Assembly (NCBI RefSeq): GCF_034064985.1
Contig: NZ_CP139249.1
Span: 3,534,001 to 3,598,000, forward strand
Direction of reading: 5' to 3'
DNA from: Acinetobacter pittii
GTDB lineage: Bacteria > Pseudomonadota > Gammaproteobacteria > Pseudomonadales > Moraxellaceae
DNA: 64,000 nucleotides
The position numbers and the translations under genes were made by a program. Below, in pieces: positions 1 to 64,000 of this stretch. Position 1 is the stretch's first letter, and every line of letters starts with the position of its first letter. The notes under the pieces were generated by a model. That model ran no database searches. It was not told the DNA's origin and was given only the letters and a program-made list of their open reading frames with translations.

Positions 1-74
1 ACACTCTCCAGATAATGCCGTATTTATATAAATTATGATGAATGTAGTTTAATTGTGCCTAAATAACTAATCAA

Positions 75-1385
75 TCAGTTTTCATACGGATAGACTTGTA
101 ATTTCCACTGCTCTGCCTGAATTTTTTTGGCAAAAGCATGAGGTAAGTTAATCTCAATATTTCGATTAGTAGACACAATTGCATCGTATCTGCAAACTTC
201 GACCTGATTTTCATCTAGGAGTACCCAACACACTCTTTGCGCGGTTGGATGAGCAACTGCTGTAGCAATTACCGGTGAACCGTCATTCATCCCTACATGA
301 AAACTTTCACTGTCGTTTTGCATTAACGCCAGATCATAAGCTGGAAAATCGATAGCCTCTGGATCAAATTGCTGACTGTCGTGTTTCAGCACACTTTGTT
401 TTAAAGTCGGCCAAATACAGTAACGCAAATAATGCTGATCCATCACCCGATTATCCAGATAACGTCCGGTGGCAACATAATCTCTGATATGTGCTTCAAT
501 ATTATGAAAAATCCCCGTACATCCACCCCACATTCCAGCCAAAACTAACTCAGTATGAGAATAATTATCTCGCATTAAGTGAAACCACTTATCACTTTTG
601 AGCCATTCATCTACAGCCGCTTTTTCACGATGTGACACAATAGAGTCGGCATCACGTATCAGAAAATGCTTAATTGTCGGATCATCCATCACAAAAAAGC
701 GCCAAAATAGGCCAGATAGTTGTTTCTGAGAATCTGTAACCTGAATAACTTGCGCGCCCTTCTCTTTTAAGCGCTGTTGTACAAGTACTGGCACACTTTC
801 ATCGACATAAAATCGACACGTCCATTCTGGATAAATCTGTTTGGCAAATTGAGTATTTAAAATAGAGGTTTCACAATAACGAGGGTTGGCTCCAAATAAT
901 GAAAAAGCAATAATATTCTCTTTAGGATTTGCACTAAACTCAGGAGGTGCATGATCTGGAATCGCCAAAACAGGTTCACTCTTCGCTAATTCTTTTTTGG
1001 TTGCAATTGCCAAGCGCCCAAATTTGATAGTTTCTTCTTTTTTATTTAAATGGTGGCAAACTTCTGTAAGTCCATCATATAAGTTTGTATTTACGTTAGC
1101 TCCACTTGCTTGAATCGCTTGTAAATAATGTTGATAGGCGTCGTTATATCGGCCTAAACGTAATTCAGTATAAGCTAAATCTGACAAGGCACCTGGATGC
1201 TTAGGAACTAAGCTAACAGCTTGTTTAACATGTTGATAAGCTTTGGCATAATTCCCTTGTGCTGCGGCTTGTTTAAATGCATTAAAATGCTGATTTAAAA
1301 TTTTATTCATTTCCGCAGGGTTGTTTTTTTTATGGCGGTTGATCATCCCTATTGGTGGTTTCGGTAAGCTTAATGTTTTTTTCAT
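75..1385 (-). CDS. TPR-repeat protein with glycosyltransferase-like domain
   Basis: A 436-residue cytosolic-looking protein with no signal peptide. Roughly residues 30-130 read as tetratricopeptide-like helical repeats (pattern AYQHVKQAVSLVPKHPGALS, then a Y-A-LG-Y-A-Y repeat). From about residue 155 a glycosyltransferase-like fold begins; it contains LIRDADSIVS, a DxD-type metal/nucleotide-sugar site, and a Trp-rich stretch around FHLMRDN. A role in modifying a surface glycan or protein is an inference from this architecture; the substrate is unknown. The first possible start is a TTG at 1400; I prefer the ATG at 1385 (MKKTLSL). It is divergent from recN with about 115 bp between them. The family is only broadly recognised. 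Confidence 0.7.
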   Translation of the reverse strand: MKKTLSLPKPPIGMINRHKKNNPAEMNKILNQHFNAFKQAAAQGNYAKAYQHVKQAVSLVPKHPGALSDLAYTELRLGRYNDAYQHYLQAIQASGANVNTNLYDGLTEVCHHLNKKEETIKFGRLAIATKKELAKSEPVLAIPDHAPPEFSANPKENIIAFSLFGANPRYCETSILNTQFAKQIYPEWTCRFYVDESVPVLVQQRLKEKGAQVIQVTDSQKQLSGLFWRFFVMDDPTIKHFLIRDADSIVSHREKAAVDEWLKSDKWFHLMRDNYSHTELVLAGMWGGCTGIFHNIEAHIRDYVATGRYLDNRVMDQHYLRYCIWPTLKQSVLKHDSQQFDPEAIDFPAYDLALMQNDSESFHVGMNDGSPVIATAVAHPTAQRVCWVLLDENQVEVCRYDAIVSTNRNIEINLPHAFAKKIQAEQWKLQVYPYEN

Positions 1386-1499
1386 TGTAAATATCCGCAA
1401 TCTTGCTGTTCTATAATTTCAGTTAGAATAATAGATCACTTGTAGCAAATTCAAAACTTCTCTATCTTTAACCCATAATTTGGCGCGTTGGATGCGTTT

Positions 1500-3167
1500 A
1501 TGCTCACACATTTAACTTTAATTAATTTTGCATTAGCTGATCATTTGGCTATTGATATAGAACAAGGATTTAATGTTCTAACAGGCGAAACAGGTGCCGG
1601 AAAATCATTATTACTGGATGCACTCTCTGCCTGCCTAGGGGAACGTACAGATACAAATTATGTCCGTTATGGTTCGGACAAAGCGGATATTACCGCTGTT
1701 TTTACCTATCAAAATAATAGTCCTGAAGCAAAATGGCTCCAAGACCACGAGCTAGATGATGATTCTGGGGAAATTCATTTACGTCGTGTTATTTTTGCAA
1801 CTGGACGTAGTAAAGCTTGGGTCAATGGACGTCCGAGCAGCTTATCTGAACTTAAAGAATTAGGGCGTTTGCTGGTTCAACTTTATAGTCAGCACAGTCA
1901 ACAGCAACTTCTTGAACCGCCTTATCCAAAGCATTGGCTAGACCGTTATAACAATTTTTATACTGAAGCGAATGATGTACGTGAAGCCTATAGCACATGG
2001 CAACGTACCATTCGTTTGCACCAAGCGGCCCTAGATGCACAAGCGACTCGTCTACAACGCATTGGTACTTTAGAACATCAAATTGAAGAGCTCGAAGAGG
2101 TTATTCAAACTGACTATAAAGAAATTGAGCAAGAGTTCGATCGCCTCAGTCATCATGAACATATCATGCAAGACTGTAGCTATAGCTTAAATGTTTTAGA
2201 TGAAGCTGAGCAAAACATTACTCAAGAAATGTCTTCGATTATTCGCCGTCTAGAGTCTCACGCGGGCCGTAGCGAACAACTTTCTGAGATTTATAATTCT
2301 TTACTCAATGCTCAAAGTGAAATAGATGATGCAACGGCAAACTTGCGTCAATTTATTGATCGTCAAAGTTTTGATCCAGAGCGAATGGAAGAACTAAATT
2401 CCAAGTTGGAAGTTTTCCACCGTCTGGCACGTAAATACCGCACTCAACCAGAAACACTTAAAGAAGAATATGAAGCTTGGCAAAGTGAGCTTGAGCAATT
2501 GCATCAACTTGAAGACCCAGAAACATTGGCAGAACAAGTTGAAAAGTCGCATGAGGAGTTCTTGGAGAAAGCTCAGCATTTAGATCATATTCGTCGTGAA
2601 GCTGCTGCTCCGCTTGCGAAACAATTAACTGAACAAGTGAAGCCTTTAGCGTTACCAGAGGCACATTTCGAGTTTAAGTTTGAACCACTAGAGCAACCTA
2701 CTGCTGAGGGTTTGAGTTTTATTCAACTATTATTTACTGCCAATAAGGGTATTCCGCCACAACCATTAGCACGCGTCGCTTCAGGTGGTGAACTTTCACG
2801 TATTGCACTTGTCATGCAAGTGATGAACGCTGAAAAAACCGAAGCAGAAGTGTTGGTGTTTGATGAAATTGATGTCGGGATTAGTGGTGGAACCGCAGAA
2901 GTTGTGGGACGTTTACTTGCTGATTTAGCCCAACATGTTCAACTTTTATGTATTACCCATCAGGCACAAGTTGCTGCACAATCAGATCAGCATTTATTAG
3001 TTAAAAAGCAACAAACTGATCCGGCAAGCAGTACAATTGTGGAACTAGACGAAAATCAAATCATTTTTGAGTTAGCTCGCATGTCAGGCGGTGTTGAAAT
3101 TAATGAAACAACCTTGCAACACGCAAAACAATTACGCCAACTTAAATTTCAGGCTTCTTCAAATTAA
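1500..3167 (+). CDS. recN: DNA repair protein RecN
   Basis: SMC-like ATPase that acts in RecA-dependent repair of double-strand breaks. Residues 29-36 are the Walker A motif GETGAGKS. A long coiled-coil middle section follows, then the ABC signature ASGGELSRIAL near residue 430 and Walker B VLVFDEIDVGISG near 455. The length, 555 residues from the ATG at 1500, matches the family (E. coli about 553). A TTG four codons upstream (1488) would add MDAF; the ATG gives the conserved MLxxLxIxNFAL beginning and is chosen. It is transcribed alone and followed by a gap of about 120 bp before algH. No LexA box was identified with confidence upstream. Confidence 0.95.
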   Translation: MLTHLTLINFALADHLAIDIEQGFNVLTGETGAGKSLLLDALSACLGERTDTNYVRYGSDKADITAVFTYQNNSPEAKWLQDHELDDDSGEIHLRRVIFATGRSKAWVNGRPSSLSELKELGRLLVQLYSQHSQQQLLEPPYPKHWLDRYNNFYTEANDVREAYSTWQRTIRLHQAALDAQATRLQRIGTLEHQIEELEEVIQTDYKEIEQEFDRLSHHEHIMQDCSYSLNVLDEAEQNITQEMSSIIRRLESHAGRSEQLSEIYNSLLNAQSEIDDATANLRQFIDRQSFDPERMEELNSKLEVFHRLARKYRTQPETLKEEYEAWQSELEQLHQLEDPETLAEQVEKSHEEFLEKAQHLDHIRREAAAPLAKQLTEQVKPLALPEAHFEFKFEPLEQPTAEGLSFIQLLFTANKGIPPQPLARVASGGELSRIALVMQVMNAEKTEAEVLVFDEIDVGISGGTAEVVGRLLADLAQHVQLLCITHQAQVAAQSDQHLLVKKQQTDPASSTIVELDENQIIFELARMSGGVEINETTLQHAKQLRQLKFQASSN

Positions 3168-3290
3168 TAAAAAATGAGAGAAAAAGATTGGCGAAATCCG
3201 ATTAACTCTTGTATGTTGATAAAAAGAACCTATATAGATAAAAGGGTCGAGAGACCCTCTAGTGACATTTTTTGAGGGAGAACCGCTTAG

Positions 3291-3845
3291 GTGACCAAAC
3301 AATATCTGACTCACCGTTGTCTGATTGCCCCGCCAGAAATGGCAGATGACTTTTTTGCAAACACTGTAATTTATCTTGCCCGTCATGATGAAGAAGGTGC
3401 TCAAGGCATTATTATTAATCGTCCTTCCGGTATCCAAATTAAAGAATTACTCAATGATCTCGACATTGAAGCAGACAATGTAAACCCACATGCGGTTTTA
3501 CAAGGTGGCCCATTACGTCCCGAAGCTGGATTTGTTCTTCATACTGGACAACCGACATGGCATTCATCTATTGCTGTAGGTGAAAATGTTTGTATTACCA
3601 CCAGTAAAGATATTCTGGATGCGATTGCCCATAATGAAGGTGTCGGTCGATATCAGATTGCTTTAGGCTATGCGAGCTGGAGCAAAAATCAGTTAGAAGA
3701 CGAGATTACACGTGGTGACTGGCTGATTTGTGATGCCGATATGGACCTAATTTTTAACCTGCCTTACGACGACCGTTGGGATGCAGCTTATAAAAAAATT
3801 GGTGTAGATCGTGCGTGGCTAGCTTCTGAAATCGGACACGCTTAA
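3291..3845 (+). CDS. algH: YqgE/AlgH family protein
   Basis: A 184-residue soluble protein of the UPF0301 (YqgE/AlgH) family, whose biochemical role is not settled. Family hallmarks are visible: an N-terminal hydrophobic strand leading to [20 protein letters not shown], then [25 protein letters not shown] and [14 protein letters not shown]. It starts at GTG, with a GAGGGAG ribosome-binding site about 11 bases upstream. Its stop overlaps the start of ruvX by one base (TAATG), so the two are translationally coupled. The pairing yqgE-yqgF is conserved in many gammaproteobacteria, which supports both calls. Confidence 0.93.
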
Positions 3846-4285
3846 TGACCGAGACACCATCAAAATCGATTATGGCTTTTGACTTTGGCACTCAAAAAAT
3901 GGGCATGGCGATTGGCCAGTCTTCAATTGAAAGTGCCAATCCTCTCCCTCTTTTTGTGATGAAAGATGGGATTCCAAATTGGGATCAGCTCTTAAAAATC
4001 GTAAAAGAATGGCAACCTGATTTATTTTTGGTGGGTTTGCCTTTGAATATGAATGATAGCGAGTCCGAACTCTCTACACGTGCCCGCAAATTTGCAAGAC
4101 GTTTACGCCATCAAACCAATATTGAAACATTCATGGTAGATGAGCGTTTAACTACACGTGAAGCACGAGAAGAACTAGGCTTCTACCAAGAGCAAGGTCG
4201 AGCCAAAAAACTCTCGGCAGATAGTTTTGCAGCAGCATTACTCATCCAGAGCTGGTATCGAAATCCGGTCGGTTTAACACCGTAA
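3845..4285 (+). CDS. ruvX: Holliday junction resolvase-like RNase H-fold nuclease RuvX/YqgF
   Basis: A 146-residue RNase H-like nuclease implicated in Holliday junction resolution and pre-16S rRNA 5'-end maturation. The fold motifs are seen in order: AFDFGTQKMGMAIG near residues 11-24 with the first acidic residue, LFLVGLPLNMN around 75, VDERLTTREA near 102, and the last acidic residue in ADSFAAALLIQSW near the C-terminus. The length is slightly longer than E. coli YqgF (138). Its ATG overlaps the algH stop by one base. A strong hairpin terminator lies 5 bases after the stop codon. Essential in some bacteria; its status here is unknown. Confidence 0.94.
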   Translation: MTETPSKSIMAFDFGTQKMGMAIGQSSIESANPLPLFVMKDGIPNWDQLLKIVKEWQPDLFLVGLPLNMNDSESELSTRARKFARRLRHQTNIETFMVDERLTTREAREELGFYQEQGRAKKLSADSFAAALLIQSWYRNPVGLTP

Positions 4286-4290
4286 TATTG

Positions 4291-4318
4291 AAAAGGAAGG
4301 CTAAAGCCTTCCTTTTTT
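4291..4318. terminator. Bidirectional terminator between ruvX and the HlyD-family gene
   Basis: Perfect 11-bp stem (AAAAGGAAGGC at 4291-4301 with GCCTTCCTTTT at 4306-4316) and a 4-base TAAA loop. It has T-rich flanks on both strands, so it can end ruvX and the convergent efflux operon. Confidence 0.9.
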
Positions 4319-5318
4319 ATTTCTCGATAATATGCACAGTTGCCGTACGTCCAGAGACAAAAGCAAGCTGGTTTTTTGGTGTTTCATCCAATACGATTTT
4401 TACAGGCACACGCTGCGCTAAACGAACCCAACTAAACGTTGGATTTACATTAGCAAGAAGTTTAGAGCTGCTTGAGCGTTCACGGTCTTCAATACCCGAT
4501 GCAATACCTTGTACATGGCCTTTAATTTTCTGACTATCACCCATTAACTGTACACTGGCCTGATCACCAACATGAATGCGGTTTAACTTCGTCTCTTCAA
4601 AATAGCCCACAACATAGAGTTGTTTACGGTCAAGTAGTGCTGCAACAGCCTGCCCAACTTGAACATAGTTACCTGGGCGCATATCAAAGTTAGATAAAGT
4701 ACCATCAGCTGGGGCGATTACCGCAGCACGATGCATATTAAGCTCGGCCAAATGCAAATTGCTCGTAGCCGCCTCAATGAGAGCCTGTTGTTGTTTAACA
4801 GTTGCTTCCGCTTGTTGAATAGCAGCTTGGAGTTGCTCATGTTCAGCGTGAGATTGATCACGTGTTGCGAAAACTTGATCTTGTTCTTGTTTAGAGATGG
4901 CACCATCCATAAGATTTGAATAGCGGCTTGCGTTTTTCTCGGCTAATTTAATATTCGTTTCAGATTTAATTAGGTTCGCTTTTGCTTGTGCTAAACCAGC
5001 TTGCGCTTGGGCAAAGGCTGCATTTGCTTTTGCTAAATCAGATTTTGCCTGTTCTACATCTAAAGCTCGGCGAGAAACATCAATTTTAAAGAGCACCTGA
5101 CCTTTTTTCACAGTCTGGTTATCTTGAACCAATACTTCTGTAACAAGCCCTGCAACATCCGAAGATACTTGAATAACGTCACCACGAACTCGACCGTCGC
5201 GTGTCCACGGTGCTGCATTATAGTAGTTCCACAAATGCACAATGGTATAGACCGCCACCATTAATGCGACAATCAAAATTACTGGACGGATGACTTTTTT
5301 CAAATCCACCTGATTCAT
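4317..5318 (-). CDS. HlyD-family periplasmic adaptor (AaeA/EmrA-like)
   Basis: Membrane-fusion (adaptor) subunit of a drug or aromatic-acid efflux system. One transmembrane anchor lies near residues 12-30 (VILIVALMVAVYTIVHLW). The lipoyl-like half motif PWTRDGRVRGDVIQVSSDVAG follows, then an Ala/Gln-rich coiled-coil hairpin (about 75-190) and the second barrel half VIAPADGTLSNFDMRPGNYV. The length (333) is typical. A GTG three codons upstream is possible; the ATG at 5318 has an AGGTGA ribosome-binding site 5-6 bases ahead. It follows the DUF1656 gene by about 40 bp in the operon order FUSC, AaeX, HlyD, as in aaeXAB-like systems. The substrate cannot be read from the sequence. Confidence 0.9.
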   Translation of the reverse strand: MNQVDLKKVIRPVILIVALMVAVYTIVHLWNYYNAAPWTRDGRVRGDVIQVSSDVAGLVTEVLVQDNQTVKKGQVLFKIDVSRRALDVEQAKSDLAKANAAFAQAQAGLAQAKANLIKSETNIKLAEKNASRYSNLMDGAISKQEQDQVFATRDQSHAEHEQLQAAIQQAEATVKQQQALIEAATSNLHLAELNMHRAAVIAPADGTLSNFDMRPGNYVQVGQAVAALLDRKQLYVVGYFEETKLNRIHVGDQASVQLMGDSQKIKGHVQGIASGIEDRERSSSSKLLANVNPTFSWVRLAQRVPVKIVLDETPKNQLAFVSGRTATVHIIEK

Positions 5319-5357
5319 TTCACTCACCTAACTCAATCTTTAATTTCGCAAACATCT

Positions 5358-5564
5358 CTACGCACCGACCCCAACAAAAATTTGATGTATTACCAAAAGC
5401 AGTAATAGGTAAAAACACAAATTGAAAATACTAGGTAAAGCAATCCAGCCTTTTGCAATCAACTTGTTTGTCAAAGGGCTTAACCCTCGGAAACAGATAT
5501 ATGCCAAGAGTGCTTGAACGAGCAAAGAAGGCACGTAAATACCATAAACATTAAACTCACCCAT
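5358..5564 (-). CDS. Small membrane protein, DUF1656 (AaeX-like)
   Basis: A 68-residue protein with two hydrophobic segments, around residues 10-30 and 42-65, beginning MGEFNVYGIYVP. This is the usual start of the DUF1656/AaeX family that accompanies FUSC and HlyD partners. It overlaps the 3' end of the FUSC gene by 8 bp and sits directly before the adaptor gene, so it is part of the same transcript. A GAGGAG ribosome-binding site lies about 10 bases upstream. Its exact role in the pump is not established. Confidence 0.88.
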   Translation of the reverse strand: MGEFNVYGIYVPSLLVQALLAYICFRGLSPLTNKLIAKGWIALPSIFNLCFYLLLLLVIHQIFVGVGA

Positions 5565-7656
5565 TTGCTGGGGCTCCTCTCAGGGTGCTGTTTTCACTCA
5601 TTTGATCTGATGAAACATGACACATGCTATAAGCAATATTGTTTAGTGAAATGAGTAATCTTTGTCGCATAGTCATATCTTCAACATTTGAAGCAAGCTG
5701 TTTTAATTCAAATAACGCTTGGTAGATTTTCTCTACTAAAGCCGCTGTATCATTTCTGTCATTTTCTTTCGCTCTAAACAGTTCATCCAGATTTTGTTGC
5801 AAATCACCAATATGCTGAGTGAGTTCGGATGTTTGAGGGAACTGATTAGCTAACTCTTGCAATCGGCTTAAATCGACAATACTACTCGACTCAATCAGAG
5901 CCTGATGAATTGAAGTTTTAATCTCGTTGGACTGCACCATTTTGCTATTTAGAATCCCAATCCGATCTAGCATACTGCGTAGATGAACTTTAAAATCAAG
6001 ACCATACGGTAGATAGATCGCTTGTCGCATAGCACGATAATGCAATGCTAAAATACGGCTTGCACTCGTGTCTGGTGACATGGCGCGAACAACGTCAATG
6101 ACAATCAAAGACACTAAAACACCTAAGATCATGGCAAATGAACTATCAAGATAAGACACCGCATCCATGCTATAAGCATTGTGCAAGTTTAGTCCCATCA
6201 TGGTATTAATACCCAACACCATACCTACTGGCATCAGCATTTGGTTGGCCATCATAGACACTGCGAATAAGAACATCGGTAATAAAACCAGTCCAAGCTC
6301 CCAGAAAGTTGTGACATGCGGGAAAATACCAAATGCATAAACGAAGACTAAAACTGCTGAAGCAATACTGCCCCAGATAAAAATACGCAAAACTGGCACG
6401 GGGTTATCTAAGGCCGTTAAAATACAGGCTGTTACTGCTCCCATTTGCGCCATCATAAATCCAGCTTTCCATCCCGACACAATCCAGACCCCAGTCACAA
6501 TAAAAGTAATAAGGACTGCACTAATACCGCCTCGTATCGCCACCCCATGATCACGGTGTAAACTTGGATATTTGGTCGTCATTGGCGTAATGTTGTCAGG
6601 AATCTCTTTATTACCTTGCTGAATTCGCTGCCACAAAACTTTAACGGCTAACACATTACTAATGAAATGGCGCACATCCATTTTCATAGCTGCAACCAAA
6701 ACTTGTTGATGTGTAGAAGCCGACTCCATCAAACTTGCGAAATCGCTTTCAAACTCATCAGGCAACTGCAAAATATTTTCATCAATAATTAGATCTTTTT
6801 GCTCTAAGAACTGAACTACATGAGCTGAAAGCTGCTGCAATTTTTCTGCATGAGTTTCGATAAACCGAAGTTCTTGAAGCTGCTTAATACGCTCAGATAA
6901 AGCGACTAGATTAGCCACCACCATTGAGATTTGATGAAGCATTTCTTGCAAGGGTTTGGTCATACCATGCAGCTCGCCCTTTTCATAGCTCAAATGTACT
7001 GCCAAGGCATGAATGTCTGTGGTGTCACGAGTGATGGCAGCCAGAAGCTGAGTATTGTTCTGCTGCGAATCTGTAGTTAATAAATTAGCAAACAGATTTT
7101 CTGTATCTTTTAGGGTTTTGATCACCCGCTGTTTAATTGCCGAGCCAATATGCATTGGAAGAATCGTGGCAGAAACCACGGCACTTGAAATCACACCAAT
7201 CGAGATTTCTATGACCCGAGCTAAAGCAATATCAAATATATTGTATTGATCAATATAGGTAATCGCATTGAAGACGATCATGGCTGTCGAGTAACCCGCC
7301 AGCATAAAAGCATAACTACGTGGAGTACGATCGAGTAACGACACATAAAGCGCAAAACCCACCCACAACGATAACACCACGGTAAATATCCAAGGTGTAT
7401 TAATTAGATGTGGCGTTAGAGTTAGGGCAATCACAGCTCCGCCAATTGTCCCTACCACTCGATAGACACATTTGGAGGACACCATTCCTGAATATGGATT
7501 GGCAATAATCAGGACCGTACCAATCGACCACATCGGGTTAATCAGATCTAATTCAAACGAAACAAATAGTGCCAACATTCCGGCAATAAATGTTTTTAAG
7601 GCAAAGATCAGATCAAGCCTACTCGGGCGGAACGCCAGTATTTGCTTTAATAACAT
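5557..7656 (-). CDS. FUSC-family inner membrane efflux protein (AaeB-like)
   Basis: A 699-residue integral membrane protein of the fusaric-acid-resistance/aromatic-acid exporter family. It has the typical two-halved layout. An N-terminal membrane bundle (about residues 10-175, starting FRPSRLDLIFALKTFIAGML) is followed by a soluble helical region (180-345). A second bundle with GWKAGFMMAQMGAVTACILT lies at about 370-530, and a C-terminal helical domain closes the protein. With the AaeX-like and HlyD-like genes it should form an inner-membrane pump with its adaptor; no outer membrane channel gene is nearby. The neighbouring divergent IclR regulator is a plausible controller. The substrate is unknown. 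Confidence 0.92.
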   Translation of the reverse strand: MLLKQILAFRPSRLDLIFALKTFIAGMLALFVSFELDLINPMWSIGTVLIIANPYSGMVSSKCVYRVVGTIGGAVIALTLTPHLINTPWIFTVVLSLWVGFALYVSLLDRTPRSYAFMLAGYSTAMIVFNAITYIDQYNIFDIALARVIEISIGVISSAVVSATILPMHIGSAIKQRVIKTLKDTENLFANLLTTDSQQNNTQLLAAITRDTTDIHALAVHLSYEKGELHGMTKPLQEMLHQISMVVANLVALSERIKQLQELRFIETHAEKLQQLSAHVVQFLEQKDLIIDENILQLPDEFESDFASLMESASTHQQVLVAAMKMDVRHFISNVLAVKVLWQRIQQGNKEIPDNITPMTTKYPSLHRDHGVAIRGGISAVLITFIVTGVWIVSGWKAGFMMAQMGAVTACILTALDNPVPVLRIFIWGSIASAVLVFVYAFGIFPHVTTFWELGLVLLPMFLFAVSMMANQMLMPVGMVLGINTMMGLNLHNAYSMDAVSYLDSSFAMILGVLVSLIVIDVVRAMSPDTSASRILALHYRAMRQAIYLPYGLDFKVHLRSMLDRIGILNSKMVQSNEIKTSIHQALIESSSIVDLSRLQELANQFPQTSELTQHIGDLQQNLDELFRAKENDRNDTAALVEKIYQALFELKQLASNVEDMTMRQRLLISLNNIAYSMCHVSSDQMSENSTLRGAPANG

Positions 7657-7931
7657 GAACTCATCTCAAATACAGATTTGAACTGATGAGCATGCCCTTC
7701 AATATTTGATTGTCTTTCTAAAGACAACACAACTTTGCCATTTGCCTCAAAGCAAATGATATGAGGGGCATCCTTCAATACAATGATTTTTCCACATCTC
7801 GCCTGATTGGCCGAAATGATTTCAGTTTGGCGCCATTTAAACGGCCAAGCTTTGGAAAGAAGAGGTATCAAGAAATCAATCTGGAACCGACCAATTTCTC
7901 GATTAGATATTTTGTTTGGCAATTTTTTCAA
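7647..7931 (-). CDS. Small hypothetical protein upstream of the efflux operon
   Basis: A possible 94-residue reading frame that ends inside the first codons of the FUSC gene (10-bp overlap), a spacing that suggests translational coupling. It has a globular composition with no signal peptide or membrane segment. The only start is a TTG at 7931 without a visible ribosome-binding site, which lowers confidence. The C-terminal half (VVLSLERQSNIEGHAHQFK) faintly recalls the DUF2218 layout, but I cannot verify that. It may be an old partner gene with a degraded start, or a non-coding leader of the operon. Confidence 0.35.
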   Translation of the reverse strand: MKKLPNKISNREIGRFQIDFLIPLLSKAWPFKWRQTEIISANQARCGKIIVLKDAPHIICFEANGKVVLSLERQSNIEGHAHQFKSVFEMSSCY

Positions 7932-8144
7932 AATAAAGCGATTTAGTCAACTAAAATATCTCTATTTGATAATTTGATATATTTTTTAATTATCGTATAT
8001 GATGTATAAGCCAAGAGAAGTTTTCTCTTTGTCAGAGTAAAATACTCAAATCAGGCATTTATTTTAGAATTGAGACAAATCTTCTTTTTTTCTGTTATAA
8101 AAACTCAAAGATGACTCGTTGTTAAAGGATACGAACAAGACACT

Positions 8145-8918
8145 ATGGCAATTTCAAGTTTTGGCAAAATTCTAACTGTACTGGACCTGTTTTCGGTTTC
8201 GCGTCCAATCATTAATGTCGATATTATTTGCGAAGAACTTGGCTTGTCCAAACCAACGAGTTACCGTTACCTCAAAGAGCTAGTATCAGCTGATCTATTA
8301 AAACGCATTAATGGAACCTCTGGCGATTATACCTTAGGCTCAAAAATTGCAGTTCTTGACTATATATCTAGAACAACCGACCCACTGGTTCAAATCAGCA
8401 CGCCATTTATGCGAAATATTGTAGAGCGTACCGAACTGTGCTGTTTGCTTACCTATTTAAATGATGATTATTGCATTGACATACATCATGAAATATTTAA
8501 AGACACTGAACTACTTTCATATGGCCGAGGTTGCCCAAGGCCGATTTATGTTGGATCATCTCCAAAAACAATGGTTTCGCATTTAAGTAAGCAGCGCATG
8601 CAAGACTACTACCACCGTTACCAGCAAGAATTAAAACAATCAGGTTTTGCTGAAGATGAACCGAGCTTTATTCAACGTATGCGTAAAATTAAAAAACAAG
8701 GGTTCTATTTCTCACAAGGTGAGATTGACCCAAATGTTTCAGGTCTAGCTGTTCCTGTTCGATTTTCAACCAAAGAAGTACCTTTAGCTTTAACTCTAGT
8801 TGCTTCTAAAAATCGTTTTGATTTTTTAAACGTTGAAAAGCTTATCGAAATTTTGCAAGAAAATGCAGCACTTATTGAACAACGTTTTATGGAATTATCT
8901 GAAAAAGGTGAAATCTAA
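8145..8918 (+). CDS. IclR-family transcriptional regulator
   Basis: A 257-residue regulator. Residues about 5-65 form the winged helix-turn-helix (ILTVLDLFSVSRPIINVDII, then LGLSKPTSYRYLKELVSADLL). The rest is the IclR effector-binding domain, with the family pattern FYFSQGEIDPNVSGLAVPVRF near residue 190. It is encoded divergently from the FUSC efflux operon with about 210 bp between it and the small upstream frame. This suggests, without proof, that it senses an aromatic compound and controls the pump. A hairpin terminator follows about 145 bp downstream. Confidence 0.9.
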   Translation: MAISSFGKILTVLDLFSVSRPIINVDIICEELGLSKPTSYRYLKELVSADLLKRINGTSGDYTLGSKIAVLDYISRTTDPLVQISTPFMRNIVERTELCCLLTYLNDDYCIDIHHEIFKDTELLSYGRGCPRPIYVGSSPKTMVSHLSKQRMQDYYHRYQQELKQSGFAEDEPSFIQRMRKIKKQGFYFSQGEIDPNVSGLAVPVRFSTKEVPLALTLVASKNRFDFLNVEKLIEILQENAALIEQRFMELSEKGEI

Positions 8919-9061
8919 AACTCTACCTTATGATAATTTAAAGTTTTCTTACATTTTAAAACATTGAATATATCGCAATATTCTCATATTATGATTTTAA
9001 CTCCTATTGATGATTCTTTTCATCAGCAGCTCATCAGTAGAAGCATCCCCCTCAGAGGAAT

Positions 9062-9090
9062 AAGCTCATGCTGCCATCATGGGCTTTTTT
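9062..9090 (+). terminator. Terminator downstream of the IclR gene
   Basis: A 9-bp stem with one G-U pair (AAGCTCATG and CATGGGCTT) and a CTGCCAT loop, followed by a T-run. It is oriented to end transcription from the IclR gene before the convergent alkB gene. Confidence 0.75.
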
Positions 9091-9112
9091 CTTGCCCGCT
9101 TTTTAATGAAAG

Positions 9113-9724
9113 TTATAAAAACTTAAATTGCCGAAAAGTAAGATTAATACGTGGTTGTAAAATCTTTGTTGAGCGATTTAAACGGTGTTGCCAATATTGT
9201 TGAGTCTCACCACGCATCACAATGAGTTGGCCTGGCTGTAGCCACAATTCAACTTTCTCTTTACTTTGAATATGTCTAAAAGAAAATTTACGGGTAGCAC
9301 CAAAGCTTAAAGAAGCGATTGTTGTCGTTCTTGCCAAAGATACATCCGAGTCACTGTGCCAAGCCATACCTTGAGTTCCATCTTCATAAAGATTTGCCAA
9401 ACAAGAATTAAATTTTTCTGAAAGTATCTGCTCTACCTGTTGTTTTAGTTTGGCGAGTGCTTTGTCCCAAGGCAAAGAATCACGTGCGACACCCGAATAT
9501 TTATATTGATAGTAGTCATCTCCATACCATGCAACTTTTCGAGCTGTAATAAAGTGCTTGCCATACAACTTAGCCTCGTCATGTTTCCATGCGAGGTGTT
9601 GGTAAAGATAATCAAAATATTGTTCAGCTTCTTCAGGGCTTAAAATACAACCATAGTCCTGAACTTCACCATCGTAGGGTAATAAATTCTCACAAGGTTC
9701 TGGAGAAAATAAATCCAAGGTCAT
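9113..9724 (-). CDS. alkB: AlkB-like 2-oxoglutarate/Fe(II)-dependent DNA dealkylase
   Basis: A 203-residue AlkB-family dioxygenase expected to reverse 1-methyladenine and 3-methylcytosine lesions. Visible family elements are the substrate region WYGDDYYQYKYSG, the metal-binding HSDSD (His and Asp of the HxD pair) and HRLNRSTKILQPRINLTFR. That last stretch carries the third metal ligand His and the RxNxTFR 2-oxoglutarate motif. The ATG at 9724 overlaps the stop of the Ada-like gene by four bases (ATGA). The upstream-extended version would read through the end of the neighbour, so the ATG is preferred. It is closer to short AlkB homologues (ALKBH2/3-like) than to E. coli AlkB. Confidence 0.92.
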   Translation of the reverse strand: MTLDLFSPEPCENLLPYDGEVQDYGCILSPEEAEQYFDYLYQHLAWKHDEAKLYGKHFITARKVAWYGDDYYQYKYSGVARDSLPWDKALAKLKQQVEQILSEKFNSCLANLYEDGTQGMAWHSDSDVSLARTTTIASLSFGATRKFSFRHIQSKEKVELWLQPGQLIVMRGETQQYWQHRLNRSTKILQPRINLTFRQFKFL

Positions 9725-10575
9725 ACGGTCTCTCCGTGTTGCTTTGACATCTCCCAAGCTAACAATGCCAATTTACGCCCTTTTTGCCAATGATATTCTC
9801 CAACCATACCTGTGGCACGAATCACTCGATGGCAAGGAATTAGATATGCAATCGGATTTTGCCCAATTGCTGTAGCAACGGCTCTGACTGCTTTAGGTTT
9901 TCCAATTTGCTCTGCAATATCTTGATAAGTACGCAATTGGCCTTCTGGAATGGCGAGCAATGCTTCCCATACTTGTAGCTGAAATGGGGTTCCAGCCAAA
10001 TTAAGTGGAAGTTTTTGCTGTAAGTGTTCTGAAAAATCCTGTTCAAACCACTTTGCAATTTGTTGATGCCAAATCGATGACTGATTTTTCAATTGAGCTT
10101 TCGGAAAGTACTGCTTAATGAGTTGTTCAATATTGTCATGAGTTTCGATAAATCGAATAGAACATATGCCTTTTTCACTACTGACAACCAACAACTCACC
10201 AAATGGGCTTGTCTCAACCGAATAATTAAGAATAACGCCTTCGCCTTGTTGTTTATATTCACCAGGCGTCATCCCTTCAAGCTGAATAAACAGATCGTGT
10301 AAACGTCCTGTGCCAGATAAACCCGTATTTAAAGCAGTTTCCAATAAACTCCGTTGTTGCAACAGATGATATTTGGCCTGTTGCAAACTCATATATTGCA
10401 CAAATTTTTTGGGGCTAATCCCTACCCATTCCTGAAACTGGCGTTGAATATAGCTTGGGCTTAAATTCATATGACTAGCAACATCGACTAAACTGGGTTG
10501 CTGGTCTAGATGTTCATATAAATATTCAATCACAGTGGCAATTACAGCAAATTGCCGAGAAGAAAGCATTTGCAT
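9721..10575 (-). CDS. ada: Ada-like AraC regulator fused to O6-methylguanine-DNA methyltransferase
   Basis: A 284-residue fusion. Residues about 10-108 form an AraC-type helix-turn-helix domain (SYIQRQFQEWVGISPKKFVQ). Residues about 118-280 form a methyltransferase domain with the active site PCHRV and acceptor Cys248, preceded by the recognition helix KAVRAVATAIGQNP. It removes methyl groups from O6-methylguanine by suicide transfer. E. coli Ada (354 residues) begins with a zinc domain carrying a second acceptor cysteine; that domain is absent here, so how the regulator would sense damage is unclear. The start is fixed by AAGGAGGT six bases upstream. It is coupled to alkB by a 4-base overlap, giving an alkylation-repair operon. 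Confidence 0.9.
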   Translation of the reverse strand: MQMLSSRQFAVIATVIEYLYEHLDQQPSLVDVASHMNLSPSYIQRQFQEWVGISPKKFVQYMSLQQAKYHLLQQRSLLETALNTGLSGTGRLHDLFIQLEGMTPGEYKQQGEGVILNYSVETSPFGELLVVSSEKGICSIRFIETHDNIEQLIKQYFPKAQLKNQSSIWHQQIAKWFEQDFSEHLQQKLPLNLAGTPFQLQVWEALLAIPEGQLRTYQDIAEQIGKPKAVRAVATAIGQNPIAYLIPCHRVIRATGMVGEYHWQKGRKLALLAWEMSKQHGETV

Positions 10576-10660
10576 GTGTCACCTCCTTAGCACTTATATC
10601 TTACATTAAAGTAGCCAAAGTCCTATGACGACCCGATTCTTGCACTCTTCAAAAATAAAA

Positions 10661-10684
10661 AAGCCTTTCATTGTAGAAAGGCTT
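10661..10684 (-). terminator. Terminator of pgsA
   Basis: A 9-bp stem (AAGCCTTTC with GAAAGGCTT) and a 6-base loop. A long T-rich run follows on the minus strand, just after the pgsA stop codon. Confidence 0.85.
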
Positions 10685-10701
10685 CATCATTCAATATGCA
10701 C

Positions 10702-11289
10702 TTAAGGCTGCTTTAAATAAGGCCAAGCTGCTTTGAGGTAAATAAACATAGACCATAAAGTTAAAATGACCGCTGTATATAACAAAGCATAGGCAAGCAT
10801 TTCTAACGGCTGCCAATTGAGTAAGAACACACTAATGGCAATCATCTGAAAGGCTGTTTTATATTTACCTACCGTTGATACTGCCACACTGGTTCGTGCG
10901 CCAAGTTCTGCCATCCATTCACGTAAAGCAGAAACTGTAATTTCCCGTGAAATAATAACAATTGCGGCAAAAGCCATTGAAATGGTTGGATTCCACTGCA
11001 CTAAAACAATCAGTGCAGCCGCCACCATGAGCTTATCTGCAACCGGATCTAAAAAACGGCCAAATGCTGAAGTCTGGTTTAAAGTTCGTGCCAAATAGCC
11101 ATCAAACCAATCGGTAATAGCAGCAAACACAAAAATAGCCGTCAAGATAATATGACGACTCATACTTCCTTCATGCTCACCAATACCCATTGCAGGGGGC
11201 CAATACGCGATCACCAAAAATACAGGAATAAGCGCGATACGCGCTAATGTTAGGATATTTGGGATATTCAGGATTCGCCCTGTGGTCAT
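10702..11289 (-). CDS. pgsA: CDP-diacylglycerol-glycerol-3-phosphate 3-phosphatidyltransferase
   Basis: Inner-membrane enzyme that makes phosphatidylglycerol phosphate, the committed step to phosphatidylglycerol and cardiolipin. It begins NIPNILTLARIALIP like other PgsA proteins. It carries the CDP-alcohol phosphotransferase signature as DWFDGYLARTLNQTSAFGRF followed by LDPVADKLM (the DG..AR...G..D...D pattern). Four to five hydrophobic segments are visible. I choose the ATG at 11289 (MTTGRIL); a TTG four codons upstream is an alternative. The length of about 195 is normal. It is monocistronic, with its own terminator. Confidence 0.94.
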   Translation of the reverse strand: MTTGRILNIPNILTLARIALIPVFLVIAYWPPAMGIGEHEGSMSRHIILTAIFVFAAITDWFDGYLARTLNQTSAFGRFLDPVADKLMVAAALIVLVQWNPTISMAFAAIVIISREITVSALREWMAELGARTSVAVSTVGKYKTAFQMIAISVFLLNWQPLEMLAYALLYTAVILTLWSMFIYLKAAWPYLKQP

Positions 11290-11407
11290 AAACACCGCCA
11301 ATTAAGTCTTCATGCATCTTGTAACAGACAAAAATACTTTCTTCAATATTGTATCTATCTGTAACAGCCACTTTATACGAAATATATGAATCGAGGAAGT
11401 GGACTGC

Positions 11408-12202
11408 TTAGGTAAATACCGTAACAGTTTGCCGTAAAATTGCAATTAAATGATCATTTTGGTCCCAAAGATGGGCATATTCTGTGGAATAACCTTCACC
11501 TGCATATTCGGTTACCACTTTATATTTAAACCAGTCACACAATTGATGTTGGAACGGATGGACATAGGTAATGTGCCAAGTTAAAGAACTTGCAGGAGCA
11601 ACTTGCTTAAACATCGGCAATACACCAGGTGGCCAAATATCCATCAAAACAATTAAATCTGGCAAAGTCATTTGACGATTTTCATGCTTATCGGGATTAA
11701 ATCTCGACCACCCTCCAAAGTCAGCATACTGACTTCCTGTAACAGGATAATGACCTTCCGCCCAGCATACATCAAAATGTTGATAGCATTCTGGCATTTG
11801 CCTAGCAAAAGGAATAGGTTGTAACTCTTCAGGTTGCCTATAAACTGGAACGATAGGCTCATGTCGCACTTCAATATTCGACGCACGCGGCACACCAAAG
11901 CTTGCGACCAAAATCGTTTGTACCGCACCATCTTGCCATAAACGGGTTTCAAGCGTAGTGACCGACTTTCCTTCCCTTAAAATTTCAATAGTCAATTGGG
12001 CGGGCCCCTGTTGTACAGGACCCACGAAAGTAACACTACAACTTAATAATCTTTTATTTGGATCTTGAATATTGCAGTAGGCTTTTTGCATGAGTAATCC
12101 AGCAACAAGACCACCAAAAACAGTTCGCCCTTGTAACCACCCTTCGGGTATTTCAATCCATTCCTTTTGTTTTATTTCTTCAAATAATTGCAGTAATGAC
12201 AT
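11408..12202 (-). CDS. Acyl-CoA thioesterase (TesB-like double hotdog)
   Basis: A 264-residue protein with two hotdog-type halves. The first is around WLQGRTVFGGLVAGLLMQKA, with the family's GG-V-G--L--A helix. The second is around SSLTWHITYVHPFQ, which has the catalytic-type Thr/Gln region near the C-terminus. It is expected to hydrolyse acyl-CoA to free fatty acid and CoA in the cytosol. A GGAAGTGA ribosome-binding site lies just before the ATG. It stands alone between pgsA and uvrC with no operon partner. Substrate chain length cannot be inferred. Confidence 0.82.
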   Translation of the reverse strand: MSLLQLFEEIKQKEWIEIPEGWLQGRTVFGGLVAGLLMQKAYCNIQDPNKRLLSCSVTFVGPVQQGPAQLTIEILREGKSVTTLETRLWQDGAVQTILVASFGVPRASNIEVRHEPIVPVYRQPEELQPIPFARQMPECYQHFDVCWAEGHYPVTGSQYADFGGWSRFNPDKHENRQMTLPDLIVLMDIWPPGVLPMFKQVAPASSLTWHITYVHPFQHQLCDWFKYKVVTEYAGEGYSTEYAHLWDQNDHLIAILRQTVTVFT

Positions 12203-12323
12203 TCACTTCCCTAAAGCACTCTGACTTTTGATGAAACATCTTTCATCATTTTAAAGGGAAAGTGAATGATCATTCTTGTACTTATATGCCAACTATTTGG
12301 TCACTCGGCATAGAAACGTATCT

Positions 12324-14132
12324 TTATTCATGCAGAATTTTATAAATCGTTCTTGCCATCATTTCACCAAAACCGGGCACAAGAGTAAGCTCTTTTTCAG
12401 ATGCTTTTAAAACGCCCTGAATCCCGCCAAAATGAGTTAATAAATCACGACGACGCTTTGGACCCAACCCTGGAATTGCTTCCAAAACTGAGGTACTACG
12501 GCGTTTATCACGTTTAGCACGATGTTTAGTAATCGCAAAACGATGGGCCTCATCACGCACCTGCTGAATCAAATGCAATGCCTTATGGTCTTCTGGCAAC
12601 TGGATTTTTGTGCCATCAGTAAAATGTAGAGTTTCAAGTCCGGGTTTACGCCCTTCACCTTTAGATACACCCACCATAAAAGCATCTAGCCCAAGCTCTT
12701 GCATAACCTCCATCGCCATATGGAGTTGGCCTTTACCACCATCAATCAACAGCAAATCAGGCAATATGGCCTTTTTATAACGTCGTGTTAAAGCTTGACG
12801 CATAGCAGCATAGTCATCGCCTGCTGTAATGTCTTGAATCGCAAATTGGCGATAGTCGCGCTTACGTGCCCCACCTTGGTCAAACACGACACATGAGGCA
12901 ATTGGAGCTTCACCCATGGTGTGACTAATATCAAAACACTCAATACGATCGACAGGTCTTCCCACTACTTGCTCTAACTGATGGAAACGTTCATTCAGTT
13001 CTAAATGATTACTCAATTGCCCTTTAATGGCATGTTGAACGTTCATTTCGGCTAACTCTAACCACTCGGCACGAGTTTCTCGAACATTACTCTTAATCTG
13101 AACCTTTTTGCCAAACTGCTGCGCCAACGCATCTTCTAATTCTTTACAGTCAGGTAAAGCAATATTTACGATAAGCTCATTGGGAACTTCATCTGCAACT
13201 TGAAAGTAAAAGTTCGCCATAAAGTCACTCAGCATTTGCCCAAGATCATCACCGAGCATGTCTGGGAAATAACTTTTTCCACCCAGCATTCGCCCATTGC
13301 GTACATACATAATTTGGACGCATGTAACGCCTGCCTGATATGCAATTGCCAGAATATCTGCTTCGCCTTTGACTTTAAATACGGCTTGTTGGGCTTGTAC
13401 TTCACGCAATAAAGATAAACGATCACGGTAAAAAACAGCTTTTTCAAATTCAAGCTCAGCCGCTGCTTGTTCCATTTTGGCAATGAGCTCTTGATTAAGC
13501 TCTTTGGTATCACCTTGCAAAAAGCGAATACTATTATTAACGTCTTCTTTATAATCCTCGGGCGAAATCAGACCTACGCACGGAGCTGAACACCGCTTGA
13601 TTTGATATTGCAAACATGGACGCTTGCGCTGTGAGAAATAGCTATTTTCACACTGACGTACATTAAAAAGTTTTTGCAAAACCAGTAACGTATCGCGTGC
13701 ACTATAGGCACTTGGATAGGGGCCAAAAAACTTACCAATTTGGTGCTTACCTTTACCACGTCCACTGGCAAGCCGAGGATAAGGTTTATCAGCCGAAACA
13801 AAAATATAGACATAAGACTTATCGTCCCGCAGCATAATGTTATACGGCGGGCGATGCTGTTTAATTAAGTTTTGTTCTAGGAGTAAAGCTTCAGTTTCTG
13901 AACGAGTAACCAAAGTTTCAATATCATAAATTCGTGCAACTAAAGCTTGCGTTTTAGGATGCTCAATCGTTTTAATAAAATAACTCGACACCCGATTTTT
14001 TAGATTTTTTGCTTTGCCGACATATAACAATTCACCCTCCTTCCCTAGCATTTTATAAACACCTGGAAGCTGGGTCATGTTGGCTAAAATTTTTTCAATA
14101 TGAGGACGAGCGTTTTGATTCACTATTGGCAT
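12324..14132 (-). CDS. uvrC: Excinuclease ABC subunit C
   Basis: Dual-incision nuclease of nucleotide excision repair. Domains in order: N-terminal GIY-YIG nuclease ([20 protein letters not shown], about residues 18-95); a Cys-rich stretch with [11 protein letters not shown] near 180; the UVR motif ([20 protein letters not shown]) near 225 that contacts UvrB; the RNase H-like 5' nuclease domain ([20 protein letters not shown], near 398); and tandem helix-hairpin-helix motifs at the C-terminus ([18 protein letters not shown] and [14 protein letters not shown]). The length of 602 is close to E. coli (610). A single gene; its ATG gives the usual short N-terminus before the nuclease. Confidence 0.97.
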
Positions 14133-14256
14133 GCATGGCTTAATACTGAATACCTAATGTGATGTTTTCATCCTTACTTTTCAAGTGCTTTACTGTGCCA
14201 GAACATAAATTTGGAAACAGATTTAGATATGACCCGACAGATTGTGTCGTACTCAC

Positions 14257-14787
14257 TTAAGAATCTAGACGATAGTAGCTATATTTAACGTCTTTTTCTT
14301 TATAGACCGCATAGGTTTTTTGACGAAAATCTGAGAACCAACCATTGCCTGTGTAACCTGCAATATGACCATAAGTGTGTCCACTTGTTCGCTCAATAAT
14401 ATAAATATCGCCTTCTTGTGGACGGTTAAAAGCAGGTTTAATTTTCTTATAACCGTTCTTCTCAAGTGTATGCCCCCAGTCTGAAGCTGCTACCGGATGC
14501 TTAGACACATCGGCGCCTGCTGCTTGTAAAGCAATACGAATATTTTTGGCGCATTTCTCTTTACTATGGTTGGCAGATATACTTTCAAGCTTACTTGAGA
14601 ACTTATGCAAATTAATATTTTGGTCTTCAGTTTTATGATTTTGAGTTTTAGATCGTTTAGATTTTTCAGTTGTCGAAGCTGCTTGTCTTAACATCACTTT
14701 TGTTTTTAAATCGCCTTGAGAACTTTCTTCTTTTCTCTCTTCGATATGATGAACATGTGCATGAGCTGCGTGATGAGCATGAGCCAT
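14257..14787 (-). CDS. CHAP/NlpC-P60-like peptidase, possible cell-wall-targeting effector
   Basis: A 176-residue protein starting at ATG 14787, with an AGTAGG-type ribosome-binding site. Residues 1-14 are a His/Ala repeat (MAHAHHAAHAHVHH). Residues 15-70 are polar and disordered-looking. Residues about 75-176 resemble a CHAP (cysteine/histidine amidohydrolase-peptidase) domain: KEKCAKNIRIALQAAGA with candidate nucleophile Cys79, PQEGDIYIIE, and GHIAGYTGNGWFSDF with His141 and Asp153. No signal peptide is present. A cytosolic protein carrying a peptidoglycan-type hydrolase suggests delivery by another system such as type VI secretion; that is inference. It is divergent from two small unknown genes that could encode immunity proteins. 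Confidence 0.7.
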   Translation of the reverse strand: MAHAHHAAHAHVHHIEERKEESSQGDLKTKVMLRQAASTTEKSKRSKTQNHKTEDQNINLHKFSSKLESISANHSKEKCAKNIRIALQAAGADVSKHPVAASDWGHTLEKNGYKKIKPAFNRPQEGDIYIIERTSGHTYGHIAGYTGNGWFSDFRQKTYAVYKEKDVKYSYYRLDS

Positions 14788-14926
14788 TTTAAAACCTACT
14801 TCCGCTGACCAGTCTTCGAAAAAACCGCGCCATTGTAGAATCAAAATTGCCTATTGGCTTTTAATAGTTGTAACAAATTGCCAGCACTGTGAAATAGGTC
14901 ACAAAATTTAATAAAGGTTAATTTCT

Positions 14927-15298
14927 ATGAATAATAAAGAATTTGTCAAAAAACTTATAAATACTGTTTCAGATGAATATATCGATACTTATCAACAGAT
15001 TTATTCATCTACCTTAATCGATAATAAAATTAAAAAAGATCCCTACTGGTTTGATGCTCTCACTTTTTATCAATCTTTATCTCAAAAAGATAAGGAAACC
15101 TTATTTAAAATCATTAAACAGACTACTATTGATACTACAAGTACAATTTTAGGGATTATTGATGGTCCTGTGAGCTTAAATCAGATCTCTGGTGACTTTA
15201 CACTGACATATACAGAAAATGAGAAGACAGTAATTTTAAATGGAGATCTACAAGATGAATTCCTTACCCAAATAACAGAAAGAAACAGATCACAATGA
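14927..15298 (+). CDS. Hypothetical protein, candidate immunity protein
   Basis: A 123-residue, AT-rich, cytosolic-looking protein with no signal peptide or membrane span. It is mostly alpha-helical by composition at the N-terminus (FVKKLINTVSDEY), then LTFYQSLSQKDKETLFKIIK and IDTTSTILGIIDGPVSL, and ends with a short beta-like part (ILNGDLQDEFL). I do not recognise a named family. An AAAGG ribosome-binding site lies nine bases ahead. It lies 139 bp from the divergent CHAP gene and 33 bp before another small gene. This layout resembles an effector with immunity genes, but a cytosolic location would be unusual for immunity to a periplasmic toxin. Confidence 0.6.
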   Translation: MNNKEFVKKLINTVSDEYIDTYQQIYSSTLIDNKIKKDPYWFDALTFYQSLSQKDKETLFKIIKQTTIDTTSTILGIIDGPVSLNQISGDFTLTYTENEKTVILNGDLQDEFLTQITERNRSQ

Positions 15299-15331
15299 TA
15301 TATAAGGAATTATAACAAGGGAAATATAGGT

Positions 15332-15568
15332 ATGAGATTAAAACAAAAGATTATTTATAAAAACTCAAAAAACGAGAAAATCAAATTAATACTAGAACCT
15401 TGGGCTGAAGAATATAATATTGAATCAAATTCTGAAGTAGAGATTATTGTTGAAGGCGATATAGAAAAAGGATATTTAATGATTGAATCAGAGATAGATC
15501 GTGTTGTCATCTATGGTTGGCAAGGAAGTCTTATTCAAGTTTTCAAAAATGGTAAACTTATTGACTAA
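15332..15568 (+). CDS. Small hypothetical protein with LEPWAEEY motif
   Basis: A 78-residue acidic protein rich in beta-strand-forming residues, with a recognisable core LILEPWAEEYNIESNSEVEI followed by VVIYGWQGSLIQVFKNG. Small proteins with an EPW-(G/A)-E core and a later YGW-G pattern recur near bacterial toxin genes in my recollection, but I cannot name the family. It is co-directional with the preceding 123-residue gene with a 33-bp gap, so probably co-transcribed, and is followed by a hairpin terminator shared with lpxO. The high AT content suggests accessory DNA. Confidence 0.55.
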   Translation: MRLKQKIIYKNSKNEKIKLILEPWAEEYNIESNSEVEIIVEGDIEKGYLMIESEIDRVVIYGWQGSLIQVFKNGKLID

Positions 15569-15623
15569 TCATTTTATTAATAATCTATTCCTTATAACAG
15601 GCTATTTTAGCTCAAAATAAAAA

Positions 15624-15643
15624 ACGCCCTTTCGGGCGCTTTA
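15624..15643. terminator. Bidirectional terminator between the small genes and lpxO
   Basis: A short GC-rich hairpin (CGCCC, TTTC loop, GGGCG) flanked by A-run and T-run sequence on both sides, placed between convergent genes. Confidence 0.75.
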
Positions 15644-15644
15644 A

Positions 15645-16559
15645 TTAAAATACATATGGTCGTACAAAAATCAGGAAGAAAATTCCAAGCATCAAGAACC
15701 ATTTCAAGAAGTAATACAACTTACGGTTCTTAGCTTTTAACGCCTTAGCTTTAATACGAATTTGATAGACATAACCAAAAGCTTTATTTAAGCCACCTGT
15801 TTGGTCGCCTGTTTCATTCGGTGAACTTGCCGCAGTCATCACATTACGACCAAACCAATGGTTGAAACGCTCCATCCATTTTACTTTCATTGGACGTTCA
15901 ACATCTGCAAAGAAAATAATACGGTTTCGATCAGTCTTATTTTCAGCATAGTGAATATAAGTTTCATCAAACACGACACTTTGACCATCACGCCAAGAAT
16001 ATCTTTCACCATCGACGTCAATAAAACAACGGTCATCATTTGGTGTAATTAGACCTAAGTGATAACGCAAAGAACCTGCATATGGATCACGATGTCTTAC
16101 CAAACGGCTGTCAGGTGCAAGCTCGGTAAACATTGCTGCTTTAATTGTCGGCAATGTTTTAAGAAGTGCTGTAGTTTTTGGGCAAAGCTCAGCAGCAGAT
16201 GGATGACTCGATTCATACCATTTGAGGTAAAAACGCTTCCAACCTGTTTTAAAGAATGAGTTAAAACCTAAGTCATTATAAGTACTTGAGGCTTTAATCC
16301 CACCTTGGTCATATAAAGCTTTCGCTTCATCACGAATCATTTCCCAATTTTCATCCAGCACTTTTAAATCTTTAAAATGCTGTGTGTCGATATAAGGTTG
16401 ATTCGGCACCTTTGAAAAGATGTACATTAAAAAGTTAATCGGTGCGAGCAAGGTTGAATGGTCAAAAAATTGACGATAAAACGAGTGACGCACTTTGCCG
16501 CGATGTTGGATATACAATGCTGATATCACAAAAATCGCTAATATGATCCACTTAATCAT
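15645..16559 (-). CDS. lpxO: Lipid A hydroxylase LpxO (aspartyl/asparaginyl beta-hydroxylase family)
   Basis: A 304-residue Fe(II)/2-oxoglutarate-dependent oxygenase that adds a 2-hydroxyl group to a secondary acyl chain of lipid A at the cytosolic face of the inner membrane. An N-terminal hydrophobic anchor (residues 3-15) and a C-terminal hydrophobic segment (WFLMLGIFFLIF) are present. The catalytic core shows VRHRDPYAGSLRYHLGLITP, with the HxD pair, then VFDETYIHYAENKTDRNRII, with the distal His and the 2-oxoglutarate Arg. The length fits the family. In Acinetobacter, LpxO-type modification is linked to tolerance of cationic peptides. It is convergent with the small accessory genes. Confidence 0.9.
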   Translation of the reverse strand: MIKWIILAIFVISALYIQHRGKVRHSFYRQFFDHSTLLAPINFLMYIFSKVPNQPYIDTQHFKDLKVLDENWEMIRDEAKALYDQGGIKASSTYNDLGFNSFFKTGWKRFYLKWYESSHPSAAELCPKTTALLKTLPTIKAAMFTELAPDSRLVRHRDPYAGSLRYHLGLITPNDDRCFIDVDGERYSWRDGQSVVFDETYIHYAENKTDRNRIIFFADVERPMKVKWMERFNHWFGRNVMTAASSPNETGDQTGGLNKAFGYVYQIRIKAKALKAKNRKLYYFLKWFLMLGIFFLIFVRPYVF

Positions 16560-16752
16560 GTATCTTTGCTCGAATTTAGTAATAAAATTAAAAAATAGTG
16601 TTGTGTAGTATAGGCTTCAACACATTGTCTATATTTATTATACTGATTTTACTTTCATTACTGCTAGTTAGTGACTATATCTTTCACCAGAAGATTCAAT
16701 AGTAGTTGCTAATTTACTAGAAAATTAGCAACTTTCGAAACAAAGAAATATT

Positions 16753-17751
16753 CTATTGATTCCAATTGATTAACTTAAGACTTTCAAGCTTCTTGACAGC
16801 AGTTTGATTGTATAAAAAACAACCTTTATCTAAATTTTCAAGATCAAATTTGATTTCTCTTAATGCTTCAGGATTTTCAGACAATAAATTCGAAGATATT
16901 ATATCTTTAAGAAATTGTATCTGTGCTGTACGGGTCTGCTCCTGAACTCCATTATAACTAACATCATCAAAAACTTGTCCATTATATTGAATCACTGAAA
17001 ACCCATCTAACTCTGCTCCAGTTTTCGTACTATACAAAGTGGTCCAATCTATTCCCATAAACTGTCCTTGTTTGTTCACTATTGCTAGATCAGGAGCAAC
17101 TGTTTGAAAGCTCTGCGCAGTTAGAAGATTGTCTTCATGTATGAGATCAAAAGAATAATTTAGAGGATTGTTTGTATTAAAATTTATAAACTCTTGATTA
17201 TTTTTGATAGAAGACAAACGATAACAAGTACTACCTGTAGGAAAAGTATCTTGGCCGTATGAACTTAAAAACTTTCTAGCTGTAAAATATGGATTACTTG
17301 TATCAAATCCATATTTTCTAAAACCCGGCAATACTGTGTCAAAAATATTTTTCCCCGCTAGATTAACTTTTTCAAGTTTCCAATCAGTTTTAATATTATC
17401 TATAACATTCAAAGTCCACTCATCCATTGATTTTACGTCAATTATTGAAGTAAACCTATCTTGAGGGGTATATAAATGATTTTGCGTCACAATATATCGA
17501 TTCAAGGGTTGATTGCTATCTACCCCATAAATACGTTTATTATTAATCTCATAATAACTTATTGATAAACTATCATTATTTTCTCCAAGTACTTGATAAT
17601 TTACCTCATAGTATCGTGATCCATTTTTAATTGAATCATTCGACTCTACTGTTGTGTTATTTGCAGAATTATTATCACTAGAACCACCGCCTCCACATGC
17701 ACTCAACATAAAAGGCAGGATGGCCAAAATCATAAATTTATTTTTTAACAT
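16753..17751 (-). CDS. Hypothetical lipoprotein
   Basis: About 332 residues from the ATG at 17751. The N-terminus is a lipoprotein signal: hydrophobic MILAILPFM followed by the lipobox LSAC with the acylated Cys and a Gly-rich tether (GGGGSSDNNSANN). The mature region is polar, with no repeats and only two further cysteines (in STCYRLSS and KGCFLYN) that could pair. I recognise no family. Codon use is AT-rich and the gene stands alone between lpxO and fadBA. Upstream starts (ATG 17772 or TTG 17814) are open but give a poorer signal sequence. Function unknown; an envelope location is the only supported statement. Confidence 0.72.
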   Translation of the reverse strand: MLKNKFMILAILPFMLSACGGGGSSDNNSANNTTVESNDSIKNGSRYYEVNYQVLGENNDSLSISYYEINNKRIYGVDSNQPLNRYIVTQNHLYTPQDRFTSIIDVKSMDEWTLNVIDNIKTDWKLEKVNLAGKNIFDTVLPGFRKYGFDTSNPYFTARKFLSSYGQDTFPTGSTCYRLSSIKNNQEFINFNTNNPLNYSFDLIHEDNLLTAQSFQTVAPDLAIVNKQGQFMGIDWTTLYSTKTGAELDGFSVIQYNGQVFDDVSYNGVQEQTRTAQIQFLKDIISSNLLSENPEALREIKFDLENLDKGCFLYNQTAVKKLESLKLINWNQ

Positions 17752-18140
17752 AATAGGTACTTTATTAAACATTTTTATAACACAAAGTTTATCCAAAGAT
17801 AAAAAAATAGACAATACTGTCTGTCTAATAATTCACACAAAATATTAATTTCTATTACTAGACCAAAAATAATTTATTAATTGTCTACTATATATTCCAA
17901 CTTTATTTGGTCCCTTCTTAACCAGAAGCTTTTACAATTAAAAATATATTTTTCATAAATATAGATTAAAAAAATTATTCAAAAATAATTGATGACCCTT
18001 GCGTCACGGCTTGATACAACTTGTCAGGTTTTTTTTAGATATAGTTATCGTAAGATTAGCGAAGCATAAATGTGTACCTAAGATGTACATACGCTTCATA
18101 ACATCAACTTAGAAGTCCTCCAAAACTAAGGAGATCAGGC
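17752..18140. other. AT-rich intergenic region upstream of fadBA
   Basis: About 390 bp without a convincing gene. It should hold the fadBA promoter and any fatty-acid-responsive operator, but I could not assign boxes with confidence. An AAGGAG ribosome-binding site ends the region just before the fadB ATG. Confidence 0.5.
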
Positions 18141-20294
18141 ATGATCCACGCTGGCAATGCCATTACCGTCCAAATGCTTTCGGACGGAATTGCAGAATTC
18201 CGCTTTGACTTACAAGGTGAGTCGGTCAATAAATTTAACCGTGCAACAATTGAAGATTTCCAAGCTGCTATTGCTGCGGTAAAAGCAAATAATGATATTA
18301 AAGGCTTAGTTGTTACCTCGGGTAAATCAACATTTATTGTTGGGGCAGACATTACCGAATTTGGTGAAAACTTCGCACAAGGCGAAAAAGCGATTGTTGA
18401 CTGGCTTATGCCTGTTCACGAAATCTTCAATAGCTTTGAAGATTTAGAAATTCCAAAAGTTGCTGCTATTAACGGTATGGCGTTAGGCGGCGGTTTTGAA
18501 ATGTGTTTAGTTTGTGACTATCGTGTGATGTCAGAAGCTGCACAAGTGGGCTTACCGGAAATTAAACTTGGTATCTACCCAGGTTTCGGCGGTAGCGTAC
18601 GTTTAAGCCGTCTGATCGGTATCGACAACGCGGTTGAATGGATGGCGATGGCTGCTCCTAAAAAACCGGCTGCTGCTCTAAAAGATGGTGCTGTAGATGC
18701 GGTTGTAGCTGCTGATAAATTACTTGAAGCTGCAACTGACTTAGTTAAGCAAGCAATTTCTGGTCGTTTAAACTGGAAAGCAAAACGTCAAGAAAAACTT
18801 GAAGCTGTAAAATTGAACCCGCTTGAACAAATGATGGCGTTCAATACTGCAAAAGGTGCAGTACTAGCGAAGGCAAATCCTGCTCAATACCCTGCTCCAA
18901 AATTATTACTTGATTCATTACAAGCGGGTGCAAGCCTTGCGCGTGACGAAGCATTAAAAGCTGAAGCGGAAGGTTTTGCAAAAGCTGCGATTACGCCACA
19001 AGCTGGTGCATTGATTGGTTTATTCCTCAATGATCAAGTTGTTAAGAAAACTGCTAAAAAACATGAAAAAGGTGCACACCCTGTAAACCAAGCAGCTGTA
19101 CTTGGTGCTGGTATCATGGGTGGTGGTATTGCTTACCAAGCAGCAAGCAAAGGTACACCAATTATCATGAAAGATATTGGTAATCCACAACTTGCTCTAG
19201 GTATGAAAGAAGCAAACAGCTTGTTAACTAAACAAGTTGAACGCAAGAAAATGAAACCTGCGCAAATGGGTGAAACCCTTGCACGTATCCGTCCTACTTT
19301 AAGCTACGATGAGTTTAAAGAAGTTGATATCGTGATCGAAGCAGTTACAGAAAATCCAAAAGTAAAAGAAATCGTTCTTGCAGACACTGAAAAGAATGTT
19401 CGTGAAAATACGATTATTGCTTCTAATACTTCTACGATTTCAATCACGCGTTTAGCAAAAGCATTACAACGTCCTGAAAACTTCGTTGGTATGCACTTCT
19501 TCAACCCAGTTCACATGATGCCGCTTGTAGAAGTAATTCGTGGTGAAAAGACTTCTGAAGAAGCGATTGCGACTACTGTTGTTCTTGCTCAAAAAATGGG
19601 TAAAACACCAATCGTTGTAAACGACTGCCCAGGGTTCTTAGTTAACCGTGTATTGTTCCCTTACTTCGGTGCGTTCGACCTTCTTGTAAAAGACGGTGCA
19701 GACTTCCAACAAGTTGACAATGTAATGTCTAAGTTTGGCTGGCCAATGGGTCCTGCTTACCTCATCGACGTTGTAGGTATCGACACAGGTGTACATGGCG
19801 CAGAAGTCATGGCTGAAGGTTTCCCAGACCGTATGAAGCCAGACTACAAAGGTTCAATCCAAGCAATGTACGAAGCTAAACGTCTTGGTCAAAAGAATGA
19901 CGTTGGTTTCTACAAATACGAACTCGATAAGAAAGGCAAGAAAGCAAAAACTGTTGATCCAACAGCGTATGAAATCATTGCTCCTTTCGTCACTGGTGAA
20001 AAACGCGAGTTTGATAACCAAGAAATCATTGACCGCATGATGCTTGCTTTCTGTAACGAAACAGTTCGTTGCTTAGAAGACAACATCGTTGCAACTGCTG
20101 CTGAAGCAGACATGGCAATGATTATGGGTGTAGGTTTCCCTCCATTCCGTGGTGGTCCATGTCGTTATATCGACCAGACTGGTGTTGCTGAATATGTTGC
20201 ACTTTGCGACAAATATGCACACTTAGGTAAGGCTTATGAAGCGCCACAAATGTTGCGCGACATGGCTGCTAACAACAAAAAATTCTACGGTTAA
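18141..20294 (+). CDS. fadB: Fatty acid oxidation complex subunit alpha
   Basis: Multifunctional beta-oxidation protein of 717 residues. The N-terminal crotonase half (enoyl-CoA hydratase/isomerase) has [15 protein letters not shown] near 60 and the oxyanion-hole stretch [14 protein letters not shown] near 110. The 3-hydroxyacyl-CoA dehydrogenase half begins with the NAD-binding motif [14 protein letters not shown] near 320 and includes [18 protein letters not shown] near 447. The length is close to E. coli FadB (729). It forms an alpha2beta2 complex with FadA, encoded 12 bp downstream. A well-formed AAGGAG site precedes the ATG. Confidence 0.97.
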
Positions 20295-20306
20295 GGAGCA
20301 ACGTGA

Positions 20307-21479
<1,173 letters not shown>

Positions 21480-21494
21480 TTAACACCAAGATAA

Positions 21495-21530
21495 AAAAAT
21501 CCCCGCTCAATGCGGGGATTTTTATTTTAT
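21495..21530. repeat. Copy 1 of a 36-bp direct repeat (terminator) flanking the HD/GHKL gene
   Basis: Bidirectional hairpin with an 8-bp stem (ATCCCCGC with GCGGGGAT, loop TCAAT) embedded in AT runs. It matches the sequence at 24616-24651 in 35 of 36 positions; the only difference is G here and A there, next to the loop. It contains the stop codon (21527-21529) of the minus-strand HD/GHKL gene and sits 15 bp after fadA. Confidence 0.9.
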
Positions 21531-24500
21531 TTTTGTATCCAATTTGGATAAATTGTATTAATAAGCTTACTAATTTTTTCTTCTAATTTTTTATATAGTG
21601 TTAGAAAATCTTCAAATTTTAAATCTTCAAACTCTTCATCTCTTGAATCCCACGTAGATCTCACTAATTCATTATCTTCTAAATAGTCTATTCTAATATT
21701 CGGCCCCGCTTCTAAATCTTTAGAAAAAATATAGAATGGTAGAATTAAATGCTTAACATTTAAGTTCTCTAATCCGACTAACCGCTCTACTAGAATTGAT
21801 TTAGTAAATAAGGCTTTAAATTCTCTAAAAAATATTTTAGACATCCACTCTTGATTAAAATTAATTCTTTTCCTATCTTGTTGTATTGCAAATTTTATCT
21901 GATTAACTATACGAAAATCCCCACTTTCGATCTCATGTGTTTTTTCTGTCGAATATCGTACAATTTCTCCTCCTCCTTTAATTTTTTCAGTAGAAACAAA
22001 CCCACCTTTATCAATCCAATCTTGGTCAAAATAGTCTTTAAACCAACTATTAAATGGAGCTGGATAAACTAAATCATTAGTTGATAAATTAGATATATCA
22101 AAATTAGGATTTATGAACTCATCTATGTAATAAAAATTAAATTTTTTTAGACTTAACAAATCTTTAAAACTTTTATTATAAATCTTACATTTTTTATTTT
22201 TATGTTTATAATTAGGCCATTTATCAACATTAAACATCTGAATTTCTTTCCAAGAAATCTTACTCTTATCCTCATTAAAACAAAAATCAAATAAATCAAT
22301 AATTTTACTATCTTTTAATATATCTATAAGCTGATCTTTATACTCATCTAGAATATGCCTACATAACTCATGCAAAAATCTATGCTCAATAAATTTACGC
22401 TCAAAGTCTTTACTCCATTCATTTCTATTGGTTTGTAGTGTACTTTTTGCTTCTAAGCCAAAAAACATTAAATAAAAACCAAATATCTGATTATAATAAC
22501 TTATTCTACCAACGTTCTGACCTTTAAATCCTCCATCAAGTCTACTATGAAGTTCATTTAAATTGGAAATTTTAATTTCATCAACTATTAAATAAAGACT
22601 GTATTTATCCACCCAAATAATATTATCAAAAGTGTTTTTTTGTTGAGGAAAAACACTATTAATTTTCACCTGCCATTCTTTATTAAATTCATAAGGCAAA
22701 CATATATTTCTCAAGACTTCATCTTTTATATTCTCAACTTGCGTGGCTATATTAAACACATCAAACATTTCCTCCTTTAAAGGGTCATGTTTTGTATACA
22801 AAAATTTATATAGCTCTGAGTTGTTGTAAGAATAACTTCTAGCTCTTCTTTTCTTTTTTAATCTCAAAATTAAAGTTGTACCTATATCTTTTTTTATTTC
22901 TTTTTGCTCTTCAATAAAACAATAACCTTTTTTAGATTTTAATGGAGAATTTAATTCAATTTTGTATGTCTTATAATCAACTGAATTTGTACTAATAATC
23001 GTAATTTTCTGATCTTCCTCATTGATATCTTTTAAGAGCAAAAAAGCACTATGCAATCCTATTCCAAACTGGCCAGATGGTCTCATCCATATTGGCATTC
23101 TATTGATTATTTTTTGACGCTCTATATTTCTACTCGAACCTGCAACCTTTTGCATATAATTCAAATCAAGTAAACTAATTCCAGTTCCTTTATCTTCAAT
23201 TTTAAATTCCCACCAAGCATCATCGCTACCATCAATAATTCCGATCCGTTCAAAGGATATTTCAAGAGCATAACTCTTTAAAATATTTTGTACTTTATTA
23301 TCAAAAGGATGGGGATTTTTGGGTAATTTTATACGTCCTTTCTCAAAATCACACCATACTTGTATTAATGTTGCATCGATTGCATTTTGAATTAACTCTC
23401 TAAAGATATTAGTATCATTTTTATATAATCCACTTCCTTCTAAAATCTCTAAGGCATTGTTTTCATCAATAGAAAATTTCATTGGCTTATTGCTTAATAA
23501 AATTTTATTACCTTGCATCCTTACGTCTAGCTGCTCAATTGTTGGTAAAGAACCAAACTCTAAGCTTGGTACAATAAAGTTCCATTGAGACATTTGATTT
23601 TGGAATTCTTGACGTATCCAACCAAACCAATTTTGAGTTTCGACATAAGACATTTCATCAGGACATTCTGCGACAAGCTTTACTGTTCGTTTATCAAGTT
23701 GAAATTCACGCAATGATAAATGCTTATCATGATGATGTTTACTTACAGAGGGCATATTGCTGACGTGCTTTGCCATAACAGGGCAAAAGCGGTTGTCATC
23801 TAAATCAAATAGATCACCTAAACGAAGTAAACACCCTATAAAACGCGGATGACAATCTTCAGTCCCCAAACCAGTTTGTTTATAGAGAAGTGTTTCCATT
23901 AAAGTATCAAAATTCATACCATGAGAGACACAAATTTGCCCTAAATATCGATAAATTCGGTTTGGTAATAGTTCAGTTCTGGGTGATGTAATACCTAGAT
24001 CTTTAAAGGGATCTTCAACAATCTTGCCAACTCGCTTGTCATGCCCGCGTCGAAACCACTCAGCAACTAATTGACGGTATTGCTCAATCCCATCAAAAGG
24101 ATGGTCTACAATACCAATGGCTGATAACCAATTTTGCTCAACATAAGCTTGGCAAAATTTTTGAAGATCATGCCCTTTTTCATTTGCTATTGTTTGAATC
24201 ATGAAATTGAAATCAGGATTTGTATGGACTTCTTTTGCATTTTTAGCATCAACCAACATGCCAACATCATGCCAATAAGCCGCTTCAAGAATAAGCCAAG
24301 TATCAGTAGCACTTAATAGTTCAATATCATTTCCTAGAATTCGCTCGATATTCACTAAAATCTGCTGTGAATGTGAAGCATTATGATTACTAAAATGTGG
24401 GTAAAAACCACCAATATTTTCTAATGCTTTTCCTACTAACTTTTGATCGAACTCCCATTGAGCATATAAAATTGCAACATTATCATCTGCCTCGCATTTA

Positions 24501-24532
24501 TTCTTGAGGTGTTGAATTAATCTTGTACTCAT
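21527..24532 (-). CDS. HD domain - Hsp90-like (GHKL) ATPase fusion, conflict/defence-type
   Basis: A 1001-residue soluble protein. Residues about 35-340 look like a divergent HD phosphohydrolase-type domain: FSNHNASHSQQIL (His50/His54), AYWHDVGMLV (His88-Asp89), H164-D165, His204 and RLGDLFDLDDNRF (Asp240). Residues about 350-560 are a GHKL ATPase of the Hsp90 type: N-box FRELIQNAIDA (Glu379, Asn383, Asp386), G1 box EDKGTGIS (447-451), G2 box SGQFGIGLHSAF (486-496) and DIGTTLILRL (549-557). Residues 560-1001 are unrecognised and AT-rich. The architecture recalls HD/Hsp90-like ATPases described in conflict systems; defence is an inference. It is a single gene, flanked by a 36-bp direct repeat, between fadA and a gene ending in the second copy. 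Confidence 0.85.
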   Translation of the reverse strand: MSTRLIQHLKNKCEADDNVAILYAQWEFDQKLVGKALENIGGFYPHFSNHNASHSQQILVNIERILGNDIELLSATDTWLILEAAYWHDVGMLVDAKNAKEVHTNPDFNFMIQTIANEKGHDLQKFCQAYVEQNWLSAIGIVDHPFDGIEQYRQLVAEWFRRGHDKRVGKIVEDPFKDLGITSPRTELLPNRIYRYLGQICVSHGMNFDTLMETLLYKQTGLGTEDCHPRFIGCLLRLGDLFDLDDNRFCPVMAKHVSNMPSVSKHHHDKHLSLREFQLDKRTVKLVAECPDEMSYVETQNWFGWIRQEFQNQMSQWNFIVPSLEFGSLPTIEQLDVRMQGNKILLSNKPMKFSIDENNALEILEGSGLYKNDTNIFRELIQNAIDATLIQVWCDFEKGRIKLPKNPHPFDNKVQNILKSYALEISFERIGIIDGSDDAWWEFKIEDKGTGISLLDLNYMQKVAGSSRNIERQKIINRMPIWMRPSGQFGIGLHSAFLLLKDINEEDQKITIISTNSVDYKTYKIELNSPLKSKKGYCFIEEQKEIKKDIGTTLILRLKKKRRARSYSYNNSELYKFLYTKHDPLKEEMFDVFNIATQVENIKDEVLRNICLPYEFNKEWQVKINSVFPQQKNTFDNIIWVDKYSLYLIVDEIKISNLNELHSRLDGGFKGQNVGRISYYNQIFGFYLMFFGLEAKSTLQTNRNEWSKDFERKFIEHRFLHELCRHILDEYKDQLIDILKDSKIIDLFDFCFNEDKSKISWKEIQMFNVDKWPNYKHKNKKCKIYNKSFKDLLSLKKFNFYYIDEFINPNFDISNLSTNDLVYPAPFNSWFKDYFDQDWIDKGGFVSTEKIKGGGEIVRYSTEKTHEIESGDFRIVNQIKFAIQQDRKRINFNQEWMSKIFFREFKALFTKSILVERLVGLENLNVKHLILPFYIFSKDLEAGPNIRIDYLEDNELVRSTWDSRDEEFEDLKFEDFLTLYKKLEEKISKLINTIYPNWIQK

Positions 24533-24615
24533 ATCTTTATTTTTAAATAAGTATAGTTATACCCATAATAACGCAACTTTTATTTTTCAATCCAAATAAC
24601 AGATTCTTTTTAAAT

Positions 24616-24651
24616 AAAAATCCCCGCTCAATACGGGGATTTTTATTTTAT
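24616..24651. repeat. Copy 2 of the 36-bp direct repeat (terminator)
   Basis: Nearly identical to 21495-21530 (one mismatch). It contains the stop codon of the next minus-strand gene (24648-24650) at exactly the same repeat offset (32) as copy 1 contains that of the HD/GHKL gene. It can act as a terminator on the minus strand. Confidence 0.9.
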
Positions 24652-25139
24652 CGGCCTTTTAAACCATCTTGTATTTGCTGCTGTAATTTCATGAGGTCAC
24701 TAATATTTACTTTCATCGTACCTTCACGATAAGCATCGACATTACTTCGGTTAATGTTCAAAGGTCTTAACATTTCAAAAATACCATTGGTTGGATCAGA
24801 AGACTGTATCCCCCCTGCTACCGCTAAAATGTATTGTTGTAAGAATGGAGAAAGTTGAGACAGATCAGGCTGTGCCATAACTGGCTGATAATCTACCGTA
24901 GTCATGCCTTCAGGGACTAAAGCATTCTGTATATCGTAATGCGTTTTATACTCATGATGTTGAAGAGTCTGACGCACTTTTTTATCTTCTTGGAAGGGTA
25001 CAAATCCTACCTCTTCACGTAGCTCAGATTCAGCCATAACGCGAATTGTTGGTAAAGTCGCTACTTCCTCTGCTTGAACAGTCGGTAAACCCATAAAAGC
25101 AAATGCAGCAATGAAGGCTGATTGTTTTAGAAAGTTCAT
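24648..25139 (-). CDS. Secreted hypothetical protein
   Basis: A 163-residue protein from the ATG at 25139, with a GGAG ribosome-binding site eight bases ahead. It has a clear Sec signal peptide (NFLKQSAFIAAFAFMGLPTV, cleavage near QAEE). The mature start ATLPTIRVMAESELREE resembles the short segment just after the signal in TonB-dependent receptors, but no plug or barrel follows. The rest is Gln/Pro-rich and ends in a helical DLMKLQQQIQDGLKGR. Family not recognised. Before the presumed insertion of the HD/GHKL gene it would have been the convergent neighbour of fadA. Confidence 0.75.
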   Translation of the reverse strand: MNFLKQSAFIAAFAFMGLPTVQAEEVATLPTIRVMAESELREEVGFVPFQEDKKVRQTLQHHEYKTHYDIQNALVPEGMTTVDYQPVMAQPDLSQLSPFLQQYILAVAGGIQSSDPTNGIFEMLRPLNINRSNVDAYREGTMKVNISDLMKLQQQIQDGLKGR

Positions 25140-25389
25140 AACTTGCTCCAAAAATCAGTCACCCTATTTCAATTAAAAGATGATGATTAAATTAAAAGTA
25201 TCTATAAATAGGCTACAACAAAGTCGAATTTGATTCAGTAATGCTCAGATAAACGGTAAATATAATTAAAATTTTTAATGTAATAGTAAGAGACTTTATT
25301 TATTCAAGAATGAAATTGATATACAACACTCTATAACTTGGACAAAAGAAAAGTGTTCAGATTATAGAGTGCGATTTCACTTATAAATT

Positions 25390-26037
25390 TTATTTGCTCT
25401 CTAACATCTCTTTTAAAGAATTCACGACTTGCGGAAATTTCGTATAACCTTCTCTACCCAAAAAATGCCCACCATTAGGAACAGTAATGTACGGTGCATC
25501 AATTTCTTTCGCCAATTCAATAGTCAGTTTGGGCGGAACCAAATCATCATTATCAGATAAATACACCAGCTTTTTCTTTATATCCTTAAAGTAATTTGTA
25601 TCGACTTTACTCTTGGTTATATAACTATTAAGTACAGAAGAATCTGAAATGAAACCAGAGAATCCAGATACTAAAATCATTCCTCCAATATTTTGATAAT
25701 CGTGTCTTTGCAAAAATTGCAGTAACGTAATCACCCCTAAACTGTGCGCAACAAAATAAGTATTTTCATCCACACTCGGGATCTGTTGATCTAAAACCTT
25801 CTGCCATGCATCTACATCCGGATTCTCAGAATCTGGAAATGGAATTAAGGTAACAGAAGTGTGTTCATCTTCTATTTGATGCTTTAAATCTTGAAACCAG
25901 TGATCATTTATAGAAGCAGAGTAACCGTGAAGTACAAATATTTGACGCATGTTCTTCTCCTGAAGTTCAAGTATTTTGGCATTTGCAACAAATGACATTA
26001 ATCCGAATAACACCAATAAAATGAGTTTTCTGATCAT
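25390..26037 (-). CDS. RBBP9/YdeN-family alpha/beta hydrolase
   Basis: A 215-residue serine hydrolase. An N-terminal hydrophobic stretch (KLILLVLFGLMSFVANA) looks like a signal peptide, so the enzyme may be periplasmic. The core follows the RBBP9/YdeN pattern: FVLHGYSASINDHWFQDL, nucleophile elbow FVAHSLGVITLL, catalytic Asp in LSDNDDLVPP, and catalytic His in PNGGHFLGREGYTKFP. The substrate is unknown. A later ATG at the MRQIFVLHG position would give a cytosolic form; both are possible. It is divergent from a MerR-type regulator 71 bp away, which probably controls it. Confidence 0.82.
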   Translation of the reverse strand: MIRKLILLVLFGLMSFVANAKILELQEKNMRQIFVLHGYSASINDHWFQDLKHQIEDEHTSVTLIPFPDSENPDVDAWQKVLDQQIPSVDENTYFVAHSLGVITLLQFLQRHDYQNIGGMILVSGFSGFISDSSVLNSYITKSKVDTNYFKDIKKKLVYLSDNDDLVPPKLTIELAKEIDAPYITVPNGGHFLGREGYTKFPQVVNSLKEMLESK

Positions 26038-26044
26038 TGAACAA

Positions 26045-26102
26045 GTACCATTTTGAAAGATAAAAACATGCTAAACTATGACACCAATGTTAAGGTCAAC
26101 CC
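26045..26102. promoter_or_regulatory. Candidate divergent MerR-type operator
   Basis: The 71-bp gap between the hydrolase and the MerR gene holds an imperfect dyad, GACacc-AA-TT-GGTC-like, at about 26079-26097. A TTGACC -35-like element reads toward the hydrolase and TTGAAA reads toward merR. MerR-family operators usually sit between such boxes; this assignment is tentative. Confidence 0.35.
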
Positions 26103-26108
26103 CATTTT

Positions 26109-26474
26109 ATGAACTTAGCTAAAGTTGCCGAGCTCACAAAAGTAAGTCCTCGTATGCTGCGTTATTACGAGAGCTTAGGGCTTATACAGCCTCTTCGAGC
26201 AAGTAATAACTATCGAAGTTATACGCAAAAAGATATTGAAAATATTAAGAAAATTAAAATATTAAATGATGCAGGCATGCATCTAAAAGATATCCAGGTC
26301 TTGCTGCCTTGTTTTGATTTAGATGAACGCGTATTTACACTATGCTCAGTGGTTCAAGAAAAACTGCAAACTGAACTCATGCATGTGTCTGAGCAGTTAA
26401 ACAAACTACAAACTTCTCAAAGTTTATTACAATCTTTTTTAACCAAAGGAAAAGTCGAGAGCACCAAATCATAA
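26109..26474 (+). CDS. MerR-family transcriptional regulator
   Basis: A 121-residue regulator. Residues 1-70 form the MerR winged helix: MNLAKVAELTKVSPRMLRYY, then LGLIQPLRASNNYRSYTQKDI and LNDAGMHLKDIQVLL. Residues about 78-118 form the dimerising coiled coil. There is no large effector domain, and the only cysteines (in LLPCFDLDE and FTLCSVV) are not in a classic metal-binding loop, so an organic or redox signal is more likely than a metal. The likely target is the divergent hydrolase gene, by location. Confidence 0.88.
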   Translation: MNLAKVAELTKVSPRMLRYYESLGLIQPLRASNNYRSYTQKDIENIKKIKILNDAGMHLKDIQVLLPCFDLDERVFTLCSVVQEKLQTELMHVSEQLNKLQTSQSLLQSFLTKGKVESTKS

Positions 26475-26495
26475 TATTTAATGCTCATGCTCCGC

Positions 26496-27254
26496 TTATT
26501 CTTTTAAATCTCCTTCCAGCGCAGCCACATTCTTTTTCTTAATTTTTTCAATTTTTGCATTTAGCTTTAGAACATCTTGATAAAGCCCATTAAACATTTT
26601 GACCTGAGCATTTTCATGAAAAAGAATCATCTGATCTTTCTTCTGCCATTCATAATTTTTTAAGAGTTTAAACATTTCTTCTGCTTTATCTAAAATTTGT
26701 AGCTCAATCATAAAAATTGCATGGTCTTGATCTGCTTTTTGCTGAGTTCCCAATTTCATTTCAAGAAGTTGCCTCATCTCTGCATCAACAGATAATTCTT
26801 GAACCTTTGCTAAGAAAGTTTTATGAATCTTTTCATATTCAGTCTGATACAGATCTGACGCTTTACGGACATCAGCTAGCATCTTTTCGGTTTCTGCAAA
26901 TTTTTGTTTTTTATCAAGATCTAAACGGTCCACATTTAAAAAAGTATCCCATTTGGCTGCTTTGAGTTCTCTTAAGTATGCATTACGTGCATTAATATTT
27001 TGAATCCAATAACTTAAAAGGAATTCTGAAATTTGCTTATAGTGTCCTGCCAAACGCTTATCGTGAATATCAAGCTGGACGGGTTTAGACCAGTCTTGTG
27101 CTTGTTCGTAAAGCTGATTCATTTTTTCAGTCATGACGACATCAAACATTTGACTACTGTCTTTAGCTTGCTGCTGTTTGATATGCTGATAGGTGAAAAA
27201 AATAATGCTTGTGATAACAATCAGACTTGCAATCGCAATCAAAACTCGGCGCAT
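26496..27254 (-). CDS. Hypothetical membrane-anchored coiled-coil protein
   Basis: A 252-residue protein from the ATG at 27254, five bases after a GGAGG ribosome-binding site. One N-terminal transmembrane segment (VLIAIASLIVITSIIFFTY) is followed by a Lys/Glu/Gln-rich, mostly helical periplasmic domain with coiled-coil character near the C-terminus (YQDVLKLNAKIEKIKKKN). It broadly resembles the DUF3053-type small envelope proteins, but I cannot assign a family with confidence. It is convergent with merR and has no operon partner. Confidence 0.7.
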   Translation of the reverse strand: MRRVLIAIASLIVITSIIFFTYQHIKQQQAKDSSQMFDVVMTEKMNQLYEQAQDWSKPVQLDIHDKRLAGHYKQISEFLLSYWIQNINARNAYLRELKAAKWDTFLNVDRLDLDKKQKFAETEKMLADVRKASDLYQTEYEKIHKTFLAKVQELSVDAEMRQLLEMKLGTQQKADQDHAIFMIELQILDKAEEMFKLLKNYEWQKKDQMILFHENAQVKMFNGLYQDVLKLNAKIEKIKKKNVAALEGDLKE

Positions 27255-27431
27255 ACACACCTCCTATTTCCCTTTTTATAGTTTTGCTCTTTATAGTTAT
27301 AAAATAGAGCTTATTCTTCTTTATATGCCATTTATTTCACAATACGCAACACTGTATTCGCTACTCAAAGCTTTAAATCCTTATCCATCATCCCTATTAT
27401 GATGGGTAATTAAAATTTATGAGATTCTCCC

Positions 27432-28133
27432 ATGCGTGTAGATGTTTGGTCTGATGTAGTTTGCCCTTTTTGTTATATCGGCAAAAAACGCCTTGAGCAT
27501 GTAGCTGCTGAAGCAGGTATTGATCTTGAAATTCACTGGCATAGTTTTGAATTAGATCCTGATGCGCCAGCAAAACATGACACTTCAAATACTGAGCGTC
27601 TAGCTAAAAAATATGGCCGTACCTATGAAGAGATGGAAGAAATGGAGCGCAATATTGCGGCCATGGCTGCTTCTGAAGGTATTGATTTCCAATGGCAAAA
27701 AGCCAACTCAGGCAATAGTTTTAATGCACACCGTATTATTCACCTTGCGCAAAGCAAAGGTTTAGGCAATGAAGCAAAAGAAGCTTTTTTTCATGCTTAT
27801 ATGACCGAAGGTCTCGCAATTGGCGAACGTGAAGTTGTAGAAGAAATTGCATCTCGTATTGGCCTTGATAATGCCGAAGTTGAGTATGTACTAGATACCA
27901 ACGAACTATCTGACTTTGTGCGCCATGATGAAAAAATTGCACAAGAGCAGCTTAATGTAACTGGTGTGCCATTTTTTGTATTCGACCAAAGAATCGCTCT
28001 TGCTGGCGCTCAACCACGTGAAGTCTTTTTACAAGTTTTGGAAAAAGCACAACTCAAAGCAAATACTGAAGAAGTCGAGCAAGATGATGCGGCTGTTTGT
28101 ACTGATGAAACTTGTGATGTTCCAAAGAAATAA
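27432..28133 (+). CDS. DsbA-family oxidoreductase (FrnE-like)
   Basis: A 233-residue thioredoxin-fold protein of the DsbA/FrnE (2-hydroxychromene-2-carboxylate isomerase-like) group. The CPFC redox motif is at residues 11-14 (DVVCPFCYIGKKR). The cis-Pro loop is NVTGVPFFVFDQRIALAGAQ. FrnE-type features are the helical insertion and a C-terminal tail with a second cysteine pair (CTDETC). No signal peptide is present, so it acts in the cytosol, probably in oxidative-stress-linked disulfide handling. It is monocistronic; a terminator lies about 185 bp downstream. Confidence 0.9.
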   Translation: MRVDVWSDVVCPFCYIGKKRLEHVAAEAGIDLEIHWHSFELDPDAPAKHDTSNTERLAKKYGRTYEEMEEMERNIAAMAASEGIDFQWQKANSGNSFNAHRIIHLAQSKGLGNEAKEAFFHAYMTEGLAIGEREVVEEIASRIGLDNAEVEYVLDTNELSDFVRHDEKIAQEQLNVTGVPFFVFDQRIALAGAQPREVFLQVLEKAQLKANTEEVEQDDAAVCTDETCDVPKK

Positions 28134-28180
28134 ATAAACACAATTAAAATGTGATCAAATCGTATGTTTTATCATCATTT

Positions 28181-28221
28181 TAGCAATAGAGCGTTCTAAA
28201 AAAAGAACTATCTAATTGCTA
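28181..28221. repeat. Nested inverted repeat downstream of the FrnE-like gene
   Basis: Outer arms TAGCAAT/ATTGCTA (7 bp, perfect) enclose inner arms GTTCT/AGAAC (5 bp) around an A-rich loop. No T-run follows, so it is not a standard terminator; it could stabilise the 3' end or bind a protein. Confidence 0.6.
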
Positions 28222-28236
28222 AAAATCAGTTTATTA

Positions 28237-28344
28237 TTGCCGCTTAGAATATTCGCGCTGTAATGTTCTGTTTTTTATGTGTTTAATGATCGGAATTTAA
28301 AGTTTCCTTGATCTATCATCCCCCTTTACTGGGGGATTTTTTTT
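28237..28344 (+). ncRNA. Candidate small RNA or 3'-UTR transcript
   Basis: A TTGCCG -35-like box, an 18-bp spacer and a TAATGT -10-like box precede a strong terminator at 28318-28344 (ATCCCCC, 6-base loop, GGGGGAT, eight T). A transcript of about 70 nt is possible. It may instead be the end of the FrnE-like gene's mRNA. The 359-bp gap holds no open reading frame of note. Confidence 0.3.
28318..28344 (+). terminator. Rho-independent terminator before the barrel paralogues
   Basis: A 7-bp perfect stem ATCCCCC/GGGGGAT with a 6-base loop and an eight-T tail on the plus strand. Confidence 0.85.
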
Positions 28345-28492
28345 GGCTAAAAATAATTGCTAATAGCTTAAACTTTTTCATTTATTTCAAATATGTAAAA
28401 AAAGTTAAATTTACTTAACTTTTGTGTCTCCCTCTTGATTTTATTAGAAAAATCAACAAAAGTGGAAACAACAACAAAACATAAAGATAGAT

Positions 28493-29635
28493 ATGAAAAC
28501 ATTTCATGTAATGCCGTACCGGCAGCTTTTTGCACTTTTAACGATTGGATTTGGTTCAGTATGCATCGCTCATGCAGAGACCGCCTCTTCTTCTGCAAAC
28601 CAACAAATAGGAAGTACATCATCTGGAGTACAAACTGAAGTCACCACAGACGAGAACCTTTTAGATCAAATTCCGCGCTGGGTGGATGCAACCCCAACCA
28701 TTTTTCCAGAGCAGTCTAATGAGCCTATTGTTCCGCCTACCGAGCAAACCGAAGATCAAACTTGGGTTGACCGAAAACAAAAGAAAATTCGTAATTGGGC
28801 CGATCGTACTTCTGAAAAAATTGATAATTGGTTTGGTGAAGTTGATCCACAAAAACCGGCAACAGCAACCATTCGGGTAATGGTCGACAATTATTGGAAT
28901 GAATACGACAACTTTGAAATTAAGCCCAGAATTCGCGGTAAGATTAAGCTACCTACATTAGAAAAACGTCTAAGTGTGGTATTTGGTGATGACTCTTTAG
29001 ATGATGAATTTAATAACAGTCCAGCCAATATTAATCAGAACCCGAATCAAGATCCAAACAAAAAATTAGATGGCAAACGAACTCGAGATGACAACAGCTC
29101 AATTGCTTTACGTTGGTCAAATTTCTCTAAAAAACTACCTTTTGAAACTGATGCAGACTTAGGTATTCGTTCTGGAGACGATATTTATGTTCGTTTAAAA
29201 GCATCGAGAGATTGGCAACTCCGTAATGATTTTAAGTTCTATGCTGAGCAAATTTATCGTTATGGAATAGACAGCGAAAACTACTTGCGTACCAATCTCG
29301 AACTTACACATGCCAGACCAAATCAACCTTTTTTATCCAATCAGTTCAGCCTGACCTATGCTGATGATCAAGACGATGATTTAGCTTGGGAAAACAGAAC
29401 TTTCCGCGAGCACAGTTTCTTTGCAAATAACCGTTTTAATTATGGGATTTATACAAGTGGTTATTACAACGACAATGACTTACGTTTAAACAGTTGGGGA
29501 CCGTTTGTTTCATGGCGCCAACCCGTTTTACGTGAATGGTTCTTTGTACAAGGCGATGTAAATTACTTTAATGACCACCGCGAAGACCGTAATCATTTTG
29601 TCAGTACCTTCTTGCGCTTAGAAGCACTTTTTTAA
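28493..29635 (+). CDS. Hypothetical outer-membrane barrel-like protein, paralogue 1
   Basis: A 380-residue protein with a signal peptide (LFALLTIGFGSVCIAHAE). A long polar region with low-complexity Asn/Asp stretches (NNSPANINQNPNQDPNKK) follows. The C-terminal half has alternating beta-type segments such as LRNDFKFYAEQIYRYG and LRLNSWGPFVSWRQPVLREW, ending LRLEALF. The terminal Phe and the amphipathic strands are typical of outer-membrane beta-barrels. Family not recognised. The C-terminal 180 residues are similar to the next gene, so the two are tandem paralogues. The function may be adhesion or transport; unknown. Confidence 0.7.
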   Translation: MKTFHVMPYRQLFALLTIGFGSVCIAHAETASSSANQQIGSTSSGVQTEVTTDENLLDQIPRWVDATPTIFPEQSNEPIVPPTEQTEDQTWVDRKQKKIRNWADRTSEKIDNWFGEVDPQKPATATIRVMVDNYWNEYDNFEIKPRIRGKIKLPTLEKRLSVVFGDDSLDDEFNNSPANINQNPNQDPNKKLDGKRTRDDNSSIALRWSNFSKKLPFETDADLGIRSGDDIYVRLKASRDWQLRNDFKFYAEQIYRYGIDSENYLRTNLELTHARPNQPFLSNQFSLTYADDQDDDLAWENRTFREHSFFANNRFNYGIYTSGYYNDNDLRLNSWGPFVSWRQPVLREWFFVQGDVNYFNDHREDRNHFVSTFLRLEALF

Positions 29636-29645
29636 GCTAGCCAAC

Positions 29646-29673
29646 ATCACCTTGGAACCTCATCCAAGGTGAT
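29646..29673. terminator. Hairpin between the two barrel paralogues
   Basis: An 11-bp perfect stem (ATCACCTTGGA with TCCAAGGTGAT) and an ACCTCA loop, 11 bases after the stop codon. No U-run follows on the plus strand, so it may be a weak terminator or an mRNA-stabilising element. Confidence 0.6.
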
Positions 29674-29760
29674 GAATAATAAAATACTTTTAAATAAAAT
29701 TTTAAGCTTAGCCTTCTAAAGTACTGTTCTAATTTTATTTTTGATTCCTTCTCTTTAAAA

Positions 29761-30657
29761 ATGAATCAATTTTCTTCTTTTTCATTTCAAAATAGATCGG
29801 CTATCTTCATTTGTATTTATAGTTTGGGTGTATTGGCTTTACTTCCCCATTCTCAATTTTTTTATCACTCTCTAAAATATAAAAGGTCACGGCGTTATCC
29901 CTACTCTTCTACAAGTTTCACTCAAGTAAAACGGCAATTACTTTCGCACTCTCCTTGTGAAGTAGAGACAAACAATGCTTTATCTGATGCTGGTTTAATT
30001 CAAGAGCTTATGGCTGTATTTGGAAATGATACGTTATGGAAACGTGCGACTCAGCCTGAACAAACTTATAAAGCCTTTGGTAAGAAAAAGAAGAAGACCT
30101 CATCGGCACAGGTTTCGGCTACTAATCCACTGAGTGCAAGCTGGGCCACTATTTCAACTTGGATACCCTTTGAAAATGATCTTGATTTAGGATCAAACTC
30201 TGAGAGTGATGTGTATGTCCAGTTTCTGGCAAAAAAGAAATGGAAGTTGAGACATAACATTAGCTTTGATACAGAGCAGATATTTCGCTACGGATCTACT
30301 AGCCGAAATTACACTGAAACCACGCTAAACCTAACGCAAAAAATGCAAGATAACACATTATTTTCTAATAAATTTAATGTAAACAAGAGCGAAAATGAAG
30401 ATTACAACTGGGGTAACTGGACTTTCCAGCAATTTGAATTCGTAAAAGATAATAGTCTGACTTACGGTGTGTATAGCGGTGGCATCTACACCAAAAATGA
30501 TATCCGACTCAATAGTTGGGGTCCCTACATTTCATGGCGACAACCGATATGGAGAGATTGGATTTTTATGCAAAATGATCTTAATTTTTTTAACCATCTT
30601 AATGATGACTCTAAGCATCAGCTTAGTGTCCAAATGAATCTAGAAGCTAATTTTTAG
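29761..30657 (+). CDS. Hypothetical outer-membrane barrel-like protein, paralogue 2 with atypical N-terminus
   Basis: A 298-residue protein whose C-terminal part parallels the preceding gene: FSFD/TEQIFRYGSTSRNYTE, IRLNSWGPYISWRQPIWRDW and final LEANF. The N-terminus differs: a hydrophobic run (SAIFICIYSLGVLALL) without a clear cleavage site, then a basic stretch (YKRSRRYPYS). No ribosome-binding site is seen before its ATG. It may be a diverged or decaying duplicate, or it may be anchored rather than secreted. Function unknown. Confidence 0.6.
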   Translation: MNQFSSFSFQNRSAIFICIYSLGVLALLPHSQFFYHSLKYKRSRRYPYSSTSFTQVKRQLLSHSPCEVETNNALSDAGLIQELMAVFGNDTLWKRATQPEQTYKAFGKKKKKTSSAQVSATNPLSASWATISTWIPFENDLDLGSNSESDVYVQFLAKKKWKLRHNISFDTEQIFRYGSTSRNYTETTLNLTQKMQDNTLFSNKFNVNKSENEDYNWGNWTFQQFEFVKDNSLTYGVYSGGIYTKNDIRLNSWGPYISWRQPIWRDWIFMQNDLNFFNHLNDDSKHQLSVQMNLEANF

Positions 30658-30672
30658 CCAAATATCATCAAG

Positions 30673-30700
30673 TTGTGGATAACTCTTTCTTTATCCACAA
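30673..30700. repeat. Perfect inverted pair of consensus DnaA-box sequences
   Basis: TTGTGGATAA at 30673-30682 and TTATCCACAA at 30691-30700 form a 10-bp perfect inverted repeat around CTCTTTCT. Each arm contains the TTATCCACA DnaA-box consensus. It may bind DnaA or simply be an mRNA hairpin next to the terminator that follows. Confidence 0.55.
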
Positions 30701-30731
30701 AAAAGCCCCTGACAGTTCAGAGGCTTTTTTT
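30701..30731. terminator. Bidirectional terminator between barrel paralogue 2 and htpG
   Basis: Stem AAAAGCCCCTGA with TCAGAGGCTTTT (one mismatch), loop CAGT, and T-runs on both strands, between convergent genes. Confidence 0.85.
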
Positions 30732-30743
30732 TATATCAAAAAA

Positions 30744-32663
30744 TTATTTCAACAATAAGCTATTAATGCGTTTCACGTAAGCAGCAGGGTCTTCTGGTAA
30801 ACCACCTTCAGCAATCACAGCCTGATCAAAAATCACATTTGCCAAATCATCAAACTGCTCTGAACCTTCAAGTTTTTTCACTAAAGGATGCTCAGGGTTA
30901 ATTTCTAAAATTGGCTTGATTTCTGGCACTGCTTGTCCAGCTTGTTTCAGCATACGAATGAGTTGGGGAGATAGCTCACCTTCACTTGTTACTAAACACG
31001 CTGGAGAATCAACTAGACGTGTAGTTACACGTACTTCTTTAGTCTTAGCCTTTAATGAGTCACTTAATTTCTCAACAACAGGCTTAAACTGTTCAGCTGC
31101 TTGCTCAAGTGCCTTCTTCTCTTCAGCATCTTGCAAATCGCCTAAATCAACAGCGCCTTTCGACACATTCTTTAATGGCGTACCGTCAAACTCGTGAACA
31201 AAGTTCATTGCCCACTCGTCAACACGCTCTGCCATTAATAACACTTCAATGCCTTTTTTCTTAAACAACTCAAGCTGCGGCGAGTTTTTCGCTGCTGCTA
31301 GACTGTCAGCAGTCACATAATAGATGGCTTTTTGGCCTTCTTTCATGCGTGCCTTATAGTCAGCAAAAGAAGTCGTTACTTCATCATTTGTTGAAGTCGC
31401 ATAACGTAATAATTTTAAAATACGTTCACGGTTACCAAAGTCTTCACCCAAGCCTTCTTTAATTACTGAGCCAAACTCACTGTAGAATGTCTTGAATTTT
31501 TCTTGGTCTTTTTCATCTTCCGATTTAGCCAAACCATCAAGCAAAGTTAATACACGACGCGCATTACCTTCACGAATTGTTTTGACATCACGGCTTTCTT
31601 GCAACAACTCACGGCTAACATTAAGCGGTAAATCCGCACTATCCACGACACCTTGAACAAAGCGTAAATAGTTTGGAATTAAATTATCCGCATCATCCAT
31701 AATAAAGACGCGTTTTACATAGAGCTTAATTCCTGCTTTTGCTTCGCGCGTAAAAATGTCATGTGGCGCTTTACTTGGGATATAAAGTAATTGCGTATAT
31801 TCCGTACTACCTTCCACACGGTTATGTGCCCATGCAAGCGGCGCTTCAAAGTCATGAGTTAAGTTTTTATAAAACTCAATATATTGCTCTTCAGTTACGT
31901 CGCTTTTATTACGTGTCCATAAAGCACTTGCCGAGTTGATCGCTTCCCACTCGTCAGTTTTGACCATTTGGCCGCCTTTAGGTTCTTCACCTTCAGCAAC
32001 TTCTTCTTCCTGCCAAACTTCTTTTTGCATTTCAATTGGCAAGCTAATGTGGTCAGAGTATTTATTAACAATCTGCTTAACTTTATAAGATTCTAAATAA
32101 TCAAGCGCATCATCACGTAAGTGAAGAATAATGTCAGTACCACGTGACGCTTTATCAATTTGCTGAACTTCAAACTCGCCTGTGCCACCACTAATCCAGC
32201 GCACCCCTTCAGATGCATCTAGACCTGCACGGCGTGACTCTACAGTAATCTTGTCTGCAACAATAAAACCTGAGTAAAAACCCACACCAAATTGGCCAAT
32301 CAATTGAGCATCGGCTTTTTGATCACCAGTCAATTTTGACATGAAATCTTTAGTACCTGATTTTGCAATGGTACCCAAGTTATCAATTGCTTCTTGTTGG
32401 CATAAACCAATACCGTTATCAGAAATCGTTAAGGTTTTATCTTCTTTATTTAAGCTGATTCGTACATGTAAGTTTGGATCATTTTCATAATATTCAGGAT
32501 GATTAATTCCTTCAAAACGTAACTTATCACATGCATCTGATGCATTAGAGATAAGCTCACGTAAGAAAATCTCAGGGTTAGAATAGAGAGAATGCGTCAC
32601 TAAATGTAAAAGCTGTGCAACTTCTGCTTGGAAACTATAATTTTGTGATGCTTGTTCACTCAT
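30744..32663 (-). CDS. htpG: Molecular chaperone HtpG (Hsp90)
   Basis: A 639-residue cytosolic Hsp90 chaperone. The N-terminal GHKL ATPase shows [23 protein letters not shown] and [12 protein letters not shown]. The middle domain carries the catalytic-loop region [10 protein letters not shown], and the C-terminal dimerisation domain is complete. E. coli HtpG is 624 residues; a short Glu-rich insertion ([11 protein letters not shown]) explains most of the difference. An AAGGAG ribosome-binding site precedes the ATG, and a sigma-32-like promoter lies upstream. Monocistronic. Confidence 0.97.
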
Positions 32664-32708
32664 AAATCACTCCTTAAATTTTGAAGCTGTTTGTTCTCGA
32701 ATGCTTTA

Positions 32709-32737
32709 TGAATGGAGTACTTCTAGAATTTTTCAAT
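32709..32737 (-). promoter_or_regulatory. Sigma-32-like heat-shock promoter of htpG
   Basis: Read on the minus strand: ATTGAAA as the -35 element, a spacer of about 13 bases, and CTCCATTCA as the -10 element. This is close to the sigma-32 consensus CTTGAAA and CCCCATnTA. It lies about 45 bases before the htpG ATG, as expected for a heat-shock gene. Confidence 0.55.
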
Positions 32738-32764
32738 CCTGAATATTAAAAATTTTTACTCTAA

Positions 32765-33118
32765 TTAAAACGGACCGTGGCTTAACACTCTATCTTGCAA
32801 TATCGTGTCTAACTGTTTTTGGCGTTGTTGATAAGCTTTGCTGATACAACTTACGCCAGCCGCACAAGCATTTCGCTTTTTCAGCCATTGATATTGAGCA
32901 TCTTTCTGACTATCACGTCCACCCATAGGTAAAGCATGCAGGACAATTTGATACGTTGTTGCCATTTTTACATCAGCATCATTTAAAGAACGATTTTTAC
33001 AAATACTTTTTTCCGTTTTCGTTTTTGCAGCATCGCACGAAAAACTTGCAGCTTGTAAATTTTGAGTAAAAGCAATACCGCTCAAAAGTGCTAAACAAAT
33101 CACTAATTTGTTATTCAT
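32765..33118 (-). CDS. LprI/DUF1311-type secreted protein
   Basis: A 117-residue exported protein. A signal peptide (LVICLALLSGIAFTQNLQAA) is followed by the LprI-like lysozyme-inhibitor N-terminal (DUF1311) pattern: SFSCDAAKTKTEKSICKNRS, LNDADVKM, QYQWLKKRNACAAGVSCI and YQQRQKQLD. The four conserved cysteines probably form two disulfides in the periplasm. Members of this group have been linked to lysozyme inhibition in some bacteria; this protein's function is not shown. It lies 101 bp upstream of the htpG start on the same strand but has its own spacing, so co-transcription is uncertain. Confidence 0.82.
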   Translation of the reverse strand: MNNKLVICLALLSGIAFTQNLQAASFSCDAAKTKTEKSICKNRSLNDADVKMATTYQIVLHALPMGGRDSQKDAQYQWLKKRNACAAGVSCISKAYQQRQKQLDTILQDRVLSHGPF

Positions 33119-33305
33119 GTTTTTATTCCCATGCTTGTAATGAATAGAAATTAGTTTAGAAAAAAACTTGCAGAAGATATGTATAAAACTGTCTGTTTTA
33201 TGCTTTTTTTAGTGCAAATAAAATCCATAAAAAAACCTCACATAAAATATATGTGAGGTGCCTGAGTCTAGGTTTATTATTATATTTTTCTATTTATTAT
33301 TATGC

Positions 33306-33896
33306 TTAAAATTTATAGCTATAACCCAAAGTATAAACAAAAGGATTAATATCTAGATCAAACTTGTAGTTAGCAATTGATGGATCAATTGTTACTTCAG
33401 GACTAATATCAGCATAACGTACATCTACAAATACACCCCAGTTTTTAGCATCAGCAGGTTGGAAATTAAAACCAACTTGACCTGCCAAACCAAAATCTTC
33501 TTTAACCTTTACCGCTGCACCTTCTTCATCCCAAGGAATAAATGCTGTAGCACCAATACCAATATACGGTGTGAAACGTGTAGAGTTTTTAAAATGATAT
33601 TTTGCAGTAATTGTTGGTGGTAATTGTTTTATACGTGCTGCATTTTTACCATCTAGCAATACATCATGATTAATAGGTGTTGCTAATAATAATTCTGCCG
33701 AAAATGGAGACTGACCAAAAAAGTATTCCACCGATGGTGTAAATGCATATTCATGATCTGCTTTTACTACACCTAAATCCGTTGTTGTATCTTCTGATGG
33801 AGCAATAACACTACCACCAAATTTCACTTGCCAGTTACCAGCAAAAGTAAAAGAAGACATCCCCATTAATGCAATAACCAAAGCTTTTTTGAACAC
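33306..33896 (-). CDS. ompW: OmpW-family outer membrane protein
   Basis: A 196-residue eight-stranded barrel protein from the GTG at 33896, which follows a TTGGAG ribosome-binding site by eight bases; the longer ATG form would extend the signal peptide unnaturally. The signal peptide FKKALVIALMGMSSFTFA is cleaved before GNWQVKFGG. Barrel signatures are LPPTITAKYHFKNSTRFTPY, IGIGATAF and the terminal Phe in LGYSYKF. OmpW/AlkL proteins pass small hydrophobic molecules through the outer membrane; in Acinetobacter an OmpW has been tied to iron and stress responses. Monocistronic. Confidence 0.88.
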   Translation of the reverse strand: MFKKALVIALMGMSSFTFAGNWQVKFGGSVIAPSEDTTTDLGVVKADHEYAFTPSVEYFFGQSPFSAELLLATPINHDVLLDGKNAARIKQLPPTITAKYHFKNSTRFTPYIGIGATAFIPWDEEGAAVKVKEDFGLAGQVGFNFQPADAKNWGVFVDVRYADISPEVTIDPSIANYKFDLDINPFVYTLGYSYKF

Positions 33897-34156
33897 TTTA
33901 ATATCTCCAACCTTATTTATATTTATAATAAACATTTATTTTAAAACCATGCAATACTCATTATAAAATTATTTTATTATTTATTTTTAAATAACTGTTT
34001 TAAATAAAATTATATATTAACCAACTATTTTAATAGGCTTTAATTCCAACCACATTAATCAAGATTATTTTATATTACCAACCATTTTAATATACTTTTA
34101 ATTCTGAGTATTTTAATATAATTTATTTAAAATACATGTTTTATTTGAGCAATAAA

Positions 34157-34200
34157 AAACCTTCTTAATTTAAATCTAAAGATTATGATTAAGAAGGTTT
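34157..34200 (-). terminator. Long-stem terminator of the Na+/H+ antiporter gene
   Basis: A 13-bp perfect stem (AAACCTTCTTAAT with ATTAAGAAGGTTT) with an 18-base loop and a T-run on the minus strand, 24 bp after the stop codon. The rest of the gap back to ompW is very AT-rich with no gene seen. Confidence 0.8.
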
Positions 34201-34223
34201 ATATTTTAATATTTTATAAAAAA

Positions 34224-35648
34224 CTATAAAACCATGGCAGCAATCCAGCCAAAAATTAATAGCGGAATATTAAAGTGAATAAAGGTAGGGACTACTGTAT
34301 CCCAAATATGGTCATGTTGCCCATCTACCCCTAAACCAGCTGTTGGCCCTAAGGTTGAGTCAGAGGCTGGCGATCCAGCATCACCTAATGCGGCTGCTGT
34401 ACCAATAAGTGCAATCGTTGCTAATGGTGAGAAACCAAACTGCACACATAAAGGCACATAAATAACAGCTAATACAGGAACACTTGAGAAAGATGAACCA
34501 ATACCAATTGTCACAAATAAACCAATACAAAGCATTAGGAAAGCAGCAAGCGCGCGGTTATCTCCAATAATCTCGACTACACCATTTACTAGCTGATTAA
34601 TATCACCAGTATGAGTCATTACTGAGGCGAAACCAGCAGCAGAAATCATGATGAAGCCTACTAAAGCCATCATTCGCATGCCTTGTACAAAGACATCATC
34701 TGCATCTTGCCATTTAAAAATTCCGGCAGTAGATAGAACAGCAAAACCGACTAAACCACCCAAAATCATCGAACCTGAATATAGCTGCGCAGCAAGCGTC
34801 AAGCCAATTGCGAGCAATGCCATCAAGATCGTTTTCTTTGCAATAACTGGTGCTTGCTCTGCTTCATGCTTTAACTCTTCAGCATCTGCTTTTAAGTCAG
34901 CTGTTTCATCCTGGGTCGTTGCGCGAATAGGTTTATCTAAATCAATCGTGGTCACAGGGGTAATCGCACGATCAGCATAAATTCTCGGTTTACGGTAGCT
35001 AATAAATACAGCAACCAAGGTGCCTAAAACCATCCCTAAAACAGGAATGGCCATGCCAATTGGCATCATTGCCCGATCAACATGTAAGCCGTACCCTGCC
35101 CCAATTTTGTTGATATTTCCCATCAAAATCTGTTCAAGGAAAATTGCACCAAATCCAACTGGAAGAAAAATATAAGTACCAACCAAACCTAGCGTAAGTA
35201 CACAGGCTGCGGCGCGGCGGTCTAATTTTAAATGATTCATTACCCGTAATAGTGGCGGAACCAGTACAGGAATAAAGGCAATATGAACTGGAATAAGGTT
35301 TTGAGAGAAAATAGCAGAAATTAATAAAATACCTAAGAGGAGATACTTCACTTTAGTCTGACGGCTTTTCCCAGCTTCCATTCCCAATAAACCAATCAGC
35401 TTATGAGCAAGTAAATCAGGTAAACCAGATTTTGATAGAGCCAAAGCAAATGCCCCTAACACTGCATAGGCAAGTGCAACTTCAGCACCATCGCCAAGAC
35501 CAGCGTTAAAAGCTTCAACGGTTTGGGAAAGGCTTAAACCTGCTACGAGGCCGCCCACAATGGCAGAAACCACTAAAGTCAGTACGACAGAAACGCGCGC
35601 CAGTGATAATAAGAACATCACTGCAATCGCAATAACGACAGCATTCAT
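34224..35648 (-). CDS. Na+/H+ antiporter family protein (YuiF/NhaC-like)
   Basis: A 474-residue polytopic inner membrane protein with about 11-12 hydrophobic segments and a charged cytoplasmic loop around residues 215-250 (ADAEELKHEAEQ). Signature stretches GLVGTYIFLPVGFGAIFLEQ, IGIGSSFSSVPVLAVIYVPL and LIGTAAALGDAGSPASDSTL are typical of the Na+/H+ antiporter/YuiF-like group within the ion-transporter superfamily. In some annotations members are called amino acid (histidine) permeases, so the transported species is not certain. Monocistronic with its own terminator. Confidence 0.85.
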   Translation of the reverse strand: MNAVVIAIAVMFLLSLARVSVVLTLVVSAIVGGLVAGLSLSQTVEAFNAGLGDGAEVALAYAVLGAFALALSKSGLPDLLAHKLIGLLGMEAGKSRQTKVKYLLLGILLISAIFSQNLIPVHIAFIPVLVPPLLRVMNHLKLDRRAAACVLTLGLVGTYIFLPVGFGAIFLEQILMGNINKIGAGYGLHVDRAMMPIGMAIPVLGMVLGTLVAVFISYRKPRIYADRAITPVTTIDLDKPIRATTQDETADLKADAEELKHEAEQAPVIAKKTILMALLAIGLTLAAQLYSGSMILGGLVGFAVLSTAGIFKWQDADDVFVQGMRMMALVGFIMISAAGFASVMTHTGDINQLVNGVVEIIGDNRALAAFLMLCIGLFVTIGIGSSFSSVPVLAVIYVPLCVQFGFSPLATIALIGTAAALGDAGSPASDSTLGPTAGLGVDGQHDHIWDTVVPTFIHFNIPLLIFGWIAAMVL

Positions 35649-35749
35649 GAATAAGTTCAGAGCAAAACAAAAGGCGATATTCTAGCAGATTCATATCTAT
35701 GAAGCCGAAAATATCGCCGAATTAACAGTTTTATGCAGTCATTCTATTC

Positions 35750-36622
35750 TTAAGCTTGAGCTTTAATAAACTCACGAATATGAGCTGCTATTTTCTCAGG
35801 CTCACTCAGAATTGCCCAGTGATTTGCGTTAAGCTCTACATATTCAAATTTTTCAACCCACTTTGGCATAGCGTCAGTGATATATTCTGGGCTTACAAAC
35901 GTATCGTATTTTAAAATAACCGCTTTTACTGGGCACTGCGCATAACGTTGACGTGGGCCAGTTAAGCGAGGAATAAAATTGGCACGATATAAATTAATGC
36001 CATATTTACCATCAGCATTAATATTATTATTTAAAGGTAAATTACTTTTCCTTTCTAGCTGAGTAAGAACTTTACCCCATTTTTCTGGACTAAAAAGAGA
36101 CCATACAATGGGTGCTAATAACGGAAGATGGAATGCCCCGATATACCAAGATTTAGTTAAAATTTTTAAGATTTGAGCTGGTGAAGATTTAAATTTATCA
36201 CGTAAAAATAAAGCAGCATGATCAAGACATGGTCCAGAAATGGTGGTGTATGATAATAAACGACCTTTAAACTTAGGCTCGGTGACCGACTCCCAAGACT
36301 GAATCGAGCCCCAATCATGTGCAGCCATATGGAATTGACGATTTGGCAATAACTCATCAACAACTTCTTGGAGATCTAAAGATAAACGCTCTAAACGGTA
36401 ATCACGTATACGTTTTGGTATAGATGACATACCAGCTCCACGCACATCGTAAGTAACAATATAGAAGTCATTGATCAAATGCTCAATGATTGATTCCCAT
36501 ACTTCCTGATTATCAGGGTAACCATGTACTAAAACCAACGGTATATTTTTTTCGTCACCCCATGTTTTAGCACAAAGCGTTTGTTGATCACTTGTTGTTA
36601 CTGTATGAACTTTTGGCTGCAT
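35750..36622 (-). CDS. Epoxide-hydrolase-like alpha/beta hydrolase
   Basis: A 290-residue hydrolase from the ATG at 36622, with AGGA seven bases ahead. It has the oxyanion-type motif LVHGYPDNQEVW near residue 32 and a nucleophile elbow MAAHDWGSIQSW with Asp instead of Ser, as in epoxide hydrolases and haloalkane dehalogenases. A late catalytic His lies in NANHWAILSEPEKI. The cap region is helical and Trp/Leu-rich. The substrate is unknown. It is divergent from a DUF4442 hotdog gene, and the two may share regulation through the roughly 120-bp gap. Confidence 0.82.
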   Translation of the reverse strand: MQPKVHTVTTSDQQTLCAKTWGDEKNIPLVLVHGYPDNQEVWESIIEHLINDFYIVTYDVRGAGMSSIPKRIRDYRLERLSLDLQEVVDELLPNRQFHMAAHDWGSIQSWESVTEPKFKGRLLSYTTISGPCLDHAALFLRDKFKSSPAQILKILTKSWYIGAFHLPLLAPIVWSLFSPEKWGKVLTQLERKSNLPLNNNINADGKYGINLYRANFIPRLTGPRQRYAQCPVKAVILKYDTFVSPEYITDAMPKWVEKFEYVELNANHWAILSEPEKIAAHIREFIKAQA

Positions 36623-36745
36623 AATCATTTCCTATCTTGTTTTTCAATCGATCATGTCGTTAGTCGGATAGAGCATTGCCATCACTATAAAAAAGATGAT
36701 ACTTATCTAGTATGAATACTGTTGCAATAAAAAAAATTGACTATT

Positions 36746-37231
36746 ATGGCTATTTTAAGAAGACTTCAGAACAATCCTACGATTTCAAAATTTCTATTTA
36801 ATCACTATCCCCCTTATCGTGGTGCAGGGATTTATATTGAAATCATGAATTTAGAACTTTGCCATGTACGCGTAAAAATGCCACTGACTTGGAAAAACCA
36901 AAATTTAGTTGGTACACATTTTGGTGGAAGCCTTTATTCAATGGTTGACCCATTTTATATGATGATTCTTATGCATCATCTCGGATCAAAATATATTGTT
37001 TGGGACAAAGCTGCCGAAATCAATTTTCTTTCGCCTGGGCGCAGCACTGTACATGCAGATATTCGAGTCGATTTAGCCGAAATTGAACAAATTCGTGAAC
37101 TTGCCGAAAACTACGCACCTGTTTTAAGAACCTATCATCTAAATATTTTTGATGAATCTGGGGTACGAATTGCAGAGGTTCAAAAAACACTTTATATCAG
37201 ACGTAAAAAAGCTAAGCCTTTCCCTCAATAA
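36746..37231 (+). CDS. DUF4442 hotdog-fold protein
   Basis: A 161-residue protein of the thioesterase-like DUF4442 family. The family pattern is NQNLVGTHFGGSLYSMVDPFYMMILMHHLG, shortened here to the core VGTHFGGSLYSMVDPF, then WDKAAEINFLSPG and an edge strand with VRTYHLN-like residues. A small cytosolic hotdog enzyme, presumed to act on acyl-thioesters. The start is moved from a TTG (36737) to the ATG at 36746. It faces the epoxide-hydrolase-like gene divergently. Confidence 0.82.
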   Translation: MAILRRLQNNPTISKFLFNHYPPYRGAGIYIEIMNLELCHVRVKMPLTWKNQNLVGTHFGGSLYSMVDPFYMMILMHHLGSKYIVWDKAAEINFLSPGRSTVHADIRVDLAEIEQIRELAENYAPVLRTYHLNIFDESGVRIAEVQKTLYIRRKKAKPFPQ

Positions 37232-37258
37232 AAATAAGCGCTTATTAGCGCTTATTTT
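37231..37258. terminator. Bidirectional terminator after the DUF4442 gene
   Basis: An 11-bp perfect stem AAAATAAGCGC/GCGCTTATTTT with a TTATTA loop. It overlaps the stop codon of the DUF4442 gene and faces the convergent lipoprotein gene. Confidence 0.85.
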
Positions 37259-37275
37259 ATAAATCTGCAAACCTT

Positions 37276-37632
37276 TTATTTTTTCTCTTCAATTGCTGCA
37301 CCAGCACCACCACCGATTGCACCACCAATAGCTGCACCAGAGTCACCGCCAATCAATGCTTTACCTACTACAGAACCAATACCAGCACCAATTGCGCTCT
37401 TGGTAGTTGTTTGTTTACTACCACCTTGGGTATTAGAACCGACGCCAGCACCAACTGCTGCACCTAAACCTGCACCAACACCGCCACCGACATGGTTACC
37501 TAAGCCACCACCAAGTGCTCCACCTGCCGCCGCTGCACCAATACGCTGGTCAGATGGGCTCATATTTTGACAGCCTGTGAACATAAGTGTAGACAACATT
37601 AAAGCAGAAACTAATCCAATTGTTTTTTTCAT
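37276..37632 (-). CDS. Glycine-zipper lipoprotein, paralogue A
   Basis: A 118-residue lipoprotein from the ATG at 37632. The signal ends in a lipobox MFTGC (GLVSALMLSTLMFTGCQNMS). The mature part is a glycine-zipper (2TM-like) domain with repeated GGALGGGLGNHVGGG and GAAVGAGVG blocks, ending EEKK. Such proteins resemble the OmpA-associated or YMGG-type small lipoproteins of unknown role in the outer membrane. A GTG four codons upstream is possible. It is a close paralogue of the next gene, about 600 bp away. Confidence 0.82.
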   Translation of the reverse strand: MKKTIGLVSALMLSTLMFTGCQNMSPSDQRIGAAAAGGALGGGLGNHVGGGVGAGLGAAVGAGVGSNTQGGSKQTTTKSAIGAGIGSVVGKALIGGDSGAAIGGAIGGGAGAAIEEKK

Positions 37633-37779
37633 GACCGTACTCACTACTATCTGTCCTAATGAAAAGAATAATCCTCTTTTATGAGGAATTTGATCAGATT
37701 GTGTTATTCGTCTGTCCTAATCGATTGATATTTTGTAAAGCTATTCCTTTTACACTCATTAATAAAAAACTTAATTAAA

Positions 37780-37817
37780 AAAAAAGAAGTCTTTACTAAG
37801 ATAAAGACTTCTTTTTT
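37780..37817 (-). terminator. Terminator of glycine-zipper paralogue B
   Basis: A 16-bp perfect stem (AAAAAAGAAGTCTTTA with TAAAGACTTCTTTTTT), loop CTAAGA, T-rich on both strands. It separates the two lipoprotein genes, so they are not one simple operon. Confidence 0.85.
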
Positions 37818-37838
37818 TTAAATTTTATTAAGGGAATG

Positions 37839-38204
37839 TTAGTACTTCCCTTTCTTCTCTTCATAAGCCGCGCCTGCACTACCACCAAGTGCTCCTCCAG
37901 CCGCTGCACCAGTATCGCCACCAATGATAGCTCCACCTAAAACAGCCCCTAAACCTGCACCAATTGCACTATTACGTACGGTTTTACTGCTAGATCCCTT
38001 TGCATTAGCTGCAACCCCTGCACCGAGCGCCGCTCCTAAGCCAGCACCAATATTACCACCCACATGTTTTCCTACCGCACCACCTGCACCGCCACCAATC
38101 GCTGCCGAACCAATACGTTTACTTTCTGGACTAGCATTTTGGCAACCAACGAATAAAGTTGTTGACATGAGGCCAACACTAACAATCATCATCATTTTTT
38201 TCAT
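37839..38204 (-). CDS. Glycine-zipper lipoprotein, paralogue B
   Basis: A 121-residue lipoprotein. The signal KKMMMIVSVGLMSTTLFVG leads to the lipobox LFVGC, then QNASPESKRIG. The glycine-zipper region has the same order of blocks as paralogue A (GGAGGAVGKHVGGNIGAGLG, GAALGAGV, IIGGDTGAAAGGA) and ends YEEKKGKY. A GGAG ribosome-binding site lies eight bases ahead. The duplication is old enough for clear divergence. It sits just upstream of the rpoC terminator but is unrelated to that operon. Confidence 0.82.
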   Translation of the reverse strand: MKKMMMIVSVGLMSTTLFVGCQNASPESKRIGSAAIGGGAGGAVGKHVGGNIGAGLGAALGAGVAANAKGSSSKTVRNSAIGAGLGAVLGGAIIGGDTGAAAGGALGGSAGAAYEEKKGKY

Positions 38205-38342
38205 TAGATATACTCCAGTCTTCGTATGCAGGTAGCCTAATGCGTTTTTGTGAAGTTTTTATCTCGCTTAAGTAATAAATTAATGACTCTTTAAGATCTT
38301 TATGTAATGACAACTTTTTATTGTTAAAAATAAAGATAAATA

Positions 38343-38368
38343 AAAAAGGCACCCTAAGGTGCCTTTTT
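38343..38368 (-). terminator. Terminator of the rplKAJL-rpoBC operon
   Basis: An 11-bp perfect stem AAAAAGGCACC/GGTGCCTTTTT, loop CTAA, with a T-run on the minus strand after rpoC. Confidence 0.92.
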
Positions 38369-38383
38369 AATGCCAGTTTAAAC

Positions 38384-41300
38384 TTAGAATTGTTCTGAGT
38401 TTAATGCTTGACTGAACGCTTGGTCTACTTCGCTAAAGTCATTATGCAGCTCATGTTCTGCAGCTTCAGCTTCTTGACGACGACGCTCTAAGTGGTACGC
38501 AAGACCAGTACCTGCTGGAATCAAGCGACCTACTACAACGTTTTCTTTCAAGCCACGTAAATCATCTTCTTTACCTGTTACAGCCGCTTCAGTTAACACA
38601 CGAGTTGTTTCCTGGAACGATGCAGCAGAGATGAACGAGTCAGTAGAAAGCGATGCTTTAGTAATACCCATCAATTGACGTTCAAACTTCGCTGGGAACT
38701 TGTTCTGAGCCAAGACAGCTTGATTCTCTTGAACAACGCGGATGTAATCCACTTGCTCGCCTTTGATGAAGCTTGTATCACCGCCATCAGTGATATCAAC
38801 TTTACGCAACATTTGACGTACGATAACTTCAATGTGCTTATCGTTGATTTTTACACCTTGGAGACGGTAAACGTCTTGAACTTCGTTCACGATGTAGTTA
38901 GTTAATGCAACTTCACCTTTCAAACGCAAGATATCATGTGGGTTTTGTGGACCATCAGAAATAGTCTCACCACGGTTCACATGCTCGCCTTCGAATACGT
39001 TGATTTGACGCCATTTTGGAATCAATTCTTCGTAAATCTCAGAACCATCATCAGGAGTAATTACCAAACGGTTTTTACCCTTAGTCTCTTTACCGAAGCT
39101 TACAACACCTGATACTTCAGCAAGAATTGCATGCTCTTTTGGCTTACGCGCTTCGAACAAGTCAGCTACACGCGGAAGACCACCAGTAATATCACGAGTA
39201 CGTGATGTTTCTTGTGGTACACGACCAATAACGTCACCCACACCAATCGTTTCGCCATCACGGACAGTTACGATTGTATTTTGTGGCAAGAAGTAGAACT
39301 GCTCGCCGCCATCTGTTGTATCCAACACGATTGCAGGACGTAAATCTTTACCAGAAGCAGGACGAGCTGTTACAGGCAAGATTTCAACAGTAGTCATACC
39401 AGTTGCATCATCAGTTTTCGATGTTGCAGTTACGCCATCAGCAATTTGGCTGAAGCGCGCTTTACCAGCAACTTCTGTTACCAATGGATGTGTATGCGGA
39501 TCCCAAGTCGCTACGATACCGCCAGCTTCTACAGCTTCACCATCTTTCAACAAGATGCTTGCACCGTAAGGAAGTTTATAACGCTCGCGCTCACGACCTA
39601 AATCATCGGCAATACCAATTTCACCTGAACGTGAAACTGAAACCAAGTGGCCTTTTGCATGTTGTACAGTTTTCACATTATGGAAACGTACAGTACCTTT
39701 GTTACGTACTTGAACACTGTTCGCAGCAGAAGTTCGGCTCGCAGCACCACCAACGTGGAACGTACGCATTGTTAACTGTGTACCCGGCTCACCGATTGAC
39801 TGTGCAGCCATTACACCGACTGATTCACCTGGGTTCACCAAGTGACCACGTGCAAGGTCACGACCATAACAACGAGCACATACACCGAATGTTGATTCAC
39901 ATGCGATTACTGAACGTACTTTAACTTCATCGACACCAGCTTCTTCAAGCTGAGCTGCGATTTTCTCGTCAATTAACGTACCGCGAGGTAATACAACTTC
40001 ATCATCAGATGCACGACGTACATCTTCAGCAGTTACACGACCTAAAACGCGGTCACGTAATGGCTCGATGACATCACCACCCTGAATGAATGGAGTCATT
40101 ACTAAACCACCCGCTGTACCACAGTCAGGTTCAGTAATAACCAAGTCTTGCGCTACGTCTACAAGACGACGAGTCAAGTAACCAGAGTTCGCAGTTTTCA
40201 ATGCTGTATCGGCCAAACCTTTACGCGCACCGTGTGTTGAAATAAAGTACTGAAGTACTGTTAAACCTTCACGGAAGTTCGCTTTAATCGGAGTCTCAAT
40301 AATCGAGCCATCCGGTTTTGCCATCAAACCACGCATACCAGCAAGCTGACGAATCTGCGCCGCACTACCACGGGCACCCGAGTCAGACATCATATAGATG
40401 CTGTTGAATGATTTTTGTTTCTCGTCTTCACCTTGTTTGTTTTTAACAAGTGTATAAGACAAGTTATCCATCATTGCTTTAGCAACTTGGTCGTTTGTGC
40501 GCGCCCAAATATCGACAACTTTGTTATAACGCTCACCAGCAGTTACGAAACCTTGTTCGAACTGTTGTTCGATTTCACGAACTTCTGTTTCTGCTTTATC
40601 AATAATGGTGTGCTTAGTAGGTGGAATGAGCATGTCTTCCATACCTACAGATACACCTGAACGAGTCGCTTGACGGAAACCCAAGTACATTAATTGGTCA
40701 GCAAAGATAACTGTATCTTTCAAACCAAGTTTACGGTAGCAAGAGTTGATCAATTTAGAGATGTTCTTTTTAGTCATCTCAAGGTTGATCATGTCAAAGC
40801 TTAAGCCTTGTGGAACAATTTCCCAAAGCAAACAACGACCAGGAGTTGTATCAACAATAATAGTTTCGTGTTCACGTTCACCATTTTCATTGATAACAGT
40901 CTGATGTACACGTACTTTAACACGTGCATGGATCGCAACCTGACCAGTAGCAAGTGCACGGTTTACTTCATGAGTATCCGCAAACACCATGCCTTCACCT
41001 TTGGCATTTACAGCATCACGGGTGATGTAGTAAAGACCCAAGACAACGTCCTGAGAAGGAACGATGATTGGCTCACCGTTTGCTGGTGACAAGATGTTGT
41101 TTGTCGACATCATCAATGCACGAGCTTCTAACTGTGCTTCAAGTGTCAATGGAACGTGTACCGCCATTTGGTCACCATCGAAGTCGGCGTTAAACGCAGC
41201 ACAAACGAGTGGGTGAAGACGGATTGCCTTACCTTCAATAAGAATAGGTTCAAATGCTTGAAGACCTAAACGGTGAAGTGTTGGAGCACGGTTCAACATG

Positions 41301-42577
41301 ACTGGATGTTGACGAATTACAGAAGCAAGAACGTCCCAAACTTCCGGAGTCTCACGCTCAACCATTTTCTTCGCAGCTTTAATGGTAGTCGCCTGACCTG
41401 AAGCTTGTAGTTTCGCGAAAATGAATGGCTTGAATAATTCAAGTGCCATTTTCTTCGGAAGACCACATTGGTGAAGACGTAAAGTAGGACCTACAGTAAT
41501 TACCGAACGACCAGAATAGTCAACACGCTTACCTAATAAGTTCTGACGGAAACGACCTTGTTTACCTTTGATCATATCTGCCAAAGATTTTAATGGACGT
41601 TTGTTAGAACCAGTAATCGCACGACCACGACGACCGTTATCAAGCAATGCATCTACAGACTCTTGTAACATACGTTTTTCGTTACGTACGATGATATCTG
41701 GAGCAGCAAGGTCAAGAAGACGCTTCAAACGGTTGTTACGGTTAATGACACGACGATATAAATCGTTCAAGTCAGAAGTCGCAAAACGACCACCTTCAAG
41801 TGGAACTAATGGACGTAAGTCAGGTGGAAGTACAGGAAGTACATTCATCACCATCCATTCTGGCTTGTTGTTTGAATCTTTGAATGCTTCCATCAATTTC
41901 AAGCGTTTAGACGCTTTTTTCAACTTCGTTTCAGAAGTTGTTTGAGGAATTTCTTCACGTAAACGTGCGATTTCAGCTTCAAGATCGATATCTTTCAACA
42001 AGTCCTGAACCGCTTCTGCACCCATTTTCGCAGTGAATTCATCACCGTGCTCTTCAAGTGCATTGAAGTATTCTTCGTCTGTTAAAAGTTGATACTTTTC
42101 AAACGGAGTCATACCAGGGTCAGTTACAACGTATGATTCGAAATACAATACACGTTCGATATCACGTAGTGTCATATCAAGTAACAAACCGATACGGCTC
42201 GGTAACGATTTTAAGAACCAGATATGTGCAACTGGAGAAGCAAGTTCAATGTGACCCATACGTTCACGACGAACTTTCGCTGTAGTTACTTCAACGCCAC
42301 ATTTTTCACAAATGACGCCTTTGTATTTCATACGCTTGTATTTACCACACAAGCATTCGTAATCTTTTACTGGACCAAAGATTTTGGCACAGAACAAACC
42401 ATCACGTTCTGGTTTAAAAGTACGGTAGTTAATTGTCTCAGGTTTTTTAACTTCACCATGAGACCATGACTTAATCATTTCTGGTGACGCAAGACCAATA
42501 CGGATACGGTCAAACTCAATTGGTGCATGACCATCTGAGTCCGTTTTCTTACGCATGATATCGAGCAAGTCTTTCAA
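38384..42577 (-). CDS. rpoC: DNA-directed RNA polymerase subunit beta'
   Basis: A 1397-residue catalytic subunit of RNA polymerase. Present are the N-terminal zinc ribbon ([20 protein letters not shown]), the catalytic magnesium loop [12 protein letters not shown], the bridge/trigger regions ([31 protein letters not shown]) and the second zinc site ([16 protein letters not shown]). The start at 42577 is a TTG, seven bases after GGAG, and it restores the conserved MKDLL N-terminus; the next ATG would remove it. It follows rpoB by 86 bp. Confidence 0.98.
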
Positions 42578-42663
42578 TTTTTTTCTCCGTGTGTCGGGAA
42601 GCAGCGCTTACCCGACTGGGTCACAAATATTGTTTTTACCTAAAAAATCGTGAGTCTTAAGAC

Positions 42664-45600
42664 TTAATCACCATTTTTTAGTTCAATGTTGATACCTAAA
42701 GAACGGATCTCTTTGGTCAATACGTTGAACGATTCAGGCATACCCGGATCCATATAATGGTTACCATCTACAATATTCTTATAGATGCGTGTACGACCTT
42801 CAACGTCATCCGACTTAACAGTTAACATCTCTTGGAGAGTATATGCTGCGCCGTAAGCTTCAAGTGCCCAGACCTCCATCTCACCGAAACGCTGACCACC
42901 GAATTGTGCTTTACCACCAAGCGGTTGCTGTGTAACAAGAGAGTAAGAACCAGTTGAACGCGCATGCATCTTGTCGTCAACCAAGTGGTTCAATTTGAGC
43001 ATGTACATGTAACCTACAGTTACAGGACGATCAAACTGTTCACCTGTACGGCCATCATACAATACTGTTTGACCTGTACGTGAAATACCAGCTAACTCAA
43101 GTAAGTCTTTAATTTGACTTTCTTCAGCACCATCGAATACAGGAGTAGCCAAAGGTACACCAGCACGCAAGTTGCCTGAAAGTGCTAAGATTTCATCATC
43201 AGTTAAGCTATCAAGATCTTCTTGCTCACCACCGACTTTGTTATAAATCTTGTCTAAGAATTCACGCAGTTCTAAAACTGTACGTTGTTCTTTCAACATT
43301 TTCTCGATTTTATCACCAAGCCCTTTAGCCGCCATCCCTAAGTGAGTCTCAAGAATCTGACCCACGTTCATACGAGATGGTACACCCAGTGGGTTCAATA
43401 CGATATCTACCGGCACACCGTTAGCATCGTGTGGCATGTCTTCAACAGGTAGGATGTTAGATACAACACCTTTGTTACCGTGACGACCAGCCATCTTATC
43501 ACCAGGCTGAATACGACGTTTAACAGCTAAGTAAACTTTAACAACTTTCAATACACCAGTTGTTAATTCATCACCTGTTGCAAGCTTACGTTTCTTCTCA
43601 GCGAATTTCTCATCAATTTCTGCGCTCTTTTCTTTTAAGAACACTTGAATTTGAGTTAAACGCTCAGCGATTGCTTCATCTGCTGGTTGAATTTCAAGTA
43701 AATCAACAAGCTCTAAACCAGATAACACTTCTTCAACGAGTTTGTCACCACGTTTAGTTGAACCACCGCCATTAGACTCTTGGCCTTTAAGCAAACGAAT
43801 TACACGCTCACGAGCTGCTTCTTCAAAGATCTTGTATTCTTCTTTCAAATCTTTACGGTAAGCATCAAGCTGTGCTTTTTCGATAGCTAATGCACGGTCA
43901 TCTTTCTCTAAGCCATCACGAGTGAAGACTTGAACGTCGATAACTGTACCTTTTGTACCAGATGGAACACGTAAAGATGAATCTTTAACATCAGCTGCTT
44001 TCTCACCAAAGATTGCGCGAAGCAATTTTTCTTCAGGAGTTAACTGAGTTTCACCTTTAGGTGTTACTTTACCAACGAGGATGTCGCCTGCTGTAACTTC
44101 AGCACCGATATAAACGATACCTGATTCATCAAGTTTAGAAAGTGCAGCTTCACCAACGTTAGGAATATCGGCAGTAATTTCTTCTGCACCTAACTTAGTA
44201 TCACGCGCTACACAAGATAATTCTTGAATATGAATAGAAGTTAAACGGTCTTCTTGAAGTACACGCTCAGATAATAAGATCGAGTCTTCATAGTTGTAAC
44301 CATTCCAAGTCATGAACGCAACGCGCATGTTTTGACCAAGCGCAAGCTCACCCATATCTGTAGACGGACCGTCTGCCAAGATATCACCGCGAGCAACTTT
44401 GTCGCCTAAATTCACGATAATATTTTGGTTGATACAAGTGTTCTGGTTAGAACGCGTATATTTAATGAGGTTGTAGATATCTACACCGGCCTCACCAGCA
44501 ATCATCTCATCTTCGTTTACACGAATAACGATACGAGAAGCGTCTACGTATTCAATTGCACCACCACGGTTTGCGATCACACACACACCAGAGTCACGTG
44601 CAACGTTCGCTTCCATACCTGTACCTACAAGCGGCTTATCCGCACGTAGAGTAGGAACTGCCTGACGTTGCATGTTTGAACCCATAAGCGCACGGTTCGC
44701 GTCATCGTGTTCAAGGAATGGAATAAGTGACGCAGCAACAGATACGACCTGCTGAGCAGAAACGTCCATATGCGTCACTTTTTCTGGTGGCATACGTACG
44801 AATTCACCTTGATGACGAACAGAAACAAACTCTTCTGTTAAGTTGCCATCTTTATCTACTGCAGAATCGGCCTGTGCAATAACAGTGCCTACTTCCTCAA
44901 TCGCAGATAGGTATTCAACTGCATCAGTTACTCGACCATCTACCACTTTGCGGTAAGGTGTTTCCAAGAAACCAAAGTCATTTGCTTTTGCATATACAGA
45001 AAGCGAGTTGATCAAACCAATGTTTGGACCTTCCGGCGTTTCAATTGGACATACACGACCATAGTGAGTTTGATGTACGTCACGTACTTCGAAGCCCGCA
45101 CGTTCACGTGTTAAACCACCAGGCCCAAGCGCTGATACACGACGCTTATGCGTAATCTCAGATAATGGGTTGTTTTGGTCCATGAACTGAGATAATTGGC
45201 TTGAACCAAAGAATTCTTTGATTGCAGCTGCAACTGGTTTAGCGTTAATTAGATCTTGTGGAGACAAGTTATCTGTTTCTGCTTGGCTTAAACGTTCTTT
45301 AACTGCACGTTCAACACGAACTAAACCAACACGGAATTGGTTTTCAGTCATTTCACCAACAGAACGTACACGACGGTTACCCAAGTGATCGATATCGTCG
45401 ACTTCACCTTTACCGTTACGGATTTCAACTAATGTACGTAATACATCAATGATATCTTCGTGCGATAAAATACCTTCTACTTCACGTGACTTCTGGTCAG
45501 TACCAACTTCGTATGGACGACCCAAACGACGGTTGAACTTCATACGACCTACTGGAGATAAGTCGTAACGCTCAGAAGAGAAGAATAAGTTGTTGAATAA

Positions 45601-46752
45601 GTTTTCAGCAGCTTCTTTTGTTGGCGGCTCGCCTGGACGCATTACTTTATAAATTTCAACTAATGCTTCTTCACGGCCAGCTGTTGTATCTGCACGTAAT
45701 GTGTCAGCAACAAACGAACCACGATCAATATCGTTCGTAAACAAGATATTGAACTGTTTAACACCACCTTCTGCTAGTTTCACCATAACTTCATGGCTTA
45801 ACAAAGTATTAGCAGCAATTACTTCACCATCACGCAAAGTAATATTTTCAGCAGTAATACGCTCATATAAGTATTCATCTGGAACTGAAAGTTTTGTTAA
45901 ACCAGCAGCTTCCATTTGACGTACGTGACGAGCATTAATACGCTTACCTTGCTCAACAATAACTTTACCGTCATTGTCAGCAATATCAAATTGCGCCATT
46001 TCCCCACGTAAACGTTCAGGGACTAGGTCAATCTGATAACTGCCCATATCAAGATACACAGGTACTTTTTCATAGAACAAATTCAAGATTTGTTCATTGT
46101 TATAACCTAGTGCACGTAATACAACAGTAGCAAGTAATTTACGACGACGGTCAATACGTACGTAAACTAAGTCTTTCGCATCAAATTCGAAGTCTAACCA
46201 TGAACCACGGTAAGGAATGATACGTGCTGAATACAACACTTTACCACTTGAGTGGGTTTTACCTTTATCGTGATCAAAGAAAACGCCTGGTGAACGATGT
46301 AATTGAGATACGATTACACGCTCAGTACCATTAATGACGAATGTACCGTTTTCAGTCATGAGTGGAATTTCACCCATATAGACTTCTTGTTCTCGTACGT
46401 CTTTAATTGATTTAGTTTCGCGATCTTTAATAATCAAACGAATTTTAACGCGCATTGGTGCCGCATAAGTCGAACCACGAAGAATACATTCGCGTACATC
46501 GAACTCAGGTTTACCAAGGCTATACTCAACAAATTCTAAAGCAGCATTGCCAGAATAACTTTCGATAGGAAAAACTGAACGAAATGCGGCTTGGAGACCG
46601 ATATCTTCGCGGTTTTTTGGAGTTTTGCCATCTTGCAAGAATGTTCTGTACGAATCGACCTGAATCGATAGTAAGTACGGTGCATCCATTACTTGGGGCA
46701 ATTTACCAAAATTCTTACGGATCCGTTTCTTTTCGGTATATGAGTATGCCAT
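42664..46752 (-). CDS. rpoB: DNA-directed RNA polymerase subunit beta
   Basis: A 1362-residue beta subunit. Recognisable regions are the start [20 protein letters not shown], the rifampicin-site cluster ([20 protein letters not shown] then [20 protein letters not shown]), [15 protein letters not shown] in the active-centre region and the C-terminal clamp [13 protein letters not shown]. The rifampicin cluster carries the usual sensitive-type residues (Q, D, H, S) as far as can be read. It is transcribed after rplL through an attenuator-like terminator. Confidence 0.99.
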
Positions 46753-47056
46753 CTGGAGTCCTCGGAAAGTAAACTAAGCCCGCCTGCAGAACGGGCTCAG
46801 AAGGAATTACGCAGGCCGATATGGCCACCACTGTTTACAAATGCTGCAATTTTTAGTGGTATAAAAACGCTTAACAATATTTTTAAAAAAGAAAAATATT
46901 GGTAAACATTTGAAATTTCTTGTTTTATTTTGATTTTCTCAAAAATCAAACAAAACTTACAAAAATCGAGCCGATTATTGTAACGCAAAAAGGCTGATGA
47001 CCCAAGAGCCATCAGCCATTTTATGGAGCCGATTTAAAAACCGACTCCTTTTACAA
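46753..47056 (-). promoter_or_regulatory. rplL-rpoB intergenic region with attenuator
   Basis: A 304-bp spacer. Just after rplL, GGCTGATG (46992-46999) pairs with CATCAGCC (47010-47017), followed on the minus strand by a run of five T. This is a partial terminator that would lower rpoBC relative to ribosomal proteins, as known in E. coli. The remaining AT-rich part has no gene. Confidence 0.75.
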
Positions 47057-47428
47057 TTACTTAAGTGTAACTGTAGCACCAGCTTCTTCAAGTTTCTTCT
47101 TAAGTTCTTCGCCTTCTTCTTTAGAAACGCCTTCTTTAAGAACTTGAGGAGCACCTTCAACTAGGTCTTTAGCTTCTTTAAGACCAAGACCAGTTGCTTC
47201 ACGAACTGCTTTAATTACAGCTACTTTGTTAGCACCGAAAGAAGTCAACTCAACGTTGAATTCAGATTGTTCTTCAGCAGCAGCAGCAGCGCCACCAGCT
47301 GGAGCAGCAACAGCAACAGCTGCAGCTGAAACGTTGAATTTCTCTTCGAAAGCAGAAATTAATTCAACAAGTTCAAGAACAGTTTTTTCAGCAACTGCGT
47401 TTAAGATTTCTTCGTTAGTTAAAGCCAT
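47057..47428 (-). CDS. rplL: 50S ribosomal protein L7/L12
   Basis: A 123-residue stalk protein: an N-terminal dimerisation domain ([20 protein letters not shown]), an Ala/Gly-rich hinge ([17 protein letters not shown]) and the C-terminal factor-binding domain ([20 protein letters not shown]). It recruits translation factors to the ribosome. It is 42 bp after rplJ and precedes the rpoB attenuator. Confidence 0.98.
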
Positions 47429-47470
47429 GAGAATAACTCCAAATGGATATTGAATGGTGTGTAAAATTGA

Positions 47471-47977
47471 TTAAGCAGCTTCTGACTCGTTTTTCTCTTT
47501 GAGCGCTGTAATAAGACGACCCAATTTCGAAATAGGAGCTTGAAGGACAGAGGCAAGCATAGTAAGAGCTTTCTCTTGGTTCGGAAGGTTTGCAATTACG
47601 CTAACGTCAGCACCTTGATAAACTTTGCCGTCAAATGCAGCAGCTTTTAACTCAAATGCTTTATTAGTTTTAGCAAAATCTTCGAACAAACGTGCAGCTG
47701 CACCCATGTCATCTTCAGAAGTTGAAAAACCTAGAATTGTTGGACCAACAAGGTTGTCGTTCAAGATATTGAATTGAGTATCTTGAAGTGCGCGTTTAGC
47801 CAAAGTGTTACGTACAATACGTGTAGAAACACCTAACTTACGAGCTTCAACACGGAGTGTTGTTAATTGCTCTACGCTTAAGCCTTGGTAGTCAGCAACA
47901 ACGGCTGCAAACGCCTTAGAAGCAACTTCACTTACTTCCGCAACGATCTGTTTTTTGTCTTCAATAAGAAGAGCCAT
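47471..47977 (-). CDS. rplJ: 50S ribosomal protein L10
   Basis: A 168-residue protein that anchors L7/L12 dimers to the 50S stalk and normally represses its own operon by binding the leader mRNA. The start MALLIEDKKQIVAEVSEVAS and KLGVSTRIVRNTLAKRAL are typical, and the C-terminal helix binds L12. A long leader (about 310 bp) lies upstream, fitting L10 autoregulation. Confidence 0.98.
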   Translation of the reverse strand: MALLIEDKKQIVAEVSEVASKAFAAVVADYQGLSVEQLTTLRVEARKLGVSTRIVRNTLAKRALQDTQFNILNDNLVGPTILGFSTSEDDMGAAARLFEDFAKTNKAFELKAAAFDGKVYQGADVSVIANLPNQEKALTMLASVLQAPISKLGRLITALKEKNESEAA

Positions 47978-48289
47978 TGTAAAACCTCCTAAGGTGATTT
48001 ATGTACCCAATAGGCACACTCCCAATTCGTAAGCCTTTCGACTTACACGCGGAGGAGGAACAAATCACACCACCGCGTCTACGCAGGCTGTTTTATTAAG
48101 AAAAGTGCTATTCGAAAACAACATCTTTTCGCCTGAGGTCTTTGACGCTGATAAATTCTCATTTATCAATTCAAAGTCCGCCTGATGAGTAAGGGATGAG
48201 GCTTTGACCTCCCCCAACCTAATAGAAAAATATTTCTATTTAGGCTCTGTCCCCAATCAGGACTTTAAAATTCTTTACTAAGTCTAAAC
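47978..48289 (-). promoter_or_regulatory. L10 (rplJ) leader region
   Basis: A 312-bp gap between rplA and rplJ with several hairpin-forming stretches (for example TGATAAAT and ATTTATCA near 48150-48170, and TAGAAAAATATTTCTA near 48223-48238). It ends with AGGAGG before rplJ. The position and length match the L10 autoregulatory leader that usually also holds the rplJL promoter. I did not fold it fully. Confidence 0.55.
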
Positions 48290-48985
48290 TTAGTTAGAAA
48301 CGTTGTTTACATCAACAGTAAGACCAGGACCCATAGTTGAGCTCAAAGTGATCTTTTTGATGTATACACCTTTAGAAGTTGCAGGTTTTAACTTTTTCAA
48401 GTCAGCAACTAAGGTTTCAACGTTTTGACGGATAGCAGCAGCATCAAAGCCTAATTGACCGATCGCAGCATGGATAATACCCGCTTTGTCTACACGGTAA
48501 CGAGCCTGACCAGATTTAGCGTTTTTAACAGCATTCGCTACATCAGGAGTTACAGTACCAACTTTAGGGTTTGGCATTAAACCACGTGGACCAAGAATTG
48601 TACCGAGCTTACCAACAACACGCATAGCGTCAGGAGCAGCGATTACAACATCAAAGTCAAGGTTTCCACCTTGGATGCTTTCAGCAAGGTCATCAAAACC
48701 TACAACATCAGCACCAGCTTCTTTAGCAGCTTCTGCTTGAGCGCCTTGAGCAAATACAGCTACACGTACAGTTTTACCAGTACCTGCAGGTAATGTAGTT
48801 GCGCCACGAACAACCTGATCAGATTTACGTGGATCTACACCAAGGTTTACAGCTACATCCAAAGATTCTTTGAACTTTGCAGCAGGTAGGCTGTTAAGAA
48901 CTTGTACCGCCTCTTCCAAAGTGTAAACTTTGTTTGCTTCAACAGCAGCAGCAATGGCTTTTTGACGTTTAGTTAACTTTGCCAT
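48290..48985 (-). CDS. rplA: 50S ribosomal protein L1
   Basis: A 231-residue L1-stalk protein: start [23 protein letters not shown]-binding signature [15 protein letters not shown] and C-terminal [13 protein letters not shown]1 also represses the rplKA unit by binding its mRNA in other bacteria. It is 3 bp after rplK, so translationally coupled. Confidence 0.98.
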
Positions 48986-48988
48986 GTC

Positions 48989-49417
48989 TTATAGCTCCAC
49001 TTCCAAGCCCATAGAACGTGCAGAACCAGCGATGGTACGAACACGTGCGTCTAAATCAGCACCAGTTAAATCTGGTTCTTTAGTAGTCGCAATTTCTTCT
49101 AACTGAGCACGAGTCAACTTACCAACTTTAGTTTTGTTTGGTACAGATGAACCCTTTTGAATACCAGCAGCTTTCTTAAGAAGAATAGAAGCTGGAGGAG
49201 TTTTCATGATGAATGTGAACGACTTGTCGTTGTACACAGTAATCACTACAGGAATTGGAAGACCTGGTTCAACTTTTTGTGTAGCAGCATTGAATTCTTT
49301 ACAGAATGCCATGATGTTTACACCACGTTGACCTAATGCAGGACCAATTGGTGGAGATGGATTTGCTTTACCAGCTGGAACTTGCAGCTTGATATAGCCG
49401 TCAATCTTCTTAGCCAT
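48989..49417 (-). CDS. rplK: 50S ribosomal protein L11
   Basis: A 142-residue protein of the GTPase-associated centre, with [35 protein letters not shown] and C-terminal [14 protein letters not shown]. It is needed for RelA activation and is a thiopeptide target. It is the first gene of the rplKAJL block, 109 bp after nusG. Confidence 0.98.
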
Positions 49418-49526
49418 TTTAAAATACCTCTGGGTACAAACGCCGCTAGGCTCCCCAATCTTTACGCAACACTACTGTTACAACAACAATGCCCGATAAA
49501 ATCGGGCGCTTTTCAACCAATTAAGA

Positions 49527-50060
49527 TTAAATCGTTTTTTCGACTTGGCGAAATTCGAGTTCAACCTGTGTTGGTCGATTAAATACATTAATCGTCAACG
49601 TTAAACGTGACTTATCGTATTGAACTTCTTCCACCACACCTTTAAAGTCTGTGAATGGACCGTCAATAACAAGTAATTCTTCACCTGGCTCAAACATCGT
49701 TTTAGGACGTGGTGCTTCACCAGTATTACGTACACGCGCAAGAATTGCATCTGCTTCACGCTGAGTGATTGGTGCTGGTTTTTCAGGTGTACCACCAATA
49801 AAACCTAGAACCTTTGGACATTCTTTAACAATATGCCAAGTATCATCATTCATTTCCATTTCAACTAACACGTAGCCAGGAAAGAATTTACGCTCAGATT
49901 TACGTTTCTTGCCATCCTTCATTTCTACCACTTCTTCGGTAGGAACAAGGACATCACCAAAGCTATCAGCAACAGCGCTACGCTGGATTCGTTCTGTAAG
50001 TGAACGCAACACTTGTTTTTCATAGCCAGAGTAGGCATGAATAATGTACCAACGTTTCAT
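49527..50060 (-). CDS. nusG: Transcription termination/antitermination protein NusG
   Basis: A 177-residue transcription elongation factor that binds RNA polymerase, Rho and S10. The N-terminal NGN domain starts KRWYIIHAYSGYEKQV and includes RKFFPGYVLVEMEM. The KOW motif is at the C-terminus (FEPGEELLVIDGPFTDFKGV). It is 7 bp after secE, which is the usual pairing. Confidence 0.98.
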   Translation of the reverse strand: MKRWYIIHAYSGYEKQVLRSLTERIQRSAVADSFGDVLVPTEEVVEMKDGKKRKSERKFFPGYVLVEMEMNDDTWHIVKECPKVLGFIGGTPEKPAPITQREADAILARVRNTGEAPRPKTMFEPGEELLVIDGPFTDFKGVVEEVQYDKSRLTLTINVFNRPTQVELEFRQVEKTI

Positions 50061-50067
50061 AGCTCTT

Positions 50068-50508
50068 TTACCCGATAATCAACTTAATTAACCAACCCAA
50101 ACCATAGTCAAAGCACCATAAAACCAGTGATGCAACAACTACAACCAATAGAACCTGCCACGAAGTAGTGACTGTTTCTTGTTTTGTTGGCCAAGTTACT
50201 CGACGCAATTCGACTCGTGCATCTTTTAGCAAACGAACGAAGCCTTTACCTTGATGGGTGGCGTATAATAAACCTAAAGCCACAACGATACAAGCAAAAA
50301 TTGCCCCAACGCGCACCCAAACATTATTTGCAGGCGCCCAATACGCTGGTAAGTGCTGATTCACCATGGTAGCTAAAAGCAACAATGCTATTGCAATCAC
50401 CCATAGAACAATGTCTAGAGGCGAACCAGAACGAACAACTTCAGCGGAATTATTTCTTTGAGGAATTGGCGCGTCGCTCAATGCGTCACGCGATTTATCA
50501 TTCGACAT
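50068..50508 (-). CDS. secE: Preprotein translocase subunit SecE
   Basis: A 146-residue inner-membrane translocon subunit. Three hydrophobic segments are seen (around residues 33-50, 60-80 and 115-140), and the conserved ELRRVTWPTKQETVTTSWQV amphipathic helix precedes the essential third span. It has the three-span form of gammaproteobacteria, with a longer polar N-terminus than E. coli (127). Co-transcribed with nusG. Confidence 0.96.
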   Translation of the reverse strand: MSNDKSRDALSDAPIPQRNNSAEVVRSGSPLDIVLWVIAIALLLLATMVNQHLPAYWAPANNVWVRVGAIFACIVVALGLLYATHQGKGFVRLLKDARVELRRVTWPTKQETVTTSWQVLLVVVVASLVLWCFDYGLGWLIKLIIG

Positions 50509-50583
50509 TTTTGTACTCGTCGTAGAACTCGCGACTTATTATATGAACAACTAAGCCAGCATCAAGCTTTTTATTTCAAAATA

Positions 50584-50659
50584 TGGCAGGTCAGGAGGGA
50601 CTCGAACCCCCAACATTCGGTTTTGGAGACCGACGCTCTACCAATTGAACTACTGACCT
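50584..50659 (-). tRNA. trpT: tRNA-Trp (CCA)
   Basis: A 76-nt cloverleaf with acceptor AGGTCAG/CTGACCT, T-loop GGTTCGAGTCC, anticodon loop CTCCAAA with anticodon CCA, and an encoded 3' CCA. It lies between tuf and secE. Confidence 0.96.
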
Positions 50660-50719
50660 ATAAAGCAGATTGAGAGCCAAAGCCCTCAACCTGAGACGTA
50701 ATCCGTCACTATAATATGC

Positions 50720-51910
50720 TTATGCAGTTACTTTCGCAACAACACCAGCACCTACAGTACGACCACCTTCACGGATCGCAAAACGTAGACCTGGGTCCAT
50801 TGCGATTGGGTGGATTAATTCTACTGACATTTCAACGTTGTCGCCTGGCATAACCATTTCAACGCCGTCTTGTAATTGGATTGCACCAGTTACGTCAGTT
50901 GTACGGAAGTAGAACTGTGGACGGTAACCATTTAAGAATGGAGTGTGACGACCACCTTCTTCTTTAGAAAGTACGTATACTTCTGCGTCGAATTTAGTGT
51001 GCGGCTTGATTGTACCTGGTTTAGCAAGTACTTGACCACGTTGTACGTCTTCACGCTTAGTACCACGAAGTAAGATACCACAGTTCTCACCTGCACGGCC
51101 TTCGTCAAGAAGTTTACGGAACATTTCTACGCCAGTTACAGTTGTTTTAACTGTATCTTTAATACCAACGATCTCTACTTCTTCACCAACTTTAACGATA
51201 CCAGCTTCTACACGGCCTGTTACTACAGTACCACGACCAGAAATTGAGAATACGTCTTCGATTGGCATTAAGAATGCTTTGTCGATAGCACGTTCTGGTT
51301 CTGGGATGTAAGAGTCAAGCGCCTCAACAAGAGCAAGAACTGAAGGCTCGCCATATTGACCAGCATCGCCTTCCAACGCTTTAAGCGCAGAACCACGGAT
51401 AACTGGAGTGTCATCACCTGGGAAGTCATAAGTAGAAAGAAGTTCACGAACTTCCATTTCTACTAATTCAAGTAATTCTTCATCATCAACAAGGTCACAC
51501 TTGTTCAAGAATACGATGATGTAAGGTACACCAACCTGACGAGAAAGAAGGATGTGTTCACGAGTTTGTGGCATTGGACCGTCAGTCGCAGCACACACAA
51601 GGATCGCGCCGTCCATCTGAGCAGCACCAGTAATCATGTTTTTAACGTAATCGGCGTGGCCCGGGCAGTCAACGTGCGCGTAGTGACGAATTGGAGAATC
51701 GTATTCTACGTGTGAAGTATTAATTGTAATACCACGTGCTTTTTCTTCAGGTGCTGAGTCGATTTGTGAGTAATCTTTCGCTTCACCGCCGTAAGTTTTT
51801 GCACAAATAGTTGCAATCGCAGCAGTTAAAGTTGTTTTACCATGGTCAACGTGACCGATTGTGCCCACGTTTACGTGTGGCTTATTACGTTCAAACTTAG
51901 CCTTAGCCAT
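50720..51910 (-). CDS. tuf: Elongation factor Tu
   Basis: A 396-residue GTPase that carries aminoacyl-tRNA to the ribosome. G1 is GHVDHGKT at residues 19-26, followed by the switch-I region RGITINT, G3 DCPGHADY, G4 NKCD and the domain 2/3 pattern [13 protein letters not shown]. It sits in the classical order tRNA-Thr, Tyr, Gly, Thr, tuf. A second tuf copy may exist elsewhere in the genome, as is common. Confidence 0.99.
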
Positions 51911-52057
51911 GTTTATAGTCCTCGTTTACGTCGAACACAATTCTGAGCAAAAACCCAGCATCGACATATCGCCAAAAAAATCAAACACCCAATACTTGAA
52001 AAGCAGACTAATAAGCCTGCTTTTTAAATCTTTGTAGATAATCTACTAAACTGTATC

Positions 52058-52132
<75 letters not shown>

Positions 52133-52145
52133 GATTATCCTTCGA

Positions 52146-52221
52146 TGGAGCGGGAGACGAGGATCGAACTCGCGACATGCAGCTTGGAAGGCTGCCGCTC
52201 TACCAACTGAGCTACTCCCGC
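52146..52221 (-). tRNA. glyT: tRNA-Gly (TCC)
   Basis: 76-nt tRNA: acceptor GCGGGAG/CTCCCGC, anticodon stem GCAGC with loop CTTCCAA (anticodon TCC), T-loop GAGTTCGATCC, and an encoded CCA. Confidence 0.96.
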
Positions 52222-52258
52222 ACTGTGTTGGTATATATACCACTTCAATCGAAGTTAA

Positions 52259-52342
52259 TGGTGGTGAGAGAAGGATTCGAACCTTCGAAACTTTCGTAGC
52301 GGAGTTACAGTCCGCCCCCTTTGACCGCTCGGGAATCTCACC
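52259..52342 (-). tRNA. tyrU: tRNA-Tyr (GTA)
   Basis: 84-nt class II tRNA with a long variable arm: acceptor GGTGAGA/TCTCACC, anticodon loop CTGTAAC with GTA, T-arm GGTTCGAATCC, and an encoded CCA. Confidence 0.96.
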
Positions 52343-52396
52343 ATATCACACTTATTTCAGTGTTGTTCTTTACTTCACAACTACACACCTTTAAGA

Positions 52397-52472
<76 letters not shown>

Positions 52473-52513
52473 TCTTCTTAGTGTTTCGTACGTTTCGTAT
52501 CGGAACGGTGTGC

Positions 52514-52541
52514 AGTTTAGCAAAACTTCCAAACGATGCAA
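52514..52541 (-). promoter_or_regulatory. Promoter of the tRNA-tuf operon
   Basis: Read on the minus strand: TTGCAT (-35), a 16-bp spacer ending in TGC (extended -10), and TAAACT (-10), about 40 bases before tRNA-Thr. A GC-rich GCACACCG stretch follows the -10, as in stringently controlled stable-RNA promoters. Confidence 0.6.
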
Positions 52542-52564
52542 GCGGTTTTTTAAAAAAAACCGCT
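52541..52564. terminator. Palindrome downstream of trpE
   Basis: AGCGGTTTTTT and AAAAAACCGCT form a hairpin with A/T-rich inner arms, 7 bp after the trpE stop codon. It could terminate trpE transcription (minus strand). It directly adjoins the -35 box of the tRNA-tuf promoter. Confidence 0.55.
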
Positions 52565-52570
52565 AAAAAC

Positions 52571-54064
52571 TCATAAAATCAATCCGTTTGATGATAATTC
52601 AACCGCTTTGATCACTGCGCGAGCTTTTATTTGCGTTTCATTCCATTCGGATTCAGGATTTGAGTCCGCAACCAAGCCCGCTCCAGCCTGCACATACACT
52701 TTTTTATCTCGAATAACACAAGTACGGATTGCAATCGACATATCCATTTCACCGTGCCACCCTAAATATCCTACTGCCCCACCAAAGACTCCTCTTTTTA
52801 CAGGCTCAACTTCATCAATAATTTCCATTGCACGAATTTTTGGTGCACCCGATAAAGTACCTGCAGGGAAAGTCGCCTTAAATACATCTAGCGCATCGAT
52901 ATCATCGCGAACTTCGCCTTGTACATTTGAAACAATGTGCATGACATGCGAATAGCGCTCAATCACCATTTGATCAGTCACTTGAACCTTCCCAATTTTG
53001 GAAACTCGCCCAACATCATTTCGACCAAGATCAATCAACATTAAATGCTCTGCGATCTCTTTTTCATCAGAAAGTAAGTCTTTTTCTAAAGCAATATCTT
53101 CTTCTTTAGTTTTTCCACGAGGTCTAGTACCTGCAAGCGGACGTACTGTCGCAATACCATTTTCGAGGCGAGAAAGAATTTCTGGTGATGACCCTACAAT
53201 ATGAAATGGCTTTTTATCTGTAATGGTTTGTCCTTGCACCAAAAATAAATAAGGCGAAGGATTTAAATGACGCAAAGCACGATAGACCTGTAGAGCTTCA
53301 CCATCAAAATCAGAAACCATACGCTGGCCCGGAACAACCTGCATCACATCTCCCGCACGGATGTATTCTTTAACCTTTTCTATGGTCTCAAGGAATTTTT
53401 CTTTGCCGGTAATTGATTCAAAATGTGGAGGTGTATGTGGCTTAGCTTGCAAACTTACTGGTGTAGCCAACAATTGCTCTAATTGATCTAACTTTTGTTG
53501 AGCATCTTCATAGGCATTTGGCTTGGTAGTGTCAGCATGAACAATTAAGAATAAAGTATCTTTAAGGTTGTCAAACACAATAACCGTCTTTGATAGCATT
53601 AACCATAAATCTGGCAATGTAATTGGATCAGCCGCAGGGACATTTTTTAAACGTGGTTCTATGTAGCGAACCGCATCATAGCCCAAATACCCTACTAATC
53701 CACCCGTAAAGCTCGGTAAGTTTGGCAACTGTTCAACAGAAGGCACTTTAAACTGCTTCTGGAATTCACGAATATATTGAAATGGATCTTGGCAATCTTG
53801 TTGTGTGATTGAGCCATCAGCGTGCTGTATAGATAGAATACCAGCATTACATGAGAACACCGTCGACTCGCCTAAACCAATCATAGAATAGCGGGCCCAA
53901 TTTTCGCCGCCTTCGACGGACTCAAATAAATAAGCCTGTGTCTGGTCTTTAAAACGAGCAAAAACAGATAAAGGAGTTTCTGTGTCTGCTAAGCGTTGGC
54001 GATAGACTGGAATCGTGTTGTAGCCTGAAGCCTTAAGTTGTTCAAATTGCGCTAATGTAGTCAT
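52571..54064 (-). CDS. trpE: Anthranilate synthase component I
   Basis: A 497-residue enzyme that makes anthranilate from chorismate, the first committed step of tryptophan synthesis. The chorismate-binding domain includes SPYLFLVQGQTI, SSPEILSRLENG, RPLAGTRPRGKT, HLMLIDLGRNDVGRV and GTLSGAPKIRAMEIIDE. The N-terminal feedback domain has TQAYLFESVEGGENWARYSM. The length is normal. trpGDC partners are not in the window; in Acinetobacter trpE is unlinked from them. No leader peptide was seen in the short upstream gap. Confidence 0.97.
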   Translation of the reverse strand: MTTLAQFEQLKASGYNTIPVYRQRLADTETPLSVFARFKDQTQAYLFESVEGGENWARYSMIGLGESTVFSCNAGILSIQHADGSITQQDCQDPFQYIREFQKQFKVPSVEQLPNLPSFTGGLVGYLGYDAVRYIEPRLKNVPAADPITLPDLWLMLSKTVIVFDNLKDTLFLIVHADTTKPNAYEDAQQKLDQLEQLLATPVSLQAKPHTPPHFESITGKEKFLETIEKVKEYIRAGDVMQVVPGQRMVSDFDGEALQVYRALRHLNPSPYLFLVQGQTITDKKPFHIVGSSPEILSRLENGIATVRPLAGTRPRGKTKEEDIALEKDLLSDEKEIAEHLMLIDLGRNDVGRVSKIGKVQVTDQMVIERYSHVMHIVSNVQGEVRDDIDALDVFKATFPAGTLSGAPKIRAMEIIDEVEPVKRGVFGGAVGYLGWHGEMDMSIAIRTCVIRDKKVYVQAGAGLVADSNPESEWNETQIKARAVIKAVELSSNGLIL

Positions 54065-54173
54065 GAATTCTTCTCTAATATGGTTTCGATTTAAAAGGGT
54101 GTTTTTCTAGATTCGATTTAGACACGCCATCGAAAAACCATACGCTTATTCATGCTGATCTCCATTTCATTCA

Positions 54174-54842
54174 TTAGATAATTAACTCAGCCAAACTATC
54201 AACAACTTGCTGAGGTTGGCAATCATAGATATTTTCTCCATGATTATAGCCATAGCTAACCACAATACAATCAATTCCCGCGCGACGCGCAGCCTCAATA
54301 TCATTACTTGAATCACCAATCATTAATGATTGTGAAGCAGATATTTTTAGACTTTGCATGCAGTGCAATAATGGCAATGGATGAGGTTTTCTCTCAGGCA
54401 AGCTATCCCCACCCAGTACGACTTGGAAATATGGAGAGAGCTCCAAAGCATCAAGTAACCCTTGGGCAAGTTGTACAGGCTTATTCGTAACGCATGCCAT
54501 TTGTATATTTAAAGTTTTACAATGTTTTAAAAACTCAGTTACCCCAGGGTAAATTTGAGTATTCACACAAAGCTCGGCACTGTAAATATCAACAAATTTC
54601 TGCAGTAGAATTTTATGCTGTTCAGTATCTAATTTCCCAAAAATATGAAACAGAACACTTTCACAAAGTTTAGATACTCCCTTACCGACCCATTCTCGTA
54701 TCTGGGCTTCTGTTATTAAAGGCCAGCCTAATTCTTGCAAGCTTAAATTCATTGATCTATATAAATCAGCAGCAGAATCAACTAGTGTTCCATCCAAATC
54801 AAATAAAATTAAATCGCGCTTATTTAGTTGTGCAACAGACAT
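54174..54842 (-). CDS. gph: Phosphoglycolate phosphatase (HAD family)
   Basis: A 222-residue HAD hydrolase that removes 2-phosphoglycolate formed during repair of oxidative DNA damage. Motif I is LFDLDGTLVDSAADLYR, motif II region is VTNKPVQLAQGLL, and motif III/IV is KPHPLPLLHCMQ then MIGDSSNDIEAARRAG. The ATG at 54842 is chosen because an earlier one (54881) lies inside the terminator hairpin of the FHA gene. It is close to trpE in the same order as in several gammaproteobacteria. Confidence 0.9.
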   Translation of the reverse strand: MSVAQLNKRDLILFDLDGTLVDSAADLYRSMNLSLQELGWPLITEAQIREWVGKGVSKLCESVLFHIFGKLDTEQHKILLQKFVDIYSAELCVNTQIYPGVTEFLKHCKTLNIQMACVTNKPVQLAQGLLDALELSPYFQVVLGGDSLPERKPHPLPLLHCMQSLKISASQSLMIGDSSNDIEAARRAGIDCIVVSYGYNHGENIYDCQPQQVVDSLAELII

Positions 54843-54860
54843 CTTGTTCTTCTCAAAATT

Positions 54861-54886
54861 AAAAAGGCATGCTTTTAGCATGCCTT
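54861..54886 (-). terminator. Terminator of the FHA-domain gene
   Basis: A 9-bp perfect stem AAGGCATGC/GCATGCCTT, loop TTTTA, with a T-run on the minus strand, between the FHA gene and gph. Confidence 0.85.
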
Positions 54887-54907
54887 GATTGTAAAAGCAG
54901 CAAAGGA

Positions 54908-55534
54908 TTATTTAAAGAATAACCATGCTAATACAGCTAAGATTACTAAAATAATAATAGTTATTAAACCAACCGAGGCATTCTTCTGTTGCTCTTTTTC
55001 TTCTGCAACACGAGAAACTGGCTCATCAAAAACAATAGGCGTTTGCTGTTGTGCATTGATATCCACACCTTCTGGAATAGGTGCAGGTTTTGGAATAGAA
55101 ATATTCTGCGGCATACCATCGCGACGAACTTCGACTTCTGCAGCGCGCTCTGCAAGGCTCGGCATTCCTTGATCGCTTAAATCTGGGGATGATGTTGTAT
55201 GTACAGGCTCGGCTTCAATTTCAGGTAATTCCGTGATTTTCTGTGCAGGCGCTAGTACAGAAAATTTAAAACTAGCGAACTGAACAATATCACCATCATG
55301 TAGCTGCTTTTCTTGCTCAATACGAATATCGTTTACAAATGTGCCATTTGATGAATTAAGGTCTTGCACCCATAGCGCTTGATCTTTTAGAAGCAATGCA
55401 GCATGGCGACGTGAAATTTCAGCAGCTTGCAACAATACATCGGCATCTTGATGACGCCCTACCAACATATCACGATCAACATTAATTTCCTGGCCAGTAA
55501 TTTCACCAGTAATTGCTTGTAGTTTCCAAGTCAT
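54908..55534 (-). CDS. FHA-domain membrane-anchored protein
   Basis: A 208-residue protein. The N-terminal forkhead-associated domain (about 1-95) has the phosphothreonine-binding pattern VGRHQDADVLL, ISRRHAALLL and LNSSNGTFVND. A Pro/Gln-rich linker follows, and a C-terminal transmembrane tail (VGLITIIILVILAVLAWLFF) anchors the FHA domain on the cytosolic side. It binds phosphothreonine peptides; the partner kinase is not in the window. It lies 41 bp after gspD on the same strand, so it may be co-transcribed with gspNCD and linked to type II secretion, an inference from position. Confidence 0.88.
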   Translation of the reverse strand: MTWKLQAITGEITGQEINVDRDMLVGRHQDADVLLQAAEISRRHAALLLKDQALWVQDLNSSNGTFVNDIRIEQEKQLHDGDIVQFASFKFSVLAPAQKITELPEIEAEPVHTTSSPDLSDQGMPSLAERAAEVEVRRDGMPQNISIPKPAPIPEGVDINAQQQTPIVFDEPVSRVAEEKEQQKNASVGLITIIILVILAVLAWLFFK

Positions 55535-55574
55535 GCGTATGTCCTATTCATTTTTTATCAATCATAACATGCTA

Positions 55575-57845
55575 CTACTGTGCTGTGCTTGGGCGCAGTG
55601 TCGTTGTTGTTACTGTATTTTTAGTACGATTAACTTCAGGATCAGGTAACTGCAAGGTTTGCTTTTGAACTGCGGGCTCTACCGCTACAGGTGTGGTTAC
55701 TGTCGAAGTTTTTCCACCCGACGGGACCTGCTGATAGTTTTTCGGTTGAGAAGCAATACTAGGTGGTGTCATTTTTTGATTATAGACATCATCAACCTGT
55801 TCAGGCAGTTTTGCAAAATTACCATTTTTATCCATTGCCAATTGTAAGCTATAAAGTTGACTATAACGCTGCTGAGACAAACGGCGCACATCATTTGCAT
55901 CACCCACAATTGTTGGGTGGATAAAAACCAGAAGGTTACGCTTCACATTACTTCGAGTATCCGAGCGGAATAATCTACCTAAGTATGGAATACTGCTTAA
56001 CCCAGGAATACCTTGACGGTTAAACTCAACATCATCAGATACTAAGCCACCCAAGACTACTGTCTGTCCATGTTCTGCTAATACAGCCGTTTTAATAGCA
56101 CGCTTATTGGTAATTAAGTCGGCAGCCTGACCTTTACTTGCCTGAACATTTGAAACTTCCTGTTCAATCTCAAGTCGAACTGTGCCATTTTCACCAATGT
56201 GAGGTATAACTTTTAATGTCACCCCCACATCTTTACGTTCAACCGTGGTGTATGGGTTGATCCCCGTACTGTTTGTAGTGACCGATCCTGTTACAAATGG
56301 TACGTTCTGACCGACAACAATATAAGCTTCTTCATTGTCCATCGTTACAATAGAGGGGGTAGACAATAAATTAGAAGCTGTATTCTCTTTTAAAGCTTGG
56401 ATTAAAGCTCCATAAAGCTGGCGAGAACCATCCGCACCCTCTTTATACTTCCCTAATGCAATTGAACTACCCGCTCCAATTGCACTTCCCAAACCAGAAG
56501 CACCGCCAGTTAAGTAACCTGCTGCCAATGAAGCTAGACTTGAACCCGCATTCGTAAAATTAATTAGACCAATACCACTATTAATGTCACCAAGTGCCCA
56601 TTGCACCCCTAATTGATCAGCATCTTTACCTGAGACTTCAATAATCGCAGCTTCAATAAGGACTTGCTGACGGCGAACATCGAGCTGCTGAATAGCAGAT
56701 TCAATTTCACGCATTAATTGAGGGTCTGCCTTAACCACTAACGAGTTCTGGGCATTATCCGCAATAATGCTCACACCATTTTGGCTAAAGCTAGAGATAT
56801 TGTTCTGATTATTATTGTTCGAATTACCGTTTAAATTAATAGATGGCGTAGAAATCGAGCTACTATTTGAACCAGAGGTATTTGAACTGGAATTCTGGTT
56901 ATTACCCATCAAATTATTGATCGGATTCGATGTATTAGAAGAACTGTTATTACTATTTGACGAAGAAACAGCCTGCCCCGTCACAAGACCTTGTAAAATC
57001 TCAGATAAATTTTTTGCACTTGCATATTTCAAGCGAAAAACTTTTAAACCACCTAATCGATCTGCCGAAGGCACATCCAGCATTTCAATCATATGGCGAA
57101 TGCGCTTACGCGTTTCAGGATCACCCTTAACTAAAATACGATTGGTACGGTTGTCTGCAATAATACGAATACGGGCACCATTAAAATCTTTAGATGCTCC
57201 CGTAGCACTCATTGCCTCCAGTTGAGTAATAATTTCTTCAGCTTGGCTCGATTGGAGGCCTATTGCCTCAATATCATTCTGGCCAGTACCATCTAAATTA
57301 CGAATAATATTTTCAAGTTGATAAATATTTGCCGCACGGTCCGAAACAATCAGTGCATTAGTCCCTGCAATCGCAGCCATATGTGCAAATTGCGGCATTA
57401 ATGGACGAAGTGCTGGAATTAAATCATTAGGATTGGTGTTTTCAAGCCAAATAACTCGGGTAACAATCTGATCACCACGCAATTTATTTCGCGAATCGTA
57501 AGGAATTCCCGAATTTTTAACATTGCTATCCGGAACCAGTTTAATGGTGTTACCCGAAGGAATTGCTACCACTCCATTTACGTTTAAGACTCCAAGAAAC
57601 AGATCATAAACTTCATTTTTATTGAGGGGTTTATTCGATATTACTGTGACGTTGCCACGCACTCGTGGATCTACTGCAAAGTTTTTACCCGTAATGTCTG
57701 CCACTTCATTAATAAAAGCAGTTAAGTCAGCATCACGTAAATTGATCTTCCATGTTTGGGCATAGACGCTGCTGCTCACTGTCGCAATCAATGGGGCTGC
57801 TGCAAGTAATGCCCAAAGTGGACGTTGATGATTCAATAAAGCCAT
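55575..57845 (-). CDS. gspD: Type II secretion system secretin GspD
   Basis: A 756-residue outer-membrane secretin. A signal peptide (PLWALLAAAPLIATVSSSVYA) is followed by the N0 domain (INLRDADLTAFINEVADITG), N1-N3 repeats with GARIRIIADNRTNRILVKGD, and an Asn/Ser-rich low-complexity stretch (about 295-355). The C-terminal secretin domain follows (EEAYIVVGQNVPFVTGS, TVRLEIEQEVSNVQ, VVLGGLVSDD, VPYLGRLF-type end). It forms the multimeric channel. It is last in the gspN-gspC-gspD order on this strand. Confidence 0.95.
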   Translation of the reverse strand: MALLNHQRPLWALLAAAPLIATVSSSVYAQTWKINLRDADLTAFINEVADITGKNFAVDPRVRGNVTVISNKPLNKNEVYDLFLGVLNVNGVVAIPSGNTIKLVPDSNVKNSGIPYDSRNKLRGDQIVTRVIWLENTNPNDLIPALRPLMPQFAHMAAIAGTNALIVSDRAANIYQLENIIRNLDGTGQNDIEAIGLQSSQAEEIITQLEAMSATGASKDFNGARIRIIADNRTNRILVKGDPETRKRIRHMIEMLDVPSADRLGGLKVFRLKYASAKNLSEILQGLVTGQAVSSSNSNNSSSNTSNPINNLMGNNQNSSSNTSGSNSSSISTPSINLNGNSNNNNQNNISSFSQNGVSIIADNAQNSLVVKADPQLMREIESAIQQLDVRRQQVLIEAAIIEVSGKDADQLGVQWALGDINSGIGLINFTNAGSSLASLAAGYLTGGASGLGSAIGAGSSIALGKYKEGADGSRQLYGALIQALKENTASNLLSTPSIVTMDNEEAYIVVGQNVPFVTGSVTTNSTGINPYTTVERKDVGVTLKVIPHIGENGTVRLEIEQEVSNVQASKGQAADLITNKRAIKTAVLAEHGQTVVLGGLVSDDVEFNRQGIPGLSSIPYLGRLFRSDTRSNVKRNLLVFIHPTIVGDANDVRRLSQQRYSQLYSLQLAMDKNGNFAKLPEQVDDVYNQKMTPPSIASQPKNYQQVPSGGKTSTVTTPVAVEPAVQKQTLQLPDPEVNRTKNTVTTTTLRPSTAQ

Positions 57846-57886
57846 AACTTGCGATAATTCCTAACTCTTATGGTGACGTGTTATCA

Positions 57887-58723
57887 CTAAAAATTTTGTT
57901 GTATGGTCATCACTTGATCACCACGTTTTATTTCTATTTTCACTTGCCCAGCTCGACGAGCCTGTTCAAGTAACTGCACATCCGTTTGTCCCTGCCCAAC
58001 CGTTTGACCGTTTAAAGAAACAATCCGATCACCCGGCCTTAAACCTAACTTATTTCGAAGCGCAGTGGGTGTACGTTCTGTAACTTCAAAACCCTCACCA
58101 GAGATACCACTAACACCCATGTCACGTAGATATTGTTCACGGTTGCCTTGCATTTGCTGAATGGCCTGTCCTAACGCCTCTTGAGCCGTATTAACAGGTG
58201 CCGATGATTGAGGCGCAGTAGCAGTTGGCTGTGAGGCATCTGGTGTCATAGGCTGATACAAACCATTTGGCAAACCTTTAAACTGGAGTTCACGAGTACT
58301 TCCATTACCTTGACGCAATATCACATGATCCCAATAAACTTCTGCCAACTGATAAGAGGTAGAACCTATTGTTTCTCCCACTCGATATCGGTCGGCAATA
58401 TTGTCTAGCTTAATAACAGCCGAAGAAAAACGGTTCGGATACCCCAGCATCACACCTTGTAATTCTAGGTTGACATTTTCCTGAGCTGCATTGGCTGAAG
58501 GTTCATTAAAAAGCGAAAAAGTACTAATGTTAGGAATTTGCGGTTGCTGTGATCCCAACTCGACCCGATCAAACTGCATCATTTGAGGAGGGGCAATTAC
58601 CCACCAAAATAGTGATGCTAATTTCCAACACAACCATAAAACCAAAAAGGCAAATACAACCACACTTAAACGATCTAATTTTTGCCATTGTAGTTGCTGT
58701 AATTTCTCAATCCATACTTTCAT
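57887..58723 (-). CDS. gspC: Type II secretion system protein GspC
   Basis: A 278-residue inner-membrane linker between the platform and the secretin. One transmembrane segment (VVVFAFLVLWLCWKLASLFW) is followed by the periplasmic HR domain (FSLFNEPSANAAQENVNLEL) and a C-terminal PDZ domain (NKLGLRPGDRIVSLNGQTVG). Its stop is 41 bp before the gspD ATG. Its start overlaps the gspN stop by one base (TAATG). Confidence 0.92.
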   Translation of the reverse strand: MKVWIEKLQQLQWQKLDRLSVVVFAFLVLWLCWKLASLFWWVIAPPQMMQFDRVELGSQQPQIPNISTFSLFNEPSANAAQENVNLELQGVMLGYPNRFSSAVIKLDNIADRYRVGETIGSTSYQLAEVYWDHVILRQGNGSTRELQFKGLPNGLYQPMTPDASQPTATAPQSSAPVNTAQEALGQAIQQMQGNREQYLRDMGVSGISGEGFEVTERTPTALRNKLGLRPGDRIVSLNGQTVGQGQTDVQLLEQARRAGQVKIEIKRGDQVMTIQQNF

Positions 58724-59466
58724 TAGTTACCCCCTTGAATTAAGGGTTGACGAGAACTAATGACAAACGTATCTAAACCAGCTTTTCCATCGTAAGATGG
58801 GATATTAAGTAATAATCTTTGCGTGAGTTGTACATCAAGCATCATATTGGCATCTAACAAAAGATTCGCCATTTTCTGACTGCGTTGATCGCGTATATCA
58901 ACTTGCAACTGTCCATTCTGATCCGTTAATTGCCCATTTAAAGAAGGCATATTCATACGATCTTGACGATCACCGATATTATAAATTAAAGCACCACCAC
59001 CCCAATGTAATTGACCATCAACTGCTGCGAACCCCTGCTCTTTTTTATAATTAAACTCAATATCTTTCAGTTGAATGCTGTTCGCAGGCCATTGCCAATT
59101 CACAATTTGTTTTAATGTTTCAGGTGCAACCTGACCATTCATATTCTTTACAATTACTTTTTTCCCCACACCATAGCCCATTACCCCAGATAACTGGGTA
59201 TTTCCACTATGGATATCTACATCAGCAGCAAACCTTAATAAAAACAGGTCTAGAGGTCTAGTTTTCCAATGAATCGAGCCTCTTAAATTACCACGCCGCC
59301 AATCTGCTTGGCCTTGCCAGATATTTCCACTTACATTGTGTAGAGTTTGATTATTCTTTGAAAATTTAGAAATAAGCCACGTCGCCGGGATCTGTAAAAT
59401 AATAAAAATTAGAAATGCAATGAGGGCAAAAAACCACCACTTCCATTGCTTAGACTTTTTCTTCAT
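58723..59466 (-). CDS. gspN: Type II secretion system protein GspN
   Basis: A 247-residue accessory type II secretion protein. An N-terminal transmembrane anchor (WWFFALIAFLIFIILQI) is followed by a beta-rich periplasmic region with GNIWQGQADWRRGNLRGSIH and GRLNLP-type strands, which are typical of GspN. It is first of the gspNCD group and overlaps gspC by one base. The other gsp genes are not in the window, which fits the scattered T2SS genes of Acinetobacter. Confidence 0.85.
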   Translation of the reverse strand: MKKKSKQWKWWFFALIAFLIFIILQIPATWLISKFSKNNQTLHNVSGNIWQGQADWRRGNLRGSIHWKTRPLDLFLLRFAADVDIHSGNTQLSGVMGYGVGKKVIVKNMNGQVAPETLKQIVNWQWPANSIQLKDIEFNYKKEQGFAAVDGQLHWGGGALIYNIGDRQDRMNMPSLNGQLTDQNGQLQVDIRDQRSQKMANLLLDANMMLDVQLTQRLLLNIPSYDGKAGLDTFVISSRQPLIQGGN

Positions 59467-59800
59467 TCAGCCTTACCAACATGCAAATTATCGTCCTTAT
59501 TTTGAGAGTAGCTCCCTAGTCTGACATTATGCATACTTTTTCAACATCGCCAATTCACTTCATATAAAAAAACCAAGCAATCGGGCTTGGCTTCGGTATT
59601 GAGACTATAAGTTGAACGTATGACAAAATCATGAAAACTTAGCGCTCAATGAATTAAATGTATATTTGATCTCAACAATTCATTTAAAGAGCAATTTAAA
59701 CACTCAATTTTTTAAATAATATTTATAGCAAAATATTGAGATATTTTTATCAATAAAAAAGCCAAGCAAATTTGCTTGGCTTTTTAAATCGGCACTACGA
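59467..59800 (-). other. AT-rich gap between gspN and the H-NS gene, with two related hairpins
   Basis: No gene seen. The H-NS terminator lies at 59756-59785. A second, partly similar hairpin (CCAAGC/GCTTGG) lies at 59573-59590, next to a T-run on the minus strand. The stretch between them is very AT-rich and also should carry the gspN promoter. Confidence 0.6.
59756..59785 (-). terminator. Terminator of the H-NS-like gene
   Basis: A 15-bp perfect palindrome, AAAAAGCCAAGCAAA followed by its reverse complement, which folds as a T-tailed hairpin just after the stop codon. Confidence 0.9.
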
Positions 59801-60127
59801 TTAGATTAAGAAATCTTCTAGTTTTGCGCCTTTTTCAATTTCAGCAACTAACCAGCGTGGTTGTTTACCGCGACCAGTCCAAGTCTCTTCAGCATTGTTT
59901 TTGTTGCGGTAACGAGGCTCAACAGATTTACGAGTTGTTTTCTTACGTTTTTGAGCACCAAACTCAAGAAGTTGTTCAACACTGAAACCTACATTTTCAG
60001 CAATCTCGATAATTTGATTATAAGCATCTTCGATTGCTTGATCTTTTTTACTTGCAATTAAAGCTTCTGCTTCTTCTTGTAAGCGTTTTAACTCTTCAAC
60101 AGATAATTCACTGATATCCGGCTTCAT
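59801..60127 (-). CDS. hns: H-NS family nucleoid-associated protein
   Basis: A 108-residue DNA-binding protein. The N-terminal coiled-coil oligomerisation region (ISELSVEELKRLQEEAEALI) is followed by a basic linker (KKTTRKSVEPRYRNKNN) and the H-NS DNA-binding loop ETWTGRGKQPRWLVAEI, corresponding to the TWTGxGRxP signature that reads AT-rich minor grooves. It is expected to silence AT-rich foreign DNA. The start is the ATG at 60127 with GGAG nine bases ahead. It is relevant to this window because several accessory genes here are AT-rich. Confidence 0.92.
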   Translation of the reverse strand: MKPDISELSVEELKRLQEEAEALIASKKDQAIEDAYNQIIEIAENVGFSVEQLLEFGAQKRKKTTRKSVEPRYRNKNNAEETWTGRGKQPRWLVAEIEKGAKLEDFLI

Positions 60128-60321
60128 TAATAAATACTCCAGTCTTACAGACAATTCAAAATAATACAGACAAAATTTAAAAACATAAGATCAAGACCAA
60201 TATTATTTATAATCTATTCAATAAGCAATAGTTTGAAAGCCGTGTTCATCAGAATAACTAAAAAAATTACCTTTTAATTACATTATCAATTATAAATGAA
60301 ATATATTTTATTAATATTTAT

Positions 60322-60762
60322 TTAAGATAAATGTATTAAGTCATGTCCTACTGATTTTTCTAGTTCAATAATTTTTTGTTTTATCTCCTGAGGTATTTCA
60401 CATTTTCGTTCTGTTAATTTATCCATACATACCAGAACAGCCTCAGCAGTCGCCACGATTTGTTGTTGGGTTTCACTCCACAATATATAAGCCATACGGA
60501 ATGCGCTATTACGGATCTCTTCCACACGAACTCCTACTTTCAATACATCGGGATAAAAAACAGGTCTTAAATATTTACACTGACTTGAAGCTACAACAGG
60601 ATATATTTGAGGGGTTAATATATTTATTGCTTCCATATATAAAATACGTGAGCTTTCAATATATCGATAATATTGTACATTATTGACATGACCAAAAGCG
60701 TCCATATCTCCCCATGCGACTTTCTGTTCATATATTATCGGGTAGACAGACAGTTCTTTCAT
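60322..60762 (-). CDS. YbgC/FadM-type acyl-CoA thioesterase
   Basis: A 146-residue single-hotdog enzyme of the 4HBT family. The catalytic-type start is VAWGDMDAFGHVNNVQYYRY, with the active Asp and the conserved H-N-Y. The N-terminal stretch SVYPIIYEQKVAWGDMD matches YbgC-like proteins. It likely hydrolyses acyl-CoA in the cytosol. It lies 8 bp downstream of hemY on the same strand, so it may be co-transcribed with the hem genes without sharing their function. Confidence 0.88.
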   Translation of the reverse strand: MKELSVYPIIYEQKVAWGDMDAFGHVNNVQYYRYIESSRILYMEAINILTPQIYPVVASSQCKYLRPVFYPDVLKVGVRVEEIRNSAFRMAYILWSETQQQIVATAEAVLVCMDKLTERKCEIPQEIKQKIIELEKSVGHDLIHLS

Positions 60763-60769
60763 TTTTACC

Positions 60770-61963
60770 TCATATTTTAAACTTTAAAAAATTTGCATCA
60801 TTTTCAAAGATTAGATTTAACTGTTTGATTAACACTTCATCTTCTTTAAGCGTAGACTTAATACGTAAATAGCTCATTAAAATATTATCTGGATATAATG
60901 ATAATAATGTTTCAGCTTCTGCTTGACGTCCAGTTGCCATATAGACATGCCATTTTGCAAAGGTTAAAACAGGCAAATTCATATATTGATTTTCAAACTG
61001 AATAATTTTTTCTTCAACATCGGCATAGTCTGGAACTTGTTTAAGCAACTGTTGCTGAAACCATAGATAAAATACTTCTGGGTCAAACTGCTCTTTTAAC
61101 AAGTGAAGGGTTAAATCTGCATGTTGCATGCTCATATCAGGCATACGTGCTAATAGTTTTAGCCATAACAACTTACTGCTATAAGGTCGAGTTTGAATTT
61201 CAGACTCTAAATCTAAATAACGTTGCTGTAAGGCATGTAAGTCATCAATAGAAGCTTGATCAAATTGTTGAAGAAGTTGCTGCAGCCATAAATCACGATG
61301 CTCAGCATCTAATAAGCCATATTTCATGGACCGTAAATATACCCATGGATGTTGCAGCGCTAATTGCCCCCATAAGGCCGTTAATTTTTGCTGGTAGGCA
61401 GTTTCTATTTCTTGTAACCAAGGCGATAATTGATGTTGATATAAGAATTCAAGATGAGTTAATGCGCGATCGGCTTCATTTTCGGCTAAAAAGATTTCAA
61501 TTCGCTGTAACTCAGCCAATTCAAATGCCATAGGTGGTGATTGATCAAGAGCAGCCAAGGCTTTTGGATAGTCGCCATTTAAAACCAGAAACTTGGCATC
61601 AATAATATTTTTTAAAAGTCCTGATTGAGTAAAAACACGTTCAATAAATACTCGTTGATCTTCGGCAGCCTCTAATAACCAGACAATACCTAATTGTTCA
61701 TAGGGGTGAAGGTTTTTAAACTGAAAGATGTTTTCACTTTTTCTTTGCTCACGAGATGAATAACGCTTAACCCACAGCCATATAAGTTGGGCAATAAAGC
61801 TCATTACCACAAAAGTAAGGGTTAACCCCCAGACATTTGTTTGCAACTGCAATTGTCGCCAGTAAATATAGACGTATCCCATTCCATAGCCGTAACTCAA
61901 TAAAGCTAAGGCTGCGAAAAGTATTAAGCTGATGACGAAATAAACCCACAGGAGGTGTTTCAT
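60770..61963 (-). CDS. hemY: HemY, heme-biosynthesis-associated TPR membrane protein
   Basis: A 397-residue inner-membrane protein. Two N-terminal transmembrane segments (VYFVISLILFAALALLSYGY and VWGLTLTFVVMSFIAQLIW) are followed by a large helical region of TPR-like repeats. It is the usual HemY of the hemCDXY cluster of gammaproteobacteria, whose role in heme supply or complex assembly is not settled; it is unrelated to the HemY oxidase of Bacillus. An AAGGAG ribosome-binding site lies seven bases ahead, 9 bp after hemX. Confidence 0.88.
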   Translation of the reverse strand: MKHLLWVYFVISLILFAALALLSYGYGMGYVYIYWRQLQLQTNVWGLTLTFVVMSFIAQLIWLWVKRYSSREQRKSENIFQFKNLHPYEQLGIVWLLEAAEDQRVFIERVFTQSGLLKNIIDAKFLVLNGDYPKALAALDQSPPMAFELAELQRIEIFLAENEADRALTHLEFLYQHQLSPWLQEIETAYQQKLTALWGQLALQHPWVYLRSMKYGLLDAEHRDLWLQQLLQQFDQASIDDLHALQQRYLDLESEIQTRPYSSKLLWLKLLARMPDMSMQHADLTLHLLKEQFDPEVFYLWFQQQLLKQVPDYADVEEKIIQFENQYMNLPVLTFAKWHVYMATGRQAEAETLLSLYPDNILMSYLRIKSTLKEDEVLIKQLNLIFENDANFLKFKI

Positions 61964-61972
61964 ATATCCTCC

Positions 61973-62815
61973 TTATGAGCCAATTAGCCCAAGTGTAGAG
62001 AGTTTAGGAACTGGCACCACAGATAAATGTGCCACTTTAGCAATACGTTTTTTTAACTGCTGACTGGTTGCATCAGGCATTTCATCTAGCTTTTGCATCA
62101 CAGATTGCAACTCATTTTGATACTCAGTCATTTTTCCTTGATTGAGTGCCTGTTCGGCAATTAACAATCTTAATTGCACTTCTTTAAGCACCACGCTTCG
62201 ACTCATTAAATTAATAGACGGTGTTTCTACTTTTTCTATACGGAACCATTTTTTCCACCAAGACACAGTCTCGGATTGATCCATTTCAACTTTAGGCTGG
62301 GCTAAGGCTTGTTGAATATTCTTATCAATGTTCTGTAATAAATCATCGATTAATTGATGACGTTGATTTTGAGCCAAGGTGAATTGTTGAACTGCCTGCT
62401 TATCCTGCTCAAGCGATTGATTCAAGCTATGTTGTAATGCAGGGGCAATTTCATAGTGCACAAGAGATTGCTGTAACTGATTTAATTGATCAACTGCATA
62501 AATCAACTGCTGCTGGTCAATCGCAAATTGAATTAAATCTAACTTTTGTTTAATTAAAACTGTAGGTGCAATACCTGTTGGTGGAGCATCCGGTTGAACT
62601 ACTGAATTGGTTTTATTCCCTGTACTTACGGGTTGATTCTGCAACTGTCGCTGTAAAGCAACCAATTGATCATTTAAATTGGCATAGTGCTGTTCGGATT
62701 GCAGCAGACTTTGTTTAAGCTCGGGAACAGTACGAGAAATTTGCCACATATCGTAACTGAGCTTAGCCAACCAAGCCATGCCCAGTAAAATGATGATAGA
62801 AACAAGTTTTCTCAT
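61973..62815 (-). CDS. hemX: HemX-like uroporphyrinogen-III C-methyltransferase-family protein
   Basis: A 280-residue membrane-anchored protein. One N-terminal transmembrane segment (IIILLGMAWLAKLSYDMW) is followed by a long Gln-rich coiled-coil periplasmic domain with WWKKWFRIEKVETPSINLMS near the middle. It is named for HemX in the hemCDXY cluster; the methyltransferase activity implied by the family name has not been supported by any SAM-binding motif here. It lies 9 bp after hemD and 9 bp before hemY. Confidence 0.85.
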   Translation of the reverse strand: MRKLVSIIILLGMAWLAKLSYDMWQISRTVPELKQSLLQSEQHYANLNDQLVALQRQLQNQPVSTGNKTNSVVQPDAPPTGIAPTVLIKQKLDLIQFAIDQQQLIYAVDQLNQLQQSLVHYEIAPALQHSLNQSLEQDKQAVQQFTLAQNQRHQLIDDLLQNIDKNIQQALAQPKVEMDQSETVSWWKKWFRIEKVETPSINLMSRSVVLKEVQLRLLIAEQALNQGKMTEYQNELQSVMQKLDEMPDATSQQLKKRIAKVAHLSVVPVPKLSTLGLIGS

Positions 62816-62823
62816 ACGAATCC

Positions 62824-63591
62824 TTATAATGCCTGAATGTGATGAATCATCCCCGAAGGCGATAAATTTTCAAGTTGAATAATGTGAAAATGAGCCGGTT
62901 GCTGATCACGATACTCTTTAACAATTTGAAAAAGACGAGGTCCTAAAACTAGATATACACAATCAGGTTGTACATTATTTTTTGAACAAAGCTCCAACCA
63001 ATACTTCCAGCTCGCTTCACTGGTAATTAAGACGAGCCATTTATTTAAATTATAATTTGAATTCTGTGTCAGATGTTTGAATGTAGAATATGAAGCTTCT
63101 GGGCACTGCCGATGATATAGAACAAAATTTAAGATCTGAATTCCTTGTTGTTGCAAGGTCTCCATCATAAATTGGCGTCCGCCCTCTCCCCGCCAGAAAG
63201 CCACACTCCCCGACTGTTGCATATTGTGCAGAATAGGTAGGTTCAACATCCCTTCAGAAGTTTCAACATCGGGAATATGTGCTTCTATTCCATATTCATT
63301 TAAACGATTGGCTGTTGCCTGCCCTACCGCAATCCACTGAATATGTTTTAAATCACTGAGCTTTAGACCGCTTTTTTCTAAATACTTCATGCCCACCTCA
63401 ACAGCAGTTGGGCTGACCACAACAATAGCTTGTGCTTTAACTAATTGTTGGTAAAGCTGAAGTAAGTGTTCGGAAAAGGGTTTAGCAACGAGCTCTAAAA
63501 GAGGTAAAGACTCAACCTGATAACCTTCATTTTGCAAAGCATCTGTTAATTCAGCTGCACGAGAATCAGGTCGAGTATTAATAAACAACAT
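62824..63591 (-). CDS. hemD: Uroporphyrinogen-III synthase
   Basis: A 255-residue enzyme that closes and rearranges hydroxymethylbilane to uroporphyrinogen III. Recognisable parts are INTRPDSRAAELTDALQNEG, AIVVVSPTAVEVGMKYL, AVGQATANRLNEYGIEAHIP and SVAFWRGEGGRQFMMETLQQ. Sequence conservation in this family is low, but order and length fit. It follows hemC after 3 bp, so the two are translationally coupled. Confidence 0.93.
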   Translation of the reverse strand: MLFINTRPDSRAAELTDALQNEGYQVESLPLLELVAKPFSEHLLQLYQQLVKAQAIVVVSPTAVEVGMKYLEKSGLKLSDLKHIQWIAVGQATANRLNEYGIEAHIPDVETSEGMLNLPILHNMQQSGSVAFWRGEGGRQFMMETLQQQGIQILNFVLYHRQCPEASYSTFKHLTQNSNYNLNKWLVLITSEASWKYWLELCSKNNVQPDCVYLVLGPRLFQIVKEYRDQQPAHFHIIQLENLSPSGMIHHIQAL

Positions 63592-63594
63592 GGT

Positions 63595-63999
63595 TTAGTA
63601 AAGAGCCTTTAATAGCTCACCCGCACCTTGATCAAGTAAGTTTTGAGCAAGGTTTTCACCCAGTTGATGAGCATTGCTAGCTTCATCTGTCAGTTCAGCA
63701 CGTAATAATGTTTGCCCATCAGGGCTTCCGACACGCCCTTCAATATGGATTTTTCCATTTTGTAGTGTGGCATAACCTGCAATTGGGACCTGACAACCAC
63801 CTTCAAGATAGGCATTAAAGGCACGCTCAGCACGCACACAGACGTCTGTTTCTTCGTGTAATAATGGTTGAATTAAAGCCAATACATCTTGGTCAGCTGC
63901 ACGGCACTCTAAACCTAATGCACCTTGTCCCACAGCAGGCAAACTAATATCTGGTGTTAAACAATGACGGATCCGTTCTGACAAACCTAAACGCTTCAA
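63595..63999 (-). CDS. hemC: Porphobilinogen deaminase, C-terminal part (cut by window edge)
   Basis: The visible 134 residues are the C-terminal part of hydroxymethylbilane synthase; the gene continues past the right edge of the window. Seen are RIRHCLTPDISLPAVGQGAL, LGLECRA, and RAERAFNAYLEGGCQVPIAG with the cofactor-binding Cys. The Met at the edge is internal, not the true start. First gene of the hemC-D-X-Y order. Confidence 0.95.
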   Translation of the reverse strand: MKRLGLSERIRHCLTPDISLPAVGQGALGLECRAADQDVLALIQPLLHEETDVCVRAERAFNAYLEGGCQVPIAGYATLQNGKIHIEGRVGSPDGQTLLRAELTDEASNAHQLGENLAQNLLDQGAGELLKALY

Positions 64000-64000
64000 A

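Follow-up and report, generated by a model that had tools for sequence, protein, structure and literature searches.

How defence hotspots between core genes fill when they have no clear mobile element is an open question, and it is addressed here from a single locus of Acinetobacter pittii. The locus lies in a 64,000-nucleotide stretch of DNA that was analysed as a whole (the window). A preliminary description of the window had placed one gene of approximately 3 kb exactly between two 36-bp copies of the same sequence that differ at one base. The locus is organized as follows.

20307..21479, plus strand: fadA (3-ketoacyl-CoA thiolase, 390 aa), the conserved left anchor, identified by its open reading frame and genus-wide matches.
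21495..21530, no strand: terminator copy 1, on the fadA side, which holds the stop codon of the HD-CE gene.
21527..24532, minus strand: HD-CE/GHKL-ATPase gene, 1001 aa, named for its Pfam matches, of which the one to the ATPase is below the cut-off.
23513..24532, minus strand: conserved N-terminal HD-CE module, approximately residues 1–340, delimited by DNA identity and containing H88-D89.
21527..23512, minus strand: variable GHKL-ATPase and C-terminal part, with about four classes, delimited by DNA identity and motifs.
24533..24615, minus strand: upstream region of the HD-CE gene, with the right joint at the A-tract of terminator copy 2.
24616..24651, no strand: terminator copy 2, in the right flank, which holds the stop codon of the secreted-protein gene.
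24648..25139, minus strand: secreted-protein gene, 163 aa from its ATG, identified by its open reading frame and as the neighbour of fadA in empty sites.

The copies at 21495–21530 and 24616–24651 are identical at 35 of 36 positions. A search of the 3.89-Mb genome for a 29-bp core of the repeat, allowing up to three mismatches, returned these two sites and no others, and a reversed control pattern had no match. The hairpin pattern of the terminator, with up to one mismatch, has two occurrences in the window against an expectation of 0.01. A chance repeat is ruled out by this identity, genome-wide uniqueness and excess over expectation. Both copies form strong hairpins on both strands, with folding energies of −18.6 to −21.4 kcal/mol and z-scores of −4.7 to −5.8, and none of 200 shuffles folds equally well. 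Because the hairpins have A- and T-runs beside them, each copy could terminate transcription arriving from either side. In each of the two minus-strand genes, HD-CE and the one whose stop starts at 24648, the TAA falls at offset 32 of the gene's own terminator copy; the offset is the same because the common tail of the copies, ATTTTTATTTTA, contains the stop codon. A similar ending, TTATTT.TG, is present in two relatives of the HD-CE gene from other species (L035 and L076). No transposase, integrase or true inverted repeat bounding the HD-CE gene was found in the window, and the longest inverted pair listed across the gene is the palindromic terminator itself. The preliminary description had claimed the near-identical flanking copies, their nature as bidirectional hairpin terminators, the stop codons at offset 32 and the lack of a visible transposase, integrase or inverted repeat, and each of these claims is borne out by the reading-frame positions, the folding on both strands and the search of the window.

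The 1001-residue product of the enclosed gene scores 182.9 bits for PF24391 (HD-CE), for which the gathering cut-off is 27, and thus belongs to this family. The match to PF13589, at 21.6 bits, is under the cut-off of 25, and that to the Hsp90 family is weak (endoplasmin 2esa, E 0.0028, positions 345–515). The HD dyad H88-D89 is invariant among 25 homologues, as are N383, D386, G449, G451, G490 and G492. The sequence includes ELIQNAIDAT, DKGTG and GQFGIG, and we assume for the protein the GHKL motif names N, G1 and G2. Among seven Acinetobacter homologues, the first kilobase or so of the gene has 76–95% DNA identity per 150-bp stretch; beyond it, the homologues form about four classes, with mostly 30–75% identity per stretch between classes. 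As predicted from its sequence, the protein is composed of a fixed N-terminal module and a variable ATPase and C-terminal part. The fixed module may be an HD hydrolase-like domain gated by the Hsp90/GHKL-type ATPase, and the variable half may serve recognition. A PADLOC 2.0.0 search of the protein, with E up to 1, returned 0 families. Its link to defence comes from its genomic company, and it is probably an anti-phage effector. Relatives of HD-CE occur on four plasmid records and one phage record. Carriage by plasmids or phages was dropped as an explanation because none of the five records is from Acinetobacter and all the relatives are less than 60% identical.

The gene to the left of the insert, which we, as the preliminary description did, take to be fadA, has protein matches in all 149 genus genomes, with E<1e-220 in 140 and weaker thiolase matches only in the remaining nine. 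It is therefore present throughout the group, as is the anchoring core gene of a core hotspot. The gene to the right is called secreted after the preliminary description, and a Pfam search of its 163-aa product found no family. The region downstream of fadA was surveyed for empty sites in 102 loci, comprising the window, G023 and 100 loci fetched from 99 of the 149 genomes, mostly by order of fadA identity. The first gene of at least 100 aa after fadA is the secreted-protein gene in 27 of these loci, at a distance of 47–74 nt, and in many species the two convergent genes share a single bidirectional terminator. Two empty sites, G166 and G142, contain the exact 36-mer once each, followed by the secreted-protein gene; its left context is that of copy 1 and its right context that of copy 2. 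The 36-mer also occurs once, with one mismatch, ahead of the secreted-protein gene in G004 and G008. These empty relatives agree with the earlier proposal that fadA and the secreted-protein gene once had one terminator in common, and with the prediction that strains lacking the HD-CE gene would have a single-terminator junction. The opposite outcomes named with that prediction, the gene and both terminators in all related genomes or unrelated sequence at the empty junction, did not occur.

A match of both terminator copies to empty-site sequence would also be left by a transposon-like element that made a 36-bp target-site duplication. However, the window contains neither the transposase nor the terminal inverted repeats of a transposon, and a third copy of the terminator is absent from the 3.89-Mb genome. 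Other inserts at the site, described below, have other repeat lengths, and usual target-site duplications are far shorter than 36 bp. Such an element is highly improbable.

The carriers of HD-CE have empty close relatives. In a tree of two neighbouring genes from 21 loci, the sister of the window is G004 (96.7% identity) and that of A. seifertii is G008 (95.5%), both of which are empty. The left flank of the window is 95–99% identical to that of G004 up to the terminator, and the right flank is 90–99% identical over the first 1.35 kb. The flanks of the window look native up to the terminator, and no donor tract is visible in them in the comparison with G004. Because of this, the case for transfer is made from the tree and from the patchiness of the gene. 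Alternatively, the gene with its two terminators could be old in the branch of the window and A. seifertii and could have been lost by many precise deletions between the terminators, with no recent gain. A. seifertii has the same terminator–gene–terminator arrangement as the window, with a right joint that is homologous and has diverged about as much as the sequence next to it, and deletion between the repeats would produce exactly the empty sites that are observed. By contrast, a hand count on the two-gene tree gives nine losses for this history versus two gains to explain the HD-CE pattern, and the HD-CE genes of the window and A. seifertii belong to different classes of the 3′ half. We regard an old presence as rather unlikely.

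The HD-CE gene is one of many that occupy the position next to fadA. Occupancy of this slot was counted in 100 loci; L057 (a second fadA place in G117, with an odd flank) and L119 (a short contig) were left out, as they were from the counts of terminator types. Cargo was defined as at least one non-backbone reading frame of at least 100 aa between fadA and the first backbone gene, with the backbone clusters chosen by the author according to cluster size. Cargo is present in 60 of the 100 loci and comprises 59 clusters of reading frames, whereas a control gap between two neighbour genes is filled in 3 of 61. Without clusters C19 and C25, which are possibly old residents, occupancy is 47 of 100. 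The search for other cargo genes at this site that the preliminary description had proposed thus found many of them. Of the 60 occupied loci, 56 hold no more than three cargo genes (one to three), and the slot combines the variable cargo and stable neighbourhood of a core hotspot. Defence models (PADLOC, E<1e-40) match 11 of 20 hand-picked cargo proteins: Drt2, AbiU, a SIR2 protein (PDC-S25), AbiLi, NsnA, PDC-M03A, PD-Lambda-2 B (twice), PD-Lambda-2 C, RmrA and viperin (pVip). Terminators of the AACCCCGC type are accompanied by cargo in 34 of 42 loci and those of the ATCCCCGC type in 12 of 56 (Fisher p 4e-9, kinship ignored); phylogeny is a confounder of both variables. The 3′ end of fadA is a widespread slot in Acinetobacter that often holds small, changing sets of defence-type genes.

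HD-CE itself was found in 10 of 175 Acinetobacter genomes, in nine of them at fadA; the tenth, G170, is a distant relative, and no fadA lies within 1.5 kb on either side of it. The gene adjoins fadA in all eight named Acinetobacter loci. In G120, a 444-aa reading frame that is transposase-like by eye lies between fadA and HD-CE. The upstream region of the HD-CE gene in the window aligns well with that of A. seifertii and more weakly with those of A. haemolyticus and A. courvalinii, and the start of the right-hand terminator relative to the HD-CE start codon is similar in the four (offsets 83, 83, 79 and 72). In Psychrobacter the gene has a different neighbour: purL lies convergent and downstream of HD-CE within approximately 2 kb in 9 of 10 named loci, and the tenth locus reaches the end of its contig. 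HD-CE is present in 14 further Psychrobacter genomes, 11 of which were covered by the purL search; the two genes are within approximately 2.5 kb of each other in eight of these but not in two, and they lie on different contigs in one. Psychrobacter loci were obtained from 40 of 59 genomes with purL and, with the short L181 left out, the purL slot contains cargo in 37 of 39. Three of 10 picked cargo proteins from this slot match LmuB, HamB or RmrA at E<1e-40. In L168, a short repeat cluster lies between the HD-CE gene and purL.

Traces of the joining of cargo to the slot are preserved in some of the loci. Terminators on both sides of HD-CE stand above shuffles in 4 of 10 loci (the window, A. 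seifertii, A. haemolyticus and A. courvalinii). The pair is near-identical and resembles the local empty site in just two of these, the window and A. seifertii; the right copies of A. haemolyticus and A. courvalinii are matched better by the terminator of another species. No right-hand copy was found within 300 nt in 6 of the 10 HD-CE loci, and no direct repeats of at least 24 nt bounding HD-CE were found in the eight named loci. Other cargo has a displaced remnant of the fadA 3′ end on its far side. At a score of at least 24, such remnants occur in 6 of 100 loci, a set that leaves out L107 and L119 as too short and differs from the 100 loci of the slot count. Controls with three gene families gave 0/55, 0/68 and 0/31 (0/154 in total); a fourth family, C3, with 2/55 above the threshold, was set aside because its members adjoin one another as paralogues. 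Among the six loci, L134 is more like a tandem duplication, and L071, which scores exactly 24.0, keeps only approximately 15 nt of fadA. The remnants measured in five loci are 36, 45, 45, approximately 101 and approximately 221 bp long. When L122 is compared with its empty relative L111, identical sequence follows the single fadA 3′ end in L111.

Remnants of purL are present in 6 of 40 Psychrobacter loci, with lengths of 66, 107, 107, 143, 158 and 211 bp, and both 107-bp cases have the same cargo and the same joint. The remnants of L202 and L204 are found on the far side of genes P2 and P3, which were counted as backbone. Copies of the purL terminator beyond cargo are above the reverse-strand control in 8 of 40 loci; since the best of them, in L217, resembles the L168-type repeat cluster, the case is built on the coding remnants of purL. 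The 36-bp repeat of the window is best read as a fadA terminator that was doubled when cargo of this kind was gained.

Islands that integrases insert at the 3′ ends of genes, of the tRNA type, restore the target gene and leave its displaced 3′ end at the far side. The slot likewise has a restored target gene and a displaced 3′ end beyond the insert, and this resemblance raises the possibility that a tyrosine recombinase encoded elsewhere integrates the cargo at the fadA 3′ end or terminator, so that the repeats would be attL and attR. The genome of the window has seven PF00589 genes elsewhere, and the Psychrobacter loci L211 and L212 carry the same cargo with the same joint, as such an enzyme would produce. 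However, a profile of seven tyrosine recombinases, which recovers 7/7 in leave-one-out trials, detected no tyrosine recombinase in 142 slot loci (102 from Acinetobacter, most of approximately 15 kb, and 40 from Psychrobacter, most of approximately 8 kb). The single match up to E 1 was to a backbone gene at E 0.0037. This profile superseded a motif search, which finds 1/7 known integrases, and a first profile made from two sequences. Furthermore, the lengths of the remnants vary with the cargo at both fadA and purL. The duplicated stretch extends from +18 to +54 relative to the fadA stop in the window and from −45 to +24 in L122, and the two overlap only in an A-run. The slot thus has neither the encoded tyrosine recombinase nor the same core at every insertion that characterize integrase islands, and differs from tRNA-type islands in having no integrase in the 142 loci and no common repeat core. 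An unlinked recombinase is an unlikely agent of the insertions.

The explanation that we favour, with moderate confidence, is that the 3′ end of fadA is a defence-type slot for one to a few genes that is filled and emptied by homologous recombination in the flanks, without a dedicated recombinase. The HD-CE gene would have entered the lineage of the window sideways, by crossovers in fadA or the terminator on one side and in the terminator or the secreted-protein gene on the other. It was probably delivered by natural transformation from a relative that already had the gene between two terminators. The first doubling of the terminator may have occurred in a founding insertion, in which a short or illegitimate match within the 3′ end of the target served to join one end by homology-facilitated illegitimate recombination (HFIR) or a similar process. 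Such a one-sided joint would also yield the fadA and purL 3′-end remnants beyond other inserts. With the second terminator, both convergent genes would stay terminated and the unit would gain two homology arms, so that the unit could readily be exchanged or precisely lost and the variable 3′ half of HD-CE readily replaced. Natural transformation between Acinetobacter species is documented in PMC8787482, and PMC3240628 describes the one-sided illegitimate type of recombination for A. baylyi. Because no recombinase is found, the ends of the repeats vary, and transformation and HFIR are known processes, general recombination is favoured for the spread of cargo and a one-sided illegitimate joint for its founding. 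Several observations count against this explanation. In G130 (L122), the spacer before the terminator of the cargo is of the recipient type, and this is not what a simple crossover in fadA would leave behind. The others, given above, are the lack of a donor tract, the result for C3, the nature of the remnants in L134, L071, L202 and L204, the restriction of specific terminator pairs to the window and A. seifertii, the confounding by phylogeny, and the link of HD-CE to defence through company, with no PADLOC match.

The slot can be compared with two described systems. The cDHS1 and cDHS2 hotspots of Pseudomonas aeruginosa have core genes on both sides and variable defence cargo; as presented in the corresponding parts of PMC10250203, they are not obviously occupied by one group of mobile elements, and one means of transfer given in the discussion is homologous recombination within the conserved flanks. 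The fadA slot works much like them. It differs from cDHS1 and cDHS2 in that its cargo is limited to a few genes in nearly all occupied loci and lies directly against a single housekeeping gene's terminator, and in that a duplicate of the terminator or of a gene 3′ end flanks some of its inserts; the main text of PMC10250203 nowhere uses the word “terminator”. HFIR has been reported in A. baylyi, Streptococcus pneumoniae and Pseudomonas stutzeri, according to the sections of PMC3240628 that deal with it. As in HFIR, one homologous and one illegitimate joint could yield a restored gene together with a 3′ remnant of variable length. By contrast, the HFIR events described there are laboratory events with linear DNA, whereas the slot is known from its footprints alone.

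The small cargo at a housekeeping terminator, the displaced 3′ ends and the occurrence in two genera set the slot apart from the P. aeruginosa hotspots. A literature search found nothing that links fadA or purL to a defence hotspot. Outside that search, Yi et al. 2025 reportedly surveyed Acinetobacter defence hotspots, and this survey may already list the fadA site.

The footprints of this slot are unusually readable, as they include empty counterparts of the same site, doubled terminators and displaced 3′ ends of differing length, and two genera use two different anchor genes. Because A. baylyi is a laboratory species that takes up DNA by natural transformation and is non-pathogenic, the route by which the slot is filled can be tested directly. 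More tentatively, housekeeping 3′ ends with their terminators, at fadA in Acinetobacter and purL in Psychrobacter, might serve as recombinase-free attachment sites. Cassettes that carry the 3′ end or terminator of the target as a homology arm would be installed, removed and swapped as single immune genes by general recombination, and HD-CE would anchor on the terminator and its conserved 5′ half while exchanging its variable 3′ half. The slot also singles out the HD-CE family, which is outside the coverage of PADLOC, and neighbours that are still uncharacterised, cluster C27 among them, as candidates for immune genes.

A second slot comparable to the fadA 3' end of Acinetobacter is found at the 3' end of purL in Psychrobacter (loci L150-L158, L168, L170 and L179-L218). 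The genes at this slot encode HD-CE, Lamassu (LmuB), Hachiman (HamB) and RmrA proteins, and displaced purL 3' ends, which are second copies located beyond the cargo, are present.

The right-hand copy of the terminator has the potential for a longer stem (AAATAAAAATCCCC.../GGGGATTTTTATTT) than the copy next to fadA (window 24612-24648; position 4490 of the A. seifertii locus L047). The longer stem is possibly a hint at how the joint arose. The HD-CE gene of A. seifertii NIPH 973 is truncated, with a product of 818 aa, and is separated from fadA by a 444-aa ORF that appears transposase-like by eye (L047:530-1864 oriented; L148:8544-9878).

In locus L134 of genome G161, the repeat (1-110 and 1830-1990) covers the 3' end of fadA, the terminator and the beginning of the following gene, and it resembles a tandem duplication more than an insertion. 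Genome G117 contains two close copies of fadA about 0.96 Mb apart (L056, L057), the second of which has an atypical downstream flank that lacks the normal terminator. Among the HD-CE relatives in Acinetobacter, a single one lacks fadA in its 1.5-kb flanks, and it is distant, scoring 525 bits (L178, G170:C12:137594-139552).

Some cargo recurs at the fadA slot. A cassette of ORF clusters C36, C30 and C31 occurs in L068, L106, L124, L135 and L108, and starts with GTCCC directly after the terminator; in the L108 version, a viperin gene takes the place of C36. Cluster C27 is found at the slot in five genomes (L122, L052, L044, L112, L126). Its proteins of at most 381 aa, in which hydrophobic stretches are visible by eye, matched no family in a Pfam search, and C27 is a candidate new defence gene.
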